64,000 nucleotides of DNA from Actinernus sp. WN-2022 (lineage: Eukaryota; Cnidaria; Anthozoa; Actiniaria; Actinernidae), in NCBI GenBank assembly GCA_030867875.1, contig JAOWCC010001368.1, positions 4,526,965 to 4,590,964 on the forward strand, read 5' to 3'. The translations under genes were made by a program, and so were the position numbers. Every line of letters starts with the position of its first letter. Within the stretch, counting starts at the first letter, position 1. Below the pieces are notes generated by a model. That model saw only the letters and a program-made list of their open reading frames with translations, made no database searches and was not told the DNA's origin. Positions 1 through 64,000 of the stretch are shown here, in pieces.

Positions 1-126
1 TACAACATTCAATAGGTCAACTCCAAGGTATTTAAAATTCTGCAAGCTATCAAAAAAGAAAACTCGACGTGAAAATTACAGATATTTCACTGAGTCTGCA
101 CGACCTGCAACTACTCCTCTAACTTA

Positions 127-243
127 CAATAATAATAATAATAATAAATAATAATAATGGGACGCGGGAGCTAGCGGATAAGACACAGGAGCGAGCGGAT
201 CAGACACGGGAACGAGCGGATGAGACGCGGGAGCGAGCGACGG
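127..243. repeat. ATA microsatellite plus 21-bp minisatellite
   Basis: An (AAT)n run at 127-158 is followed by about four copies of a GC-rich 21-bp unit of the form GACGCGGGAGCGAGCGGAT-N2, at 161-181, 182-202, 203-223 and 224-243. The last copy is degenerate. Confidence 0.8.
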
Positions 244-663
244 CAAGGTACGGGCAGCTAGCAAGCGAGAATGTTTTTTGACTTGCATGGGTTATTTTTT
301 CCCTTTTTTCTCTTATTGAAATTCTATGTGTAATACACATTGTGTATCGTATAAAGCTCCACTTTCGCGAGCTTTTGGCACGCGAAGAGCTCCGCTAATA
401 CATATATACTACCTTTAATTAGTTATTCCTATTATTTAAGGTTCTACCAAAATCCAGGCCTATATATAGCATCTCGATTATGGACATCTGCTATCATAAC
501 GATAGAGACACCTAGCATAATGTAGGGGCGTGTGAGAAGCATTTTGCAAAGGTGGAGTCGCGACACGAACGCCAATTAAAGGCCGGCACTTATCCCTAGG
601 GAGGACGGGCTGAAATGTAATTTCCTGTTTTCTGAGGTAGGTTTTGTAGTTTTTTCGGTATTG
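244..663. other. Intergenic, nothing recognised
   Basis: AT-rich sequence with no frame that looks coding and no clear repeat boundary. Confidence 0.4.
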
Positions 664-957
664 TTTGAAATCTCTGAATTGAGTACATATAGATGGGCAC
701 AATTTTTTTTATTCGGTCTCATATTCAGGCCGTAATCACGCCTTAAAGTTTGCACATCCACCACGCCCTACAAGTTGGCCGCGCACTTGGAGAATGGGTC
801 GATTCTCGGTTATATTTTACGTCACAAATTATCAGGAATTTGACATTTGTTTTCGTTTTTTGTTTTGAGCTAAAATCTTCAGGTCTTGGGAGTTTCCTCA
901 AAAATCGAATTGAAAATTTTGGCCATCTATATGTACTTAATTCTGAGATTTCCAATG
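664..957. repeat. Inverted repeat, putative MITE
   Basis: A segment near 665-700 containing GAGTACATATAGATGG recurs in reverse orientation near 912-957. The arms are about 40 bp and 85-90% identical by eye, with about 210 bp between them. I found no coding sequence and no clear target duplication, so a small non-autonomous DNA element is only the likeliest reading. Confidence 0.45.
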
Positions 958-1018
958 AATAATAACTTCGTAGGGTTTATATACACTTTATAGGGTCAGG
1001 GTTTCGATATCTTCGTGG

Positions 1019-1043
1019 CACAGACAGACAGACAGACAGACAT
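1019..1043. repeat. (CAGA)n microsatellite
   Basis: Perfect CAGA repeats, about six units. Confidence 0.85.
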
Positions 1044-2095
1044 TTTGTTTATTTGGAGTCGTATACAAATGTAGCACGTTGACTGTAAATCAAATAACTA
1101 TGGATTCAATTATTTAAATGATGATAGTGTCATAGTAGAGAACTATACTTACAATCTGTAACAGGTTTCATATTATCTCTATGATAATTTTTCATTTCTG
1201 AGTAACATACCGATTTAAATATGTATATACCTAGCTAATTTCTGAGTTCGGTGACCCGAGGATTAGCTAGGAAAAGAAAGGGATCATCAGACGACATTCT
1301 ACTTTTTTAGTTTTAGTTGTGATCCGCTTCTCTATCTTGGCGAAAAGGTCACTTCGTTTCACGCTGTATAGAGGGCATTCTATTAAGAAATGCACACCCC
1401 AGTTCATAATTTCCGGAAGTATCCCCCTTTCCTCCCATGCACCCCGGGGAGAAGGGCTTTAGAAACAGTATTCTCGCACTTCCTCGACCTTGCATCCCTC
1501 GTCACAGCATTCCTCAACAATGTTGTACGATCTCTTACTCAACCCATGGAACATCTTGCCTTCGTTTTGGTTACTGAATAAAACTGACCGTAGACCTGCA
1601 AACAGACGACGAAAAGGTCAGAACTACAGGGACCGCGCGTGCGACACTTGTTTCGTGGGGAGGGGTGAGGGTTTAAAAAAAAACATTCTGCAAGTTGTTT
1701 TGTGATTATATTTTAGTTCGCAAATCAGCTGAGAGAAAACAAAGTATGAAAATATAGCTGTCAAGCCTTTCAGTGGCGAAAAAAGAACATGTTGGCACTC
1801 GATTCTAAACGATTAAGAGGACTGAACTGAACAATAAAAACTCTTACTGTTCATTTATATATTCTGCAACTGAAACTCACGAAAACGTCCATGCAGACGT
1901 TTTGGTCTTTAAAATACTAATGCTGCAAAAACAGGTTTCCAGACTCCGGCTCCTTGCTATGGACAAAAATATAACAAACCCAGCCCAATATTGTTGATTG
2001 GAAGAAATAAGATAAGCAGAAAGCAGGAGTATATTACATAGGTTGGTCCCTAACACAGTAGATGGTGTGTCTATTTATAGTCGCGAAGTTCTGGT
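1044..2095. other. Intergenic, nothing recognised
   Basis: Only short chance open frames. No repeat or RNA gene was recognised. Confidence 0.35.
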
Positions 2096-2518
2096 ATGCG
2101 ATTACGTTGTCTTTTGTTCTCTTGCGCTTTAGTATTATTTAGCAGTTTGAACCGTGTTAATTACAATTTTTCAGTGCATCCTGATTGGTTAAAAGTAACG
2201 CCCTTTGTTTCTTCTCGTGGGGGAAACTCTATGCTAAAAATAACTCTACCGTCTACAGTGTTGTGTGACAATAAAGTGTGGGAAGAGGAACACTCCTCTG
2301 TAATATACTCCTGCGGAAAGATAGTTGATTTCCTCCTTTTGTCTCGTCCATGCACTGAGCATGATTGGTCCATAGAGGATAACGGTAGGGCGAAAAAAGG
2401 TATTCAGTGTCAAGCGCAAATTCTATATCAATATATCAAAATGCGCTTCACAAGGAAGGACTTGATATACGGACTGCTATTGTGGCGCAATGTGCTGCCG
2501 TGCAGTTTACGATCATGA
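2096..2518 (+). CDS. Hypothetical 140-residue open frame (doubtful)
   Basis: I do not recognise this. The predicted protein begins with a basic residue and a hydrophobic stretch (about residues 4-17, LLFSCALVLFSS) that could act as a signal peptide. The remainder has no familiar domain. Its 3' end runs up to a tRNA-derived SINE on the other strand, and no splice-supported neighbours were found. It may be a chance open frame. Confidence 0.12.
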   Translation: MRLRCLLFSCALVLFSSLNRVNYNFSVHPDWLKVTPFVSSRGGNSMLKITLPSTVLCDNKVWEEEHSSVIYSCGKIVDFLLLSRPCTEHDWSIEDNGRAKKGIQCQAQILYQYIKMRFTRKDLIYGLLLWRNVLPCSLRS

Positions 2519-2529
2519 GTGTTTGTTAG

Positions 2530-2760
2530 TACCTCATAATACCAGGCTGTTGTGTCGGGCGACAATACCCTGAATATTTCTCGAAATAGCGCAACAGGTT
2601 CTGTTACGCCCCCCTCATACAGATTAGAAGAGGAAGGATACAAGGCCAAAAGATTTGCGTCCCTCAAGAATGCGGCCGGGATTTGAACTCGCCGCCTCCC
2701 GCACACATGACCGTGGCGTTACCAATGAGCTACCCACCCTGTGGTACGCCATCATGGCGG
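2530..2760 (-). mobile_element. tRNA-derived SINE (minus strand)
   Basis: On the minus strand, 2739-2667 reads like a tRNA head. The A-box-like GTAGCTCATTGGTAACGCC is followed about 35 nt later by the B-box-like GAGTTCAAATCCC. The downstream body (towards 2530) is not tRNA-like, which is the usual SINE layout. A functional tRNA is unlikely because the stems do not close well. The 3' limit is approximate. Confidence 0.6.
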
Positions 2761-4677
2761 ACGTGCGTAGAATGTTAACGATGCTTTGCGCAGTTTAACT
2801 TATCAGTCCATCATATAGAGATTTACCTTTTCGCATCCTTAACCTCTTCCTGTAGACCACGATGCTTGAACAAACATTAGTGACCGCTTCAAGGATTTGA
2901 TTGCCGCACAGATGAAAATCTACTGGTCGATTTCCGGTCTCGGTGGTCTTCCAACATGTGGTCATCGCTGTATTGCACCTGCCATGTGTCACGTGGGCTA
3001 GCTGGCTCGTTATTAGAAGAACGACTATACTGCGCATGTGCAGATCCATCTGAGAAAGAATTGACAAAGAGAGGAGAAAATCCTTAGAGGAGAAGGCGCG
3101 AGAAACGTTTCTCAGATGGAATAAACTAGATATATATTGAAGAATATCTCACTTCCTTGTACTCGAGATGCAAATTATTTATGGCTACACTTTAGCGTCT
3201 TCTCGGATAAGGACGTAAAATCGTAGGTCCCACGTCGGCCTCAAGTTTATCAGTCTTACCAGACTGTCAAGAGCCTACGGACGTTACATAAGTTTGCTTT
3301 ACCTTTCACCCGTTTAGTGTTAACCACCGAGAAGATCTGCGAGGTTAACGTTGCATCCCTGATACCAACACTCACCATAGCCAATCGATGAAACAAATCA
3401 ATATCACTGAAGGCGCTCCGTGCTCGCTGATAACCGTTGTCTATCAAGAGTTTTATGGGAGAGATTTCTTAGCCACCCTAACGCAGTTCAAGTGTTTCTA
3501 CTTTCCCCAAAAAAAACTACCGACTAGCGAAAGCACAGTCTCAAGGCTAAATAGTTGAATGTTGGATCCCTCAGGGTTAAAGAATATCATCTATTTTTAT
3601 TCTTAGTACGTTCTTGATATAGTTCATATTTAATAGGAACTTATGTTGCTTGATATTATCTTAAAGACTTAAAGTTTCACTATATTTAGTTTGTTGAGCT
3701 CAATCTACCTCACTTCTCCTTGCCAAGTATACAAATTACCTTTTTATCCGCCAGCTAGAAAAAATATGCTTCACAGGTGCTTCTCGCTCAGTGAATTTAG
3801 AGAATTTATCCGGCCCTTTTCAAATTGAAAAATACCTTTTTTAATTTCTCAATTAAACCACTATAACCTTGAGCTCTCGCCGACTGGTAGATCAGTTTAT
3901 ATACTGCATTTTAGCTAATTTGAGTTTAGTAAATGTGCTTGCTGTTCCTGTCATTGCCGTTAATTAAAATCAATGAAAAACATTGTCTTGAGATCCTACA
4001 AAACAACTGTGAACGAAAGTCGAAAAAGACTGATTTCCTTGTAATTATATACTTTCATTTTGTAGTTTTGAAAATATTAACTTGCTTTGGCCAGGTTTTG
4101 CCCAATCCAAGTATGGCCATCCAATCCTATTGTTTCGAAATGCATTCGGCAAAGCTAACTATATAATCGTTCAAAATTCTGAACTGTAAAAACGTGTTTG
4201 AATAAAGCAATATTGTATGAACGACAGCTGAAGATGTCTCATTCGTGTGTAATCGTAATACAGATTACATCTGTTTTCAATCAACTTTCTTCTTAGTCGA
4301 GTATACGTTCATTTCGGTTTGTTCAGTTTATTTAAAGATGAAATATTGAGATAATACGACCTTATCACTCAAGAGGTTAAGTGAAGTTTTTTTGTTACAA
4401 TTTCGTGAAATAAATTGAATGATGACCATTTTATCTAGGTTTACTTTGATTGGGAAGTTACTAAAGTATAATATATACTTGAGCAACATCTCAATTAGCC
4501 TTAAAACAAACTGCTTGCCACACCTTTGCCGCACTGCAATTTTTTTTACTGAATGTTTCCATGGAGTGTTGTCAAATAATGCCATTTTGATGCTGATTAA
4601 CACTGTATTCTGGAAAGGAGATTATGTCTGAATAGTGTTTACAATTTATTTATGGTTTGGATGCAATCCGCAAGTCT
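2761..4677. other. Intergenic, nothing recognised
   Basis: About 1.9 kb of AT-rich sequence without a convincing exon, RNA gene or bounded repeat. The short frames present lack codon structure or domains. Confidence 0.35.
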
Positions 4678-4687
4678 GTATTTCCAT

Positions 4688-4754
4688 GGGTGTCTAGATA
4701 ACGAAGACCTAGAAAACGAAGACCGAAGATCGAAGACCCTAGATAACGAAGACT
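4688..4754 (+). repeat. Left terminal inverted repeat, 67 bp
   Basis: Perfect reverse complement of 6561-6627. It already contains the CTAGATAACGAAGAC motif that is amplified inside the element. Confidence 0.9.
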
Positions 4755-5095
4755 CAAAAACGAAGACCCAAAAACGAAGACCCTAGATAACGAAGACCAG
4801 AAAACGAAGACCCAAACAAACTATTCATTTACTCCTGCGTGAATGAGTTTCAAATTTAAAGCTTTCGCGGCAACAGATGGCACGTGACTTGTTGGTCCAT
4901 ACTCCATAGCAACGCCATAGGACTTCGAAGCGTTTTTCTTTCTTTCTTTCTTACTAAATTCTTCTCGAAACAAGCCTGATACAGAAGAATAGTAAAGGTT
5001 TTTCTTTACTTTTGATCCGGTATGTCGACAAATAAGCTGAGGAAAATAGAGCTTAGACGCTCAAACGAACGAACTCTGCATGGCATTTGCCAAAC

Positions 5096-5120
5096 ATGGC
5101 GGCCGCTCAACAAGGTAAAG
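5096..5120 (+). other. Exon-like segment with splice donor (copy 1)
   Basis: ATGGCGGCCGCTCAACAAG is followed directly by GTAAAG, which resembles a short first coding exon with a splice donor. It lies in the duplicated unique segment and recurs at 6506-6530 with one substitution. This could be a captured host first exon, as in Pack-MULEs, or a promoter-associated remnant. No continuation exon was found. Confidence 0.3.
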
Positions 5121-5307
5121 TATAGTCATAATTAAACGAATAGTATTGTAATAGTTGAGCAGATTCCTTCTTTCTTTTATACTATATTATATAAAGCCGT
5201 AATTACGGGGTTAATACTTCGGATAGTACACGAAACATTGACAAACGGAAAATATCCATACCCCAAAAACTCAAAAAAATTGTATATTTTCTATGCATCG
5301 ATGTTGT

Positions 5308-6210
5308 GGGTGTCTAGATAACGAAGACCTAGAAAACGAAGACCCCCCTAGATAACGAAGATCTAAAAACGAAGACCCTAGATAACGAAGACCCGAAAAC
5401 GAAGACCCCCCTAGATAACGAAGATCGAAAAACGAAGACCCTAGATAACGAAAACCCGAAAAACGAAGACCCTAGATAACGAAGACCAGAAAACGAAGAC
5501 CCCCCTAGATAACGAAGTTCGAAAAACGAAGGCCCTAGATAACTCGAAGACCAGAAAACGAAGACCCCCCTAGATAACGAAGACCCGAAAAACGAAGACC
5601 CTAGATAACGAAGACCAGAAAAACGAAGACCCTAGATAACGAAGACCCGAAAAACGAAGACCCTATAGATAACGAAGACCAGAAAACGAAGACCCCCTAG
5701 ATAACGAAGATCGAAAAACGAAGACCCTAGATAACGACGACCAGAAAACGAAGACCCCCTAGATAACGAAGACCAGAAAACGAAGACCCCCTAGATAACG
5801 AAGACCCGAAAAACGAAGACCCTAGATAACGAAGACCAGAAAAACGAAGACCCTAGATAACGAAGACCCGAAAAACGAAGACCCTAGATAACGAAGACCC
5901 CCCTAGATAACGAAGATCGAAAAACGAAGACCCTAGATAACGAAGACCAGAAAACGAAGACCCCCCTAGTTAACGAAGATCTAAAAACGAAGACTCTAGA
6001 TAACGAAGGCCAGAAAACGAAGACCCCCCTAGATAACGAAGATCGAAAAACGAAGACTCCAGATAACGAAGACCTAAAAACGAAGACCCCCCTAGATAAC
6101 GAAGATCGAAAAACGAAGACCCTAGATAACGAAGACCTAAAAACGAAGACCTAAAAACGAAGACCCCCTAGATAACGAAGACCCAAAAACGAAGACCCAA
6201 GCAAACTACC
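5308..6210. repeat. Terminal-repeat-derived satellite
   Basis: Tandem array of roughly 32-40 bp units combining CTAGATAACGAAGACC and GAAAAACGAAGACC. Units vary in length and in the number of C residues (ACCC to ACCCCCC). The same motif forms the element's terminal repeats, so the array probably grew from them. Confidence 0.85.
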
Positions 6211-6505
6211 ATTTTCTAGCATTTCATTTACTTAGTTTCAAAGCTTTTTGACAACAGATGGCACGTGACTTGTTGGCCCATAGCAATTAACGCCATACTG
6301 CATGGGTTGACCCGTGGCCGTGGTATTGTAGCTGGACTTCGAAGCGTTTTTCTTTCTTTCTTACTAAATTCTTCTCGAAATAAGCCTGATACAGAACAAT
6401 AGTAAAGGTTTTTCTTTACTTTTGATCCGGTATGTCGACAAATAAGCTGAGGAAAATAGAGCTTAGACGCTCAAACGAACGAACTCTGCATGGCATTTGC
6501 CAAAC

Positions 6506-6530
6506 ATGGCGGCCGCTCAGCAAGGTAAAG
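6506..6530 (+). other. Exon-like segment with splice donor (copy 2)
   Basis: Second copy of the ATGGCGGCCGCTCAGCAAG|GTAAAG segment, inside the repeated unique part of the transposon. Confidence 0.3.
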
Positions 6531-6560
6531 TAGTCATAATTAAACGAATAGTATTGTAAT

Positions 6561-6627
6561 AGTCTTCGTTATCTAGGGTCTTCGATCTTCGGTCTTCGTT
6601 TTCTAGGTCTTCGTTATCTAGACACCC
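6561..6627 (-). repeat. Right terminal inverted repeat, 67 bp
   Basis: Perfect reverse complement of 4688-4754, followed immediately by the 10-bp target duplication. Confidence 0.9.
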
Positions 6628-6637
6628 GTATTTCCAT

Positions 6638-7457
6638 GCACTTTTATCATATCTGTACTATTTTCTGTATTTCCCTGCACTTTGGTCCATGTGGTAAGTC
6701 ACATGGTGGAAAGTATACCAATGTATAAAATAAGATCAACACAACAGAAATATGCATATCTAGGGGTTAGTACAAATCCTGTCGATAAAGCTTCGCATAT
6801 AACCACTCCCCAAACATTAGACTTTGGGTATTGAAAATGCCAACAACAGAGACAGAAATGAATTTCATTTTTGCTCCTGTCTGGAAACTAGTTACACATT
6901 AAAATTGCATTGCTGCATAAATTCATCTCTGTGTGTGGATTCAATGCAGTGATTTTGAATGAAAATAACCAATATTTCGATTTTAATGATAAAATGGTTA
7001 ACTGATTTACAACAACCGCCAATTTTCTCACAATCTGATTGGCTAATCTTCGTGTGCAATATTTTAACAGACGCGCGGCCGGCTTTCGAAGCGTTAAAAG
7101 CATTTCAAAAGTTTATCGGTGAGTGAAATCCATTTATCAAAATTTGATATTTTCTAGACTCGAACAAATATATTTTCGGCGAATTTGTGATTGACTTTGT
7201 GACAAGTTCGACCGATCTTTTCAGTATCAGTAGAACTGACTAGAACTGAGAAATTGTCTTGAATTAATTTATAAATACATAATCTTCAAGTTCGTGATTA
7301 AAATATCATTCTTATTCAAGATATTTACACAACGTTCTTCAAAGAAACAAACAGTTTAGAGTAGCTTAGGTATGTTTGAAGCTACTGATTTGCTTAAATT
7401 ATAAAGCAAAATAGCTTCATAGTCGGCGGTTTTTTTGTATCTGAGTTTGTCTTGGAT
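6638..7457. other. Intergenic, nothing recognised
   Basis: AT-rich with no credible exon. The pre-insertion sequence of the Mutator-like element resumes here. Confidence 0.35.
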
Positions 7458-7502
7458 GGTCATTCCATATTTGGTCATTCCATATTTGGTCATTCCATAT
7501 TT
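7458..7502. repeat. 15-bp tandem repeat, three copies
   Basis: GGTCATTCCATATTT repeated three times without interruption. Confidence 0.9.
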
Positions 7503-7954
7503 TTCGTGTTACGAGTCGTCTCAACACGCGACAGGCACAGCCAATCATATTCGACACCGCTCGGGACACTGGCGGGTCGCGGGTCATCTGTACGGGGAAT
7601 GAGGAGGTTAAAATTAGTCGAATTCGCTTTAAATTGTCACCAGAGAACAAGAAGAATATCAACTCCTCTTCAAACCAGCTTTTTACAGAAATCTTCCTTC
7701 CTACAACCTATGGCTACCACTTGGAAAAGGATCGAATAACACTGAACGCCCGTCTCGGTGCGAGATCAAGCTAGCTTCTGCGCATGTCCTCTTTTACTCC
7801 TCTCCGGCTTCAGGGATCATTGAGAACTCTTATTTTGTTGCTTTACTTCTCGATTGTTTTTTCAAAATGTTCTGACTACAGCACAGCCGACGGATCTCGC
7901 TCCACACTGTCTTCAAGCGCCTATACTGAGGCGGCTATATAAGTGCCAAGCTTT

Positions 7955-8445
7955 TGAAATGGTTTTAGTTTCCATGGTCGAAGAGAGCTTCCGTAACATT
8001 CGGTAAGCATCCCATTAGATATATGGGACCCAAGTTATGGCTAAGAATACCGGAGAACATTAGACAATCACCATCACTGTCATCTTTTAAGAATAATATT
8101 CGTAAGTTGGACTTGAGTGTTGTGTTGGCCGATGACAGCTGTACCAACTGCCTATTATGTAGTACTTGAGCTGAGGTGCACACGTTATCTAGTGCGTGCG
8201 GTTGATGCAGTTAGGGACGGACAACACAGCTCTCAATATATTATTATTAAATTAGAAAATATTATATTATAATACTAAATTATATATTATCTTAATTACG
8301 ATTGTACATATTATTCATAACTAGTTCTTTTATAATTCTTAACATTGTATTATTTTACAAATTTAAGTTAGGGTGTCCCCATTTAGTGGTTGTTATACTG
8401 CTATGTAGATTGACACGTAAATAAAGTTATTATTATTATACTTCG
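7955..8445 (+). mobile_element. LINE 3' end fragment (CR1/L2-like), plus strand
   Basis: From about 7972 to 8168 the plus strand encodes the C-terminal tail of a LINE reverse-transcriptase protein: VTFGKHPIRYMGPKLW, then SFKNNIRKLDL, ending CTNCLLCST and a stop. The minus-strand fragment at 30333-31200 encodes the same block (VTFGKHSLRYMGPKIW, SAFKNNIRRVDL). Both share a 3' UTR with the GTCCCCATTTAGTGGTTGT motif, and each carries an ATT/ATA microsatellite at its 3' end. The copy is severely 5'-truncated at about 7955. Confidence 0.8.
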
Positions 8446-8728
8446 ATACCGTATACAAAGCTATGACAGAGGTGAAAATATGTTCACTTCGATATTATTC
8501 AGCAGCACTTTGAGTTCTTGTGTATTCTAATTTATGCTGTTGCTTGTTTCCTTTCCATTTGCCGGGTCATTTGCTCACAGCTGCTCTCAAGGCCAGCGAT
8601 TATAATTTAAATTATCCTAACTAAATAGAATTTAGGGCTTCCAATTCCCCTTTTAAAGGTGTTGGTGTACGCTATCTGAAAAAAACAAACCCGGGGGAAG
8701 AAAGAAGAAAAAAACTAAAAAGAAATGG

Positions 8729-8827
8729 CTACAGCACGAGGGCATTCCCAGGCTTACTAACCTCGCCCGATCGGGCTTAACTTTGGTGATCGGACGAAAA
8801 TGCGGCTTTACCGTCCGAGCTAAACCG
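8729..8827 (-). pseudogene. 5S rRNA-derived relic (minus strand)
   Basis: The plus strand reads as a degenerate complement of a metazoan 5S rRNA: GGCTACAGCAC, GGCATTCCCAGGC, TACTAACC, then CGCCCGATCGGGCTTAACTT and GGTGATCGGACGA. A block between the CCCAGGC and TACTAACC matches is missing, and the 5' part is diverged. It is therefore not a functional 5S gene. It is a dispersed 5S pseudogene or the head of a 5S-derived SINE (SINE3 type). Confidence 0.65.
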
Positions 8828-8989
8828 CCGGAGGCCATAAGGAACCCAACTAGGTCTGTTTTATTATTTTCTCCAACATTTTGGCAAAGCTGCCTTCTAA
8901 TGATAACTATTGGCGCGAGTTCGGTTTGGCAGTGCCAGCCTCAATTTATTCCAACATTTTTCATTCTCCTATCAAAACAATAATGCACA

Positions 8990-9448
8990 TCCCTAAGTGC
9001 AGTTTGCATAACACGTGCTCGTAGCTGTTAACATTGCAAATAGCTTCCAGCACGCTTCCGTACCTAAGTATGTTTTGTGGAGTTCGGGAAAGCAAGAAGT
9101 GTTTACGTTTTGGACTTTTCGCTGACTCGAAGTACTCGAGAGTACTCATGAGACATCAATGAACACAATCTTTAGTTGCATACCTTTTCAAAAAGAAAAC
9201 GAATACAACCTTTTAAAAGTATATACCCAGTACTTTAGGCTAGGCATTTACTATGAGGATTCTCATCAATAACTCGTCAAGCTCACAACCAGGTTTGGAT
9301 CTCTTCAGTCAAATGACTTTTTGGAGCGACGCTTGTCAGAGCACATCAAGCGAAAGGCGGTGAAATTACCTCGTATGTCCATGAGGCGTGCAATGCTGCA
9401 GGAAATGTTGCAGCGTGCCCTACTCCTTTTCAATATAACGCGTGCATT
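8990..9448. other. Intergenic, nothing recognised
   Basis: No exon or bounded element seen. The last 80 bp carry diverged half-units of the adjoining tandem array (CAGGAAATGTTGCAGCGTGCC). Confidence 0.35.
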
Positions 9449-10262
9449 GCAGCGTGCATGTGTCTATTCCTTTTCGACACAATTGCTGGCAATGTAACGC
9501 GCAATGTTGCAGAACATGTTACAGCGTGTCTACTCCTTTTCATCACAATTGCTGGTAGGGTGTGTCTATTCCTTTTCGACACAATTGCTGGCAATGTAAC
9601 GCGCAATGTTGCAGAACATGTTACAGCGTGTCTACTCCTTTTCATCACAATTGCTGGTAGGGTGTGTCTATTCCTTTTCGACACAATTGCTGGCAATGTA
9701 ACGCGCAATGTTGCAGAACATGTTACAGCGTGTCTACTCCTTTTCATCACAATTGCTGGTAGGGTGTGTCTATTCCTTTTCGACACAATTGCTGGCAATG
9801 TAACGCGCAATGTTGCAGAACATGTTACAGCGTGTCTACTCCTTTTCATCACAATTGCTGGTAGGGTGTGTCTATTCCTTTTCGACACAATTGCTGGCAA
9901 TGTAACGCGCAATGTTGCAGAACATGTTACAGCGTGTCTACTCCTTTTCATCACAATTGCTGGTAGGGTGTGTCTATTCCTTTTCGACACAATTACCGGC
10001 AATGTTGCGCGCAATGTTGCAGAACATGTTACAGCGTGTCTACTCCTTTTCATCACAATTGCTGGTAGGGTGTGTCTATTCCTTTTCGACACAATTGCTG
10101 GCAATGTAACGCGCAATGTTGCAGAACATGTTACAGCGTGTCTACTCCTTTTCATCACAATTGCTGGTAGGGTGTGTCTATTCCTTTTCAACACAATTAC
10201 CGGCAATGTTGCGCGCAATGTTGCGCGCAATGTTGCAGTGTGTGTTCGTCCCTCAAGCTGCA
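9449..10262. repeat. 102-bp tandem array, about eight copies
   Basis: Eight near-identical 102-bp units. Each consists of two related halves: one with CTATTCCTTTTCGACACAATT and one with CTACTCCTTTTCATCACAATT. Because 102 is divisible by three, both strands stay open for about 280 codons, but the translations are pure repeat and not credible proteins. Two later units share CAATTACCGGCAATGTTGCG variants, which shows block-wise duplication. Confidence 0.9.
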
Positions 10263-10606
10263 TTTTGTGCAAATTAAACAGCAACGTTGTATACGAACCA
10301 TGCTAAAAGTAACATCTGCCATACAACGGACATATATGTGTCGTTCTACATGGAGCCCAGTCTTAGCACTTTTTGGAATTTGTATCATTTAATGAGTAAT
10401 TGTGCAGGCTTACTTCAAAGAAAAGCAATATTTAAAACATTACAATAACAGAAGCGAAAACATTTCCAGAACATTGTTCCTGCGAGAACTTTTCCTATCC
10501 GATTTCATTGAGAAATCTAGTGGAGAACCCAAACTGATTTTAAACGACACTACAATAACACAGTAATCATATTGATGTTATTCGCATCTACGTTTGACCC
10601 AAAACG
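10263..10606. other. Intergenic, nothing recognised
   Basis: No coding or RNA signature was seen. Confidence 0.35.
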
Positions 10607-10712
10607 AATAGCCCACTTCCGCCAGAGAAAAGAATTAATTTAATTTAGCACGGAGACTCGTATTGAAACCTTTGCGCGCGACAAGTAAAGCATATCGCGG
10701 AAGTGGGCTATT
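10607..10712. repeat. Short inverted repeat element
   Basis: AATAGCCCACTTCCGC at 10607-10622 is the exact reverse complement of 10697-10712, with 74 bp between them. It is probably a miniature DNA element. No clear target duplication was seen. Confidence 0.55.
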
Positions 10713-10837
10713 GTATGAAAGGCTTCCATGCATGTTAAAACCAATAAAGGTGTTTAAAGAACTGGGACGATTTACTAACTTTAAATAATAGAACGAATGT
10801 TTATATGTTGAGTGCTTAGGATGAGTGCTCGTGTGTG

Positions 10838-11232
10838 TTAAGGGGGGATTACAGTTGAATTTGTAGGAAAAGGGATGAGAATGGAGGATGAAATAAAGAG
10901 GAAAAAAGAAATTAGTACACACCTAATTATTTGACTATCCACTCAAGAGCACATCGGGTTGATAGCAGACAAATTTGGTGCCCATCTATTAATTATTAAC
11001 CAAAACCCTCTTTAATTCTTCATAAAACCTTCTTTTTTCCTATTTACTCAAAACAAATCAAATCCCCCTCCCCAATTTTTTTCTTATGAAAGCCATGAAA
11101 AATTCGAGAAAAATTCTAATAAACTAAGCGAACCTTCAACTGCAACTTAAAATAACATACAATCTCAATGAGAAAGTGTAAAACCACGCAAACGTGGCAA
11201 AAAAAGCGCATTCAACTGTGATCCCCCCTTAA
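10838..11232. mobile_element. TTAA-flanked MITE
   Basis: TTAA at 10838-10841 and 11229-11232 flanks inverted ends GGGGGGATTACAGTTGAAT (10842-10860) and its complement with one mismatch (11210-11228). The element is 387 bp and non-coding. A TTAA target duplication is typical of piggyBac and Kolobok elements. Confidence 0.8.
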
Positions 11233-12650
11233 ATGAGTCATACCAATCGAGAATTAAAACTCTGAATTATTGCATTATTTAGAGACACCATATCGACCGG
11301 TACGCCGTTTGCGCAGCTAAAACAATGAGCGAAGTTTCGTATGATATACAATTTGTTAGTCTTTTGTATTCCCAGAACCCTCACAAAGCATAACGCTCGA
11401 CATAGTATTTAAACAATATAGTGTGATATAATTTAGTATTATTTTTAGTATTCAAAGAAGGTATGCAACAATAGCTATATATACCCTCACAAAGCATAAC
11501 GACCGGGCACAACAACTACATATATACTCTCGCAAAGCATAACGATCGACATAGGGTATTTAAAGATGGGAAGATGAAAGGTTTACCTTTTTTCTCTGTC
11601 TTGACGCCTTGTTAGTATTTTTTTCTCCTTCCAAATGTCTAAGCCTGCAGTTCGAAGGAAACATCAAAGAACAGAAACCGCACAGAAGAGAAATGTGAGA
11701 CCGAATGTCCACAAGGAAAGTGCTTTCTATTTCTCTGGATGTCCAGCTTCCTACCGTTATAAATTATACTTGGATTAAGAGATTACAAACTCATTACATT
11801 TGTTTGGAAGCTTTGAGTATCAATTTACGTTTCATCCTTTTAGTACATCGGCCTTTTGGAGCCCATTTTTGGATCCCATTTTGGGTTACGATTGTACAAA
11901 AGTTTTAATTTTTAGTCTTTTAAATTCTGCGAAATGTTATCAAGTACGTTCAAATAAGGACGTACACTTTACTTCTTCAAATACTCAATATTAACTTCGA
12001 TAATTTTTAATTTAAGACTGAATAATGAAGAAATAAACAATATCACACCTACTTTTTAAAAGGATTGGTAAGGGTATGAGTTTCTGGATCGAGTAGCTGA
12101 AGTGCAATCACCCAAACCGAGCCATTAAAACACCAGGAAAGTGTTTGTCAAATAGGAGACTCCAGTCTCTGATGTAATCTACGACAACCAATAGAATGGT
12201 TTCGATATATATTAAATGTTCCGTATCTGCTAGCTCAATCTTTATACTGAAATAAGCGAGGAACTCCCCTTAGCCTTGAGATTCAAGAGGCTAACTGGCT
12301 AATTAAAAAAGCACTAATTCATATTCCTAATCTTTTTTAAACACCAAATAAAGAGAGTAAAAACAGGACTAGCCGCTTGTGACTGTAGCAGAATTGCTGT
12401 TAGTGTTATTGTCAAGTCACGAAGCCGTTAGTGTATTAGAGACAGGCTGCACTAGGTGAATTAGCACAGGAACTCCAGGTGCGGAGAGGAAATGGAGATG
12501 GCAGAGAGAAGCAATACCAAGACAAGCCAACGACACGCTATTCAGTTTTCTAAGTTACTTGAGTAACGATGGGAGGAAGGGGGTGAACAGGAGCTAGCGA
12601 GTATTAGTGTTAGTTAGGCGGTTTTTGTTACTGCTATCTCAAAACTCTGT
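11233..12650. other. Intergenic with a dispersed short repeat
   Basis: The motif CTCACAAAGCATAACG recurs at about 11379, 11486 and (with one change) 11528, followed by partly shared CGACATAG...TATTTAAA sequence. Otherwise nothing is recognised. Confidence 0.5.
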
Positions 12651-12912
12651 TTTAATCCCGGGGGAGGGGGGGTTCTTCAAGGTAAAAAGGGTAGGGGTGA
12701 CCGTCGGAAAACCTCGAAAAATACCCTAAGAAATACCAAACCTTGAAAAAATTTCCCACCCTAAAATGTACCTCATGGTCTAAAAATCACCCTGAAAATG
12801 GGTTTCACTTGGACAACCCCTAAAAAATACTAAATCACCGATTTCAAACCTTAAAAAATACGACGATCACCCCTACCAGCCGAATATAGGAAAAACTCCC
12901 CCGGGGTTTTAA
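12651..12912. mobile_element. MITE with CCCGGGGGAG ends
   Basis: TTTAATCCCGGGGGAG at 12651-12666 and CTCCCCCGGGGTTTTAA at 12896-12912 are inverted. A second inner pair lies around GGTAGGGGTGACCGTCG and CGACGATCACCCCTACC. The interior is low-complexity AAATACC-rich sequence with no coding potential. Confidence 0.65.
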
Positions 12913-13380
12913 TACTTCGTAGTTTCGCTGAAATACCCAAAGCGACTGTATCGTGATTGACTTGCGGTAAAATCGAATAAGCCCAATGCCAGGATGCAGA
13001 CAAAGTGTCTATTTTACATAATTATTACACGATAGTCTGTCAATGATTATATAACCTCGAGTGGGGATATCATTGTTATCAACATGTTTGGGGCGGTACG
13101 TATCACTTCACAGACAAAACCTATTTTGTCTACTTTCTTCTTTTTTACCTCGTAATGTTTCTAAAATGTGAAACACATTACTTTTAAAAAGAGTCCACAT
13201 CATCTTGAGCAAGTTTGTTTGCCGGATTTTGACGGCTTGGTTTGACAGGCTAGCTTTTAAAGAAATGTTGGTGATTTTTCAAAATAAAGAAATGAAAATG
13301 CTCGCCTGGCGGTAGTTTCATGGCTGCTTGGAGATTCAGAATTTATCTTGTCGTGTTTAACTTGATAACTCACTGTTCAT
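12913..13380. other. Intergenic, nothing recognised
   Basis: No exon or repeat boundary identified. Confidence 0.35.
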
Positions 13381-13747
13381 GCAGCTCAAGCTCAAGTTAC
13401 GAAAATATAACTTTATAAGGGTTTGTATGGGAGCGTAACGAACTCCGTTTACTAGCCAGAAATACTGTAAACATTTGAATAAAAATGACTTACCTTGCCA
13501 CTGTGATGTCTTCTGTCATGTTTCTCTCCTTGTTGGGTGGTTTTAAAGGGGCTCCGAAATATAAACCCGGCTAAAATCAGCTTAAAACCACCCAACAAGG
13601 AGAGAAACATGACAGAAAACATGACAGTGGCAAGGTGTCATTTTTATTCAAAAAAAAATACAGTATTTCTGGCTAGTAAACGGAGTTCGTTTCGCTCCCA
13701 TACAAACCCTTATAAAGTTATACTTTCGTAACTTGAGCTTGGGCTGC
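13381..13747. repeat. Fold-back (palindromic) element, about 165-bp arms
   Basis: The left arm 13381-13546 is the near-perfect reverse complement of the right arm 13580-13747, with a spacer of about 33 bp. Shared blocks include GCTAGTAAACGG, CTCCTTGTTGGGTGG and CTTATAAAGTTATA. A transcript through it would form a hairpin of about 165 bp. It abuts the 5' side of a LINE. Confidence 0.85.
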
Positions 13748-13830
13748 CTGTGGTAAGTTGAAAAGCTATAAACACTCGTAAGATAATTCCGTATGCCACA
13801 AAGAATATCGTCTATAAATGCCCACAATGA

Positions 13831-16800
13831 TATAAGTTAGTAAGAGAAAATAGCAAAGCTATTGAGTGCGACTCTTGTTTAAATTGGCATCATTTCAAAT
13901 GTAGTAAATTAACAACTAAAGAGTTCAATTATTACTGCTTAACAGGAGATCTCTGGCTTTGTTTGGCCTGCAGAAATGATATATTGCCATTTAATTCCCT
14001 CTCTAACTCTGATTTAATTAAGATAACATTCAATTCCAATACCAGTTGTTATTGTTCAAAACAAATTTCTCAATTTAGCTTAGACTGCTCATCACATTTT
14101 GACATAATATCCTCTATCTCAAATATACCACATTTAAAAGATTTTGATGTTGATGCACAGATGCCATCTAATTTAAACTTTGACTACTATTCTTCACATG
14201 ATTTTCATAGTAATTTGGAAATTTTATCTTTAAAAAAATCATTTTCTGCTCTGCATTGTAATATTCGCAGCCTACAAGCTAACTTTGATAACTTAATTAA
14301 TTTGCTTGATAGCCTAGATTTCAATTTCTCAATTATTGGCTTATCAGAAATTAAGTTTCAAAAAGGAAGGGATGTATTGTCCAATATTTCAATACCTAAC
14401 TACACCTTCATATCACAACCCAGCAACACCATTGCTGGGGGTGTTGGATTTTACATAAGCAGTTATTTGAAGTATTCAGAAAGAAATGATTTGAGTCAAT
14501 GCACTGATTATTATGAGTCTATTTGGATTGAAATTGAAAATTCTAATGGGAAGAATTTTCTTTGTGCTGTCTTTTATAGACATCCAAGTAGTAACCTGGA
14601 ACCTTTTCTAAAAGATTTTTACATGGTACTTGATAAAGTAAGTAAAGAGAATAAATATTGTACAATAATGGGTGATTTTAATATCAATCTTCTAAATTAT
14701 GAATCTCATCATCTTACTGAAGAATATATTAATACATTGAATTCTTATTCATTCCAGCCCTTGATCACTCACCCAACAAGAATAACTCATCATTCAGCCA
14801 CATTAATCGATAACATTTTTTTCAATTTTCTTGAGCACTATACTGTAAGTGGTAATATAATATATGACCTCTCTGATCATCTTCCTAACTTTGCTATATT
14901 TGATAAAATAAGTTTCTTTTCCAGCCAAAATAGAATTTACAAACGTGACTATTCAAATTATAATGAATCAGCTTTTATTGAGGAATTTAAAAAAGTAAAC
15001 TGGGTTGACCAACTTCCTGTTGACAACAGTATTGATGATCTTTATGAGTCATTTTACTCAAAAGTATCAGTAATTGTAGATAAGCATATTCCATTAAAGC
15101 AACAATCTCGCAGAGCCTCTAAACTCTGTTCAAAACCTTGGATAACTCCTGCCTTATTGGTATCAATAAAAAAGAAAAATAATTATTACAAAAAGTACAT
15201 AGCTTCTAAACAAACCTATTACTTTACAAAATTTAAAATATATAGAAATCACCTAAAATCCTTAATTGCTCTTAGCAAGAAAACATATTATAATAATTAT
15301 TTCAGTAAACATTCCAAGGATATCAAAAATATCTGGAAAGGTATAAAACAAATTGTCTCAACCAGGTCAAAAACGTTGCACTTTCCATCTAAAATTATAC
15401 TCCAGAATCAAAATGAATTAACCGACCCTTTAGCTATAGCTAATTCTTTTAATGATTATTTTGTTAATGTAGGAATCAATCTTGCTAATGTTATTCCACA
15501 AACAAATAGATCACCACTTGATCATATTGAAAGTTCCATATCTAATAGTTTTTTTCTGTCTCCCTGTACTTCTGATGAAATTCAAAGTGAAATTCAAAAT
15601 CTCTCTAAATCTAAAGCTACTGGTCCTTTCAGTATACCTGTCTCAATTGTTAAAACTTTAAAGTCAGTAATATCAAAACCATTAGAAATAATTTACAATG
15701 TCTCTTTATCATCAGGTATGGTCCCTGCAAAATTTAAAGTTGCACGTGTAATTCCAGTTTATAAAGCAGGCTCTAAAACGCTAAGATCAAACTATCGGCC
15801 TATATCATTACTTCCTATATTTAATATAATTATGGAAAAACTGGTATACAAACGTCTACTTGCTTTTCTTGATAAATACCATTTGTTATGTGATTCTCAG
15901 TTTGGTTTTCGTCCTAAACACTCAACAATTCATGCCATTTTACTAATACTTGATAAAATAAACAATGCAATCGAAAACAACTTTTATTCTTGTGGAATTT
16001 TTCTAGATTTTAGTAAAGCCTTTGATACTGTCGATCACCAAATTCTTCTTAAAAAACTTGAATGTTATGGAATTAGAGGACTTCCAAATGCTTGGTTCTC
16101 ATCATATTTATCAAATAGAAAACAATTTGTATCAGTTGGTAATTCTATTTCAGGGTACAAAGCAATTAGTTGTGGGGTCCCTCAAGGATCAGTTCTCGGT
16201 CCAATATTATTTCTTATATACATCAATGATTTCATAAATTGTTCTAAATCTGGTGATTTCCACTTGTTTGCAGATGATTCAAACATATTTTTTTCCAATA
16301 AAGATCTTAATTCTCTAAAATATACAGCCAATGACACTCTTAATAAAGTGAGCGAGTGGCTTAATACAAATAGATTATCTCTGAACATAGATAAATCAAA
16401 TTTTGTGATATTCCATCCTGTACAAAAGAAAGCTTTTCCCATTGAGTTGTCTATTAATCAAAAATGCCTAAAACAAAAACCGAGTGTTAGATACTTAGGT
16501 GTGCTAATAGATTCTAATCTATCCTGGAAATATCAAACTCAGGAAATACTAAAAAAAGTCTCTAGAGGTATAGGAATCCTCTCCAAGATAAGACACTATG
16601 TGAATTTGAGTGTCCTGATCAAACTTTATTATTCGATAGTATATCCCTTCCTTACATATGGTCTACTTGCATGGGGAAACACTTACCCAACATCACTACA
16701 AAAGCTATCTATTATTCAAAAGAAATCCATTCGTATTATTACATTTTCAAAGTTTGATGCACATACAAGCCCCTTTTCAAGAAATTAAACATTTTAAAGC

Positions 16801-17096
16801 TAGCAGATCTGATATTCTTGCTTTCAGTTACGTTTATGTTTGATTATCATAATAATAATATCCCAACTTCTTTCTCGGAATTCTTCACTCTAGTCAATAG
16901 AATCCATGAGCATAATACTAGATTAGCTTCAAAATCAACATATTTTATACCAACTGTTCGAACAAACTATGGTAAATTCAGTTTAAGATATAAAGGTGCT
17001 GTAATCTGGAACTCACTTTCCGAAGAAAATAGGACAATTCAGTCAAGGAAATTCTTCAAATCTAGACTCCAAAAACAGCTCATAGAGAATTACTAA
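13831..17096 (+). pseudogene. LINE endonuclease/reverse transcriptase ORF, one frameshift
   Basis: The frame opens after a stop at 13828. It starts with an incomplete PHD-like cluster (CDSC, WHHFKC, WLCLAC). From the ATG at 13963 it runs 941 residues. Endonuclease motifs are NIRSLQ (about residue 100), GDFNIN (about 237), TLIDNIF and SDHLP (about 306). RT motifs are YRPISLLP, QFGFRPKHST, LDFSKAFDTVDH (about 677), GVPQGSVLGP and the catalytic FADD (about 769; the first residue is F instead of the usual Y). At about 16765-16788 the frame shifts by one base. The C-terminal domain then continues in another frame to TAA at 17096 (HNTRLASKSTYF, YGKFSLRYKGAVIWNSL). Apart from this break the frame is clean, so the copy is young but not autonomous as read. 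Confidence 0.9.
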
Positions 17097-17351
17097 TTTC
17101 ATTATATTTATTTTCCCTTATATCCATCTTCTCTTCTAAATCTTGTATTTGCATCTCCCCATCTCCCTCCCCAAGATACCCGTGTGTAGTTTCATCGTCA
17201 TTTAGTGCTTAGTATTATTGATGTCAAGTGTGATAATATACAATTGTGTCGTATGTTATATATATATTTCTTCATGTTTCCTTTCTTTTTTTTGTTTTGT
17301 TTTTCGTTATCTAGTTCGACCCATATTATACTGTCTATAAAAATATATTTC

Positions 17352-17399
17352 GGGATACCAGACTCGATTAGTTTTCTTCTAAGCTACTTCTGGTATCCC
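17352..17399. repeat. Hairpin in LINE 3' UTR
   Basis: GGGATACCAGA and TCTGGTATCCC form an 11-bp perfect stem with a 26-nt loop, about 70 bp before the tail. Such hairpins may be recognised by the LINE's own RT. Confidence 0.7.
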
Positions 17400-17708
17400 A
17401 ATACTCTAACTATGGCAATCACATTTATTAATTACACTCCATGTAAATACAGAGTATGAATAAAGACTTGTTGACTTGTTGTCTATAAGTCGCACAGAAC
17501 TGTTGTTAGTGATGAGTTGAAAATTAATCAAATTGATTGTAGCCTGCTTGCAGGTGGTAGAGGGTATTTTTTCGCGCAGAAAACGGATCGCAGAAGACGG
17601 ATATCGATATCCGTCAGCTTGTGCAAACAAGCTCCTGTTATCCCTGCTGTTATTTGAAATGGTTTAGTCTAAGATGGTGAAGAAAAAATATTTTTATTTA
17701 TTACTCAC

Positions 17709-17741
17709 TATGCTTCCGCCCCCCCCCCCCCCCCCCCCCCT
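17709..17741. repeat. Poly-C tract
   Basis: About 30 C residues in a run interrupted once or twice. Length is likely variable and error-prone in sequencing. Confidence 0.85.
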
Positions 17742-17804
17742 TCAGCATTATTTTACTAAATATGTACATAATTGTATGTCTATTCATATTGCTTGCACCT
17801 CCCA

Positions 17805-17990
17805 GTTAGCTCCGTGATAATTAAAGCACCAGTCTGTCTGGCAGGTGATCAGAGGTTCAAACCCAGGCCAGACAAACAGTCAGGGTCTCAAAATAACTGA
17901 GTAGGTGCTGCCTTTGTGAACTAATTTCGTTCTCAAACTACAAAAGGTTAGACCTTCACTTCTTCTTGGATTTATAAGGACATTAAATCG
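17805..17990 (+). mobile_element. tRNA-like SINE fragment
   Basis: GTTAGCTCCGTGATAATTAAAG resembles an A-box region and GAGGTTCAAACCCAGGCC a B-box, about 45 nt apart, followed by non-tRNA sequence. The anticodon arm does not fold convincingly, so a SINE remnant is more likely than a tRNA gene. The 3' limit is uncertain. Confidence 0.45.
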
Positions 17991-18027
17991 AAGACCTGCC
18001 AGTGGGATCCAAGGTGGATCCAGGGTG

Positions 18028-18330
18028 GGGAGCCAGGATGGTGCAGTGGTTAAGCGCTTCGCCTCTCACCTCTGTGGCCCAGGTTCGATTCCCGGACGGG
18101 GCGCCATATGTGAGTTGAGATTGTTGGTACCTCGCCCTTCTCCGGGTTCTCCGGTTTACCTCCCTCAACAAAAGCCAACATGTTAATTTCCAATTCGATC
18201 TGTGGATTAGCCAGGACCTGGTTTTGATCAGCCCCCATGATTCTTTCAGGTCTCGTTAGAAATTCAGAGTCGATAAGAGCTACACTGTAGATATGCCACT
18301 GGTTAAATAATCCCATTGTCATCATCATTA
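18028..18330 (+). mobile_element. tRNA-derived SINE, family A copy 1
   Basis: The A-box GGTGCAGTGGTTAAGCGC and B-box GGTTCGATTCCCGG form a tRNA-like head. The body contains GTGAGTTGAG, TCCGGGTTCTCCGG and GATCAGCCCCCATGAT...TTTCAGGTC. The same body appears at 35960-36190 and 38640-38880. This is the best-preserved of the three copies. Confidence 0.85.
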
Positions 18331-19764
18331 TTTATTATGTTTACATGTACATTAGTATGTCACTAGTGTCAGCAGGCAATAGCTAGTACACAGGGCCATC
18401 ATTCAGTTTTTAAAGGACCCACACTATAAAAGGGCTTCTGTCAGGCACTCTCCACACCTTCAACTGTCACTCAGCCTTTGTGAAGTGAACATCTGATGCT
18501 TTGCTTCAATGATCTCTGACATTTGTTGTGTGAAATTCAAATTTAACACTTGAATATTTAATGTCACAAAATGAACTAAAGTGTTTGTAAATGGTTCTAA
18601 AACATTATCGGCAGGCATTATAAAGCAACTAGCTTCCTTTTTGTGTTTGGCTTACATTTATTTTAGTCTCAGCAATTGAGTAGTATAACAGGCTGAAACT
18701 GAAAGCTTCCTCACTTGCTTTACTGTTCGGAATTTGAATTTCAAATTTTGAATTCCAAAGGGTTAGAAAGGCTTACAAAGAGAGGGGCATTCCCTTTTAT
18801 GGTGCTGGTCCTTGTTTAAAGTGCCTACATGTATATTAAAGCCCTAGCCAGTTATCTTTGATTTAAAAGTCAAACTGGAAAACAAAATGATCGAGATAGG
18901 AAAAGTAATAATTGTTATCATTCAAATTATTTTTTTCGTTGTTTTTATTGGCTGTGAGAACTGCAAATAACTGCCTACAAATAATGGTCTGCTCATGCGC
19001 ATTACGATGCAAAGCCGTTTTGCTGCAAATAATGGTCTACTCATGTGCAGTAACATTGCATTTGTCAACATGGCTCGCTTTCGTGAGCTGTTGGAAAATG
19101 ACTTGGCATGTTTGATAGAAAGTAAAAATGGCGAAAACACAAAAAAGTGACTAAAGCTGCTCTGAATGCCGTGAATCATTGATAAAATTCATATTGGATG
19201 AGGTTGAGCAACCTAACAAATCACAATATTTTGCTCGACCTTGTCCAATAATAATATGGCTTACAGTCTGCCAAATTTCGTTTATTAAGGAATCACATTC
19301 CAATGACGCCATTTAAGGGATAACCTATATATAGTTCCTTTTGCTCTCTTTTTATGTCTGATCCACTTACATTTAAAAGATCATTCTCTAAGATTGTAAG
19401 CATTGCATGTCTGACACCTGAAAAACAACTGTATAAATGAAGAAATTCAATGTTATCAATTCATTTTCAACTCATTAGCATAACGCCCTTAAATGACATC
19501 ATTTCCATAAATCGCCCCAAAATGATTGAACAATATTTAAAACAATTGACTGCATCAAAAGCAATGATACCTGGCTAGCTTTTAGTTGTTGGACAACTGT
19601 GATAAATAGCCTAGGTTTTTTACACCATACGCTACAACTTAGTCTGGCTTTACATTTTACAGTGATCATTATCATACATTGTACTTGTAGTTGTTGGTGA
19701 TAATCTGCAGTAGCTGGCTTCTAATGACAGCCAGGCTGCATGGGCACTGATACATGTACACGTA
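18331..19764. other. Intergenic, downstream of the TMEM177-like gene
   Basis: No exon recognised. A local duplication AAATAATGGTCT.CTCATG occurs at about 18978 and 19027. Confidence 0.35.
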
Positions 19765-20664
19765 CTAACCTTGTTTCAATAATTGTTCATCGACAATATC
19801 CTGCAGTCTCTTTAGTCTCTCTATTAGTTTCGGGTGATCAAGTAGCTTCATTTCATTTCCATGTTGGTCGTAGTAAGACTCTCCCTCTGAACCATGCAAA
19901 ACTCTGAGAATCCTATTCAACTGCAGCCTCTTTCTCATGAAATCTACTCCCCCCTGCGCTGTGGCAAGGTCCACACTACCCGACATTTTATCAGCTAAGA
20001 ATTCTTCATGGTGCTGTAATTCACCTTTAGTGTATCTATAACCTAGGTAACCAAGCCGTAAAATGCACAACTTCAATACAATATCTAACAAGAGTGGAAG
20101 TGGTGAAATTCTGGAAGTAGATGAAGCTATTTTATAAGTAAAATAAAGCCAAGAGGGGGTCATTGCAGCTTTGCAGACTTTGTATTCAGGCATCTGTATG
20201 TGTGCGATCTCGTGACCTATTGTAAATGCTATATTGTCCTTGGTTGGGATAAGGGAATCTCTAATCTGTCCTCCCATCTCCGATTCCCACTTTATAGTTC
20301 TTTCCTTGAAGTTGATTGGAGAGTTCATGACATCCTCCCCATTCTCAAACATATACCAACCCGGTATTCCAAGCACTGCTCCATTAGGTAGCGGAATCGC
20401 ACCAGCATGAAATCCACTGAATCCTTTATTCACAAACAATGACACTTTCTCTGGCTTTTGCAGCTTCATTTTTCCTGCCATTTTGTCAAATATCGACAAG
20501 CATCTCTTGGGTACTTCTTCGCCTTCGGAACCGAGAGCCGACTTGCAGATGGACACGGGGAAGATATGTCCAACAGTTTCGTAGATAAACAGACCTCCTA
20601 CTCCAACACCAACAGATAAACGGATAAATCGCTCTGTTATTTTTCCAGCTAAAGCAAAAGCCAT
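19765..20664 (-). CDS. TMEM177: TMEM177-like protein with intact HExxH zinc motif
   Basis: Intronless gene, 299 residues, close to the length of vertebrate TMEM177. TMEM177 is a mitochondrial inner-membrane protein linked to cytochrome c oxidase subunit 2 assembly. Similarity rests on the central block (GFSGFHAGAIPLPNGAVLGIP, TIKWESEMGGQIRDSL) and the C-terminal block (GGVDFMRKRL, LRVLHGSEGESYYDQHGN). A hydrophobic segment spans about residues 15-35 and a second about 190-212. Residues 151-155 are HEIAH, and 221-225 are EFLAD. This matches the HExxH plus E-x3-D ligand set of M48-type (Oma1/HtpX) peptidases, which the human protein appears to lack. The start at 20664 fits the N-terminal membrane segment. 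A frameshifted relative lies 2.7 kb away on the same strand. An alternative reading is an Oma1-related protease, but the overall blocks fit TMEM177 better. Confidence 0.75.
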   Translation of the reverse strand: MAFALAGKITERFIRLSVGVGVGGLFIYETVGHIFPVSICKSALGSEGEEVPKRCLSIFDKMAGKMKLQKPEKVSLFVNKGFSGFHAGAIPLPNGAVLGIPGWYMFENGEDVMNSPINFKERTIKWESEMGGQIRDSLIPTKDNIAFTIGHEIAHIQMPEYKVCKAAMTPSWLYFTYKIASSTSRISPLPLLLDIVLKLCILRLGYLGYRYTKGELQHHEEFLADKMSGSVDLATAQGGVDFMRKRLQLNRILRVLHGSEGESYYDQHGNEMKLLDHPKLIERLKRLQDIVDEQLLKQG

Positions 20665-23031
20665 GACATTTTTTCACAGCACGTGTGCGACGGCAACTCC
20701 AAAAAAATCAAAATGGCGCGCATTTAATTTGTTACCAGTCCCCGCCGGATGACATTTCAAAGTGATTTTTTTTAGGGGGAGTGGGAGGGGTTTGTTTTTA
20801 TTTGCTAACATCCAGCTGAGGATGCCAGGTTAAAGAAATAAACAACATTTTTTACGTGTCTGGTCTTCTGGCTGACCCTAGAATGGGTTTACGGCTGCTT
20901 GCAGGCTCTCGCCCCTCTTCTCCCAGCACAGAAACCCCACACCTCCTCTCTCCCACCACAGGAATCCCACACCCTGTGAGCAAGACCCTACTCAAGTATA
21001 ACTAATCAAACGGATTGGAATTAGAGTTAGTTTTTGAGAAGGAACCCAGAGAAAAAACCCTTGGAGAAAAGGGGAGATACCAACAAACTCATAACACAGA
21101 GCATACATGACACAAGAGTCTGGGAAATATCAAACCTGGATCTGCAGAGGCAAAATGCTTAACCACTATTCCCCCCCACCCAAAAAAAAATTGTATGTGA
21201 TGGCCATTTTGCCACTCAATATACAAGATGCATGTTAGTTTTATTTTATTTTCTTTATGCTAAATTATGTCTTTTCTCCCTATATTGAGGAATTACTGAC
21301 AATCAGTTACTTAAAAAAATGTAATATACATGTAGCATTTCATCAAATTATGGCAGAAATATATTAGAATGAGGGAGCAAGTCAAAGTTTGTAACCAACA
21401 AAAAATATAGACTCCTATCTAATAGACTTAACCACGGTTTTAAATTCGGATGTGATGCAGGCTAGTAAAAGGGATAAATTAAAGAAGAAAATGTCCACAT
21501 CATTGGCAAATAATAATAATGTTAGATTTAATAACAGACCTGTAGGCTGGCAGTTATTTTTAGCAATTCTCAGATGAACTCATGAAGCTTACAAGCATGT
21601 GGGATGGTGCAAAATTGATTAACAAACTGTGTTACATGGCCTTCAAGGGAAATATTGTTTATCATTTCAATCAAACATTGAGGAAGGAGACTAAACTGTT
21701 TGTAGCCAATAATTAAACAGCTGCCACCAATTGAACATAGACTCCACACATGTGCAACACCATATGACATAGCCCCTTCAAGGATAAGAAATAATGTACA
21801 AAATAAAATTATTATAATTTATTGCACTTCGTTGACTGGGGGAGTGTCACAAACATGCACTCTACAGTAAAATTGATAGAGTTCGTAATAGCTAGCACTT
21901 AACCTTTAAGAGTGATAATAACACAGTAGTGTCTTATAGACACAAACCTAATAAGGCAAGACAATGGAAATACACTGTTACCATAGTTACTTATTTTTAA
22001 AGAACTGATGTAGATCCTCAGACCAAGTAAAAAAAATGTTTATCATCCCAGCTGCTTCCTTTTTCTTTTTTTGTTACTTTAAGTAAACAATTGGAGTCTG
22101 ATCAAGAGTAAACTGGTCAGGAAATATATTATCACAAATTTACTATGTGTACATGAACAGCTTAGTACAAAAAGGTGTAACTTATATCCAGCATGCCCAA
22201 ACATCCTCAAACTTGTACCATACCCTTTTCATTGTCAGAAAAAAGTAAAAACATGATCATGATACACAAGTTTAATTTTACTTGGCCTACATGTAAGCTG
22301 CTGTTGACTTTCACTGGTCAGGTACAATGCCTCTTCATGTAGAATATTTATATTATTTTATTTGTAAGAATTAAAGAACATTAAAAACTGTTCAAACTCT
22401 TCCAGAAAAAAAACGATTCAATAAGGATTCATTTCTTGCTTCTTTGTGACATTATATTCACAAGTATAGTACTGACAGTAATTCACTTCCTCTCTTTACT
22501 GGGGTGGACCTCCCAAAACCTGTGAGTCTCCTGTTTCTGCAGAATAAAATCAAGGAACTAGTTTTTAATCATAATAAACAATCAGGACTGTATATGGTGT
22601 GCATGGTTCAATTTACACCTCTGAATCCAATTGGGTTATTTGATTATTATTTTTATGAACTGGTTTCAAAACAACTGAACCCAAGTTCAAAAATATTGAA
22701 CCAGTACACAACAATTTGAACCAGGGCAGGTCAGGACTTATTTAATGTCTAATTCTAAAAGAGGAGCTTATTAGAAGAGGGGAGCTTAAATAGAAGGGAA
22801 CTAAATAAAGGATTTATGGTAACTGTGAATGTGAACATGCAACTAAATGTAGAACTGAACTGCAATATTATAACTGATGCATGTCAGTCAAGGCAATTTA
22901 AGTCCTCTTAATGAGCCCATGGGCAGCATATAGAGGGACAATTCCCCCTGACTTACCACAATGGCTTAATGAGACATTCTGTGCAGCAACTGTACAGTGT
23001 ATATGCCATTGAAATAACATCATTTTGGAAT
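20665..23031. other. Intergenic between two TMEM177-like copies
   Basis: About 2.4 kb. The TMEM177-like promoter should lie at the left end. No exon, RNA gene or bounded repeat recognised; several short homopolymer runs. Confidence 0.35.
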
Positions 23032-23440
23032 AAGGTCTATAACCATCAGGCTATTAATACCACTATTAATACCTTTCAATTTCCCTGCTGACCAGGGCCA
23101 TAGCTAGGATTTTTTGTCTGGGGGGCAGACTCTGCACAGCCACGGGGGACTCCCGTATATTAAGGGTGGGGATGCTCGTCGGACATTTTTGTTTTCACCC
23201 CTAAGAGGTACTAAACCCCTAAGAGGTACTTTCTTGGGGGAGGGCAACTGCCTCCCCCCCCCCCCCCCCTCCCCCCCCCCCCTCCCCTCCTATCTACGAC
23301 CCTGGCAACTATTCACTGACGGGATATATCAGTAAAGTGTGAGGTGCCATGAGACTGTGGTATATGGCACTATATAAATATTTACTTAAGGTCTATAACC
23401 ATCAGGCTTAAACCAGTATTAATACCTTTCAATTTCCCTG
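23032..23440. repeat. Direct duplication enclosing a possible hAT-like MITE
   Basis: AAGGTCTATAACCATCAGGCT...TTTCAATTTCCCTG occurs at about 23032-23084 and again at 23387-23442. The second copy covers the 3' end of the TMEM177-like pseudogene. Between them is a segment with inverted CAGGGCCATAGCTAGG and CCTATCTACGACCCTG ends (about 23094-23304), with C-runs inside. CAGGG ends are hAT-like. No exact 8-bp duplication was found. Confidence 0.5.
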
Positions 23441-24330
23441 CAACTATTTCCTCAAGTCTTCTCAACCTCTCAGTGAGTTTTGGATGAGAATAACTCTTTA
23501 GGACATCTCCTTTCTCAGAATAATGCCTCTTTCCATCCTCACCATACAACACTCTGAGAACAGTATTCAGAGTGAGTTTTTTCACCATGCAATCCACCCC
23601 ACCCAATGCAGTGTTTAAATCAATCATTGCTGCTTTCCGATCAGCAACAAACTCGTGATTGTGCATTACAACTCTTGTTGTCACTGAGTAACAATAATAG
23701 CTCAAACCACAAATGAAAACTGTAAGGAACACATCAGCTAAAACCCGGCCTCTTGGTAAAAGCTTCCTAGTTGAGGTTGTGAGTTTGTATGTTGCATATA
23801 ACCATGTTGGAGCAATGGGAACATCAAAAAGAACATCGGACCCTTTTATATGACTTAATTCGTGTGCAATAAAAAATGCAACGTTGTCATCACTTGCAAG
23901 AAGGAGCTCTTGAGCCTTCCTCCAAGTTTGCTTTTCCAGTTCACTGCACGATTCTTAAAAGTTAAACCAGCTGCTTCGATATCTTCGCCTTTCTCAAAAA
24001 GGATATATTTTGGTAAACCGATGACTGCACATTTGGGAGCCAAGTTGCGCCAGCTGATGCAGGAGATATCCATCACATATGAAAAGTTTAATTTTGTGCT
24101 CTTCCTGCTCTATTCCTAGTTTGCGTAGAACGTCTTTAAGTTGTGTCTGACACCGCGTTGGTACTGGAACACCCCACCGAGGGCTGGTCCGGTTCCTTCG
24201 AAACTTTCCACTCCGTAACGTTTTTGCAAAGTTGATGGGGGAATAAGTGAGGTGCTGCCTTCAGAGTGATTAAGCTACCAGTAGCTAATCCAACTGCTAT
24301 CTTCATTACAGTCTGGGTGACAGAAGACAT
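23382..24330 (-). pseudogene. TMEM177-like paralogue, frameshifted
   Basis: On the minus strand, from the ATG at 24330 (MSSVTQTVMKIAVGL) to the stop at 23382, similarity to the intact neighbour runs end to end but changes frame about three times: near 24135, near 24060 and near 23900. Matched blocks are CAVIGLPKYILFEKGED, VNWKSKLGGRLKSS, then HELSH (23850-23864), EFVAD, GGVDCMVKKL and LRVLYGEDGKRHYSEKGD. The zinc motif is preserved although the frame is broken. It is probably a tandem duplicate that decayed recently; assembly errors could mimic this. Confidence 0.75.
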
Positions 24331-24916
24331 TTTTAGGAACTTTAAACACACTTTTCCCCACTTTGCCCCGCTGATGGTAAAAAAGATGGCGGAATGATAG
24401 AAATTGCTAGGCGTTCCAAGCGTGTATTTGGCGGCCGGCGAAGACCCTGGGAATGAGGTTGTTCATGCACTGAAAGTTATGTACCGATCAAATCGAAACA
24501 TCCCCCCCCCCGCCGGCCCTCCAACCGACCCCCACCGGGCATTTGAATTTTTGGAGTTTTGATTGTTCAAATTCCCGCGACACTGTTTTTAACAGACAGT
24601 TTAAATATTCGTAAGCAATTTACATTTATATTTTAATCAGGCCTTCAGGCTTCAACTACAGCACAAAGCCAGTCGCTTACAAAAGCAGAATTTTGTCCTT
24701 TGAAGTCGTCTAAAGTGACCTCCCCGCTCCAATTCCGCCATGATTATATTTCGATCGAGGAAACACGCAGCACATAACATGAAATCGAGACAACTTGTTC
24801 AAATCCCCCCTTCTCCGGTGTCATTCCCCACAGGACAGCTACCGATGTCAAATTCCCAACTCCCCGGGCACGGAAACGAGTCAAATGCCCGGGAGTTGCA
24901 CGGGGAGCGGGAGAGG
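24331..24916. other. Intergenic, GC-rich in part
   Basis: Contains a poly-C run near 24501 and CCCGGG-rich sequence near 24855. No exon recognised. Confidence 0.35.
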
Positions 24917-25984
24917 TAGCCTGATTATCAGACGGTACGAGGTCGTCCGCTCACTTCCTCCCCCTCCCCGTCTGATGGACTTCATAGACTTTCATGTTCC
25001 TGACGTCATCAACCTTTGTTTTTACAATGAGCCAATACGAACACGCATAAGAATTGAAGCGTGAAGTCTAGAAAAGTGGTGCAGTAGCGGCTTTAGTTGG
25101 ATCTAACAGCTTCAAACTTCTGTCGATTTCTCATAATGGTATCCTGTTTGAGCTGCTGTGGTTCTTTGGAGAGCAGGAACTTTTTAAACGGAAGTTTTCG
25201 TTCAGTATTTGCACAACAGTGTATGAGAATGCATACAAGAAATACCAGACTCGATTCCACGCCGTAAAGTTTATTACTGTGATCTTAGAACTTTTACGCT
25301 TTTACTTATATTTTTAAAACGTTTTGAGGCTTGATATGTATGGCGATTAGTCACACAAGACCCTGAAGTTGTCCTATTACAGTTTTTTGGTACCAGAGAT
25401 TGTTTTAACCGGACTTTTTGTGCAAAGTTTATATGCCATTGCCGTACATGAACTTACGGAAGTGTGTTCATAATTCTGAAATCAAAAATATTCTCCCAAG
25501 TGCCATGAAACTTTTTCCATAACATACTCAGTTGTGTGTTCACTCCTGCAGAAAAATCATAATATTCCATGAAAGATTTGGTCTTCTAAAAGCCAAAAAC
25601 CTAGGAGAATGTTTCAGATCTATAAATGCATGAGATTTATATAAGCAGAGGAAGATTAGTGATTTACCAAATCCCGTACGTAGATTCACAAACACATCGT
25701 TTCGAAGAATGAACGATTCCAATGCATCCTTCTGCTCTGGATATAGCTTCGAAATCCTGAAAACTTCACAACTTCGGTCGACACACTGCTCAAGTTCTTC
25801 TTCCCCAACGCCATTAGAAAAATATGCGGGCACATTCCTTAAATTCCAGACTTTGCCAAAAGTGTAAAGTTCGCTCTGATTGGTTGAACTTATGACGTCA
25901 GGAACATGAAAGTCTGTGAAGTCCATCAGACGGTGAGGGGGAGGAAGTGAGCGAACGACCTCGTACCGTCTGATAATCAGGCTA
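24917..25984. mobile_element. DNA transposon derivative with ~100-bp inverted ends and helicase fragment
   Basis: The left arm 24917-25010 and right arm 25885-25984 are inverted copies about 95% identical, starting TAGCCTGATTATCAGACGG. Flanks contain GGGAGAGG on both sides (24909-24916 and 25986-25993), a possible 8-bp target duplication offset by one base, but the region is G/A-rich. The interior carries a partial helicase exon on the minus strand. This may be a shortened autonomous element or one that captured a host exon. Confidence 0.7.
25640..25880 (-). pseudogene. RecQ-like helicase N-terminal fragment
   Basis: Minus-strand translation contains LYPEQKDALESFILRNDVFV, then RTGFGKSLIF. 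That is a RecQ/SF2-type Q-motif region followed by a Walker A motif (GFGKS). Only motif 0/I is present; DEAH and later motifs are absent. The usual 'PTG' before Walker A is RTG here. It sits entirely inside the inverted-repeat element. Many cnidarian genomes hold repeat-associated RecQ-like copies (recollection, not checked). Confidence 0.6.
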
Positions 25985-27131
25985 GGGGAGAGGGGGAGGT
26001 TGATGTTTCTATTTGATCGGTACATTAGCAATAGAACACTCATTGGTTTATACAGCTGCTTTTCGCGCGCTCTGATTAGCTACTCAAACTCAATAGGAAT
26101 AACTTACACTCCGGAGGAAAGATGAAATAAAAAAACAATAACGTATTTGTGGAGTTGAAATATAAATACAATCTATATAAGTCGAGACACCATGCCCCAC
26201 TGTCAGCATTAAAACAAATATATTATTCCTTATTCTATCCACACATCTTAATTATGCTATTCTCTAATGGGGAAATGCATATGCTTCAAACCTATGTAAT
26301 TTACCATTATATATGTATGTAGCAATTTAGAGTTATAGATAAATGTTGTTGTTGTTGTTGATATACCATAGAATGTGCAGGGCGGCCTTCAGCATGGATC
26401 GGATTGACTTGTAACTGAAACTATCGTAAGGCGAGAGATTTTCCTTCTCTCCTGAAAAGGTCTTGAAGGTTCAGTTTCAAGACCGAGGTCAAAGTTTTAA
26501 TTTTTTCCTTATCAATTCAATGTATTGTAACTAATAAAACTCTTAACTTTTACGTCGGTCTTTTCTGCGATCTTAGCATTTATAGCTGCGCCCGCGAGTT
26601 CTGCCGCTGACCTGCGTAGCACTTTGCACGGATCATTCTCCGACGCCTGCTTTCTTTGGGGATCACCCAGGGATGACCTTCCGGTATTGTTTTTTGTTGC
26701 CTCATACATAACAAGGAGACAGATCACTGATAAATAATATCTGTACGTTCAACTGGGTTCGGAAATGCTTTATCCAAACGTAATTAAAGAACAAGCCTTT
26801 GAACTCAGTATTTCCCAATTAAACTTCTATTAAAAGTGCTTAAAATTTGATTCATCTATAAGCGCCATGATCTTCGAGGTTTAACAGACTGCAAGAGTGT
26901 AACACAAAGAAAATAAATTAATATAATTCTCACTACTGGTATATCCACGGGTCATGAACTGTCAGAATTTGAAACTCGTCAACTCGTTTGGAAAGTAAAC
27001 AGACGTATTAAGTACAGGTTGTATGCAGCCAACGAAGAGGCCGGGCAAAGAGGACAGACAATACATCCAGATAAGCTACTGAGGAATTCACAAAAAAACG
27101 GAGCAGAAACTGCGGCCTTGCTGTTGCGACT
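25985..27131. other. Upstream region of the Kv gene
   Basis: Contains a (TTG)n run at about 26343 and an imperfect inverted GGTCTTGAA...TTTCAAGACC near 26459. Promoter elements could not be assigned with confidence. Confidence 0.35.
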
Positions 27132-28344
27132 ATGTTGCAACAATACTATGGGGGCGATGCAGTGACAGGAAGATACTCTCCACCGATTCACCGCTCGAAG
27201 CCTGCCCTACCGCAGTTCCACCTTTTTTCTGGTTTTGGGCCCAGAAAAAAACACCAAGGTCGAAGTGTTTCATTAGACGTCCCATTGCTGACCGCCGAAA
27301 GAGTTCGCGTTAATGTCAGTGGAAAGAAATTCGAGTTCTCAGGTACTGAGCTTGCAAAATACCCTGGGAGTTTACTCTCGAATCCAGGGCTCTCGGGGAA
27401 GTATTATGATCAAGCGAAACAAGAATATTTTTTTGACAGAAGTCGGATCGCATTCGAGTGCATTTACAACTTTTACTATACGAATGGAAGACTGGTCGAG
27501 CCTGAGAACTACCCAGAACAACTTCTGGTTGACGAAATGCAATTCTTTGGCTTGTACGAGTACCTAGAACCAAAGGAAAAAGAACATCTAATTAAACCAA
27601 GTAACAGTGTCACAAAAGTAATTACACCCGATAATAAATGGCAAAGGAAACTATGGGAGCTAATGGAGCACCCTGAGACAAGTATTGCAGCAAGAATTAT
27701 CAGCATCGTGACCCTTGTGTCTATATTGGTTTCAGTTGTAATATTGTGCATGGAGACCTGGCCTTCACTGCGCTTAAAACGCAACACAGTACTCGACATG
27801 GTCATCTCACTGAATGCCACCAACTCAACTGGGCTTACGAAAAAGCAGCTACTAACGAAGACATGGGAACTGGAGCTGTTTGTATCAGAGGCAGTTTGTA
27901 TTTCGTATTTTACCCTTGAACTTTTGCTCAGGTTCTGTGCGTCACCTATCAAGCGTCAATTTTGGCGTGACGTCATGAACATCATCGATCTGATTGCGGT
28001 GGTGCCTTTTTATATCACACTCTTCCTAGAAAAAGGACACACCGGCGCAGCAGTAGCCGCCTTGCGTATTTTGCGGCTGTCGAGAGTCTTTCGAATCTTG
28101 AAGATTTCTCGCTACGTCTCAGGAATGAAGGTTTTGGGTCAAACACTAAGTGAGGCCATTAGCGACCTGTGGATGATTTGCTTTTTGACAATTATTGGAA
28201 CTATTCTGTTTGGCAGTTGTGTGTACTACTTTGAGCAGCTATGGGATCCGGGGACAGCTTTCGAGAGCATCCCGATATCTCTTTGGTGGGCTATCATAAC
28301 TATTTCAACAGTTGGGTACGGGGACATGGCGCCTAGAACATTAG
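27132..28344 (+). CDS. Kv channel exon 1 (T1 to selectivity filter)
   Basis: Encodes residues 1-404 through TVGYGDMAPRTL, ending with one base of the next codon before GTAAGT at 28345. Reading past the donor soon gives non-homologous sequence, which supports the splice. Confidence 0.9.
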
Positions 28345-31300
28345 GTAAGTTTTGCATGATTCATAAGTGTGTATTTGATGGACGATGCACCCTAACTTTT
28401 ATTAATTCCTTTAGTAGTTGATCTTCTGAGCTCCATGCGGTAGGATCACTGGAAATCAAATAATACCAACTTCTGACAATCAAATATCTGTAGCCTTAGA
28501 CGATTCTGTAGTACACTTTCTCAGCTTAAGTTTTCCTTATTTGAGCCACAAATGTGGGACGCGATATAGGGCGAGATATAACCAATAAAACCCTCTACAG
28601 CGTATATCAAGTTGCGAGGCACTGTTGCTGTTACTTCACCTCTCATTTTCAAAGGTCAATGGGAAAAGATCAATATCTGATTAAGAGGAAACAATCGTGG
28701 ATTGATTGCGTAACGGACCAAAACCAAAACCATGATTGGTTTTATGAGAGGACGCAAGTGGGTTTGTACTGTAAGTACACCCGAGGATTAAGTAATTAAG
28801 TTGTGGTCAGGTTAGGTGTTATGTTCTGTCAATGAAACTGACTAAAGCTGTCATGATAGTCATTATATTTCAAACTCATTTTAGTGTGATGCATTCAGTA
28901 TTAAAATTCATAATCCGGTTCTCGCAACCCGAGATCACAGTTCTAGACATGGCGCCAAAGAAGGGCCTTTTGCCCGGCCTTCCGCACTGTTTGTAGTTTA
29001 CAACTGCTCGATACTAGCGGCAGACGGTCACGGATATATCATCAGCTTCAGAATCTGTGGATTAATCGGTACGTGCAAGCTCACTTTGAGTTTTCCGGTG
29101 GACATAATTCCAAAGTGGAAAAGTAATTCCATTCAATTTGGAAAATGGCCGCCCGTATGAAGAACAAGAGTCGTCCTCTGAAGATGAAATTTTAGTCTCA
29201 TTCTTTGGTCTGATTGGAGTAATTCTACTACAGCATCAAATGTCTCATTCAATTTCGACAAATACTTGTTTCGGATATGGCTATGAAACGGTGTGCTTTC
29301 CTTTGACCTCAACAAAGAATTATTCTGGCGGGAAACCAGTGAGATCAGTCGACTCGTCATCGTCACAATCTCTAAATACGAAAGATATTTGCCATAATAC
29401 AGACAGGATACTCTACTCTCTGAGAAGACATTTCTGGTAAAGATATGTATGAGCGAATCAACGCTATACAGCCATGGTTTAAGAACACTAACTGATCTTT
29501 GTAAACGTGAGGTGCGCTATCAGTTACCAAGCTATCTCAAGCCTAGGATGTGAAGAAAAAAACATTTTCATATTGGCTCTGGAATTTGATTCGCTGACTG
29601 ATTACAAAACATTTTCACAGCCAATAGAAAAGCTAAGTAAACGCAAAACCAAAGCAATCACCGAAAACTTTCGACACTCAATTGAAACCTGCTCTACCAC
29701 AACACCTTTCGCCAATTTACTGCATGTGGACCCGTTTCCCATGTCCATAAACCAGTTCGCGGTAAATTCCGACATTTTGAAAAGGGTGCAAACATGGCGC
29801 GAAATACAGTGTTTGTATGGGAACCGATGGGAATCGGAACCGATGGGAAGCCAAATAAAATCCGTAAAATCGAATTTCTGAAATATTCTTCAGATACAAA
29901 CTTAAGATACCAGGTAAAAGATTAACATATCGAAATTTGAGGGATGTAGCTGTGCTGGGAAGCGTGCAATTGTGTTTTCAGTTTTCCATACATTGTCTGT
30001 AAAAACGAGTCAAATTCCGCGTGAAAATTTACAGACAATGTATTGAAAACTGAAACGCGATTGTACGCTTCACAGCACAGCTACATCCCTCAAATTTCGA
30101 TATGTTAATCTTTTACCTGGTATCTTAAGTTTGTATCTGGAGAATATTTCAGAAATTCGATTTTACGGATTTTATTTGGCATCGGATTCCCATCGATTCC
30201 CATACAAACACTGTATTTCACGCTATGTTTGCACCCTTTTCAAAATGTCGGAATTTACCGCGAACTGGTCTATTGTTTCAAACTCACTTGGCTTGTGTCT
30301 GAGTGATTAATCTAAATATTGAGATTTCTATAATAATAATAATAACCTTTATTTAAGTGTCTAGCTAAAATAGCAGTTTAACAACCACTAAATGGGGACA
30401 CTATTCAATAAATAAATATAATGCTAATAACTATAAACTACGGTCTAGAATCTATGTTGGCTATTTACAATAGTATAAGTAAAAAAAATATATATATATA
30501 TATATTATACGAATCATATAAAATTATTTACAATAGATACAAATTAAGTAGGGACACTTAAGTATTACATAGAATACAGGTGGCACATTTGCTGTCTGTA
30601 AGCCTTGAGGCAAGGTCCACTCTACGTATGTTATTCTTAAAAGCAGATAAAGTAGATAACTCCCTAATGTGTCTAGGTACAGTGGCCCATATTTTGGGTC
30701 CCATATATCTGAGTGAGTGTTTACCAAAAGTTACAGTGTTAAATCTAGGTAAAATGTAGTCATTATTGCGTAAATTATAGTTAGTATTGGGACGTTGGAA
30801 AAGGCTACAGATATAGTTAGGGGATATGTTGCTTTTAACCTTATACATGATAATGGCTATGTCCTGTAATCTTCTATTCTGTAAAGTACATAGCCTAGCC
30901 ATGTCTAATAATTTACCATAGCTTGACATCTTGTCACAGTAGACAGCCCTAAGTGCTCTCTCCTGAATACGTTCTAACTTTCTAACATCACTTGCCCGGC
31001 AGAAGTGCCAAACAAGGTGACAGTAGGTTAAATACGGAAGAATAGCAGCTTTGAATAGTTGCAGCTTAGTATCTGTAGGTATCAGATTCCTAAGCCTTAT
31101 AAGAACTCCTACACGCTGGCTACTCTTCTTACATATATTGCTTATGTGTTCATTAAATCGAAGATTATTGTCAATTGACACCCCAAGAAGTATCTATAGA
31201 TATAAGCATTACGGTAGCAGTTTGTGTGATAATGATAAGTGTAACAGTATCAATGTTTTTTTATCAGTCAACTCAGCTCAGAGTTGAACTTTATGCCGCA

Positions 31301-34300
31301 TGGTGCTATGATAAATAAAATGTAATATCTTCAAACTTCAATCACAATCACCGTGATGTCATTAACCAAGGCGAGAATAGGAACATGTGGAGATTCAAAA
31401 TCTGCTGTGGCTTTCAAGTGTTTTCTAGCAACGACTTTTCGTAACTATAAACTGAATGAAATCTTTAACTTACTTTTAACAATATTTTACCATTGAAACA
31501 TATATATTGCATTTTCAAAGTATCAAAACCACATTTTGTTTGCACATGACGAAACAATGGAAATTTCCATTACTCGCTATACGCATGCGTACTAGTTTCT
31601 GTACGGAGCTAATTAATACCAACAATATGTGTAAATGACAACAACACAGCGGGTAGTTAACTCGTCTGTCGTGATATCCACCCCACAAGCCGCTCAAGAG
31701 ATCGTAAATCGGAGGCCTGTTGATGGAGAGAATGATTTGCAACTGTGCGAAAGCTACTAAAAAGAGTAAGTGCCAGTCGGAATATTTTACATTTAAGAAT
31801 AGTAGTATCGAGACAGAGTTAATGAGTTCGGGTACAAATACAAGCACAAGCAAGAAAGTCAGTTTTAGAGCTCGCTAACAATAGAAATAAGTATTCCTAG
31901 ATCGAGTGAATAACATTTGCGGCAAGACTCACTTGCTTAACACGGTCACGAACTATTTTTCCTCGCTCAGCATGAATCCTTTAAAGCGTTTTTCTACGAA
32001 GAAAAATGGCTCGAAATACATTTTTATAAGCTTAAAATACAAACTTTATGTTCTATTTGCAGAGCTATTGATAACGAAAGGAAAACCCTCGCCTTTGTTT
32101 CTGTTTTAGTTAAACAACTCTAGCCATTATGTAACACAGGTATGAATAACCAGAAATTAGATTAGAATGCACAGAGCAGTAGATAATGATTCAGGGATAT
32201 TCTTTACAAAAATGCGCGCTATTATATTAGACGCGTTTATACCAAACTGAGCAACCTGTGTCACTCACTCAAAGCTATATATTATAAGTCCAAAGGTTTG
32301 ACATCCTAACACTCAAAGCTATATATTATAAGTCCAAAGGTTTGATATCCTAACACTCAAAGCTATATTTTTTTATATTATAAGTCCAAAGGTTTGACAT
32401 CCTAACACTCAAAGCTATATATCATAAGTCCAAAGGTTTGATATCCTTACACTCAAAGCTATATATCATAAAATCCAAAGGTTTGACATCCTAACAATTG
32501 CATACAGCAGGGTGCGAGGTTTTAACTGCTCGGCTGTGACGAAATTGGTTTAAAATACTAATTAATGAGTTTATGTAGACAAACAGAGAATGAGATTTGC
32601 AGCGATGGTTCATCAGCATCAAGTAGTTACTTTATATAACAACTGGCAGACGGGCGTTATCAACGTTAGCTGACCTTGGACCTTGATTTAACACTGAGTT
32701 TTAATAGTCTTGACGGATGATAATATTGGGGCGGCTTCACCTCCTCGTAACCTGGAATAGTACTGGCTATCCAAGCAATGCCTAACCCTGAAACAATACA
32801 AACCCTAACCCTAAAACAATGGAATTCTTTGTTAGTGCAATCCAAATGGGGTCCAATTGCTGGTTTGCACGTGACGTCATAGCCACCATGTTGGTGCCCT
32901 TAAACAATAGATTCCTCGTTAGTTTCTTTTGTTGGGACACCAACATGGCTGCCATGCCCTTTGTCATTGGAATCTCTGGGGATTGAGTGAAAACCAGCAA
33001 TAAAATGCAAGGTTTGAGAGGTGAATATCATCCAATATTATGTTATCTCTGTCGGTCATGGTGCTGTAACGTTTTGCTCCTTTTTTTTATTTTTTTATTT
33101 CAGTTTATAATTTTTCACTGTCATCATGGTATTATATTGTATTTTATTGTAATACTTTTGATTGGTGTCATAACCAAGTTAATTTTTTTAGATGTTATAT
33201 ATAAAGAATGAGTGGCCGATCTTTATCCGATTTACAAACTCGACCTGAGAGCGAGAGCGAGAGTTTGTAAATCGGATAAAGATCGGACACGAATTATTTA
33301 TCTTAGTTATCAAACGTCTAGATGTTTATTTTGGCCGAGAAAATCGAAGCCAAAGTTTATGTAAATCAGGACGAAATCTGTATCAGATTAAAGATCACTT
33401 ATTGGTCGTGATTTCCTTTGTTTTTGCTTCATGAATTATTAATGAGTTGGATAATAGGGTATAATTTCCACTGACCTCTTCACTAAACCTACGGATAAGC
33501 ACCTGTCCAGTATTTGTATCATACTCAGTTCTTGTCACCATAATTCCTGAAGGAAGGGGACACTTTTGGATAGGCTCTTAGAATACAACAAATATGTTCC
33601 GAGGACGCCTACTTTGAGAAGCGCCAAGGCTGTGTCATTACCTTATCCTGACAAGCTATGCCAAGCATTTGTAGAAAGAGAAATCGACCGGTTTCGTAGC
33701 ATTCCAGTGAGAATGGACACGATAAACGGACAACACATTAATTCAAGATGAATATACGCATTCCTTTAGTCACCTTCACCCAGGACTTCATAACGCTGGA
33801 GAGATACTACACATATACCACCCTGGTCTACAATTAAATGAATCCTCTCATAGTCGTTGCTTGAAGGCAATAAAGCAGGGAAGTCCCTGTGGTAGCATGT
33901 AGAAAACCTAAATGCCTTAGGGATTACTTGGTTCATGCATGCTGAGTAACTTCAGAAGAGCATATAAGGGTTATCATAAAGTGTAGTAATAGTAGATGTA
34001 AGGTATACAATTTTCTCATTCAATGAGGGCACCAATGTTGATAGTAATGTTACGTAAATACATTATTAATTTTAAACTAGATTGCCATTCTACGTCATTG
34101 ATGGTGTCATATATATAATTTCTTGTTTAAGATGTGGAACTTCACTCTTTTCACCTCGTGGCCATCTTGGATTCATAGCGAGGCAATCCTTTATTTTTGC
34201 CAGGTTAACCTCTTTTTGACAATCCCTCACTGCGAGTCTAACCTGGCAAAAACAAAGGATCGCCTCGTTTTGAATCCAAGATGGCCACCAGGTGAAAAGA

Positions 34301-37300
34301 GTGAATTCAATACATAAGACATCCCATAACTAAATTTAGGATTAGATTCAATAATCACAAGTCTCGATTTGACGCTCAAAAGAAGTTAAACTTTAGAAGC
34401 TAACGTTAGGGATGATAAGATCTAAGAAAATTTTAATTTAGCCTCGCCGGATAATAATCAAGGACCTGAGGATGTCAGTATATAGTTAGGTACTGGTCAT
34501 AAAGTATGGGGGGGGGGGGGGGGGTGGGCTGGTAAAAAAGAGAGGGGTGGGTCACTATTTTTCAACATGGAAAAAGGGTGGGCCAAGAAAAATCATGCAC
34601 TACATCAGGGGTGGGTTATGCCTTAATTTGCTTCAAAGTGGTCCCAAAGTGCAGGAAATGTCATTTCAGAGGCCTTAGATTTCCAAAATGTTCGGGTGAA
34701 TGAGGGATAATTAGAGGTAAACAAGGGGTTTACAGCGTAAGTTTGGCTTTGAAAGAAGTCGCAACACGTTTCAAATTTTTCCCTCTAGGATGATATAAAT
34801 GGTGGTCGTGTTTTTTTTTGGGGGGGGGGGGGTGGGGGGGGGGGGGGGGGGGAGGCTAATCAATTCTGTGCAAGGCTTCAAGGGTGGGCCACTGATAATT
34901 TTGCATGAATCGGGGGGTGGGCCATAAATGCAGTGAGGTGTTAATTTTGTATTATTAAAGTGCACTTATAAACCCCTTTTGCAATTTTTATACATATGAA
35001 TCTTTGAAAGGTTTTGAGTACTTCTGTGAAGAATTTTTTTGCTTACATAGAATACTCTATGTTCTATACTTGTATTTGACTTTTCCTGACCCATGACCGC
35101 GTAAGAAAAAGACTGGGTCGATTCTTGATCTACGTCATATAATTTATTCCACTTTGCAATAATTTCAAATGATAAATATTTAGCATTTTGCCTAAAATAA
35201 CTGTTTTCTTTACTAACAACTCGCAGACTGTGTATATTCTCTATATATCGATGTTGTTGTGATAGAAAGGCGCCATGGAAAATAATGCATTAATGAGGTG
35301 ACGTAATATCAAGAATCGACCCAGGCTTTTTCTTACGCGGTCACGGGTCAGGAAAGGTCAGATTTTCACCATTTCAAACAAGGCTCCTAGAACATAGAAT
35401 ATTCTATGTAAGCAAAAAATTTCTTCGCAGAAGTACTTAAAACCTTTCAAAGATTCATATGTATAAAAATTGCAAAACGGGTTAGGTGCACTTTAAAACT
35501 CTTGATTTCATTGGTTTAAACATAAAAATCGTCAAAAGAGTGAAAGATACGTATCATTTTCTCTGATTTTATTAATAAAAGTTTCATGAAATGATTTACA
35601 TGGTTGCTCCATAGGGTTTATAAAGAAAATGCGAGGAATTATGCGAGGAACCTTATCAAAGGTGCCAATTTCGTAGCTTTTGTGTTTAGCAATTCCTATT
35701 TGTTGGAAAAGGATTTCCTTATTAAAATGGAATAAAACAAGCACTTTCAGCAAATTTATTTCATAATATTCATCCCTATCGCCCAGTACAGTGTATCTAT
35801 CAGTTCTACAACACATGAGAATCCTATGCGAATCGCGAGGGAGGGACAATGCCGCAGAACAATGGATAATAATAATAATAATAATAATAATGTTTATACA
35901 GGGTGCACCATTCACCGAAGTGTTTTACAAGGTGGCCCTGCTATAGTTCTAACCATAGGGGAGCCGGGTGGCGCAGGTTCAATTCCCGGACGTGGCGCCA
36001 CATGTGAGTTGAGTTTGTTGGTATCCCGCCCTTGCTCCGAGGATTTTTCTCCGGGTTCTCCGGTTTTCCTCTGTCCACAAAAACTAACACGCTAACTTTG
36101 GATTAGTCGGGTCCTGGCTTTGATCAGCCTCTTATGGTTGTTTCAGGTCCCGTTAGAAAAAATTCAGTTAGAAAGAATTCAATTACTTAATAGATAGATG
36201 TTATGGACGATTTCTTTAACGTAATAAAAATACTAGAAAATATTCTATTCTAGTTCAGTTTCAAAGGAACACTCAAAATTCTCTATCTTTGTCATTTATA
36301 TATCAAATACTTTTGAACCGTTGCAGTTAGACAGACAGTAATCATGCATCTTAACATTTGAGGACAGGAGCTCCATTGAGGATCATTGAGGACAGGAAAA
36401 CCTCTATTTTCGTGGGATTTGGGCAAATGCAAATGAATAACATAACTTAGCCTCGACTTCATGCTCAAGCCATAGCTTTTCTTCAGCCATTTCTATTTTT
36501 CGCGTGGGCGCTTACTACTGCTAAGGCGTCCTGATTACATGAGGCAGGCTGGCCAGGTTTGAAGGAATTGGGCCAGCCGGCAAACCATGCTATCCCGCCT
36601 CGTGTAATAGTCCAGTTTCGTATTCGAAAATTACCGCTGAATTGAATGAATACAGACACATGTACGCAGGGTTAGCCTCATTCTGAAGCTAAACATTCTT
36701 AAATACCAGCGAGAAGGTGCAAAACGCGAAACTATAACAATACGCAGAGTCGTGAAGAGCCCACCTTCTCGCTGGTATTTATGAATGTTTAACTTTAGAA
36801 TGAGGCTAACCCTGCGTACATGCGTCTGTATTCATTGCATTCAGCGGCAATTTTCGAATACGAAACTGGACTATTGCGATCACCGCGCTAGCCCGGCTTG
36901 GCGAGCAGTTACAATTATCTCACGTATTGTCCTTGTGTCAGCCATTTTGTAAACAACGACTTAATTCCCGCTAAAAAACGTTCGCACCAATACTCCAGCC
37001 CATGCTCCATGTAATAGTACCGGGCAAAAACACAGCTCGGGATATAAACAATTTGGTAAGTAACGAGTATAGCAGAACGAGATACAAATAACTTACATCA
37101 CGCCTTGTGAAACTAAAAATAGATTTCGATTAATTATCATGGGCTGATGGGGATTTGTGTTCTTACCTTATCCTCTCTTGTCTATATATATTCATAAATA
37201 TACATATTGTTTTATTTCTGTTCAATTCAACCTCTGGCTGCCATTCAGAACTATCGATTAAACTATTATTACAACTAGTAATACATTAAATGCAGAAGCA

Positions 37301-38379
37301 TCGCAGCTATTTTCATGTTGTGCATGTAAATCGTTTTGATCTGGGTTAACGTTTCCTCGCCAAACTTGCCCAAATAATGATGAAATAAATATACATTGTC
37401 AATTTGATTATCATTTCAGCGCAGTACCTTTGCAAACACAAAAAAACCCAATCGAGCTCGCTAGTTAGTAGAAACACGCACACACAATGGTTATGACGTA
37501 ATGAGCAAACAATCTAATCGGAGCGCTTGAAAGGCTTCCCGATAATCGACTAACCAATCAGAACATTCGGTTTTCAATATTATTTTTATTAACTTTATCA
37601 TGCATCTTTTTCTTTACCCAGCTGGAAAGATAACAGGAGCCATGTGCGCTATATCCGGAATTCTATTAATAGCACCTTTACTACCAATCCTTTACCAGCG
37701 GTGGGAACGTTATTATTTACTTGATCAACAAGGTAAGATCATCAAGGCAGCAGAACAAAAACGACGCGAGATTGAAAAATCTAAAGGGAAATCAAAACCA
37801 TCCAAAACTATCAAGAAGGACCCAGCTACCAAAGAAAGGCCTACCGTAGAAGAGAAAATACCAGAACTCGCGGAAGTCAAACCTGATCATGACCAGCCAT
37901 TCAAAACTGATCCAGCTGCGGGACCGTCTACTAGAGCCATTCCCAAACGCGGACGCCCGAGAAGTCCTGGTTCGAAGACAAGAACAGATATGACGTCATC
38001 AGATATAGAAGATCTAGAAATGCAAATATCAGAGGATGACGATGAGGTGTGGGCCCACATTCGTAAAGCAAGTCTGAAGAGGAAACGGAGTCAAAGTTCT
38101 TTCAGTAATCTTCCCAAACCAACCGCTATTAAAGAGAGTGTCGCATCTCCAGCATCTCCGAAAATAAAAGTTGTCGCGGAAGTTAATTATAATCCTAGTA
38201 ATGAAACCGCAAAGGAAAAGTGTTCGACCGTTGAAGAGAATGCCGGTAAGAAAACAAACGCATCAAAGCGCGATAGTAAGAAAGGTGCCTCAGCGAGTGG
38301 TGCTGCTACAAGTTATGTCCCCAAGGACAGTACTAGCAAGGAGGATACCTCAAAGACAAGTTCTACAAGGTGCCATTAG
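27132..38379 (+). CDS. Shaker-type voltage-gated K+ channel, two exons
   Basis: Exon 1 is 27132-28344 and exon 2 is 37622-38379. Donor G|GTAAGT and acceptor TTTACCCAG|CT join in phase, giving 656 residues. In order: T1 tetramerisation domain (about 57-147), S1 (about 187-210), extracellular loop with NAT and NST glycosylation sites, S2 (about 250), S3 (about 280), S4 with RILRLSRVFRILKISR (about 309; all Shaker gating charges present), S5 (about 345-367), pore with TVGYGD (about 392). Exon 2 starts with the S5-P/S6 junction LAGKITGAMCAISG. The S6 gate reads IAPLLPIL where Kv1-4 channels have the ALPVPVIV pattern, so the PVP hinge is altered. The cytoplasmic tail is long, Lys/Glu/Ser-rich and includes KRGRPR. 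It may be a regulatory (silent) subunit. Confidence 0.9.
29750..30271. repeat. Fold-back element, ~245-bp arms
   Basis: The left arm 29751-30003 is the near-perfect reverse complement of 30029-30271, around a roughly 25-nt loop. The ends read ACCAGTTCGCGGTAAATTCC and its complement. It lies in the sense orientation of the Kv pre-mRNA, so the intron would contain a long double-stranded hairpin. Confidence 0.9.
30333..31200 (-). mobile_element. LINE 3' fragment (CR1/L2-like), minus strand
   Basis: Minus-strand coding from LGVSIDNNL through LPYLTYCHLVWHFC, RKLERIQERALRAV to CATCILCNT and a stop at about 30558. This is the post-RT region of a LINE. The 3' UTR ends at the ATT repeat near 30333. 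The same family as the fragment at 7955-8445. It is 5'-truncated at about 31200. Confidence 0.85.
32266..32494. repeat. 44-bp tandem repeat, five copies
   Basis: Unit CACTCAAAGCTATATATTAT-AAGTCCAAAGGTTTGACATC-CTAA, with one copy holding a 9-bp insertion (TTTTTTATA). No spacers, so not CRISPR-like. Confidence 0.9.
33216..33286. repeat. Perfect 26-bp hairpin
   Basis: CCGATCTTTATCCGATTTAC... at 33216-33241 is the exact reverse complement of 33261-33286, with a 19-nt loop (GACCTGAGAGCGAGAGCGA). Confidence 0.85.
34138..34308. repeat. Fold-back element, ~68-bp arms
   Basis: TTCACTCTTTTCACCT...GGCCATCTTGGATTC at 34140-34207 pairs with 34240-34307. Pairing is near-perfect, with a spacer of about 32 bp. 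Confidence 0.85.
34508..34525. repeat. Poly-G tract
   Basis: Run of G residues with one T. A similar, longer G-rich run lies at 34820-34852. Confidence 0.8.
34820..34852. repeat. Poly-G tract
   Basis: About 30 G residues with a single T, followed by GAGGC. Confidence 0.85.
34955..35496. mobile_element. TTAA-flanked palindromic MITE
   Basis: TTAA at 34955-34958 and 35493-35496 flanks ends beginning AGTGCACTTATAAACCCC. The arms are about 185 bp (to about 35146, and from about 35291) with a roughly 145-bp centre. The AGTGCAC terminus resembles AGTGCCAC of the large transposon at 48765, so a distant relation is possible. Confidence 0.8.
35864..35890. repeat. (ATA)n microsatellite
   Basis: Uninterrupted ATA units, followed by TGTTTATACAGGGTGCACC. 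The layout is consistent with the tail end of a minus-strand LINE remnant. Confidence 0.8.
35958..36190 (+). mobile_element. tRNA-derived SINE, family A copy 2
   Basis: The head is shortened: the A-box side (GGGTGGCGCA) is joined directly to the B-box GGTTCAATTCCCGG. The body shares GTGAGTTGAG, TCCGGGTTCTCCGG and TTTCAGGTCCCGTTAGAAA with the copy at 18028. Confidence 0.8.
36606..36875. repeat. Fold-back element, ~115-bp arms
   Basis: AATAGTCCAGTTTCGTATTCG at the left and its complement at the right end. Inner arms carry TACGCAGGGTTAGCCTCATTCT and ACCAGCGAGAAGGTG with complements. The spacer is about 40 bp. Confidence 0.85.
37622..38379 (+). CDS. Kv channel exon 2 (S6 and cytoplasmic tail)
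   Basis: Begins after TTTCTTTACCCAG. It encodes S6 with the altered gate (IAPLLPIL), WERYY, a basic helix (KAAEQKRREIEK), a Lys/Pro/Glu/Ser-rich tail with KRGRPR and an acidic DIEDLEMQISEDDDE. It ends at TAG 38377-38379, which is immediately followed by a second TAG in frame. Confidence 0.85.
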
Positions 38380-38382
38380 TAG

Positions 38383-38562
38383 AATTTAAGCCGGGATAAC
38401 AGCAGGGATAACAGATTGTTACAGAGAATAAAAAAAGACGGAGCAGACACACTTGTTACTATAAATGAAGTCCTTACAAAGAAATTTAAAAGGTTCCAAC
38501 TTAGAGAGGTACTGAAGAAAGGACAGTTAGAGCCACGTACATACAGTATAGATGAAAATTAA
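38383..38562 (+). other. In-frame open continuation after tandem stops of the Kv gene
   Basis: Directly after TAG TAG, the same frame stays open for 59 codons and looks coding. It contains SRDNSRDN, then RIKKDGADTLVTINEV, KFKRFQLREVLKKG and YSIDEN, ending at TAA 38560-38562. It may be the original C-terminus cut off by a nonsense change, an alternative exon, or a readthrough extension. No known domain recognised. Confidence 0.4.
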
Positions 38563-38639
38563 GAAGCCTTAAGTTGGCATTGCATTTTGGATGGCCTGTG
38601 ATTTTCGGACAGAAGTGGGATTTAAGTTAACGAGTCTGG

Positions 38640-38880
38640 AGAGCCAGGGTGGTGCGCGTGGAAAGCGCTTTGTTTCTCACCACTGGAGCCTGGGTACGAG
38701 CCACGGTAACATGTGAGTTAAGTTTGCTCGCCCTTGCTCTGAGGAGTTTTTTCTGGGTTCCCGGTTTTCCTCCCTCCACAAAAACCAACACGCAAAATTC
38801 CAATTCGACTGTGCCAGTTTAGCCGGGTCCTATGGTCAGCCCCTATGATCATTTCAGGTCCCGTTAAAATTCAGTTAAAA
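38640..38880 (+). mobile_element. tRNA-derived SINE, family A copy 3
   Basis: Head GAGCCAGGGTGGTGCGCGTGG with degenerate boxes. Body as in the other copies: GTGAGTT, TTCTGGGTTCCCGGTTTTCC, TTTCAGGTCCCGTTAAAATTCAG. Confidence 0.75.
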
Positions 38881-39176
38881 TGTATGATGCTGTCGCTGTA
38901 GCTATATAATGTGATTGAAGACCAAATCCATGATTTTTCGTAGCATTTTGCTATTTCAGTACCATTTAACCTCATTTAATTTTAACACATTCATGTACCC
39001 AAGAAGCACCAAGTACTGTGCATGCTTATTGGCAATGAACTGAGGAGTCTCTGATGGTGTTATCTAATCTCGTTGGATAGGAAAACATGGCGTGGGATCT
39101 GGGTACGAGATTAGGTGTTATCATCTCATTATAATCCAACCGTACGGGAAAAGATGTGCACTTCTACCCACAATCT
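38881..39176. other. Intergenic, nothing recognised
   Basis: No exon seen. Confidence 0.3.
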
Positions 39177-39582
39177 ATAGGCGAATCCTTGCTGACGTCA
39201 TTGTTTACATTTTTGCCTCATTAGCATAAATTAAACTTCAAGCTACAAACAAACAGACTATATCAGTTGAAAGAGAATTCTAAACTGAGTAACCACCGAA
39301 AATTTGAGATTGATATGTTAAATATTTACGGAGAAATTGACTTTTCAAAACTATAAAATGGGCTGGGGGCAAGAGTTGCTGACAGCCATACATTCATTGT
39401 AAATTTTGAGCTTTTTAAACGCTCATTCCTCAAAATGTATTTATCATATCACTCTCAAATTTTCGGTGATTATCAAGTGTGACAATCTCTTTCGATTTAT
39501 GCACTCTGTTTGTTTGTATGTACGTCGCTTTAAGTTTGATGTATGCTAATGAGGAAAAAACGTAAACAAGGATTCGCCTATT
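39177..39582. repeat. Fold-back element, ~170-bp arms
   Basis: ATAGGCGAATCCTTG at the left and CAAGGATTCGCCTAT at the right. Inner matches include CCTCATTAGCATA / TATGCTAATGAGG, ACAAACAAACAGA / TCTGTTTGTTTGT and CCGAAAATTTGAGA / TCTCAAATTTTCGG. Arms are diverged by roughly 10-15%. Confidence 0.8.
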
Positions 39583-40000
39583 GCGCGCGAAACTATTTAA
39601 ATTCGCTATAAAATCGGGGTCAGTACTCTGAACGAGCCACACCACTGGCGAATGAATAATATGGTAGCCAAGCACAACAAAGAACATGTGTAACCCTAAC
39701 CAAACACGAGTAACCCTAACCAAACAAACCACAAATCTCCTTCCGATCAGCTAGCTAGAACCTTACCGTAAAATCGCGGTAGAGGTTTTAAATCTTACAA
39801 ATAAGCCAGTACAAATACTGCCGGCCAAGCCAGTGTCTTTAAGAGAATATATGATTGTTATGTTATTTGGATCGGTGTTAGGTTCGCAAAGGATTATGGT
39901 CAAACGTATAGCCGCCAGCTTTTCCCCTATGATGGATTATCATATGTAAAGTGTTGGAAATGCACATTTAATATCTACTTAGATTGACACTGTACATAGT
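39583..40000. other. Intergenic, nothing recognised
   Basis: Contains two short GTAACCCTAACCAAAC repeats near 39690-39725 that look telomere-like but are too short to mean much. Confidence 0.35.
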
Positions 40001-41294
40001 CAGGAGGCCATAACCAGGAGCGTCCATATGTCATATATAGTTGTCACAGCATTTTTACAAGTTGGGCTATTTTTAGATTATTTTCCCCGCCAATTGGTAG
40101 ATTGCACCGTAACGTAACAAAAGCGGCCTCATTAGTACTTTTGTTATACCAAATAACATGGCTGCTACGCTTTTGTGATTTTATTCTCTTAGGAATAATT
40201 GCAACTCAACAATAGCGGGAAACCGTTCTAAAAATAACCTAACATTGTGAAAACGCTGTGACAGTATGCGGGATGGACGCTGTGATATAGGCCGAGTGTG
40301 CGGGTTGGACGCTGTGACATAGGCCTAGTGTGCGGGTTGGACGCTGTGACATAGGCCTAGTGTGCGGGTTGGACGCTGTGACATAGGCCTAGTATGTGGG
40401 ATGGACGCTGTGACATAGGCCTAGTATGTGGGATGGACGCTGTGACATAGGCCGAGTGTGCGGGATGGACGCTGTGACATAGGCCTAGTGTGCGGGATGG
40501 ACGCTGTGAAATAGGCCTAGTGTGCGGGACGGACGCTGTGACATAGGCCTAGTGTGCGGGTTGGACGCTGTGACATAGGCCTAGTGTGCGGGATGGACGC
40601 TGTGACATAGGCCTAGTGTGCGGGATGGACGCTGTGACATTGGCCTAGTGTGCGGGATAGAGGCTGTGACATAGGCCTAGTGTGCGGGATGGACGCTGTG
40701 AGATAGGCCGAGTGTGCGGTATGGACGCTGTGACATAGGCCTAGTGTGCGGGATGGACGCTGTGACATTGGCCTAGTGTGCGGGATGGATGCTGTGACAT
40801 AGGCCGAGTGTGCGGGATGGACGCTGTGACATTGGCCTAGTGTGCGGGATAGAGGCTGTGACATAGGCCGAGTGTGCGGGATGGATGCTGTGACATAGGC
40901 CGAGTGTGCGGGATAGACGCTGTGACATAGGCCGAGTGTGCGGGATGGACGCTGTGACATAGGCCGAGTGTGCGGGATGGACGCTGTGAAATAGGCCGAG
41001 TGTGCGGGATGGACGCTGTGAAATAGGCCGAGTGTGCGGGATGGACGCTGTGAAATAGGCCGAGTGTGCGGTATGGACGCTGTGACATAGGCCTAGTGTG
41101 CGGGATGGACGCTGTGACATAGGCCTAGTGTGCGGGATGGACGCTGTGACATAGGCCGAGTGTGCAGGATGGACGCTGTGACATAGGCCGAGTGTGCGGG
41201 ATGGACGCTGTGACATAGGCCGAGTGTGCGGGATGGACGCTGTGACATAGGCCTAGTGTGCGGGATCGATGGACGCTCCTTGTTATGGTTCCTG
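40001..41294. mobile_element. Non-autonomous transposon A with internal satellite
   Basis: Ends are inverted: CAGGAGGCCATAACCAGGAG at 40001 and its near-complement finishing GTTATGGTTCCTG at 41294. Possible target duplication ACATAG(T/A). A 1-kb satellite lies directly inside the right end. Sibling of 41444-43114. Confidence 0.7.
40262..41268. repeat. 32-bp satellite array 1, about 31 copies
   Basis: Unit GGGATGGACGCTGTGACATA-GGCCTAGTGTGC, with variants (AAATAG, CATTGG, GATAGAGG). ATGGACGCT is also the subterminal sequence of the host transposon, so the array is an expansion of its right end. Confidence 0.9.
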
Positions 41295-41536
41295 ACATAG
41301 ATGGACTGTAAATATACTTGCTAGACTATTAAAATTTTGAGAGTAAGAAGGAGGAATAATATATATATATATATAATACATCAAATGAACGGTGTCTCTT
41401 TTCTTCTAACGCCAGACGGCAAACAAATAATAATAACTATTGACAGGAGCCCATAACAGGAGCGTTCCTGTCTCCTATATGTGTGTCACAGCGTTTTCAC
41501 AAGTTGGGCTATTTTTAGATAATTTTCCCCGCCAAT

Positions 41537-41742
41537 TGGCTAACGCAGTTGCCACCCAATTCAGATCTTGTGATGTAAACAGATGCTACTCTGGGGAATT
41601 ATTGCTTTTTCATTCTAATCATAATGCAGTCATGCCTATCTGAATAAAAATAATTTTCAAATAGTCAATTCTCCAGACTGAGTAATGTGTGTTTACATCA
41701 CATGATCTGAATTGGGTTACAACAGAGTTAGCCGATTACCTC
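41537..41742. repeat. Nested inverted repeat
   Basis: GGCTAACGCAGTTGCCACCC... at the left pairs with AACAGAGTTAGCC at the right. Inner GATGTAAACA and TGTTTACATC are inverted. A small MITE within transposon B. Confidence 0.6.
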
Positions 41743-41769
41743 TATTGCACCGTGGCGGAACAAAAGTTC

Positions 41770-42815
41770 AATCAATCAATTAATTTTATTACACGGAGTT
41801 TCTGACTGAGTGTGATACTGATTTACATAGAGTCCGTGACTATAATAGATAAATACAAAATTACAAATAAAGAAATAAATACTGAATCAGAAGTAGATAT
41901 CCAAGATCCAAGATATTAAAAATGGTATGAATATTAGGATATATCTCTAGTGTACAATAAGACTAAAAAAATCTTTAATTCGATCATTAAAAACATCAGA
42001 CTAATGTATTACCTAAAATTCTATGAACTTTGTAACAGCTCAAGAAAACTACGGTATTTATAATAAATCTAATAACGCTTATGAAATCTAAAAATCATTA
42101 ATGAGAGATTTAGGCAGTTTCAATTTATTCTTAAATGAAACTAAAGTCCTCACCTCACGTAACTCAGCTGGAAGCTCGTTCACCTCACGTAACAAAGCTG
42201 GAAGCTCGTTCACCTCACGTAACTCAGCTGGAAGCTCGTTCACCTCACGTAACTCAGCTGGAAGCTCGTTCACCTCACATAACTCAGCTGGAATCGCGTT
42301 CCAGTGAGGCTTTGCTCCGTTGTAGGAGAGGCTCTTTTTCATGAATTCAGTTTTAGGTAGGGATAAGCAAAGTTTGGTATTCGGAACTGTTTTAAATAGT
42401 TCGGTGAGACTGATCGGCGCACAATTGTTTTGAATTTTGTGCATCAAGAACGCCTTACACTTTACATCAAGTCTATTTCAATCAAGTATATCGAGGAGTA
42501 GACTGGAGCTCGTTTTAGCTTGTTTCAGCCCTTAGTATAAGCCTAGCAACCCTGTTTTGAAATTTTTGGAGTTTATCGCAGAGGATTTTCCCACAGGTAT
42601 CCCAGACCTCACAACAATAATCCATATGAGTTTGGATGAGTGAATTGTATATTATCATGAGAGTGTCTTGGGATACAAATGGGCGAAACCTCTTTAATGC
42701 TCCTAGACCCGCCGGACAACTTTCTTATTTATATGATCTATATGATCAGACCAACTTAGATTCTCGTCAACAACCCCTATTGTTTTGCTTTTGCTGACCC
42801 AGTATGTTTTTATCT
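41770..42815 (-). mobile_element. LINE 3' fragment with internal minisatellite, minus strand
   Basis: Minus-strand translation shows the terminal LINE region: ISLTELFKTV, SLSYNGAKPHWNAIPAEL and TLVSFKNKLKLPKSL with a stop at about 42088. Upstream, degraded frames correspond to the connection region (for example a VWDTCG-like block near 42600). The 3' UTR extends to about 41770. Confidence 0.65.
42151..42300. repeat. 30-bp minisatellite inside LINE coding region
   Basis: Five copies of a 30-bp unit (ACCTCACGTAACTCAGCTGG-AAGCTCGTTC). On the LINE coding strand each adds ten residues (ELREVNELPA), so the expansion keeps the frame. Confidence 0.85.
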
Positions 42816-42822
42816 CCAATTT

Positions 42823-43090
42823 GTATGTGGGATGGACGCTGTGACATAGGCCTAGTATGTGGGATGGACGCTGTGACATAGGCCTAGTATGTGGGATGGA
42901 CGCTGTGACATAGGCCTAGTATGTGGGATGGACGCTGTGACATAGGCCTAGTATGTGGGATGGACGGTGTGACATAGGCCTAGTATGTGGGATGGACGCT
43001 GTGACATAGGCCTAGTATGTGGGATGGACGGTGTGACATAGGCCTAGTATGTGGGATAGACGGTGTGACATAGGCCTAGTATGTGGCATG
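42823..43090. repeat. 32-bp satellite array 2, about eight copies
   Basis: Same unit as array 1 with TATGTGGG variants and GGTGTGAC substitutions. Located just inside the right end of transposon B. Confidence 0.9.
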
Positions 43091-43216
43091 GACGCTCCTA
43101 GTTATGGGCTCCTGCTGTTAATAATGTTATCATTCAAGCTTATTTTACGTACAATATACAGCTAAAAGTCAAAAACAGAGTTCCTTGAGAGCGGCCTTCG
43201 GCCTCATGCGGTATTC

Positions 43217-43304
43217 CTTATTTTTCGTTCATCGTACAGTCAGCGCGTGCCTGTATTTGTCAATATTCATTATTTTTCGTTCATCGTACAGTCAGCGCGT
43301 GCCT
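43217..43304. repeat. Duplicated 36-bp motif
   Basis: TTATTTTTCGTTCATCGTAC-AGTCAGCGCGTGCCT occurs twice, about 51 bp apart. Confidence 0.85.
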
Positions 43305-43316
43305 CGGTATTAACTT

Positions 43317-44471
43317 CTTATTAACCGAGAGCGAGGTCTTTACTAGGCTTGGTTTCAGCCGTTGGGATGTCGTTTCTCCAAAGCCTGCCCCCACTAACGG
43401 CTGGGCGCCGGTCAACACACCGTGTCCGTGACGTCACCTGATTAAAGTTCAATATTATTCAATTTGCGTGTTTTGACAAGAAAAGTCGTTTACCCTTTCA
43501 CGACTGTGGTGTAGGCTCTAAACTTTCAAAACACACTGGAACTCTAAACTAAAACTCCAGTGTAAAATAAATTCTCAAGAACAAACGGCATTTAAATTAA
43601 TTGAGAAAATAGGCTGCATTATTTTGTTACTCTGTAATATTAGTGCCGCTCAAGACACCTCGCTGACAGAAATGAAAAGCCGAAATACGGGGTTAAAGTT
43701 CAGATTATTATCTCGGAACTTCGAGTACTCCCGCTCAGTACTTGTGTAGAGTACTTGGAGACATTAAACAAATGCACAAACTTAGTACATAGGACTTAAA
43801 GAATTGTAAAACTCGTTTGATGCAGCGATTTTCAAGTGAATTGTGATCGCAGAGTTAAACGCGTAAACGTGGCCTCAGTCAGACGTAATTTCCTCTCTTA
43901 TAACTCTTTTAATATGGAGTCGTCCGTCTTTTCTTCTCCGATATTATAAAAGGCAGCACTAATTTTCTTTGAAGTAAGAATGGCTACCTGGTCTTGCATT
44001 CGCGACCTTCTGAGCTTGGTACAAGTGACGGTTTCCCAAGTGACTTTCCAAACCCGGTGCGTACTGACAGTGTCTTCACCCAAAACTAACTCTCTTAATA
44101 CTGCTTCCTTGTGTGAATCCTTGAATTATTCGAAAGCAAACTTTCCAAAGCAAATTTAAACGCATTTTGGAACAGCAATTCAAAGCTTCTTATCCGACTT
44201 TGATAAGTTTACAATATAAATTATGCAAATATATTCAGCGACAGGATTTTAGTGGCAAGTTTTTGATTGGCTAAAAACCGACAATGCCTCAGCTCGCGCG
44301 CCCAGCCGTGAGTGGGGAGAGGATCGCGGGCTCACCGAAACCCCCACGGCTGGAAACCGAGCCTAGGTCTTTACGGGAAAATATCAGACCGAGGTCTTGA
44401 CAGTACGGACCGAGCGAGCGATAGCGAGTCTGAAATTTTCCCGTAAAGACCGAGTGAGCGAGGTTAATAAG
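43317..44471. mobile_element. Non-autonomous transposon with CTTATTAACC ends
   Basis: CTTATTAACCGAGAGCGAGG at 43317 is mirrored by GAGCGAGGTTAATAAG ending at 44471. Further inverted pairs are GGCTTGGTTTCAGCCG / CGGCTGGAAACCGAGCC and CCCAGCCGT. The right side carries an extra 85-bp hairpin (GGTCTTTACGGGAAAAT...complement, 44367-44451). The interior is non-coding. Confidence 0.65.
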
Positions 44472-45611
44472 TAGTTTATTATATTATTATATTATATTTT
44501 TTATTTGATAGCCGATTAGATCACTAGTTTGATCCAACGTACACCAGCAGGATTGTCGTTCACGGTTGCTTGCTTGAACAATTCGTCATTTATTATATGG
44601 CACTTTGTGATAAACGAAGAATGAGAAAATAAGTGACTCGCGTGACGTGGACTGATTTACATACAAAAGTAGTGGAAGCCGTTCAGAATTTATTCCGGGA
44701 TCTATTTGACAGCTCTCCATAAATCAATACAAAAGATGAATGGAAATACAATGTTAGAATCAATTCAGAATTAGAAAACTTTGCTAATTCAAAGTGCATG
44801 AAATGTGGAATTCGTAGAAAAAGCTATCAGAAAAGAACATATTTCCACTAAATCAACTCGAAAAACAAACCGTTCGCTCAAGTGCCATGTGATGTGGTCG
44901 GCGAAAAAAATCAAGATCTTCGTCGGATCACTTTCGGCGATGACAGTTCTATGCTGTTTGTTCGTATCCTGGACAACTTTGACTGGGACATGGAAAATCT
45001 GGAACTGACGATCCCTGATATTTGCTACTGATCGGCAATATTGGTTGGCTGTGGAATCAGACCTTCCTGGTTTATAGTGAGGGATTGTAATTTGTAAACT
45101 GGACCGATGCTGACTGACATTCAAGACAAATTTCTTAAAGCCGATAATTGTAGAAAGAAAGCCGGCTGCAGAGGAGTAAACTTGTTGAAAAATAGTTATG
45201 GACTATGACTTCTGGCTCTGGTGATAGTCGCTGGCAGACTTGTTGTCTTGTAGTTTTACTACTTCCACTGGCATTCCTGCCAACCCCCGGAGTTCTAAAA
45301 TCTGGAGAATGTTGGTTAAGGCTTTGTTATTACGTAATGATTTCCGTTTTTTCCGAAGATACCCCGATTGTGTTCCGAAGACTTTCCGAAAGCTCTCGGA
45401 AAAATTAGTTTCAATCACACGATACACGATGTCCATGACGCCTCGCGATCGCTCGAGAGTCGAGGGTCTCCCAATTTTTGTTCCAGGGAAACAGTCAATT
45501 TTTCCATTTAGAAAAATGGAAATTGTTCCCTTGTTCCCTAAAACCTATGCACGAAACATGTTCTAAAAATAGCTCAAACCGGTCATACGCTGACTCACGG
45601 GTATAGTAGAT
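44472..45611. other. Intergenic, nothing firmly recognised
   Basis: A minus-strand frame at 45203-45436 has protein-like composition but no recognised domain. Confidence 0.3.
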
Positions 45612-45638
45612 ATGGACGCTCCCTGCTAATGGCTCCTG
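45612..45638. repeat. Orphan end of the transposon A/B family
   Basis: ATGGACGCTCCCTGCTAATGG followed by CTCCTG matches the right ends of elements A and B. No left end was found nearby. Confidence 0.6.
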
Positions 45639-45841
45639 GTTCAACATAAAGTAGTGAGATCTAAAAGCTTTACTTTCACGTATTTTTCTTATTAACTTTT
45701 GAGATTGAAGTTCACAAGCCGAGCATTTTTTGAAACACCAGGTTGTTGCAATATGTTTTAAGGTAATTTACCTCGGTAGTTCGCGCAGCCGCCCACGAAG
45801 ACTGATCGTAATACGCATGCGCGGACGTTTGACCGCTGTGT

Positions 45842-46430
45842 TAATAATAATAATAATAATAATATTTTGACAGGAAAGCTCCACTCACAATTTGTGATTT
45901 TCAGGGAGGTCCTGTATTAAAAATATATATTTCACTAATATATGGAAAACAGAAAAGATAAATGGTTGAAATAAAATAGAACAAGGATTATTATGAAATT
46001 AAGTTATGTGCCAGTAAGATTTAAAAATTGATAATGTAGTTGATTGTATAACTAAAGAGTTCCAGTCTAATAGTGCATGGTAGGTAATAAAACTTCTGTT
46101 GTCCTCAATTCCTACGTGCGAATGGTAAATGTAGATTGTGCTGACGGCGTGTATTATATGTATGAAAGTCGTGATTCTTCTTTAATTTAAAGTTGAAGTC
46201 CACCATGCTATTTAAGTATTTGAAGATAGTAATATAGCGATGATAGCGCCGTCGAAGGTACAGTGGTTTCCAGTTTAATAGTTCGAGTACTTGAGATGCA
46301 GAAGAGCTTGAGGGAAAGTCGAGCATAAGTCGAGCAGCATTATTCTGAAGAACTTGAAGGTGATCCATGAGGACGGTATTATTCTTATCTCCCCAGACGA
46401 TATCGGCATAGTCAAGTAAGGGAAGGACAA
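45842..46430 (-). mobile_element. LINE 3' fragment, minus strand (second family)
   Basis: Minus-strand reading LPLLDYADIVWGDKNN, then LQVLQNNAARLMLDFP, LNWKPLYLRRRYHR and YNTRRQHNLHLPFARRN is the post-RT region of a LINE. The element ends in an ATT repeat at 45842-45866. Sequence differs from the 7955 and 30333 copies, so this is another family. Confidence 0.8.
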
Positions 46431-47684
46431 GTAGTTATGCTCCGCTGGCCGATAACAATGGAGGCTCTGGGGAGAATTGTTCAAATTCAGATTTGGTAAA
46501 GTTTTCGAGGGCTTAAACGTTTTTAGTAAATAATGTTCTAACTTAGTAAACTCACAGTGACTTACAACTAAGAACATTAAACTTGTTAAAGTCTTAGGCA
46601 AAGCTTTAAAGTAGTGTTATTGTTTTTGACGAAGCATTTCACTGACGTGTGAAACAGGTGTGATTTCCTTTGTTTTCGTACAGTTTGAGCACAAGAAGCA
46701 GAATAGTAACATGCGTGCATCAGCGTCGGGTGGTTCCTTGTAAGTCCCGTAATCTTGTTTTATTGCAGTATTACAGCTGTTCTGTATTATGAGCGCCCAC
46801 TCTACGAAACCATGCCGACAGCGCACGAGGCATGAAGTTCCGAGAGATAAAACGGTAACGGACGGCTTCGTGCTGGCTTCGTAGAGCGGGCGGCGGGCGC
46901 TTATCAGTTACAGAACAGCTGTAATAAAATAAATGTTACTAATCTGCTCCCTGTGGTTTGGGCGGGAAAGTGGCTGGACGCGCGCGCTCTAGGCTCAACA
47001 AAAGCGCATGCGCGCGACGTTTGCCGCGGTACGTTGCATTGTGAGCTGTACATTCACTCCTTCTCGACCCCAGAGCCTTCTCTTCTCCTTCTTACCGTCG
47101 AGTATGCGTAAAATAGAAGGATATGGGTTCGAGAATGATATTCACTCCCAGCTGTTCAAGAACTCAGTCAAGCCGCATTATTTGTATAGCACAAAAACAC
47201 TATCCATACTCTGGTGCTACCTTATCGAAAGGAAACAGTCACGTGCCGATATATCACTTCAATAGTGAATGAATTGCGCTCGTGATGGCAAACATACTTT
47301 AAAATGCTGTTTTAGAAAGATCGACAATCGATTTTGTTTTGCCACCCAGTACAACCACGTTGTTAGCCATTTCGTAAACGGGTATGTAAATTTAATCGAA
47401 TTAAAAAATAAAACCCATGACGACAAGAAATAACACATTTCGCTCACTGAACCTGCAAGCAAGACCGGTAAGTGCTAAAATATACCCTAGAAGGGTTAAA
47501 TTCGCAAACCCGAGGATAAACTATACAGGTTACAATTACAGAATTAGCGCTATCCTTCCCTGGTGGTGAGCTTTCCAAAATTACAAAAATAAGTTTTTTC
47601 AAATTAAAATTTCATTTTTAATTCGATTGAATTTGCACACTTCGTCCCAGTCCTTTTTTCGTTTACGAAATGGCTACTATAAAT
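46431..47684. other. Intergenic, CpG-rich around 46780-47060
   Basis: A GC-rich patch with CGCGCG and GCATGCGCGC near 46978-47030 might be promoter-like, but no gene could be attached to it. Confidence 0.3.
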
Positions 47685-48135
47685 ACAATAACCTGTTTGT
47701 GGCGTCGAAATATAAATACAAGAAGAGAACGGCAGTTCCCGAGAGCGAGGCTCGAGGGAAACTGTGAGCTTCGAGGATCAGATAATGTGCCATGGACAAA
47801 TATCAGGGCATATTTCGACGCCACAATGTAGGTTATTGTTGTTATAATCCTTCAAATATTGTCCTTGACGCGGGCGCTTCTACGCTCACAGGGGATGTAT
47901 AAATACAGTAACCTATTCGTGGCGTCGAAATATTCTCTGATATTTCGTCCGCGTGGACATTATCTGATCCGAGAAGAGAATAGTTTCCGAGAGCGAGGCT
48001 CGAGGTAAACTGTGAGCTTCGAGGATCAGATAATGTGCAAAGACAAATATCAGGGCATATTTCGACGCCACAATGTAGTTTATTGTCGTTATCATCCTTC
48101 AAATATTTTCCTTGACGCGCGCGCTTATACGCTCA
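47685..48135. repeat. Tandem pair of inverted-repeat elements (~225 bp each)
   Basis: Two copies (about 47685-47850 and 47910-48090). Each starts with AACCT.TTTGTGGCGTCGAAATAT-like sequence and ends with ATATTTCGACGCCACAATGTAG. They also share GAGAGCGAGGCTCGAGG and CTTCGAGGATCAGATAATGTGC. Confidence 0.75.
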
Positions 48136-48512
48136 CACGGAGTGTATTCACTGATATTTCCCGCTCGCGGAGAGAAAATATCGTGTTACGTGACGCATTC
48201 AACCAATCACGCGCGAGAGAAAATATTTGATGGGTTATATTAAATAGAATTGTTACATAGCCATAAGTTTTCCAGACACAATGTACGTTCTCATTGGCTG
48301 ATTCAGGGTCACGTGGCAGTCATCAAAATTCAATGTTTCCCGCGCGGGCAACAATTCATCAATTATTTGCCCGCCACGTGATCACATCGTGACAGAAGAT
48401 GGTGTGATGTGTCGCGCGCGCCACTGGCTAGCTAAAGGCGGGAAATATTTGTTTACCAAAACGTCTAGATCTTCATCAAAAGCTGACCATTTTTCATCAA
48501 AGAAAGCGTTCA

Positions 48513-48692
48513 AAATGGAACCAGCTCCGAAGAAACAATTTACATCTTTATCAAGTGCGAGAGTGAGAAATTGGTAGATAAAAAAGGATGCAGTAAAGAC
48601 ACAAAACGATACTAAAAAATGCCGTGGCGATGTTGGCAGCGTTTTGTGTTGAAAAGCAGCTTCCCGAAGAGAAGACGACGAACCTCGCTCGT
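48513..48692 (+). pseudogene. Degraded first exon of a repeat-associated protein (Crypton-like?)
   Basis: ATGGAACCAGCTCCGAAG opens a frame (KKQFTSLSSARVRNW) that hits TAG, then continues in frame (KKDAVKTQNDTKK). After a one-base shift it reads NAVAMLAAFCVEKQLPEEK and NLARMK up to a possible donor GTAGGT. It resembles the N-terminal exon of abundant cnidarian KIAA1958/Crypton-type recombinase-like proteins; this is from memory and tentative. Broken by a stop and a frameshift. Confidence 0.35.
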
Positions 48693-48764
48693 ATGAAGTA
48701 GGTCCTGTATTTATACACACCTTTGCCTCTAGAAAAACTTATGTCTATATAACAAATCACTTAA

Positions 48765-48777
48765 AGTGCCACTACGA
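48765..48777 (+). repeat. Left terminal inverted repeat
   Basis: AGTGCCACTACGA, reverse complement of 59246-59258, directly after TTAA. Confidence 0.85.
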
Positions 48778-48906
48778 TCAAATTTTGACATATCAATGTT
48801 TTCTTATATTCGTAAAGTAGAGTTGCTATATTATTACCAGTTCAAACCGTTTTTCGATACGACGACGGGAAGTCTTATTTTTTGGACTCCGAATCTTGAA
48901 TTTTAA

Positions 48907-48985
48907 GTCCGCCATTACTCGAACCCGTTCCCGTGGGCGAGGAATGCCTAGTCATTTTTTAGCGTACGTGACGTCATACACTTAA
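48907..48985 (+). repeat. Left subterminal repeats
   Basis: GTCCGCCATTACT (48907-48919) and GTGACGTCATACACTTAA (48968-48985) recur inverted at the right end. Repeated subterminal motifs are candidate transposase (THAP) binding sites. The right set doubles as the start region of the ballast-domain gene; TGACGTCA is also a CRE-like palindrome. Confidence 0.7.
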
Positions 48986-49740
48986 GGTTACCGGCTACCT
49001 TCAGGGTGCGTTTCCAGTCTAAATTACGTAGCGCCTCGAGGAAATATCGTAGATAAATCATCCATGTATCAGTTTAAAGCTTATAAAATTGGCTACAAGA
49101 TTACATAAAAAGTTTTGAGTTCTTGGAAAATCTCGAATTTTCCGCGATCCCGTTTCTCCGATCTAGTGCGATGGCTTTCAGAAGCTCCGACTCCGAAAAA
49201 ATTTTTACGTTTTAAAATCTGTTTGCTTTGTCGCATTTCAGAGGAATCGTATTACAAAGGGGTGTCGAGGAATTTCAAAATTCGATTTAGTTCTAAAGTT
49301 ATCATGCTCTTCGTGAAAAGGCGAAAACATAGTCCGAGTAGTATGCGAGAAACGCCGGCAAGAGCTCTCTTTTTAGAATTTCTCAATTCCCCGACACGCT
49401 TTTGCAGCTGCGATATCAATTGACATTTTGTGAAAATTTCACGCAAATCGAATAAATTCCTCTTGAGTGGAAGCTTTTTAAAAACTCTATTTTGGTTGAA
49501 AATCGAAAGCGTAGAAAATAGCACTTCAAAAAATGTAGCCGTCTGTCGTGCATGAATCTGAAGCCCCGCCTCTCCAACAATTAGCGAGCTCTTGGCCAAT
49601 CATTTCTCATCACAGTTCAACTATCTGTCAAGATTCCCGCCAATGTCGATTTCCGATGAAACTAGCACACATTTTCGCGCGAGTTTTGTTTTGTTGTTTA
49701 TGCGAACAAGGAAAAGAAAAAGAAAGTTTTTGATGAAAAT
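48982..49740. other. Leader region with a possible nested TTAA element end
   Basis: TTAAGGTTACCGGCTACCTTC at 48982 resembles TTAAGGTTACTGGATACCTTC at 59259, just outside the right end. This suggests that ends of another TTAA-targeting family are nested here. No matching opposite end was found. The transposase promoter should lie within this region. Confidence 0.4.
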
Positions 49741-50064
49741 ATGCCTCTAAGTCGGTGTGCTGTGCACAGCTGCAGCAATTTTGCTGACAAAAAAGATGGC
49801 ATTTCGATGCACACTAGTCCTGGTAGTAAGTCGAGATATTATAATTTGTGGGTAAGATTTGTGAGAACTCACCGTGCAAACTTCAACCCTGGAGGACGAT
49901 TTGTGGTCTGTTCAATCCATTTTGAGGAGGGTTGTTTCTCTAGAGCTGTCTCCGTTCCAGGTAATAGCCGAAGGATCCTACCTGGGTCGATTCCAACAGT
50001 TTGGAAAAAGCCTCATGCAGCTCAAGCACCGATTTCAAAGAGAAGTGAGAGAATGCGCCGAAAG
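49741..50064 (+). CDS. Transposase exon 1: THAP zinc finger
   Basis: 108 codons, phase 0, donor AAAG|GTAAAT. C-x4-C ... C-x2-H spacing and FEEGCF after the histidine are typical of THAP domains, which bind DNA sequence-specifically. The ATG follows a stretch without upstream coding. Confidence 0.85.
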
Positions 50065-53000
50065 GTAAATACTATAAACTTGTATAAAACTGGGCGAGTT
50101 TTGACTCAGACTAAACCCAGATATTTCTGTCACTTACAACCTGGCAAACATTTTACGTCAAGTCTTCATGCTTCTCAGTGTTTGGTTAATTTTTTTTTTC
50201 TGGGTTCCGAGAATGGTTTTGATTTAGACTCGCGGAGACTTTTGTATACTGTTATACAGTACACCTGCTAGTGCCAGATTTGCGAATCGATCAGTCTATA
50301 CATTACCCGACTTTGGGACTCGATTGCTAAAATGTTTGTAATAAAGATATAATCAGTCTATCGTTGTTGAGAAACGTTAAGCTTATTTCATACACTGAAA
50401 TAGCAGGCTTGGCGTATATTTGTTTTAAACAGGAGCTTGAAGTCCGCGGTGCTAAAACTCACGTTTTGAAGGGATCCAAAAATGCTTTAAAACAACGTTG
50501 TACATTTGCATACTTTAGGTGGTCTTGGATATACTTGCCAAGAAAAGAAGAACAGAATCGAACCAGAGAGAAGTAAGTGCATGCAGACAACAACTATGAA
50601 AAATTTTTTTTTTTAAATTCTGCAACTTTATACATTGTATAGTAATGTTTCTACATGCACACTGCTATATTGTTCTCATTTGTTCCATTAAATTAAGATT
50701 ACCCAGGAGCTCCTGGATATTAATACCCAAGTTTTTTTGGGGTGACAATAATATCGTTACTAATAACTGTTAAACATACTTTTTCATATATTCTTTTTAG
50801 AATGATAGTTCAGCTGCTATTGTGGCCTTGACCTCTCCACCACCAGTTGTAATATTTCCAGATAAACCCATTGTTAATAGTTCAGCTGCTACCGTGGCCT
50901 CAACCTCTGCACTGGATGAACCCAATGATGATAGTTCAGCTGCTACCGTGGCCTCAACCTCAACCTCTGCACTGGATGAACCCAATGATGATAGTTCAGC
51001 TGCTACCATGGCCTCGACCTCAACCTCTGCACTGGATGAACCTATTGATGATAGTTCAGCTGCTACAGTGGCCTCGACCTCAACCTCTGCACTCGATGAA
51101 TCCAATGATAGTTCAGCTGCTACCATGGCCTCTACCTCAACCTCTGCACTGGATGAACTCAATGATGATAGTTCAGCTGCTACCGTGGCCTCGATCTCAA
51201 CCTCTGCACTCGATGAATCCAATGATAGTTCAGCTGCTACCATGGCCTCTACCTCGACCTCTGCACTGGATGAACCTATTGATGATAGTTCAGCTGCTAT
51301 CATGGCCTCGACCTCAACCTCTGCACTCGATGAACCTATTGATGATAGTTCAGCTGCTACTGGAGCCTCAGGCTCTACCTATGCAGCACCTGCAGTGGAC
51401 ATACTTCCAGATGAACCCATTGATGACAGTGATTTTATATTTGTTCCTGTTGCCTTGACCTCTGCACCACCAGTTGTCTTATTTCAAGATGAAATCAAGG
51501 ATGCATCAAGTACCCTTAGTCAGGTATTTATATGAAATAAATAAATGGTTTGCACATGCATGCATAAATAATGATCACGTCACAAGTATCAAGAGAATAG
51601 TAAATTAAGCTAGGATATGACTGTATTTCAAATGCACTAATATAATGTACTTTTACAGCTGGTAGTATCCTTATCTGTCCCATATTACATAACAAAAATA
51701 TTTGTTGTGACAGATTTTATCAGTTGAAACTTACACTGTAGAATACAAATGGTTTTTATGGTGTAAAAATTAATGACTTATTTTAACACTAGTCACAAAT
51801 TTAAAACTGACAAGTCTGTTTTTTTGGTTATATTTTTCATAGGTGCACAACGAAAATGATTCTTGTATGGACTGTTCAAACTTAAAGAAAGGAAAGAAAA
51901 ATCTACAAGCAAAATTAAGAAGAATGAAAACAAAAGTTGATGGATTACAGAAAAAACTGAGCAGCAATCAAAATGACTGGGTCAAGACAGTAAAACATAT
52001 CAGCCACCAAACAATGGTATCGTCAGGTGTGTTTCAAGAAATGAAGGTTTTATACCCAAAATATTTGTATTTTTAGTTTCTATTACCAGGAATTCCCCAT
52101 TTTTGGGGGGGGGGGGGGTGGGGAGAGAGGCTACAAAACATATTGTGATAGAGTGAGAAGGGTCACAAAAACACAAGGATGCAGTTTATGCTCCCAGCAT
52201 CCCACCACCTCCACCCTGTTGCAGCAGTTTGATTTTTAGGGGGGATTCTTCATAATAATCCATTTCACTACCAAAACATGATTGTGAAATTTTTTATGCC
52301 CTTTGATTTCATTCTGGAACTCTTGCTTTTGATTTAGAGTCGAATACAGTGTACTGTCAGTAGTGTACCTTATAAACCCGACTGCTATTTAAGAACCAAA
52401 AAGTGCAATTTCAGATGTAATCGGAATAAAAAAAATTATCAAGCATATATAATAATTATTATATAACTATGTTATATATCTGTTTTATGTATTATTTATA
52501 CACACAGCAACTCAAACAGATGAGAGTACTTCAACTTTAAGTAACGAAGATGATGAACACATAGATGATGAACACATAGATGATGATGTTGTTGACATGG
52601 ACGAGGTGAATGACTATGAGACCAATTATGAGGATATCCCTTGGACACCAGAAGAAACCGATACAGCATACAAACAGATGAGAGAGGATGATGACAGTGA
52701 AGGAGGTGAACATCCCAGGTAAAGATAAATCATAATTATACTAGAATTATGTAAATAAATAAAATTGTTTGTCATAATGCTGATGGATTCACCATTGACT
52801 GAAGTTTATTTTCAGATACATAAATAGTAATGTACATTGTACCATTACTAGCATACTTATTTACTATTGTACATGTATCTGTCAAATGTTTAAAAAAATG
52901 TTTTTTTTTTTTTGTAACTGGAAGTCGTTATATTTAATGCTACTTATATTTTTATTTCAATCTGTAGGTTAGATTTCAAGGGAAAGAATGTCAGAGAGGA

Positions 53001-56000
53001 ACCAAAGGGCATAGTATTTTTGTCTAAACTCCTTTTGCTGTTTCAACACTGTCACTTGTGCTTTTCAAGCAACACTAAAGTCAGTGCTAGCCAGACAGGG
53101 ACGCTGCTTACGATAGAGTCAAGCTGTACCAGTTGCAAAGGTGACTACACTTGGAAGAGCCAGCCATATTTGCTTGGCAAGTTCCCAGCAGGAAATCTCC
53201 TGCTTAGTTTTGCAATCCTGTCTGCTGGTGCTTCTGTCAACAAAGTGTTACTTGTGTTTCGCCACATGGGTATATTGGTGTATCACCATCCTGCCTATTA
53301 TTATCACCAGAGGCACCTTCTTATACCAACTATAGTTAAATTTTGGCGTGCTTACCAAGCAAAGGTTCTACAATCTCTGAGGGGCAAGGAGGTGGTGCTT
53401 GCAGGAGATGGCCGCCATGATAGCATGGGGCATTCTGCAAAATATGGTACATACAGCATATTTTGCTGCACTGTTGGATTGATTATTCACATCGTCCTTC
53501 TACAGGTAATTGATCTAATATTTGAAATAAACCATGTTTTAATTGCATAATTGAAACTGAGTAATTGCAATCAACTGCAATAAACCTGTGAAACAAAATC
53601 TAATCGTCAAATGTAAGCAAAAAACAACAATGGAATTACTCTCTGATTAGTCTCTATTTCACAGGTTTATTGCAATCACTTAACTTAACCAATCATGTAA
53701 CTTAACCAAAAGCCAAAATAATAACCACTGAAAAGGCCACATTAAAAACTGCAAGTGTTCCCTACCCACCATACAGTTTATTTGTAAAACTATTTAGGGT
53801 GTCCACTATAAAACCCCTAAAAATTACAGTCTTTTTTAAGTTTGACATAACACCATTATTACGTTTGAATTTAAATTTCAGGCAAATGAAGCTGGAAGTA
53901 GTTCTGGAATGGAGTTTCTTGCTCACCAAAAGGCATTTGCATTTTTATTAACCACCAGCATGGTAATAACGGCATTCATTTCAGACAGGCATGCTTCTAT
54001 AACAAAATGGATGCGAGAGGAATGCCCTAAGAAGTGTAAGGAATTAGGAAAACATGTCATTGACCACTTCTTTGACCTCTGGCATATTGCCAAAAGTAAG
54101 GATTTAGAATATTAATATTAAATCATTAGTATCAAAATTACTAGAGTGGTAAAAAATCCAGTCGGGAGCCAGCCTCTGTGGCAGCATTTTATGTACCATG
54201 TGATCAAAGTTTTACATAATTATCACACAATATCTGATCTCTAATTGGGTTGTCAGCCTTGTTCCAGCAAAAGGCAATTTATTGAGCTCAAATCCTTGCT
54301 AATACATTTCCTTCTTTCATAATGTTGACCCAGCTATAAACAAACATGCCGTTCAGCATAAAAGCTAGCAAAGACAATCAATAATTCTCATCACGTGGTA
54401 TACAAAACTTTGATCACGTGGTACAGAAGAACGCTACCTCCCAACGGGACATTTTACCTTTCTAGTGATTTCCATAGTATGAATCATCATCTTCCTCATT
54501 GATTTGATGAAGCTGTATATCACCATCAAATGATTTACTGAAGGCTCATAAAATAAAAGTGAAAAACAAGATTAAAATAAAACCAAGTTAAACTCGCTTG
54601 TTTTAGTAACATGCAATACTTTCCATGGGAGGCAGTACATGTATGTCTATACACAGTGGTTCCATTTTTGTATACAATGCATTTACTTTGATTTTAACCA
54701 TCCCACATGTGCTTGGAGAAAATCTGAAGGCCAGTAATCATGACACAGCCCCTTTATCACCCCAATGACAATATTTTATTGACATGACATTTTTTAATTC
54801 CACAAATATAAGAAATCCAGAAGGTACTAATAAAGCTTAGCAAAGAAAAAGGCTGTGAGGTCATTGGGAGATGGAGGAAGTCCTGCATCAGGCATTTCTA
54901 TTGGTCAGTCTTGTCTACACCACCGAAGATGGGTGATGTGATATTAGCCAAATTTCAAGCTTTTCTGTCCCACATCTTAAACAAGCACAGTAGCCTTCCC
55001 AACCGGCTGTTTAACAAGTGTGCTCACTCGGAAATTGTCAGTCCACGTGTATGGCTGACTAAAGGTAAAGTACTCCATCCAGACAGTGATGCATCTTTGT
55101 AATATATCAAAAATTAGTGCAAGTGTTTAATTACCAGGGTATGGAAACACAAGAAACATATGAAAGCACAAGGTCACTTCAACATTACTGTACTCATCAA
55201 GATTTATGTTATTTTTTCTGTTTTTTATAAGACTATCAAACACTTCAACTTGTTGATATATAAGTTACCCTGTAATACTTTACTACAGCAGGATTTTGAT
55301 TGCTTTAGAGCACTGTAAAGCTTTCAGTATTTCTAATATCAAAAGATTTTGTAACTTTTTTTATTATCTCTATTATAACAATCATACATTGTTTCATGGA
55401 AAAGGATCTGTTAGTAGAGATAAATTAAAAATAAGGAAAAGAAAAAAAGAAAAAAGAATGTTGTTTTGTTGATAACAAAATTAAAATAGGCAATATGTTT
55501 GTTTACAGGATCAGTTGCATATGAAAAGCTATGTGAAGCATTCAGCCAGTTATCACTAATCAAGGGCATCAGGCAAGCATCGCCTATAGCACAGACAAGC
55601 TGCCTCGAGGGCTACCATTCTGTGATCAACCAGTTTGCCCCAAAGATGCTCTCATTTTCATACTTAGGGATGCTGAGCAGGTAAGCCTTTGAATTATGTG
55701 AACTACAGTGTAGTCCAGGTTTGAAGGCGGTAGGTGGCAGATATATATATATACATGTATACATATATGTCAGCTATTGGGTCAAAAGTTACCACCTTGT
55801 TTTTCCATAAACTACTCAATGTTCCTTACTTTTCTTTGGCCCTTACAGGCAACCAACTACTCATATATTTCAAACTTATTTGAGCTAATAGTATATCAAT
55901 AAAGCTACCAGTATATTAAATAAGGTAAATTAGGGCATAGACACAGAGCCACACCTCTTTGTGTGTGTGGAAAATAGTTAATTAATAACAAACATGGAAT

Positions 56001-57065
56001 TTCTTTTTCAGGACAATACTGTCAGCACTTCATTTTAATTACAACTTAAACAGAGAAAACAAGATTGATGTCCATGGCAATGCAAAGCTAAAGGTGACAT
56101 ACCCAAAATTCAAAGATGGTGAAGCCACAGTTAGAGAAGTTAAAGTGCAGCAAAATTATGGTTAGTAAGAGTAAAGGTGCATGGCTACTTCTTTTGGTAC
56201 ATTGTAGGTTATCACTATCGTATGTTGTCTTTAGCAGCAAAATGAATAACAGTGCATTAGAATATGAGAATCATGAGTCTATGTACATGTATGTTTGTTG
56301 TGGTGTTGATTCTTGCAAAACTCAAAACCAATATATATTTACTAAAACTAAGTACTTACTTTCAGATTATGTAGGTGAGATATTTGAAACTCTTACTTCT
56401 ACTTCCCGAGATGATTTAAAAGTAATAGAGGATGAATTGCATGAGGAGACCCCAGATGCCTTGCACAGTATGTTGGAAAAGGAAGACAAAGATGATGCTA
56501 TCGCCAAGCACAATTCCAGAAGAGAAAAGGAAATGGTCATCTGTCCCCCAACATGCTCAGGTAAGATTACATTTCAAAAGGAGTACTGTACAATGTAGAT
56601 CATACAACACACAGAAATGGTAGTGTTTCCTTTTTAATTAGCGACTGTATGAGACAACATAACCTATACACAGACCAGTATGTGCCTAATTTAAACCTAA
56701 TTCACACTTGCAATGCAAGCATAAGCAACTAAAGTATTTATATGCTGTGGTTTAATTTTTACCACTGGTGATGTGTCATTTTTCTAGATTCTTTTCAAGC
56801 TATTTTTTTTATGGAGGGAAAGGTGTGTCTTCAACTTAAATGGGAAGGGGGGGTGTCTTTGGGAAATAAAATATTGCCCCAGAATATTCAACAGGTTAAA
56901 ATTTCAAACCACAGCATATGTGTTATTTGTTTGTTTACAGATGCAGAACTCCAAACAATAATTGAGGGAACCAGATCGACTGGTCAAAGGGGAAGGAGAA
57001 AGGCACCAACATGTACCAAGTGTGGCAAGCCAAGAAAAGGCCACAAAAAGGGACAATGCACCTGA
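49741..57065 (+). CDS. THAP-domain DDE transposase, multi-exon
   Basis: Exons: 49741-50064, 50801-51523, 51843-52026, 52508-52718, 52968-53505, 53882-54095, 54821-55064, 55509-55680, 56012-56160, 56366-56560, 56941-57065; about 1025 residues. The N-terminal THAP zinc finger has C6, C11, C57 and H60, W37 and IPTVW. Next come a 20-residue Ser/Ala/Thr repeat linker, a Lys-rich coiled-coil-like stretch (about 355-400), then an acidic region. The DDE-type core has GDGRHDS (D about 628), SDRH (D about 694), FDLWHIAKS (D about 725) and LEGYHS (E about 846). A C-terminal zinc knuckle C-x2-C-x6-H-x4-C follows. Splice phases agree except between 53882-54095 (phase 1) and 54821-55064 (phase 0), so a micro-exon or a one-base lesion is implied. 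A further candidate exon at 50433-50572 breaks the frame. Confidence 0.8.
50801..51523 (+). CDS. Transposase repeat-rich exon
   Basis: 241 codons, phase 0 at both ends, acceptor TTCTTTTTAG. It is mostly 60-bp (sometimes 54-bp) units encoding DSSAATVASTSTSALDEPND-like repeats, about eight copies, probably a disordered linker. The other frames are also open because the unit is divisible by three, but only this frame joins in phase with exon 1 and with 51843-52026. Confidence 0.7.
54140..54467. mobile_element. MITE inside a transposase intron
   Basis: ACTAGAGTGGTAAAAAATCC...GTCGGGAG at the left and CTCCCAACGGGACATTTTAC...CTTTCTAGTG at the right are imperfectly inverted. Inner TGATCAAAGTTTTA blocks are inverted too. 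Insertion inside the intron of the larger transposon means a nested event. Confidence 0.6.
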
Positions 57066-57304
57066 GTGTCCAAAATGAAAACGAGTAGACATTAGACCAG
57101 AATTATAGATTTGATTGTTGTTCACGACATTTGCATTATAATATTCATAAATTATTGTATACCGTTCAAGTTCATTTTGTCAGCCTGCAGCAAGGGGCTA
57201 TGCAATTTTGTGATTTACATGTACATGTATTCAATGAGGGCTGTGCTGCACCCCTGGGAGATGCTGGAGGAGAATACATCATATACCCCTGAGTGAAAGG
57301 TAAA

Positions 57305-58985
57305 CTATGACTCCTCCTCCTCCTCCTCAAAGCCTCTATATTCTTCACCTTCATCTGGAAATGCAGTGCGGATTTTATTGTATACACAGGAAGGAAGAGG
57401 AAAACGTCTGGAGCTTCCTACATATTCCCAAACAAGCCTCACGAATTGTCTGTATGCTACTGACCGCAAAAACCTGAAAGGCAACAAAAACAAAATAAAC
57501 TACTGAAGATTATATATAGAGGGGAGTTTGTATGAGTGTGCAAGTTATGGCACTGACTTCAACATCATGGCTACCATATAGCATGTCATTTTAGTCTCTC
57601 TGATCCAGACAAATTACAAAGTTACAGTATAGTAAGTTACAGTACAATTATGAAACTACAATTATGCTAAGGCTATGGACATGCCATATATTTGTCCCAC
57701 TCATGCAAATTCTGCTCTATGGCAATCATTGCTGAAAAGTTTACATAATTATGTAAAAGATGACATGCAGAAGGAAATTATTAGAAGGAGAAGAAGAATT
57801 ATAATACATGTATGTATGGTCATGCAGTTGAATTTGTTGTTAAAAAGCAGAAGTAATATAGAGGGATCCCCCCAACTTTGAAAGATATCACTTCAAAAGC
57901 TCTTTCAAATTGTGCAAAATTATCCATTTAGCTCAGGTGTATTTAGACTCATAGCACTACAGCTTACCACTTTATATCACATTCTTTGTATTTAGACTCG
58001 TTCTATGAATGATTTGGGGTTGAAAATGGGCAGGAATATTTTGAATTTCTGGGTTAGGTGTTTTGAAGATTTGTATGAGAATTAGAGAAAATGCATTAAT
58101 GAACCAAGTGGGGGGATATTCTGTAATCGCTCCAGCAGACTGTATGAAGTTTTGACTAATTCAAGCAATGATTCATTTCTTTATCCGGAGATCAATTTTA
58201 CCCTTCCTAGCTCTCATGAACTTTTGTGATAAGGAAACGATATGAAAACGGTATGAAACCTAGTATAATTATTGAATTTCAGACTTACTCGGACTCAGTT
58301 CTGTGACCTTGATAGAAAAGAGTTGTGTATGACTTGTGGCGTTTAGTTTTGAGACCAATTGCAGCAATCTCTAAAACCCATCTGTTCAGACATACATCAT
58401 CGAAAGCAGGATGCAGCGTAATGCACTCGTTCTCTTTCCCAACGTCCTCCATTTTTTCCATACATCTGTCGCATTCTTTACAGCAAGTACACTCAACTGC
58501 TTTGACGATACGATCTAAAGAACAGCGAGAACAGCTGCACCTGAAATAAAGTTCAAAGACTCTAGTCATGGATTCCTAGCCATGTAATGGCCTTCTCCAT
58601 ACATATATACATACAAGTTTTCCGAGTTTAGGATTTTACACATGCAAGTGACTAAAAATCGAGGTAAAATACGGATAATGTTAACAGTGGTTATGCGTAT
58701 AAAAGAAAAAGGATACAAAAGCGCTACATACCACACATTAACATCAGATTCGCCGGAAAATCTGTTCGAAAACTCGACTTCTTCTTCCTCCTCCTGGGCG
58801 ACTTGTTGAGCATACTCTGCGGCTTCTTGCTCGGTTGCCAACGGCTCCAAATTATCTAAATTGTCTTCACACGACAATAAATCTAAACAGGATGACACAC
58901 TGCTATTCCGTGATGATTCTGACGCAGTCTCTGGTTCAGAATCGTGTAAATCCCCGCTGAATTCGCCGTTTGATTCTGTAGCCAT
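57305..58985 (-). CDS. P2X7 C-terminal (ballast) domain protein, three exons
   Basis: Exons 58985-58732, 58540-58289 and 57473-57305 join in phase (GTATGT and GTAAGT donors, TTTCAG acceptors), giving 224 residues. The N-terminus is acidic (Glu/Ser-rich, about 1-84). The rest is the zinc-binding P2RX7_C domain: WCSCSRCS, ECTCCKECDRC, NECITLHPAFDDVCLNRWVL, then FLRSVAYRQFVRLVWEYVG, RRFPLPSCVYNKIRTAFPDE and YRGF. In vertebrates this domain forms the cytoplasmic tail of the P2X7 ATP-gated channel. Here there is no channel part. The protein ends in a poly-Glu tail. It is convergent with the transposase, 240 bp apart, inside the same TTAA-flanked element. Function unknown; a nucleic-acid or nucleotide-binding accessory role is only a guess. 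Confidence 0.85.
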
Positions 58986-59027
58986 TACTATATTTACAAG
59001 AATTGTATGGAGAACGAGCGAGAGGCG

Positions 59028-59106
59028 TTAAGTGTATGACGTCACGACGGAACGCCGCTGGTTGTAAATCGAAGGCTCGCGAGTACGCACTTTAGTAATG
59101 GCGGAC
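59028..59106 (-). repeat. Right subterminal repeats
   Basis: TTAAGTGTATGACGTCAC (59028-59045) and AGTAATGGCGGAC (59094-59106) mirror the left subterminal pair. They lie 40-120 bp upstream of the ballast gene's ATG. Confidence 0.7.
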
Positions 59107-59245
59107 GTGATTTTGACGGTAAACTCTCTTAAAATATCGTACTGTAATTCACTCCTTTGGCAAAGTATTTCACTAATTTGGATATTTCTATTACTGTTTT
59201 ACATATTGGGATACAAAAAGTGCAAAAGGAAATGGTCGATTTTCG

Positions 59246-59258
59246 TCGTAGTGGCACT
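59246..59258 (-). repeat. Right terminal inverted repeat
   Basis: TCGTAGTGGCACT, followed by TTAA; reverse complement of 48765-48777. Confidence 0.85.
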
Positions 59259-59262
59259 TTAA

Positions 59263-60822
59263 GGTTACTGGATACCTTCAAAAGTGATTTCCGCAAAAAT
59301 GCGTTTACGCGGGCGCTCGGCGAACAAAATATGGGAACCTATATATCAATGGAAAGGTTGATAACTGAAGAATACCAGTAAAAGGTTATTTTATACGGAA
59401 TTACTCTAGATTAAAAACTACAGTCACTTTAACCCGATGTCGAAGACGTTTATAAACGCGAATTACCAGCGCCGGGTTTTTAGGGGCCGTCGATATATTC
59501 ACTTTGTCCGCGCTTAACGTCAACTGGACGTTAACGTCAACTGGACGGGGTTAAAGAGCGTGAAGTTGTGGACGTTAGTCTGTGGCATGTTTGTTAAAAC
59601 ATTTTTTTCTCAGCAACTGATTCACACCTACTTAGAGCGGCTTTCCGGACTCGACATCCAACACCCATTCTCCAATCAGAAACAACCTCCTGGAGTCTCC
59701 CAAAATTCCGCGGGAAATACTAAAGATAGAGTTTCAATATGTAAGTATAATTACAAGCCATAGTTCTCCTTGTAGTCTCTTGTTTTAATATGTGGGTTCC
59801 AGAGAATATTGTAATCTAGGAATTAGAGAAATATATATATTTGCCGAGATGAATATTGTATATTGATTTCCGACCAAAGGTATGCGCCGTATCTATAGCC
59901 GGCTTGTTTGAATTGAAAAAAAAAAGACAAAAAGGTGAACCGTCAGACTTTACGTTTCCATCTTAGCTTTCTTGGAAACAAATATTCTCTCCTATCTCTC
60001 CTGGCTCCTATCAATTCTTCTTTATGTTCGGATGTGGATCACTCTGCACTCGGCACGCAAGTGAAATACGAACCCTTATCGGGTTTTGCGAGGACTTCTA
60101 TTTTTATCTGCATGTAACAGCACTCGACAAATACATGTCGCAGTTTTCATCCTGAAAATATAACGAAGGGTATTTAAGGAAAAATACTGTTAGCTGGTTA
60201 ATTGAACAAAATGCTTATTTGTTTTGATCTTGAAGAAAATCCTGAGGAACAAATATTAAGCGATAAATTCAGTTTAATTTCCTGTTTTTAAGGGACATGT
60301 TTTATCGCCGATGAATAGATAGATACCTTTTAAGTAATTTCCACATGCAGGCGAACGGAACTCGTGGAGTGGTCATTATTCATTATAGTTTGACTGATCT
60401 TCAGACGATGTTTAACAGCGTCCGAACTAAAGTGATATATGGCATTTTTGAAAAACACAAACATAATGCGAAAAACACAGAAAAATAGTAGTGCATTGGA
60501 AATATATGACTGCAATCCACTCCCATTGAAGTCCGGAGACAGATGTTACTTTTCCTGACCAATATCCTCCTGTCACAGGAGCTGATAGATTGTTTGACGC
60601 AGCTGATGACCGAATTCATAATGCTGCCTCCTTATTTGCCTAATCTGTAGAGGAAAACTAATGGTACCCACATGAAAGAAAACATTAAAACTAGTAATTG
60701 TTGTTCGGTTTTGACTCAACAGCAGCACTACATATTGCTCTATAGGCTGGTGATTTCAAATGCCAAAAGCGAGGCTAGGAAGTCCTCGGGTTGTTTTTTC
60801 ATACAAATCTCTCTAGTTTCAC
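59263..60822. other. Intergenic after the transposon
   Basis: Starts with GGTTACTGGATACCTTC, possibly the end of another TTAA element. A short direct repeat ACGTCAACTGGACG occurs twice at about 59518-59547. No exon recognised. Confidence 0.35.
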
Positions 60823-62605
60823 ACAAGATCACTAATATGGACATGGTCTTTCACATGGTAATGATCATGTTTTCTGTACATGTAGATAAACTATAGAAAT
60901 GGGAATACGCAGTTATGAATAAGGTCTATACTAATTTCTCAAGATCACTAATATCGACATGGTCTTTCACGTGGTAATGATCATGTTTTCTGTACATGTA
61001 GATAAACTATAGAAATGGGAATACGCAGTTATGAATAAGGTCTGTACTAATATCATAAGATCACTAATATCGACATGCTCTTTCACATGGTAATGATATC
61101 GTATTTTCTGTACATGTAGATAAACTATAGAAATGGGAATACGCAGTTATGAATAAGGTACATGCTCTTTTACATGGTAATGTTCATATTTTCTGTACAT
61201 GTAGATAAACTATTGAAATGGGAATACGCAGTTATGAATAAGGTACATGCTCTTTCACATGGTAATGTTCATATTTTCTGTACATGTAGATAAACTATTG
61301 AAATGGGAATACGCAGTTATGAATAAGGTCTATACTAATATCACAAGATCACTAATATCGACATGGTCTTTCACATGGTAATGTTCATATTTTCTGTACA
61401 TGTGGATAAACTATAGAAACAGGAATACTCAGTTATGAATAAGGTCTATACTAATATCACAAGATCACTAATATCGACATGGTCTTTCACATGGTAATGA
61501 TCATGTTTTCTGTACATGTGGATAAACTATAGAAATGGGAATACGCAGTTATGAATAAGGTCTGTACTAATATCATAAGATCACTAATATCGACATGCTC
61601 TTTCACATGGTAATGATCGTATTTTCTGTACATGTAGATAAACTATAGAAATGGGAATACGCAGTTATGAATAAGGTACATGCTCTTTCACATGGTAATG
61701 ATCATGTTTTCTGTACATGTGGATAAACTATAGAAATGGGAATACGCAGTTATGAATAAGGTACATGCTCTTTCACATGGTAATGTTCATATTTTCTGTA
61801 CATGTAGATAAACTATAGAAATGGGAATACGCAGTTATGAATAAGGTCTATACTAATTTCTCAAGATCACTAATATCGACATGGTCTTTCACATGGTAAT
61901 GTTCATATTTTCTGTACATGTGAATAAACTATAGAAACAGGAATACTCAGTTATGAATAAGGTCTATACTAATATCACAAGATCACTAATATCGACATGG
62001 TCTTTCACATGGTAATGATCATGTTTTCTGTACATGTGGATAAACTATAGAAATGGGAATACGCAGTTATGAATAAGGTCTGTACTAATATCATAAGATC
62101 ACTAATATCGACATGCTCTTTCACATGGTAATGATCGTATTTTCTGTACATGTAGATAAACTATAGAAATGGGAATACGCAGTTATGAATAAGGTACATG
62201 CTCTTTCACATGGTAATGATCATGTTTTCTGTACATGTGGATAAACTATAGAAATGGGAATACGCAGTTATGAATAAGGTACATGCTCTTTCACATGGTA
62301 ATGTTCATATTTTCTGTACATGTAGATAAACTATAGAAATGGGAATACGCAGTTATGAATAAGGTCTATACTAATATCATAAGATCACTAATATCTACAT
62401 GCTCTTTCACATGGTAATATTCATATTTTCTGTACATGTAGATAAACTATTGAAATGGGAATACGCAGAACTTTATGAATAAGGTCTATACTAATTTCTC
62501 AAGATCACTAATATCGACATGGTCTTTCACATGGTAATGTTCATATTTTCTGAACATGTAGATAAACTATTGAAACAGAAGTACGCATTTAATTATGAAT
62601 AGGGT
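60823..62605. repeat. Satellite with ~118-bp and ~85-bp units
   Basis: About 17 copies of a unit containing TTCACATGGTAATG, TTTCTGTACATGTAGATAAAC and GGGAATACGCAGTTATGAAT. Long units add TCTATACTAATATCACAAGA-TCACTAATATCGACATG. Short units jump from AATAAGGT straight to ACATGCTCTTTCACATGG. Long and short units alternate in blocks that recur as larger super-units. Confidence 0.9.
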
Positions 62606-62699
62606 ATAAGACCCTTTTGAATCAGTTCTCGTTCTTAGTTCCCTCCAATGAATGCTTTAGTAATTTAATACTTGCTATATACTTATTCAGCATCAATTA

Positions 62700-63192
62700 C
62701 AATTCGAGCCCTGCCTTCCGTTAGTAGGGATACACCGTCAATACGGACGCCCCGTTCAGAATATGGACACCCCGTTATTATGGAACAGGCGGAAGGGCCA
62801 TACATTTTCTGTTAAAAAAAACGTTAACTAGTAGACAACGGACACGTTTTTTCAGTCCGAACGACAAAATTTAATACAAATAATTCCGTTAATACGGGCA
62901 ATCTAAATTCATTTGCACACTGTACTTGATCTTTCAATGCGATCTTGCGCTAAAAGGATTAAAGCTAACTCAAATGTAGAGTTCATATGTCATTGAGAAG
63001 TTTTTCGGGCAATGAAATATTATTAGCCTGCGTCGCATCCGAACCGGGATTCAGTTCGGATGCGACGCGCAGGCTATGAAATATGTCTTTGTGGCCCTTT
63101 AATACAAGTGACATTATTTGTAAGAACTCCGTTAATACGGACACTTTCTCTGGTCCCGTCGGTGTCCTTATTAACCGGGGTTCGACTGTATT
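62700..63192. mobile_element. Pogo/Tigger-like end fragment
   Basis: CCGTTAATACGGACAC-type motifs recur in this segment, and the right end reads GTGTCCTTATTAACCGGGG-TTCGACTGTA. A TTCGACTGTA end (CAGTCGAAC on the other strand) and 'exact-gap' motifs like this are typical of pogo/Tigger elements. No left terminus or transposase was seen. Confidence 0.5.
63024..63076. repeat. GC-rich hairpin
   Basis: TAGCCTGCG-TCGCATCCGAAC pairs with GTTCGGATGCGACGCGCAGG-CTA around a 9-nt loop, with one 2-nt bulge. It sits within the pogo-like segment, so it may be a separate insertion. Confidence 0.8.
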
Positions 63193-63711
63193 ACAAATGT
63201 TATTCATGATCATTAATAGATTTGATTGTTTTATATTCACTTTAATTATTATGCGCAGGCGATCATATATTCATGCAGCCTGCGCACTATAAATGTAAAT
63301 TATTATTACTGGCAAGTAGCGATTAAGCGCGTGCCAGAAGTAACATATGGCAGTTTGAATGTGAATTTGTAATGCACCTATCAATGTTAAGCCCGAGGGG
63401 GGGGGGGCAAGAGGTGTGTTTGACATTTTCTCTCAAAAAAAGGCATATTCCCCACCCTTGCATTGGGACAACACCTTTGGTAAATAATATCAAAATTCCC
63501 CACCCCACCGCCCTCTTATATTTCCTAGAAATAACCCCACCCTGGGACACATATATGTCAAAATCCTCACTCTCTCGTAGCCCTGCCTGTCGTATCCAAA
63601 ACCAGATCGGACTAAAAGTACAGTAAGTTGAAATGCTATTGTCTTGTACTCAACACTGATTGGCTCAAGTAACCCGGCCGTATTTGGAATGCTTTGTTTT
63701 CGTTCTGCCAT
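63193..63711. other. Intergenic, nothing recognised
   Basis: Contains a poly-G run near 63399 and no credible exon. Confidence 0.35.
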
Positions 63712-63801
63712 GTGATTGGTTCTCGTTGTCAAAGTGGTTCTGTGATTGGTTCTCGTTGTCCAAGTGGCCCTGTGATTGGTTCTCGTTGTCCAAGTGGCCC
63801 T
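63712..63801. repeat. 30-bp minisatellite, three copies
   Basis: Unit TGTGATTGGTTCTCGTTGTC-CAAGTGGCCC; the first copy is slightly diverged. Contains CCAAT-type motifs (ATTGG) in each unit. Confidence 0.85.
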
Positions 63802-64000
63802 ATCCAGGTTATAGTGGTCGCACAGTAAAACATACAGATGCACTTCTTAATTAAAGCGTCAGTTAAACGTTCAGTGGGGACTCTCTACCTGCCAATATTT
63901 CAACACCTGTCAATTAAAACACTTCAGACCAATCAGAACGCATGCAGAAAGTGATCAATAACTATGTTTAATGCAAATGAATGCAACGATTCCAATATTA
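63802..64000. other. Window end, nothing recognised
   Basis: AT-rich sequence running out of the window. Confidence 0.3.

Follow-up and report, generated by a model that had tools for sequence, protein, structure and literature searches.

A 10.5-kb Kolobok-type DNA transposon in Actinernus sp. with convergent genes for a THAP-DDE transposase and a P2X7-ballast protein

Positions 48761-59262 of the window, the whole 64-kb stretch of Actinernus sp. DNA that was analysed, hold a structurally complete, 10.5-kb Kolobok-type DNA transposon with two predicted convergent genes. Between its TTAA sites and 13-bp ends it carries a transposase gene and a gene for KolX, a protein with the ballast domain of the P2X7 receptor that is probably the partner protein of the transposase. 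The element thus provides an example, structurally complete and with intact frames, of the type of transposon thought to be the source of the P2X7 tail. Genome-wide counts show that the ballast gene accompanies a defined transposase group and keeps one orientation relative to it, and the original role of the P2X7 ballast becomes a question open to a transposition assay. The features of the element, in window coordinates, are these:

48761..48764, no strand: left TTAA target-site duplication
48765..48777, plus strand: left 13-bp terminal inverted repeat AGTGCCACTACGA, matched at all 13 positions by the right end
48907..48938, plus strand: left outer subterminal motif, core GTCCGCCATTACT; the 2.1-kb derivatives retain it at their two ends
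48967..48985, plus strand: left inner subterminal motif CGTGACGTCATACACTTAA; it too is retained at the two ends of the 2.1-kb derivatives
49741..57065, plus strand: THAP-DDE transposase gene, 12 predicted exons
49741-50064, 50519-50572, 50801-51523, 51843-52026, 52508-52718, 52968-53505, plus strand: transposase exons 1-6
53882-54095, 54813-55064, 55509-55680, 56012-56160, 56366-56560, 56941-57065, plus strand: transposase exons 7-12
50801..51523, plus strand: exon 3, with about nine tandem copies of an acidic, Ser/Thr-rich repeat of about 20 residues, between the THAP and DDE regions
52968..56160, plus strand: exons 6-10, DDE core with the motifs GDGRHDSMGHS, FISDRH, DLWH and CLEGYH
57305..58985, minus strand: KolX gene with the P2X7-ballast domain, 3 predicted exons (58985-58732, 58540-58289, 57473-57305)
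59028..59046, minus strand: right inner subterminal motif, inverted and identical to 48967-48985
59075..59106, minus strand: right outer subterminal motif, inverted partner of 48907-48938
59246..59258, minus strand: right 13-bp terminal inverted repeat, exact inverted AGTGCCACTACGA
59259..59262, no strand: right TTAA target-site duplication

The outline of the element agrees with what a sequence-only reading had proposed. The TTAA duplication and the perfect 13-bp inverted ends are exact, and a second case of 13/13 inverted ends does not occur among the 49,122 TTAA pairs that the window contains at a spacing of 1-20 kb; the runners-up are two pairs with 11/13 matching ends, and perfect 13-bp ends would be expected by chance about 0.001-0.002 times across all these pairs. 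The two inverted subterminal motif pairs that had been described are likewise present, the inner one identical at 19/19 positions (CGTGACGTCATACACTTAA) and the outer one matching at 72% around an exact 13-bp core (GTCCGCCATTACT). Two spliced, convergent genes do lie between the same ends, a 12-exon transposase gene on the plus strand and a 3-exon ballast gene on the minus strand. A reading of the region as two unrelated insertions is unlikely, because the perfect 13-bp ends adjoin TTAA on both sides.

Two further sequences were observed at the ends. A 22-bp sequence starting from TTAA (TTAAGGTTACYGG...) occurs at 48982-49003, inside the left end, and again at 59259-59280, where it starts directly at the right TTAA and runs outward; GGTAACC also adjoins the TTAA of one derivative locus (L001), and the sequence may mark the border of a further repeat that targets TTAA. 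The palindrome TGACGTCA, which we take to be CRE-like, has 9 copies in the 64-kb window against about 1 expected at equal base frequencies, and two of the 9 sit in subterminal motifs.

The transposase model is one open frame of 1046 aa. Pfam places a THAP domain (PF05485, E 2.5e-9) at residues 6-87, and a CCHC-like knuckle can be read from the sequence at the C-terminus. A Montipora homologue (P0016) is 67% identical to residues 395-1046 and aligns with no gap at the exon junctions near residues 678-1005. Across 48 homologues GDGRHD, ISDRH, DLWH and LEGYH are invariant or nearly so, and in the alignment of these homologues H and C columns are conserved between DxxH and the last E, the stretch in which a zinc finger would be expected for Kolobok. 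The fold of the DDE core was examined on an Oculina homologue (P0015) rather than on the window protein; with that query Foldseek places the P element transposase at rank 12 (E 0.06), and its absence from the 50 entries of another fold listing carries no weight. Intron 7 (54126-54479) contains a high-copy repeat with inverted halves at 54189-54218 and 54399-54428.

KolX is a protein of 224 aa whose sole Pfam match is P2RX7_C (PF20478, E 2.3e-12), which upholds its earlier description as a stand-alone P2RX7_C protein. The P2X channel domain is absent, and with P2RX7_C as the only match the possibility that this is a P2X channel gene is ruled out. Its N-terminus is acidic and Ser-rich, with conserved S and EEE stretches; the ballast fold was assessed on a Montipora KolX homologue, not on the spliced window protein. 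The right inner subterminal motif is 42 bp from the ATG, on its upstream side, in the putative promoter region. Part of intron 2 (57868-58133) is a repeat found, among the matches listed, at more than 30 other places in the genome at 79-92%. The nearest named relatives of both transposase and KolX come from corals and sea anemones.

Kolobok reportedly goes back to Kapitonov and Jurka in 2007. On its sequence features the window element belongs to this superfamily, as had been proposed: the TTAA, the RR...YY termini, the THAP domain and a DDE core with DxxH are all present. Its termini, AG...CT, follow the 5'-RR ... YY-3' form given for Kolobok (PMC9587614), and the C/DxxH typical of Kolobok stands between the second D and the E in the transposase frame. 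According to Kojima and Bao 2022, Kolobok elements of the Kol0 lineage, whose hosts include cnidarians, encode two proteins, one of them KolX, a cytoplasmic ballast fold with seven conserved cysteines, and a fusion of KolX with a P2X4-like gene is proposed as the origin of P2X7 (PMC9587614). The window element encodes a KolX with the P2X7 ballast fold, as the Kol0 lineage does, the fold being taken from the homologue.

That the ballast domain is a transposon gene, as the sequence-only reading had it, is borne out by the position of KolX between the same ends as the transposase. The further belief that this pairing was undescribed has to be given up: both the KolX of Kol0 and the P2X7 fusion were published by Kojima and Bao 2022, so that pairing and capture idea are already in print (PMC9587614), and searches for further literature on the transposase-KolX pairing gave this paper alone as relevant. 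Ballast proteins that stand alone were described by Rump et al. 2020 in animals ranging from sponges to fish; the stem 'transpos' is absent from the main text of that paper (PMC7016195). New here are the genome-wide counts of the pairing, its fixed orientation and its regularity in one genome.

The genome searched (G000) comprises 1.39 Gb in 1772 contigs, with the window on contig C398. Searches with the KolX region and the transposase core found no complete copy of this family other than the one in the window. Three further copies of the window KolX gene, on C540 (86%), C995 (84%) and C1569 (83-84%, in two pieces), match the right-hand 2.9 kb only, including the last transposase exons, and their KolX frames have stops and gaps. 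Upstream of all three, 11-14 kb of sequence contain neither the transposase core nor the left end, save two short inverted left-end fragments in C995. None of the three is thus the second two-gene copy of this family, bounded by the same ends, that the earlier reading had set as a test. Since the C540 and C995 copies share flanking sequence, they are likely descendants of one insertion. The best other match to the transposase core is a broken copy on C813.

The left end has a wider distribution. Its first ~900 bp (48761-49660) are high-copy in the genome, with 40 of 42 listed matches at 90-94%; this listing omits the window's own copy and is thus incomplete, and the interior and the right part were searched apart. 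The same ~900 bp also form the end of gene-less derivatives of about 2.1 kb. At six of eight fetched loci (L001-L008) an element of ~2.07-2.17 kb is flanked by TTAA at each end; its left end is like that of the window element, its right end matches that of the window element at 83-84%, and the subterminal block 48907-48985 recurs there in inverted orientation. The remaining two loci show no right end within the fetched stretch. Because the derivatives keep the subterminal motifs without either gene, these motifs are suggested to serve transposition, likely as transposase sites. Could the window element itself be a chimera, its left end derived from the abundant 2.1-kb family and its right half from another element? 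The 90-94% likeness of the left ~900 bp to a high-copy repeat would fit such a junction, as would the three copies that match the right 2.9 kb and lack that left end, but the 13/13 inverted ends adjoin TTAA on both sides, one transposase frame is open from 49741 to 57065, and the 2.1-kb copies themselves have a window-type right end at 83-84%. A chimeric origin is therefore scarcely credible.

The case for KolX as a functional part of the element comes from how regularly the two genes occur together. A search with transposase exon 6 gave 146 loci from the best 150 rows, four second fragments being left out, and 99 KolX loci, counted once each with further exons of the same loci left out, came from the listed part of 152 reported matches; each genome search scored at most about 150 candidates. 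Among the matches listed, a KolX lies no more than 30 kb away at 30 of the 38 transposase loci with 68-100% identity, and no more than 15 kb away at 28; every one of the 30 pairs is convergent. The chance expectation of a KolX neighbour is 0.004 per locus. For loci at 40-67% the corresponding figure, again among listed matches, is 5/97 within 30 kb, three of them convergent, and one more convergent pair in this range was found via the Pfam model. Below 40%, 8 of 11 loci have a listed KolX, in all eight cases convergent, with two neighbouring loci sharing one KolX. Since so few loci at 40-67% have KolX within 30 kb, it appears not to be required by every relative, and some Kolobok relatives would do without it, unless theirs are too divergent or lie outside the 150 scored candidates.

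Paired loci also differ in their state of preservation: exon 6, scored by eye, is intact at 26/30 paired loci versus 2/8 unpaired ones (Fisher p 0.0017). The identities of the two members of a pair correlate (rho 0.57, n 14, p 0.03, with a near-identical family collapsed). This analysis took 24 of the 30 pairs, six partial or split pairs being left out, then 23 without the window and finally the 14 collapsed; the window KolX was set to 100, the search having given 89 for a match running into an intron. Outside Actinernus, the consecutive locus tags P5673_029832 (transposase) and P5673_029831 (KolX), both named partial, occur on equally long contigs in Acropora cervicornis, and Acropora muricata has one transposase and one KolX on equally long contigs. 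The expectation that the pairing would recur is therefore supported by the 30/38 close loci and by the Acropora cervicornis neighbours, within related families only. One related Kolobok with convergent KolX has ten nearly equal-scoring copies in G000, with KolX at a distance of ~5.4 kb or 9.6-10.2 kb; the family is probably a recent burst. Its copies are at:

C888:18311039, C888:34173205, C1695:35648, C685:65411301, C1496:807766 (first five)
C685:54170351, C903:49532, C1380:51962534, C398:34233360, C235:47813785 (last five)

Ballast domains are also found away from these transposases. No listed convergent transposase partner accompanies 58 of the 99 listed KolX loci. A PF20478 profile search gave 629 candidates, of which the best 150, all over the cut-off, were taken and 149 compared; many of the matches are single-exon frames without stops. 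For 146 of these 149 listed loci no exon-6 transposase locus, out of the 146 compared, falls inside 30 kb; for the other three one does. Transposases matching PF20700 were tried as partners and rejected, as none of the 149 ballast loci has one of the 113 PF20700 loci inside 30 kb (113 of 129 rows, second fragments left out). The orphan loci either belong to other transposons, have transposases too different or beyond the listed matches, or stand alone. Near one of them (C888:46500845-46501201) we read a reverse-transcriptase-like frame, with no other frame of at least 120 aa in 6 kb on one side. Rump et al. 2020 report one or few (<10) free-standing ballast genes per species (PMC7016195). No relative turned up in viral contigs scanned with a small set of KolX and Oculina transposase peptide patterns.

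Is KolX then a host gene captured by chance and carried as a passenger? The 58/99 KolX loci and 146/149 listed PF20478 loci with no listed transposase nearby are what this would lead one to expect, whereas the convergent arrangement at 30/38 loci of 68-100% identity and at 8/11 loci below 40%, the neighbouring locus tags in Acropora cervicornis, and the published pairing in other animals (PMC9587614) all argue against it. We consider such a capture extremely unlikely.

From the observed ends and TTAA, the open predicted exons, the domain identities, the recurrent convergent pairing and the gene-less copies that keep ends and motifs, we infer how transposase and KolX bind, partner and act. Both genes would be read inward, each from its own end, to give two proteins per element. 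The THAP domain would bind the inverted subterminal motifs and the transposase would pair the ends, with the DDE core cutting and pasting at TTAA. KolX would enter this complex as an accessory subunit, with its zinc-held helical domain preceded by an acidic, Ser-rich tail. That it acts with the transposase is most likely because the two share an element, keep a fixed convergent orientation and are retained together in intact copies.

KolX may nevertheless do something other than assist the transposase. Its acidic tail and zinc domain could serve to manage the host, for instance by regulating how the element is transcribed or by keeping it from being silenced, with transposition itself left to the transposase. 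We know of no host target of KolX, which counts against this proposal, as does the way KolX tracks intact transposase exons. The acidic, Ser-rich N-terminus with its conserved S and EEE stretches would suit such a role, the relatives at 40-67% are mostly without a detected KolX yet multi-copy, and the P2X7 ballast has been linked to signalling (PMC9248971). On balance, host management is unlikely, and a partner of the transposase is the preferred reading of KolX.

A narrower guess concerns what such a partner might contribute. The P element transposase, which also has a THAP domain, needs GTP for end pairing, and its GTP-binding insert positions the transposon end (PMC7776569); both GDP and GTP bind to the ballast of rat P2X7 (PMC9248971). 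By analogy, KolX could be the guanine-nucleotide module, in trans, of a two-chain transposase, in which case the GDP site of P2X7 would be left over from a cofactor site for transposition. The rat site comprises R546, H547, R574, R578 and K583 (PMC7016195). In 26 KolX sequences, the window's included, R546 is kept in 23, R578 in 24, H547 in 4, and R574 and K583 in none, and Y550 is kept in 26/26. Most KolX thus keep two of the five contacts and lack the full P2X7-type guanine nucleotide site, which weakens the case for KolX as a clear guanine-nucleotide binder. The guess is very doubtful.

Among known systems, Kol0 elements with KolX are the closest match, sharing the TTAA duplication, RR...YY termini, a DDE core with DxxH, a second protein of ballast fold and cnidarian hosts (PMC9587614). 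The window copy differs in its many predicted introns, the pairing is here counted genome-wide, and the placement in Kol0 is by KolX, not by a transposase tree. Compared with the ballast of the P2X7 receptor (6U9V, 8TR5, 9E3M), KolX has no channel domain and has an extra acidic, Ser-rich tail. KolobokP belongs to the same superfamily and likewise has its accessory gene on the other strand, beyond the 3' end of the transposase gene, but it bears long direct repeats of ~450 or ~660 bp at its termini and encodes a His-Me nuclease, where the window element has KolX (PMC9587614). Identity with KolobokP is ruled out, as no long terminal direct repeats were found: none of the 20 largest of 43 direct-repeat families joins both ends, the largest being an internal tandem repeat. 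The P element transposase likewise combines a THAP domain with an RNase H-type DDE core; its GTP-binding insert is part of the same chain, whereas the ballast protein of the window element is a separate one (PMC7776569).
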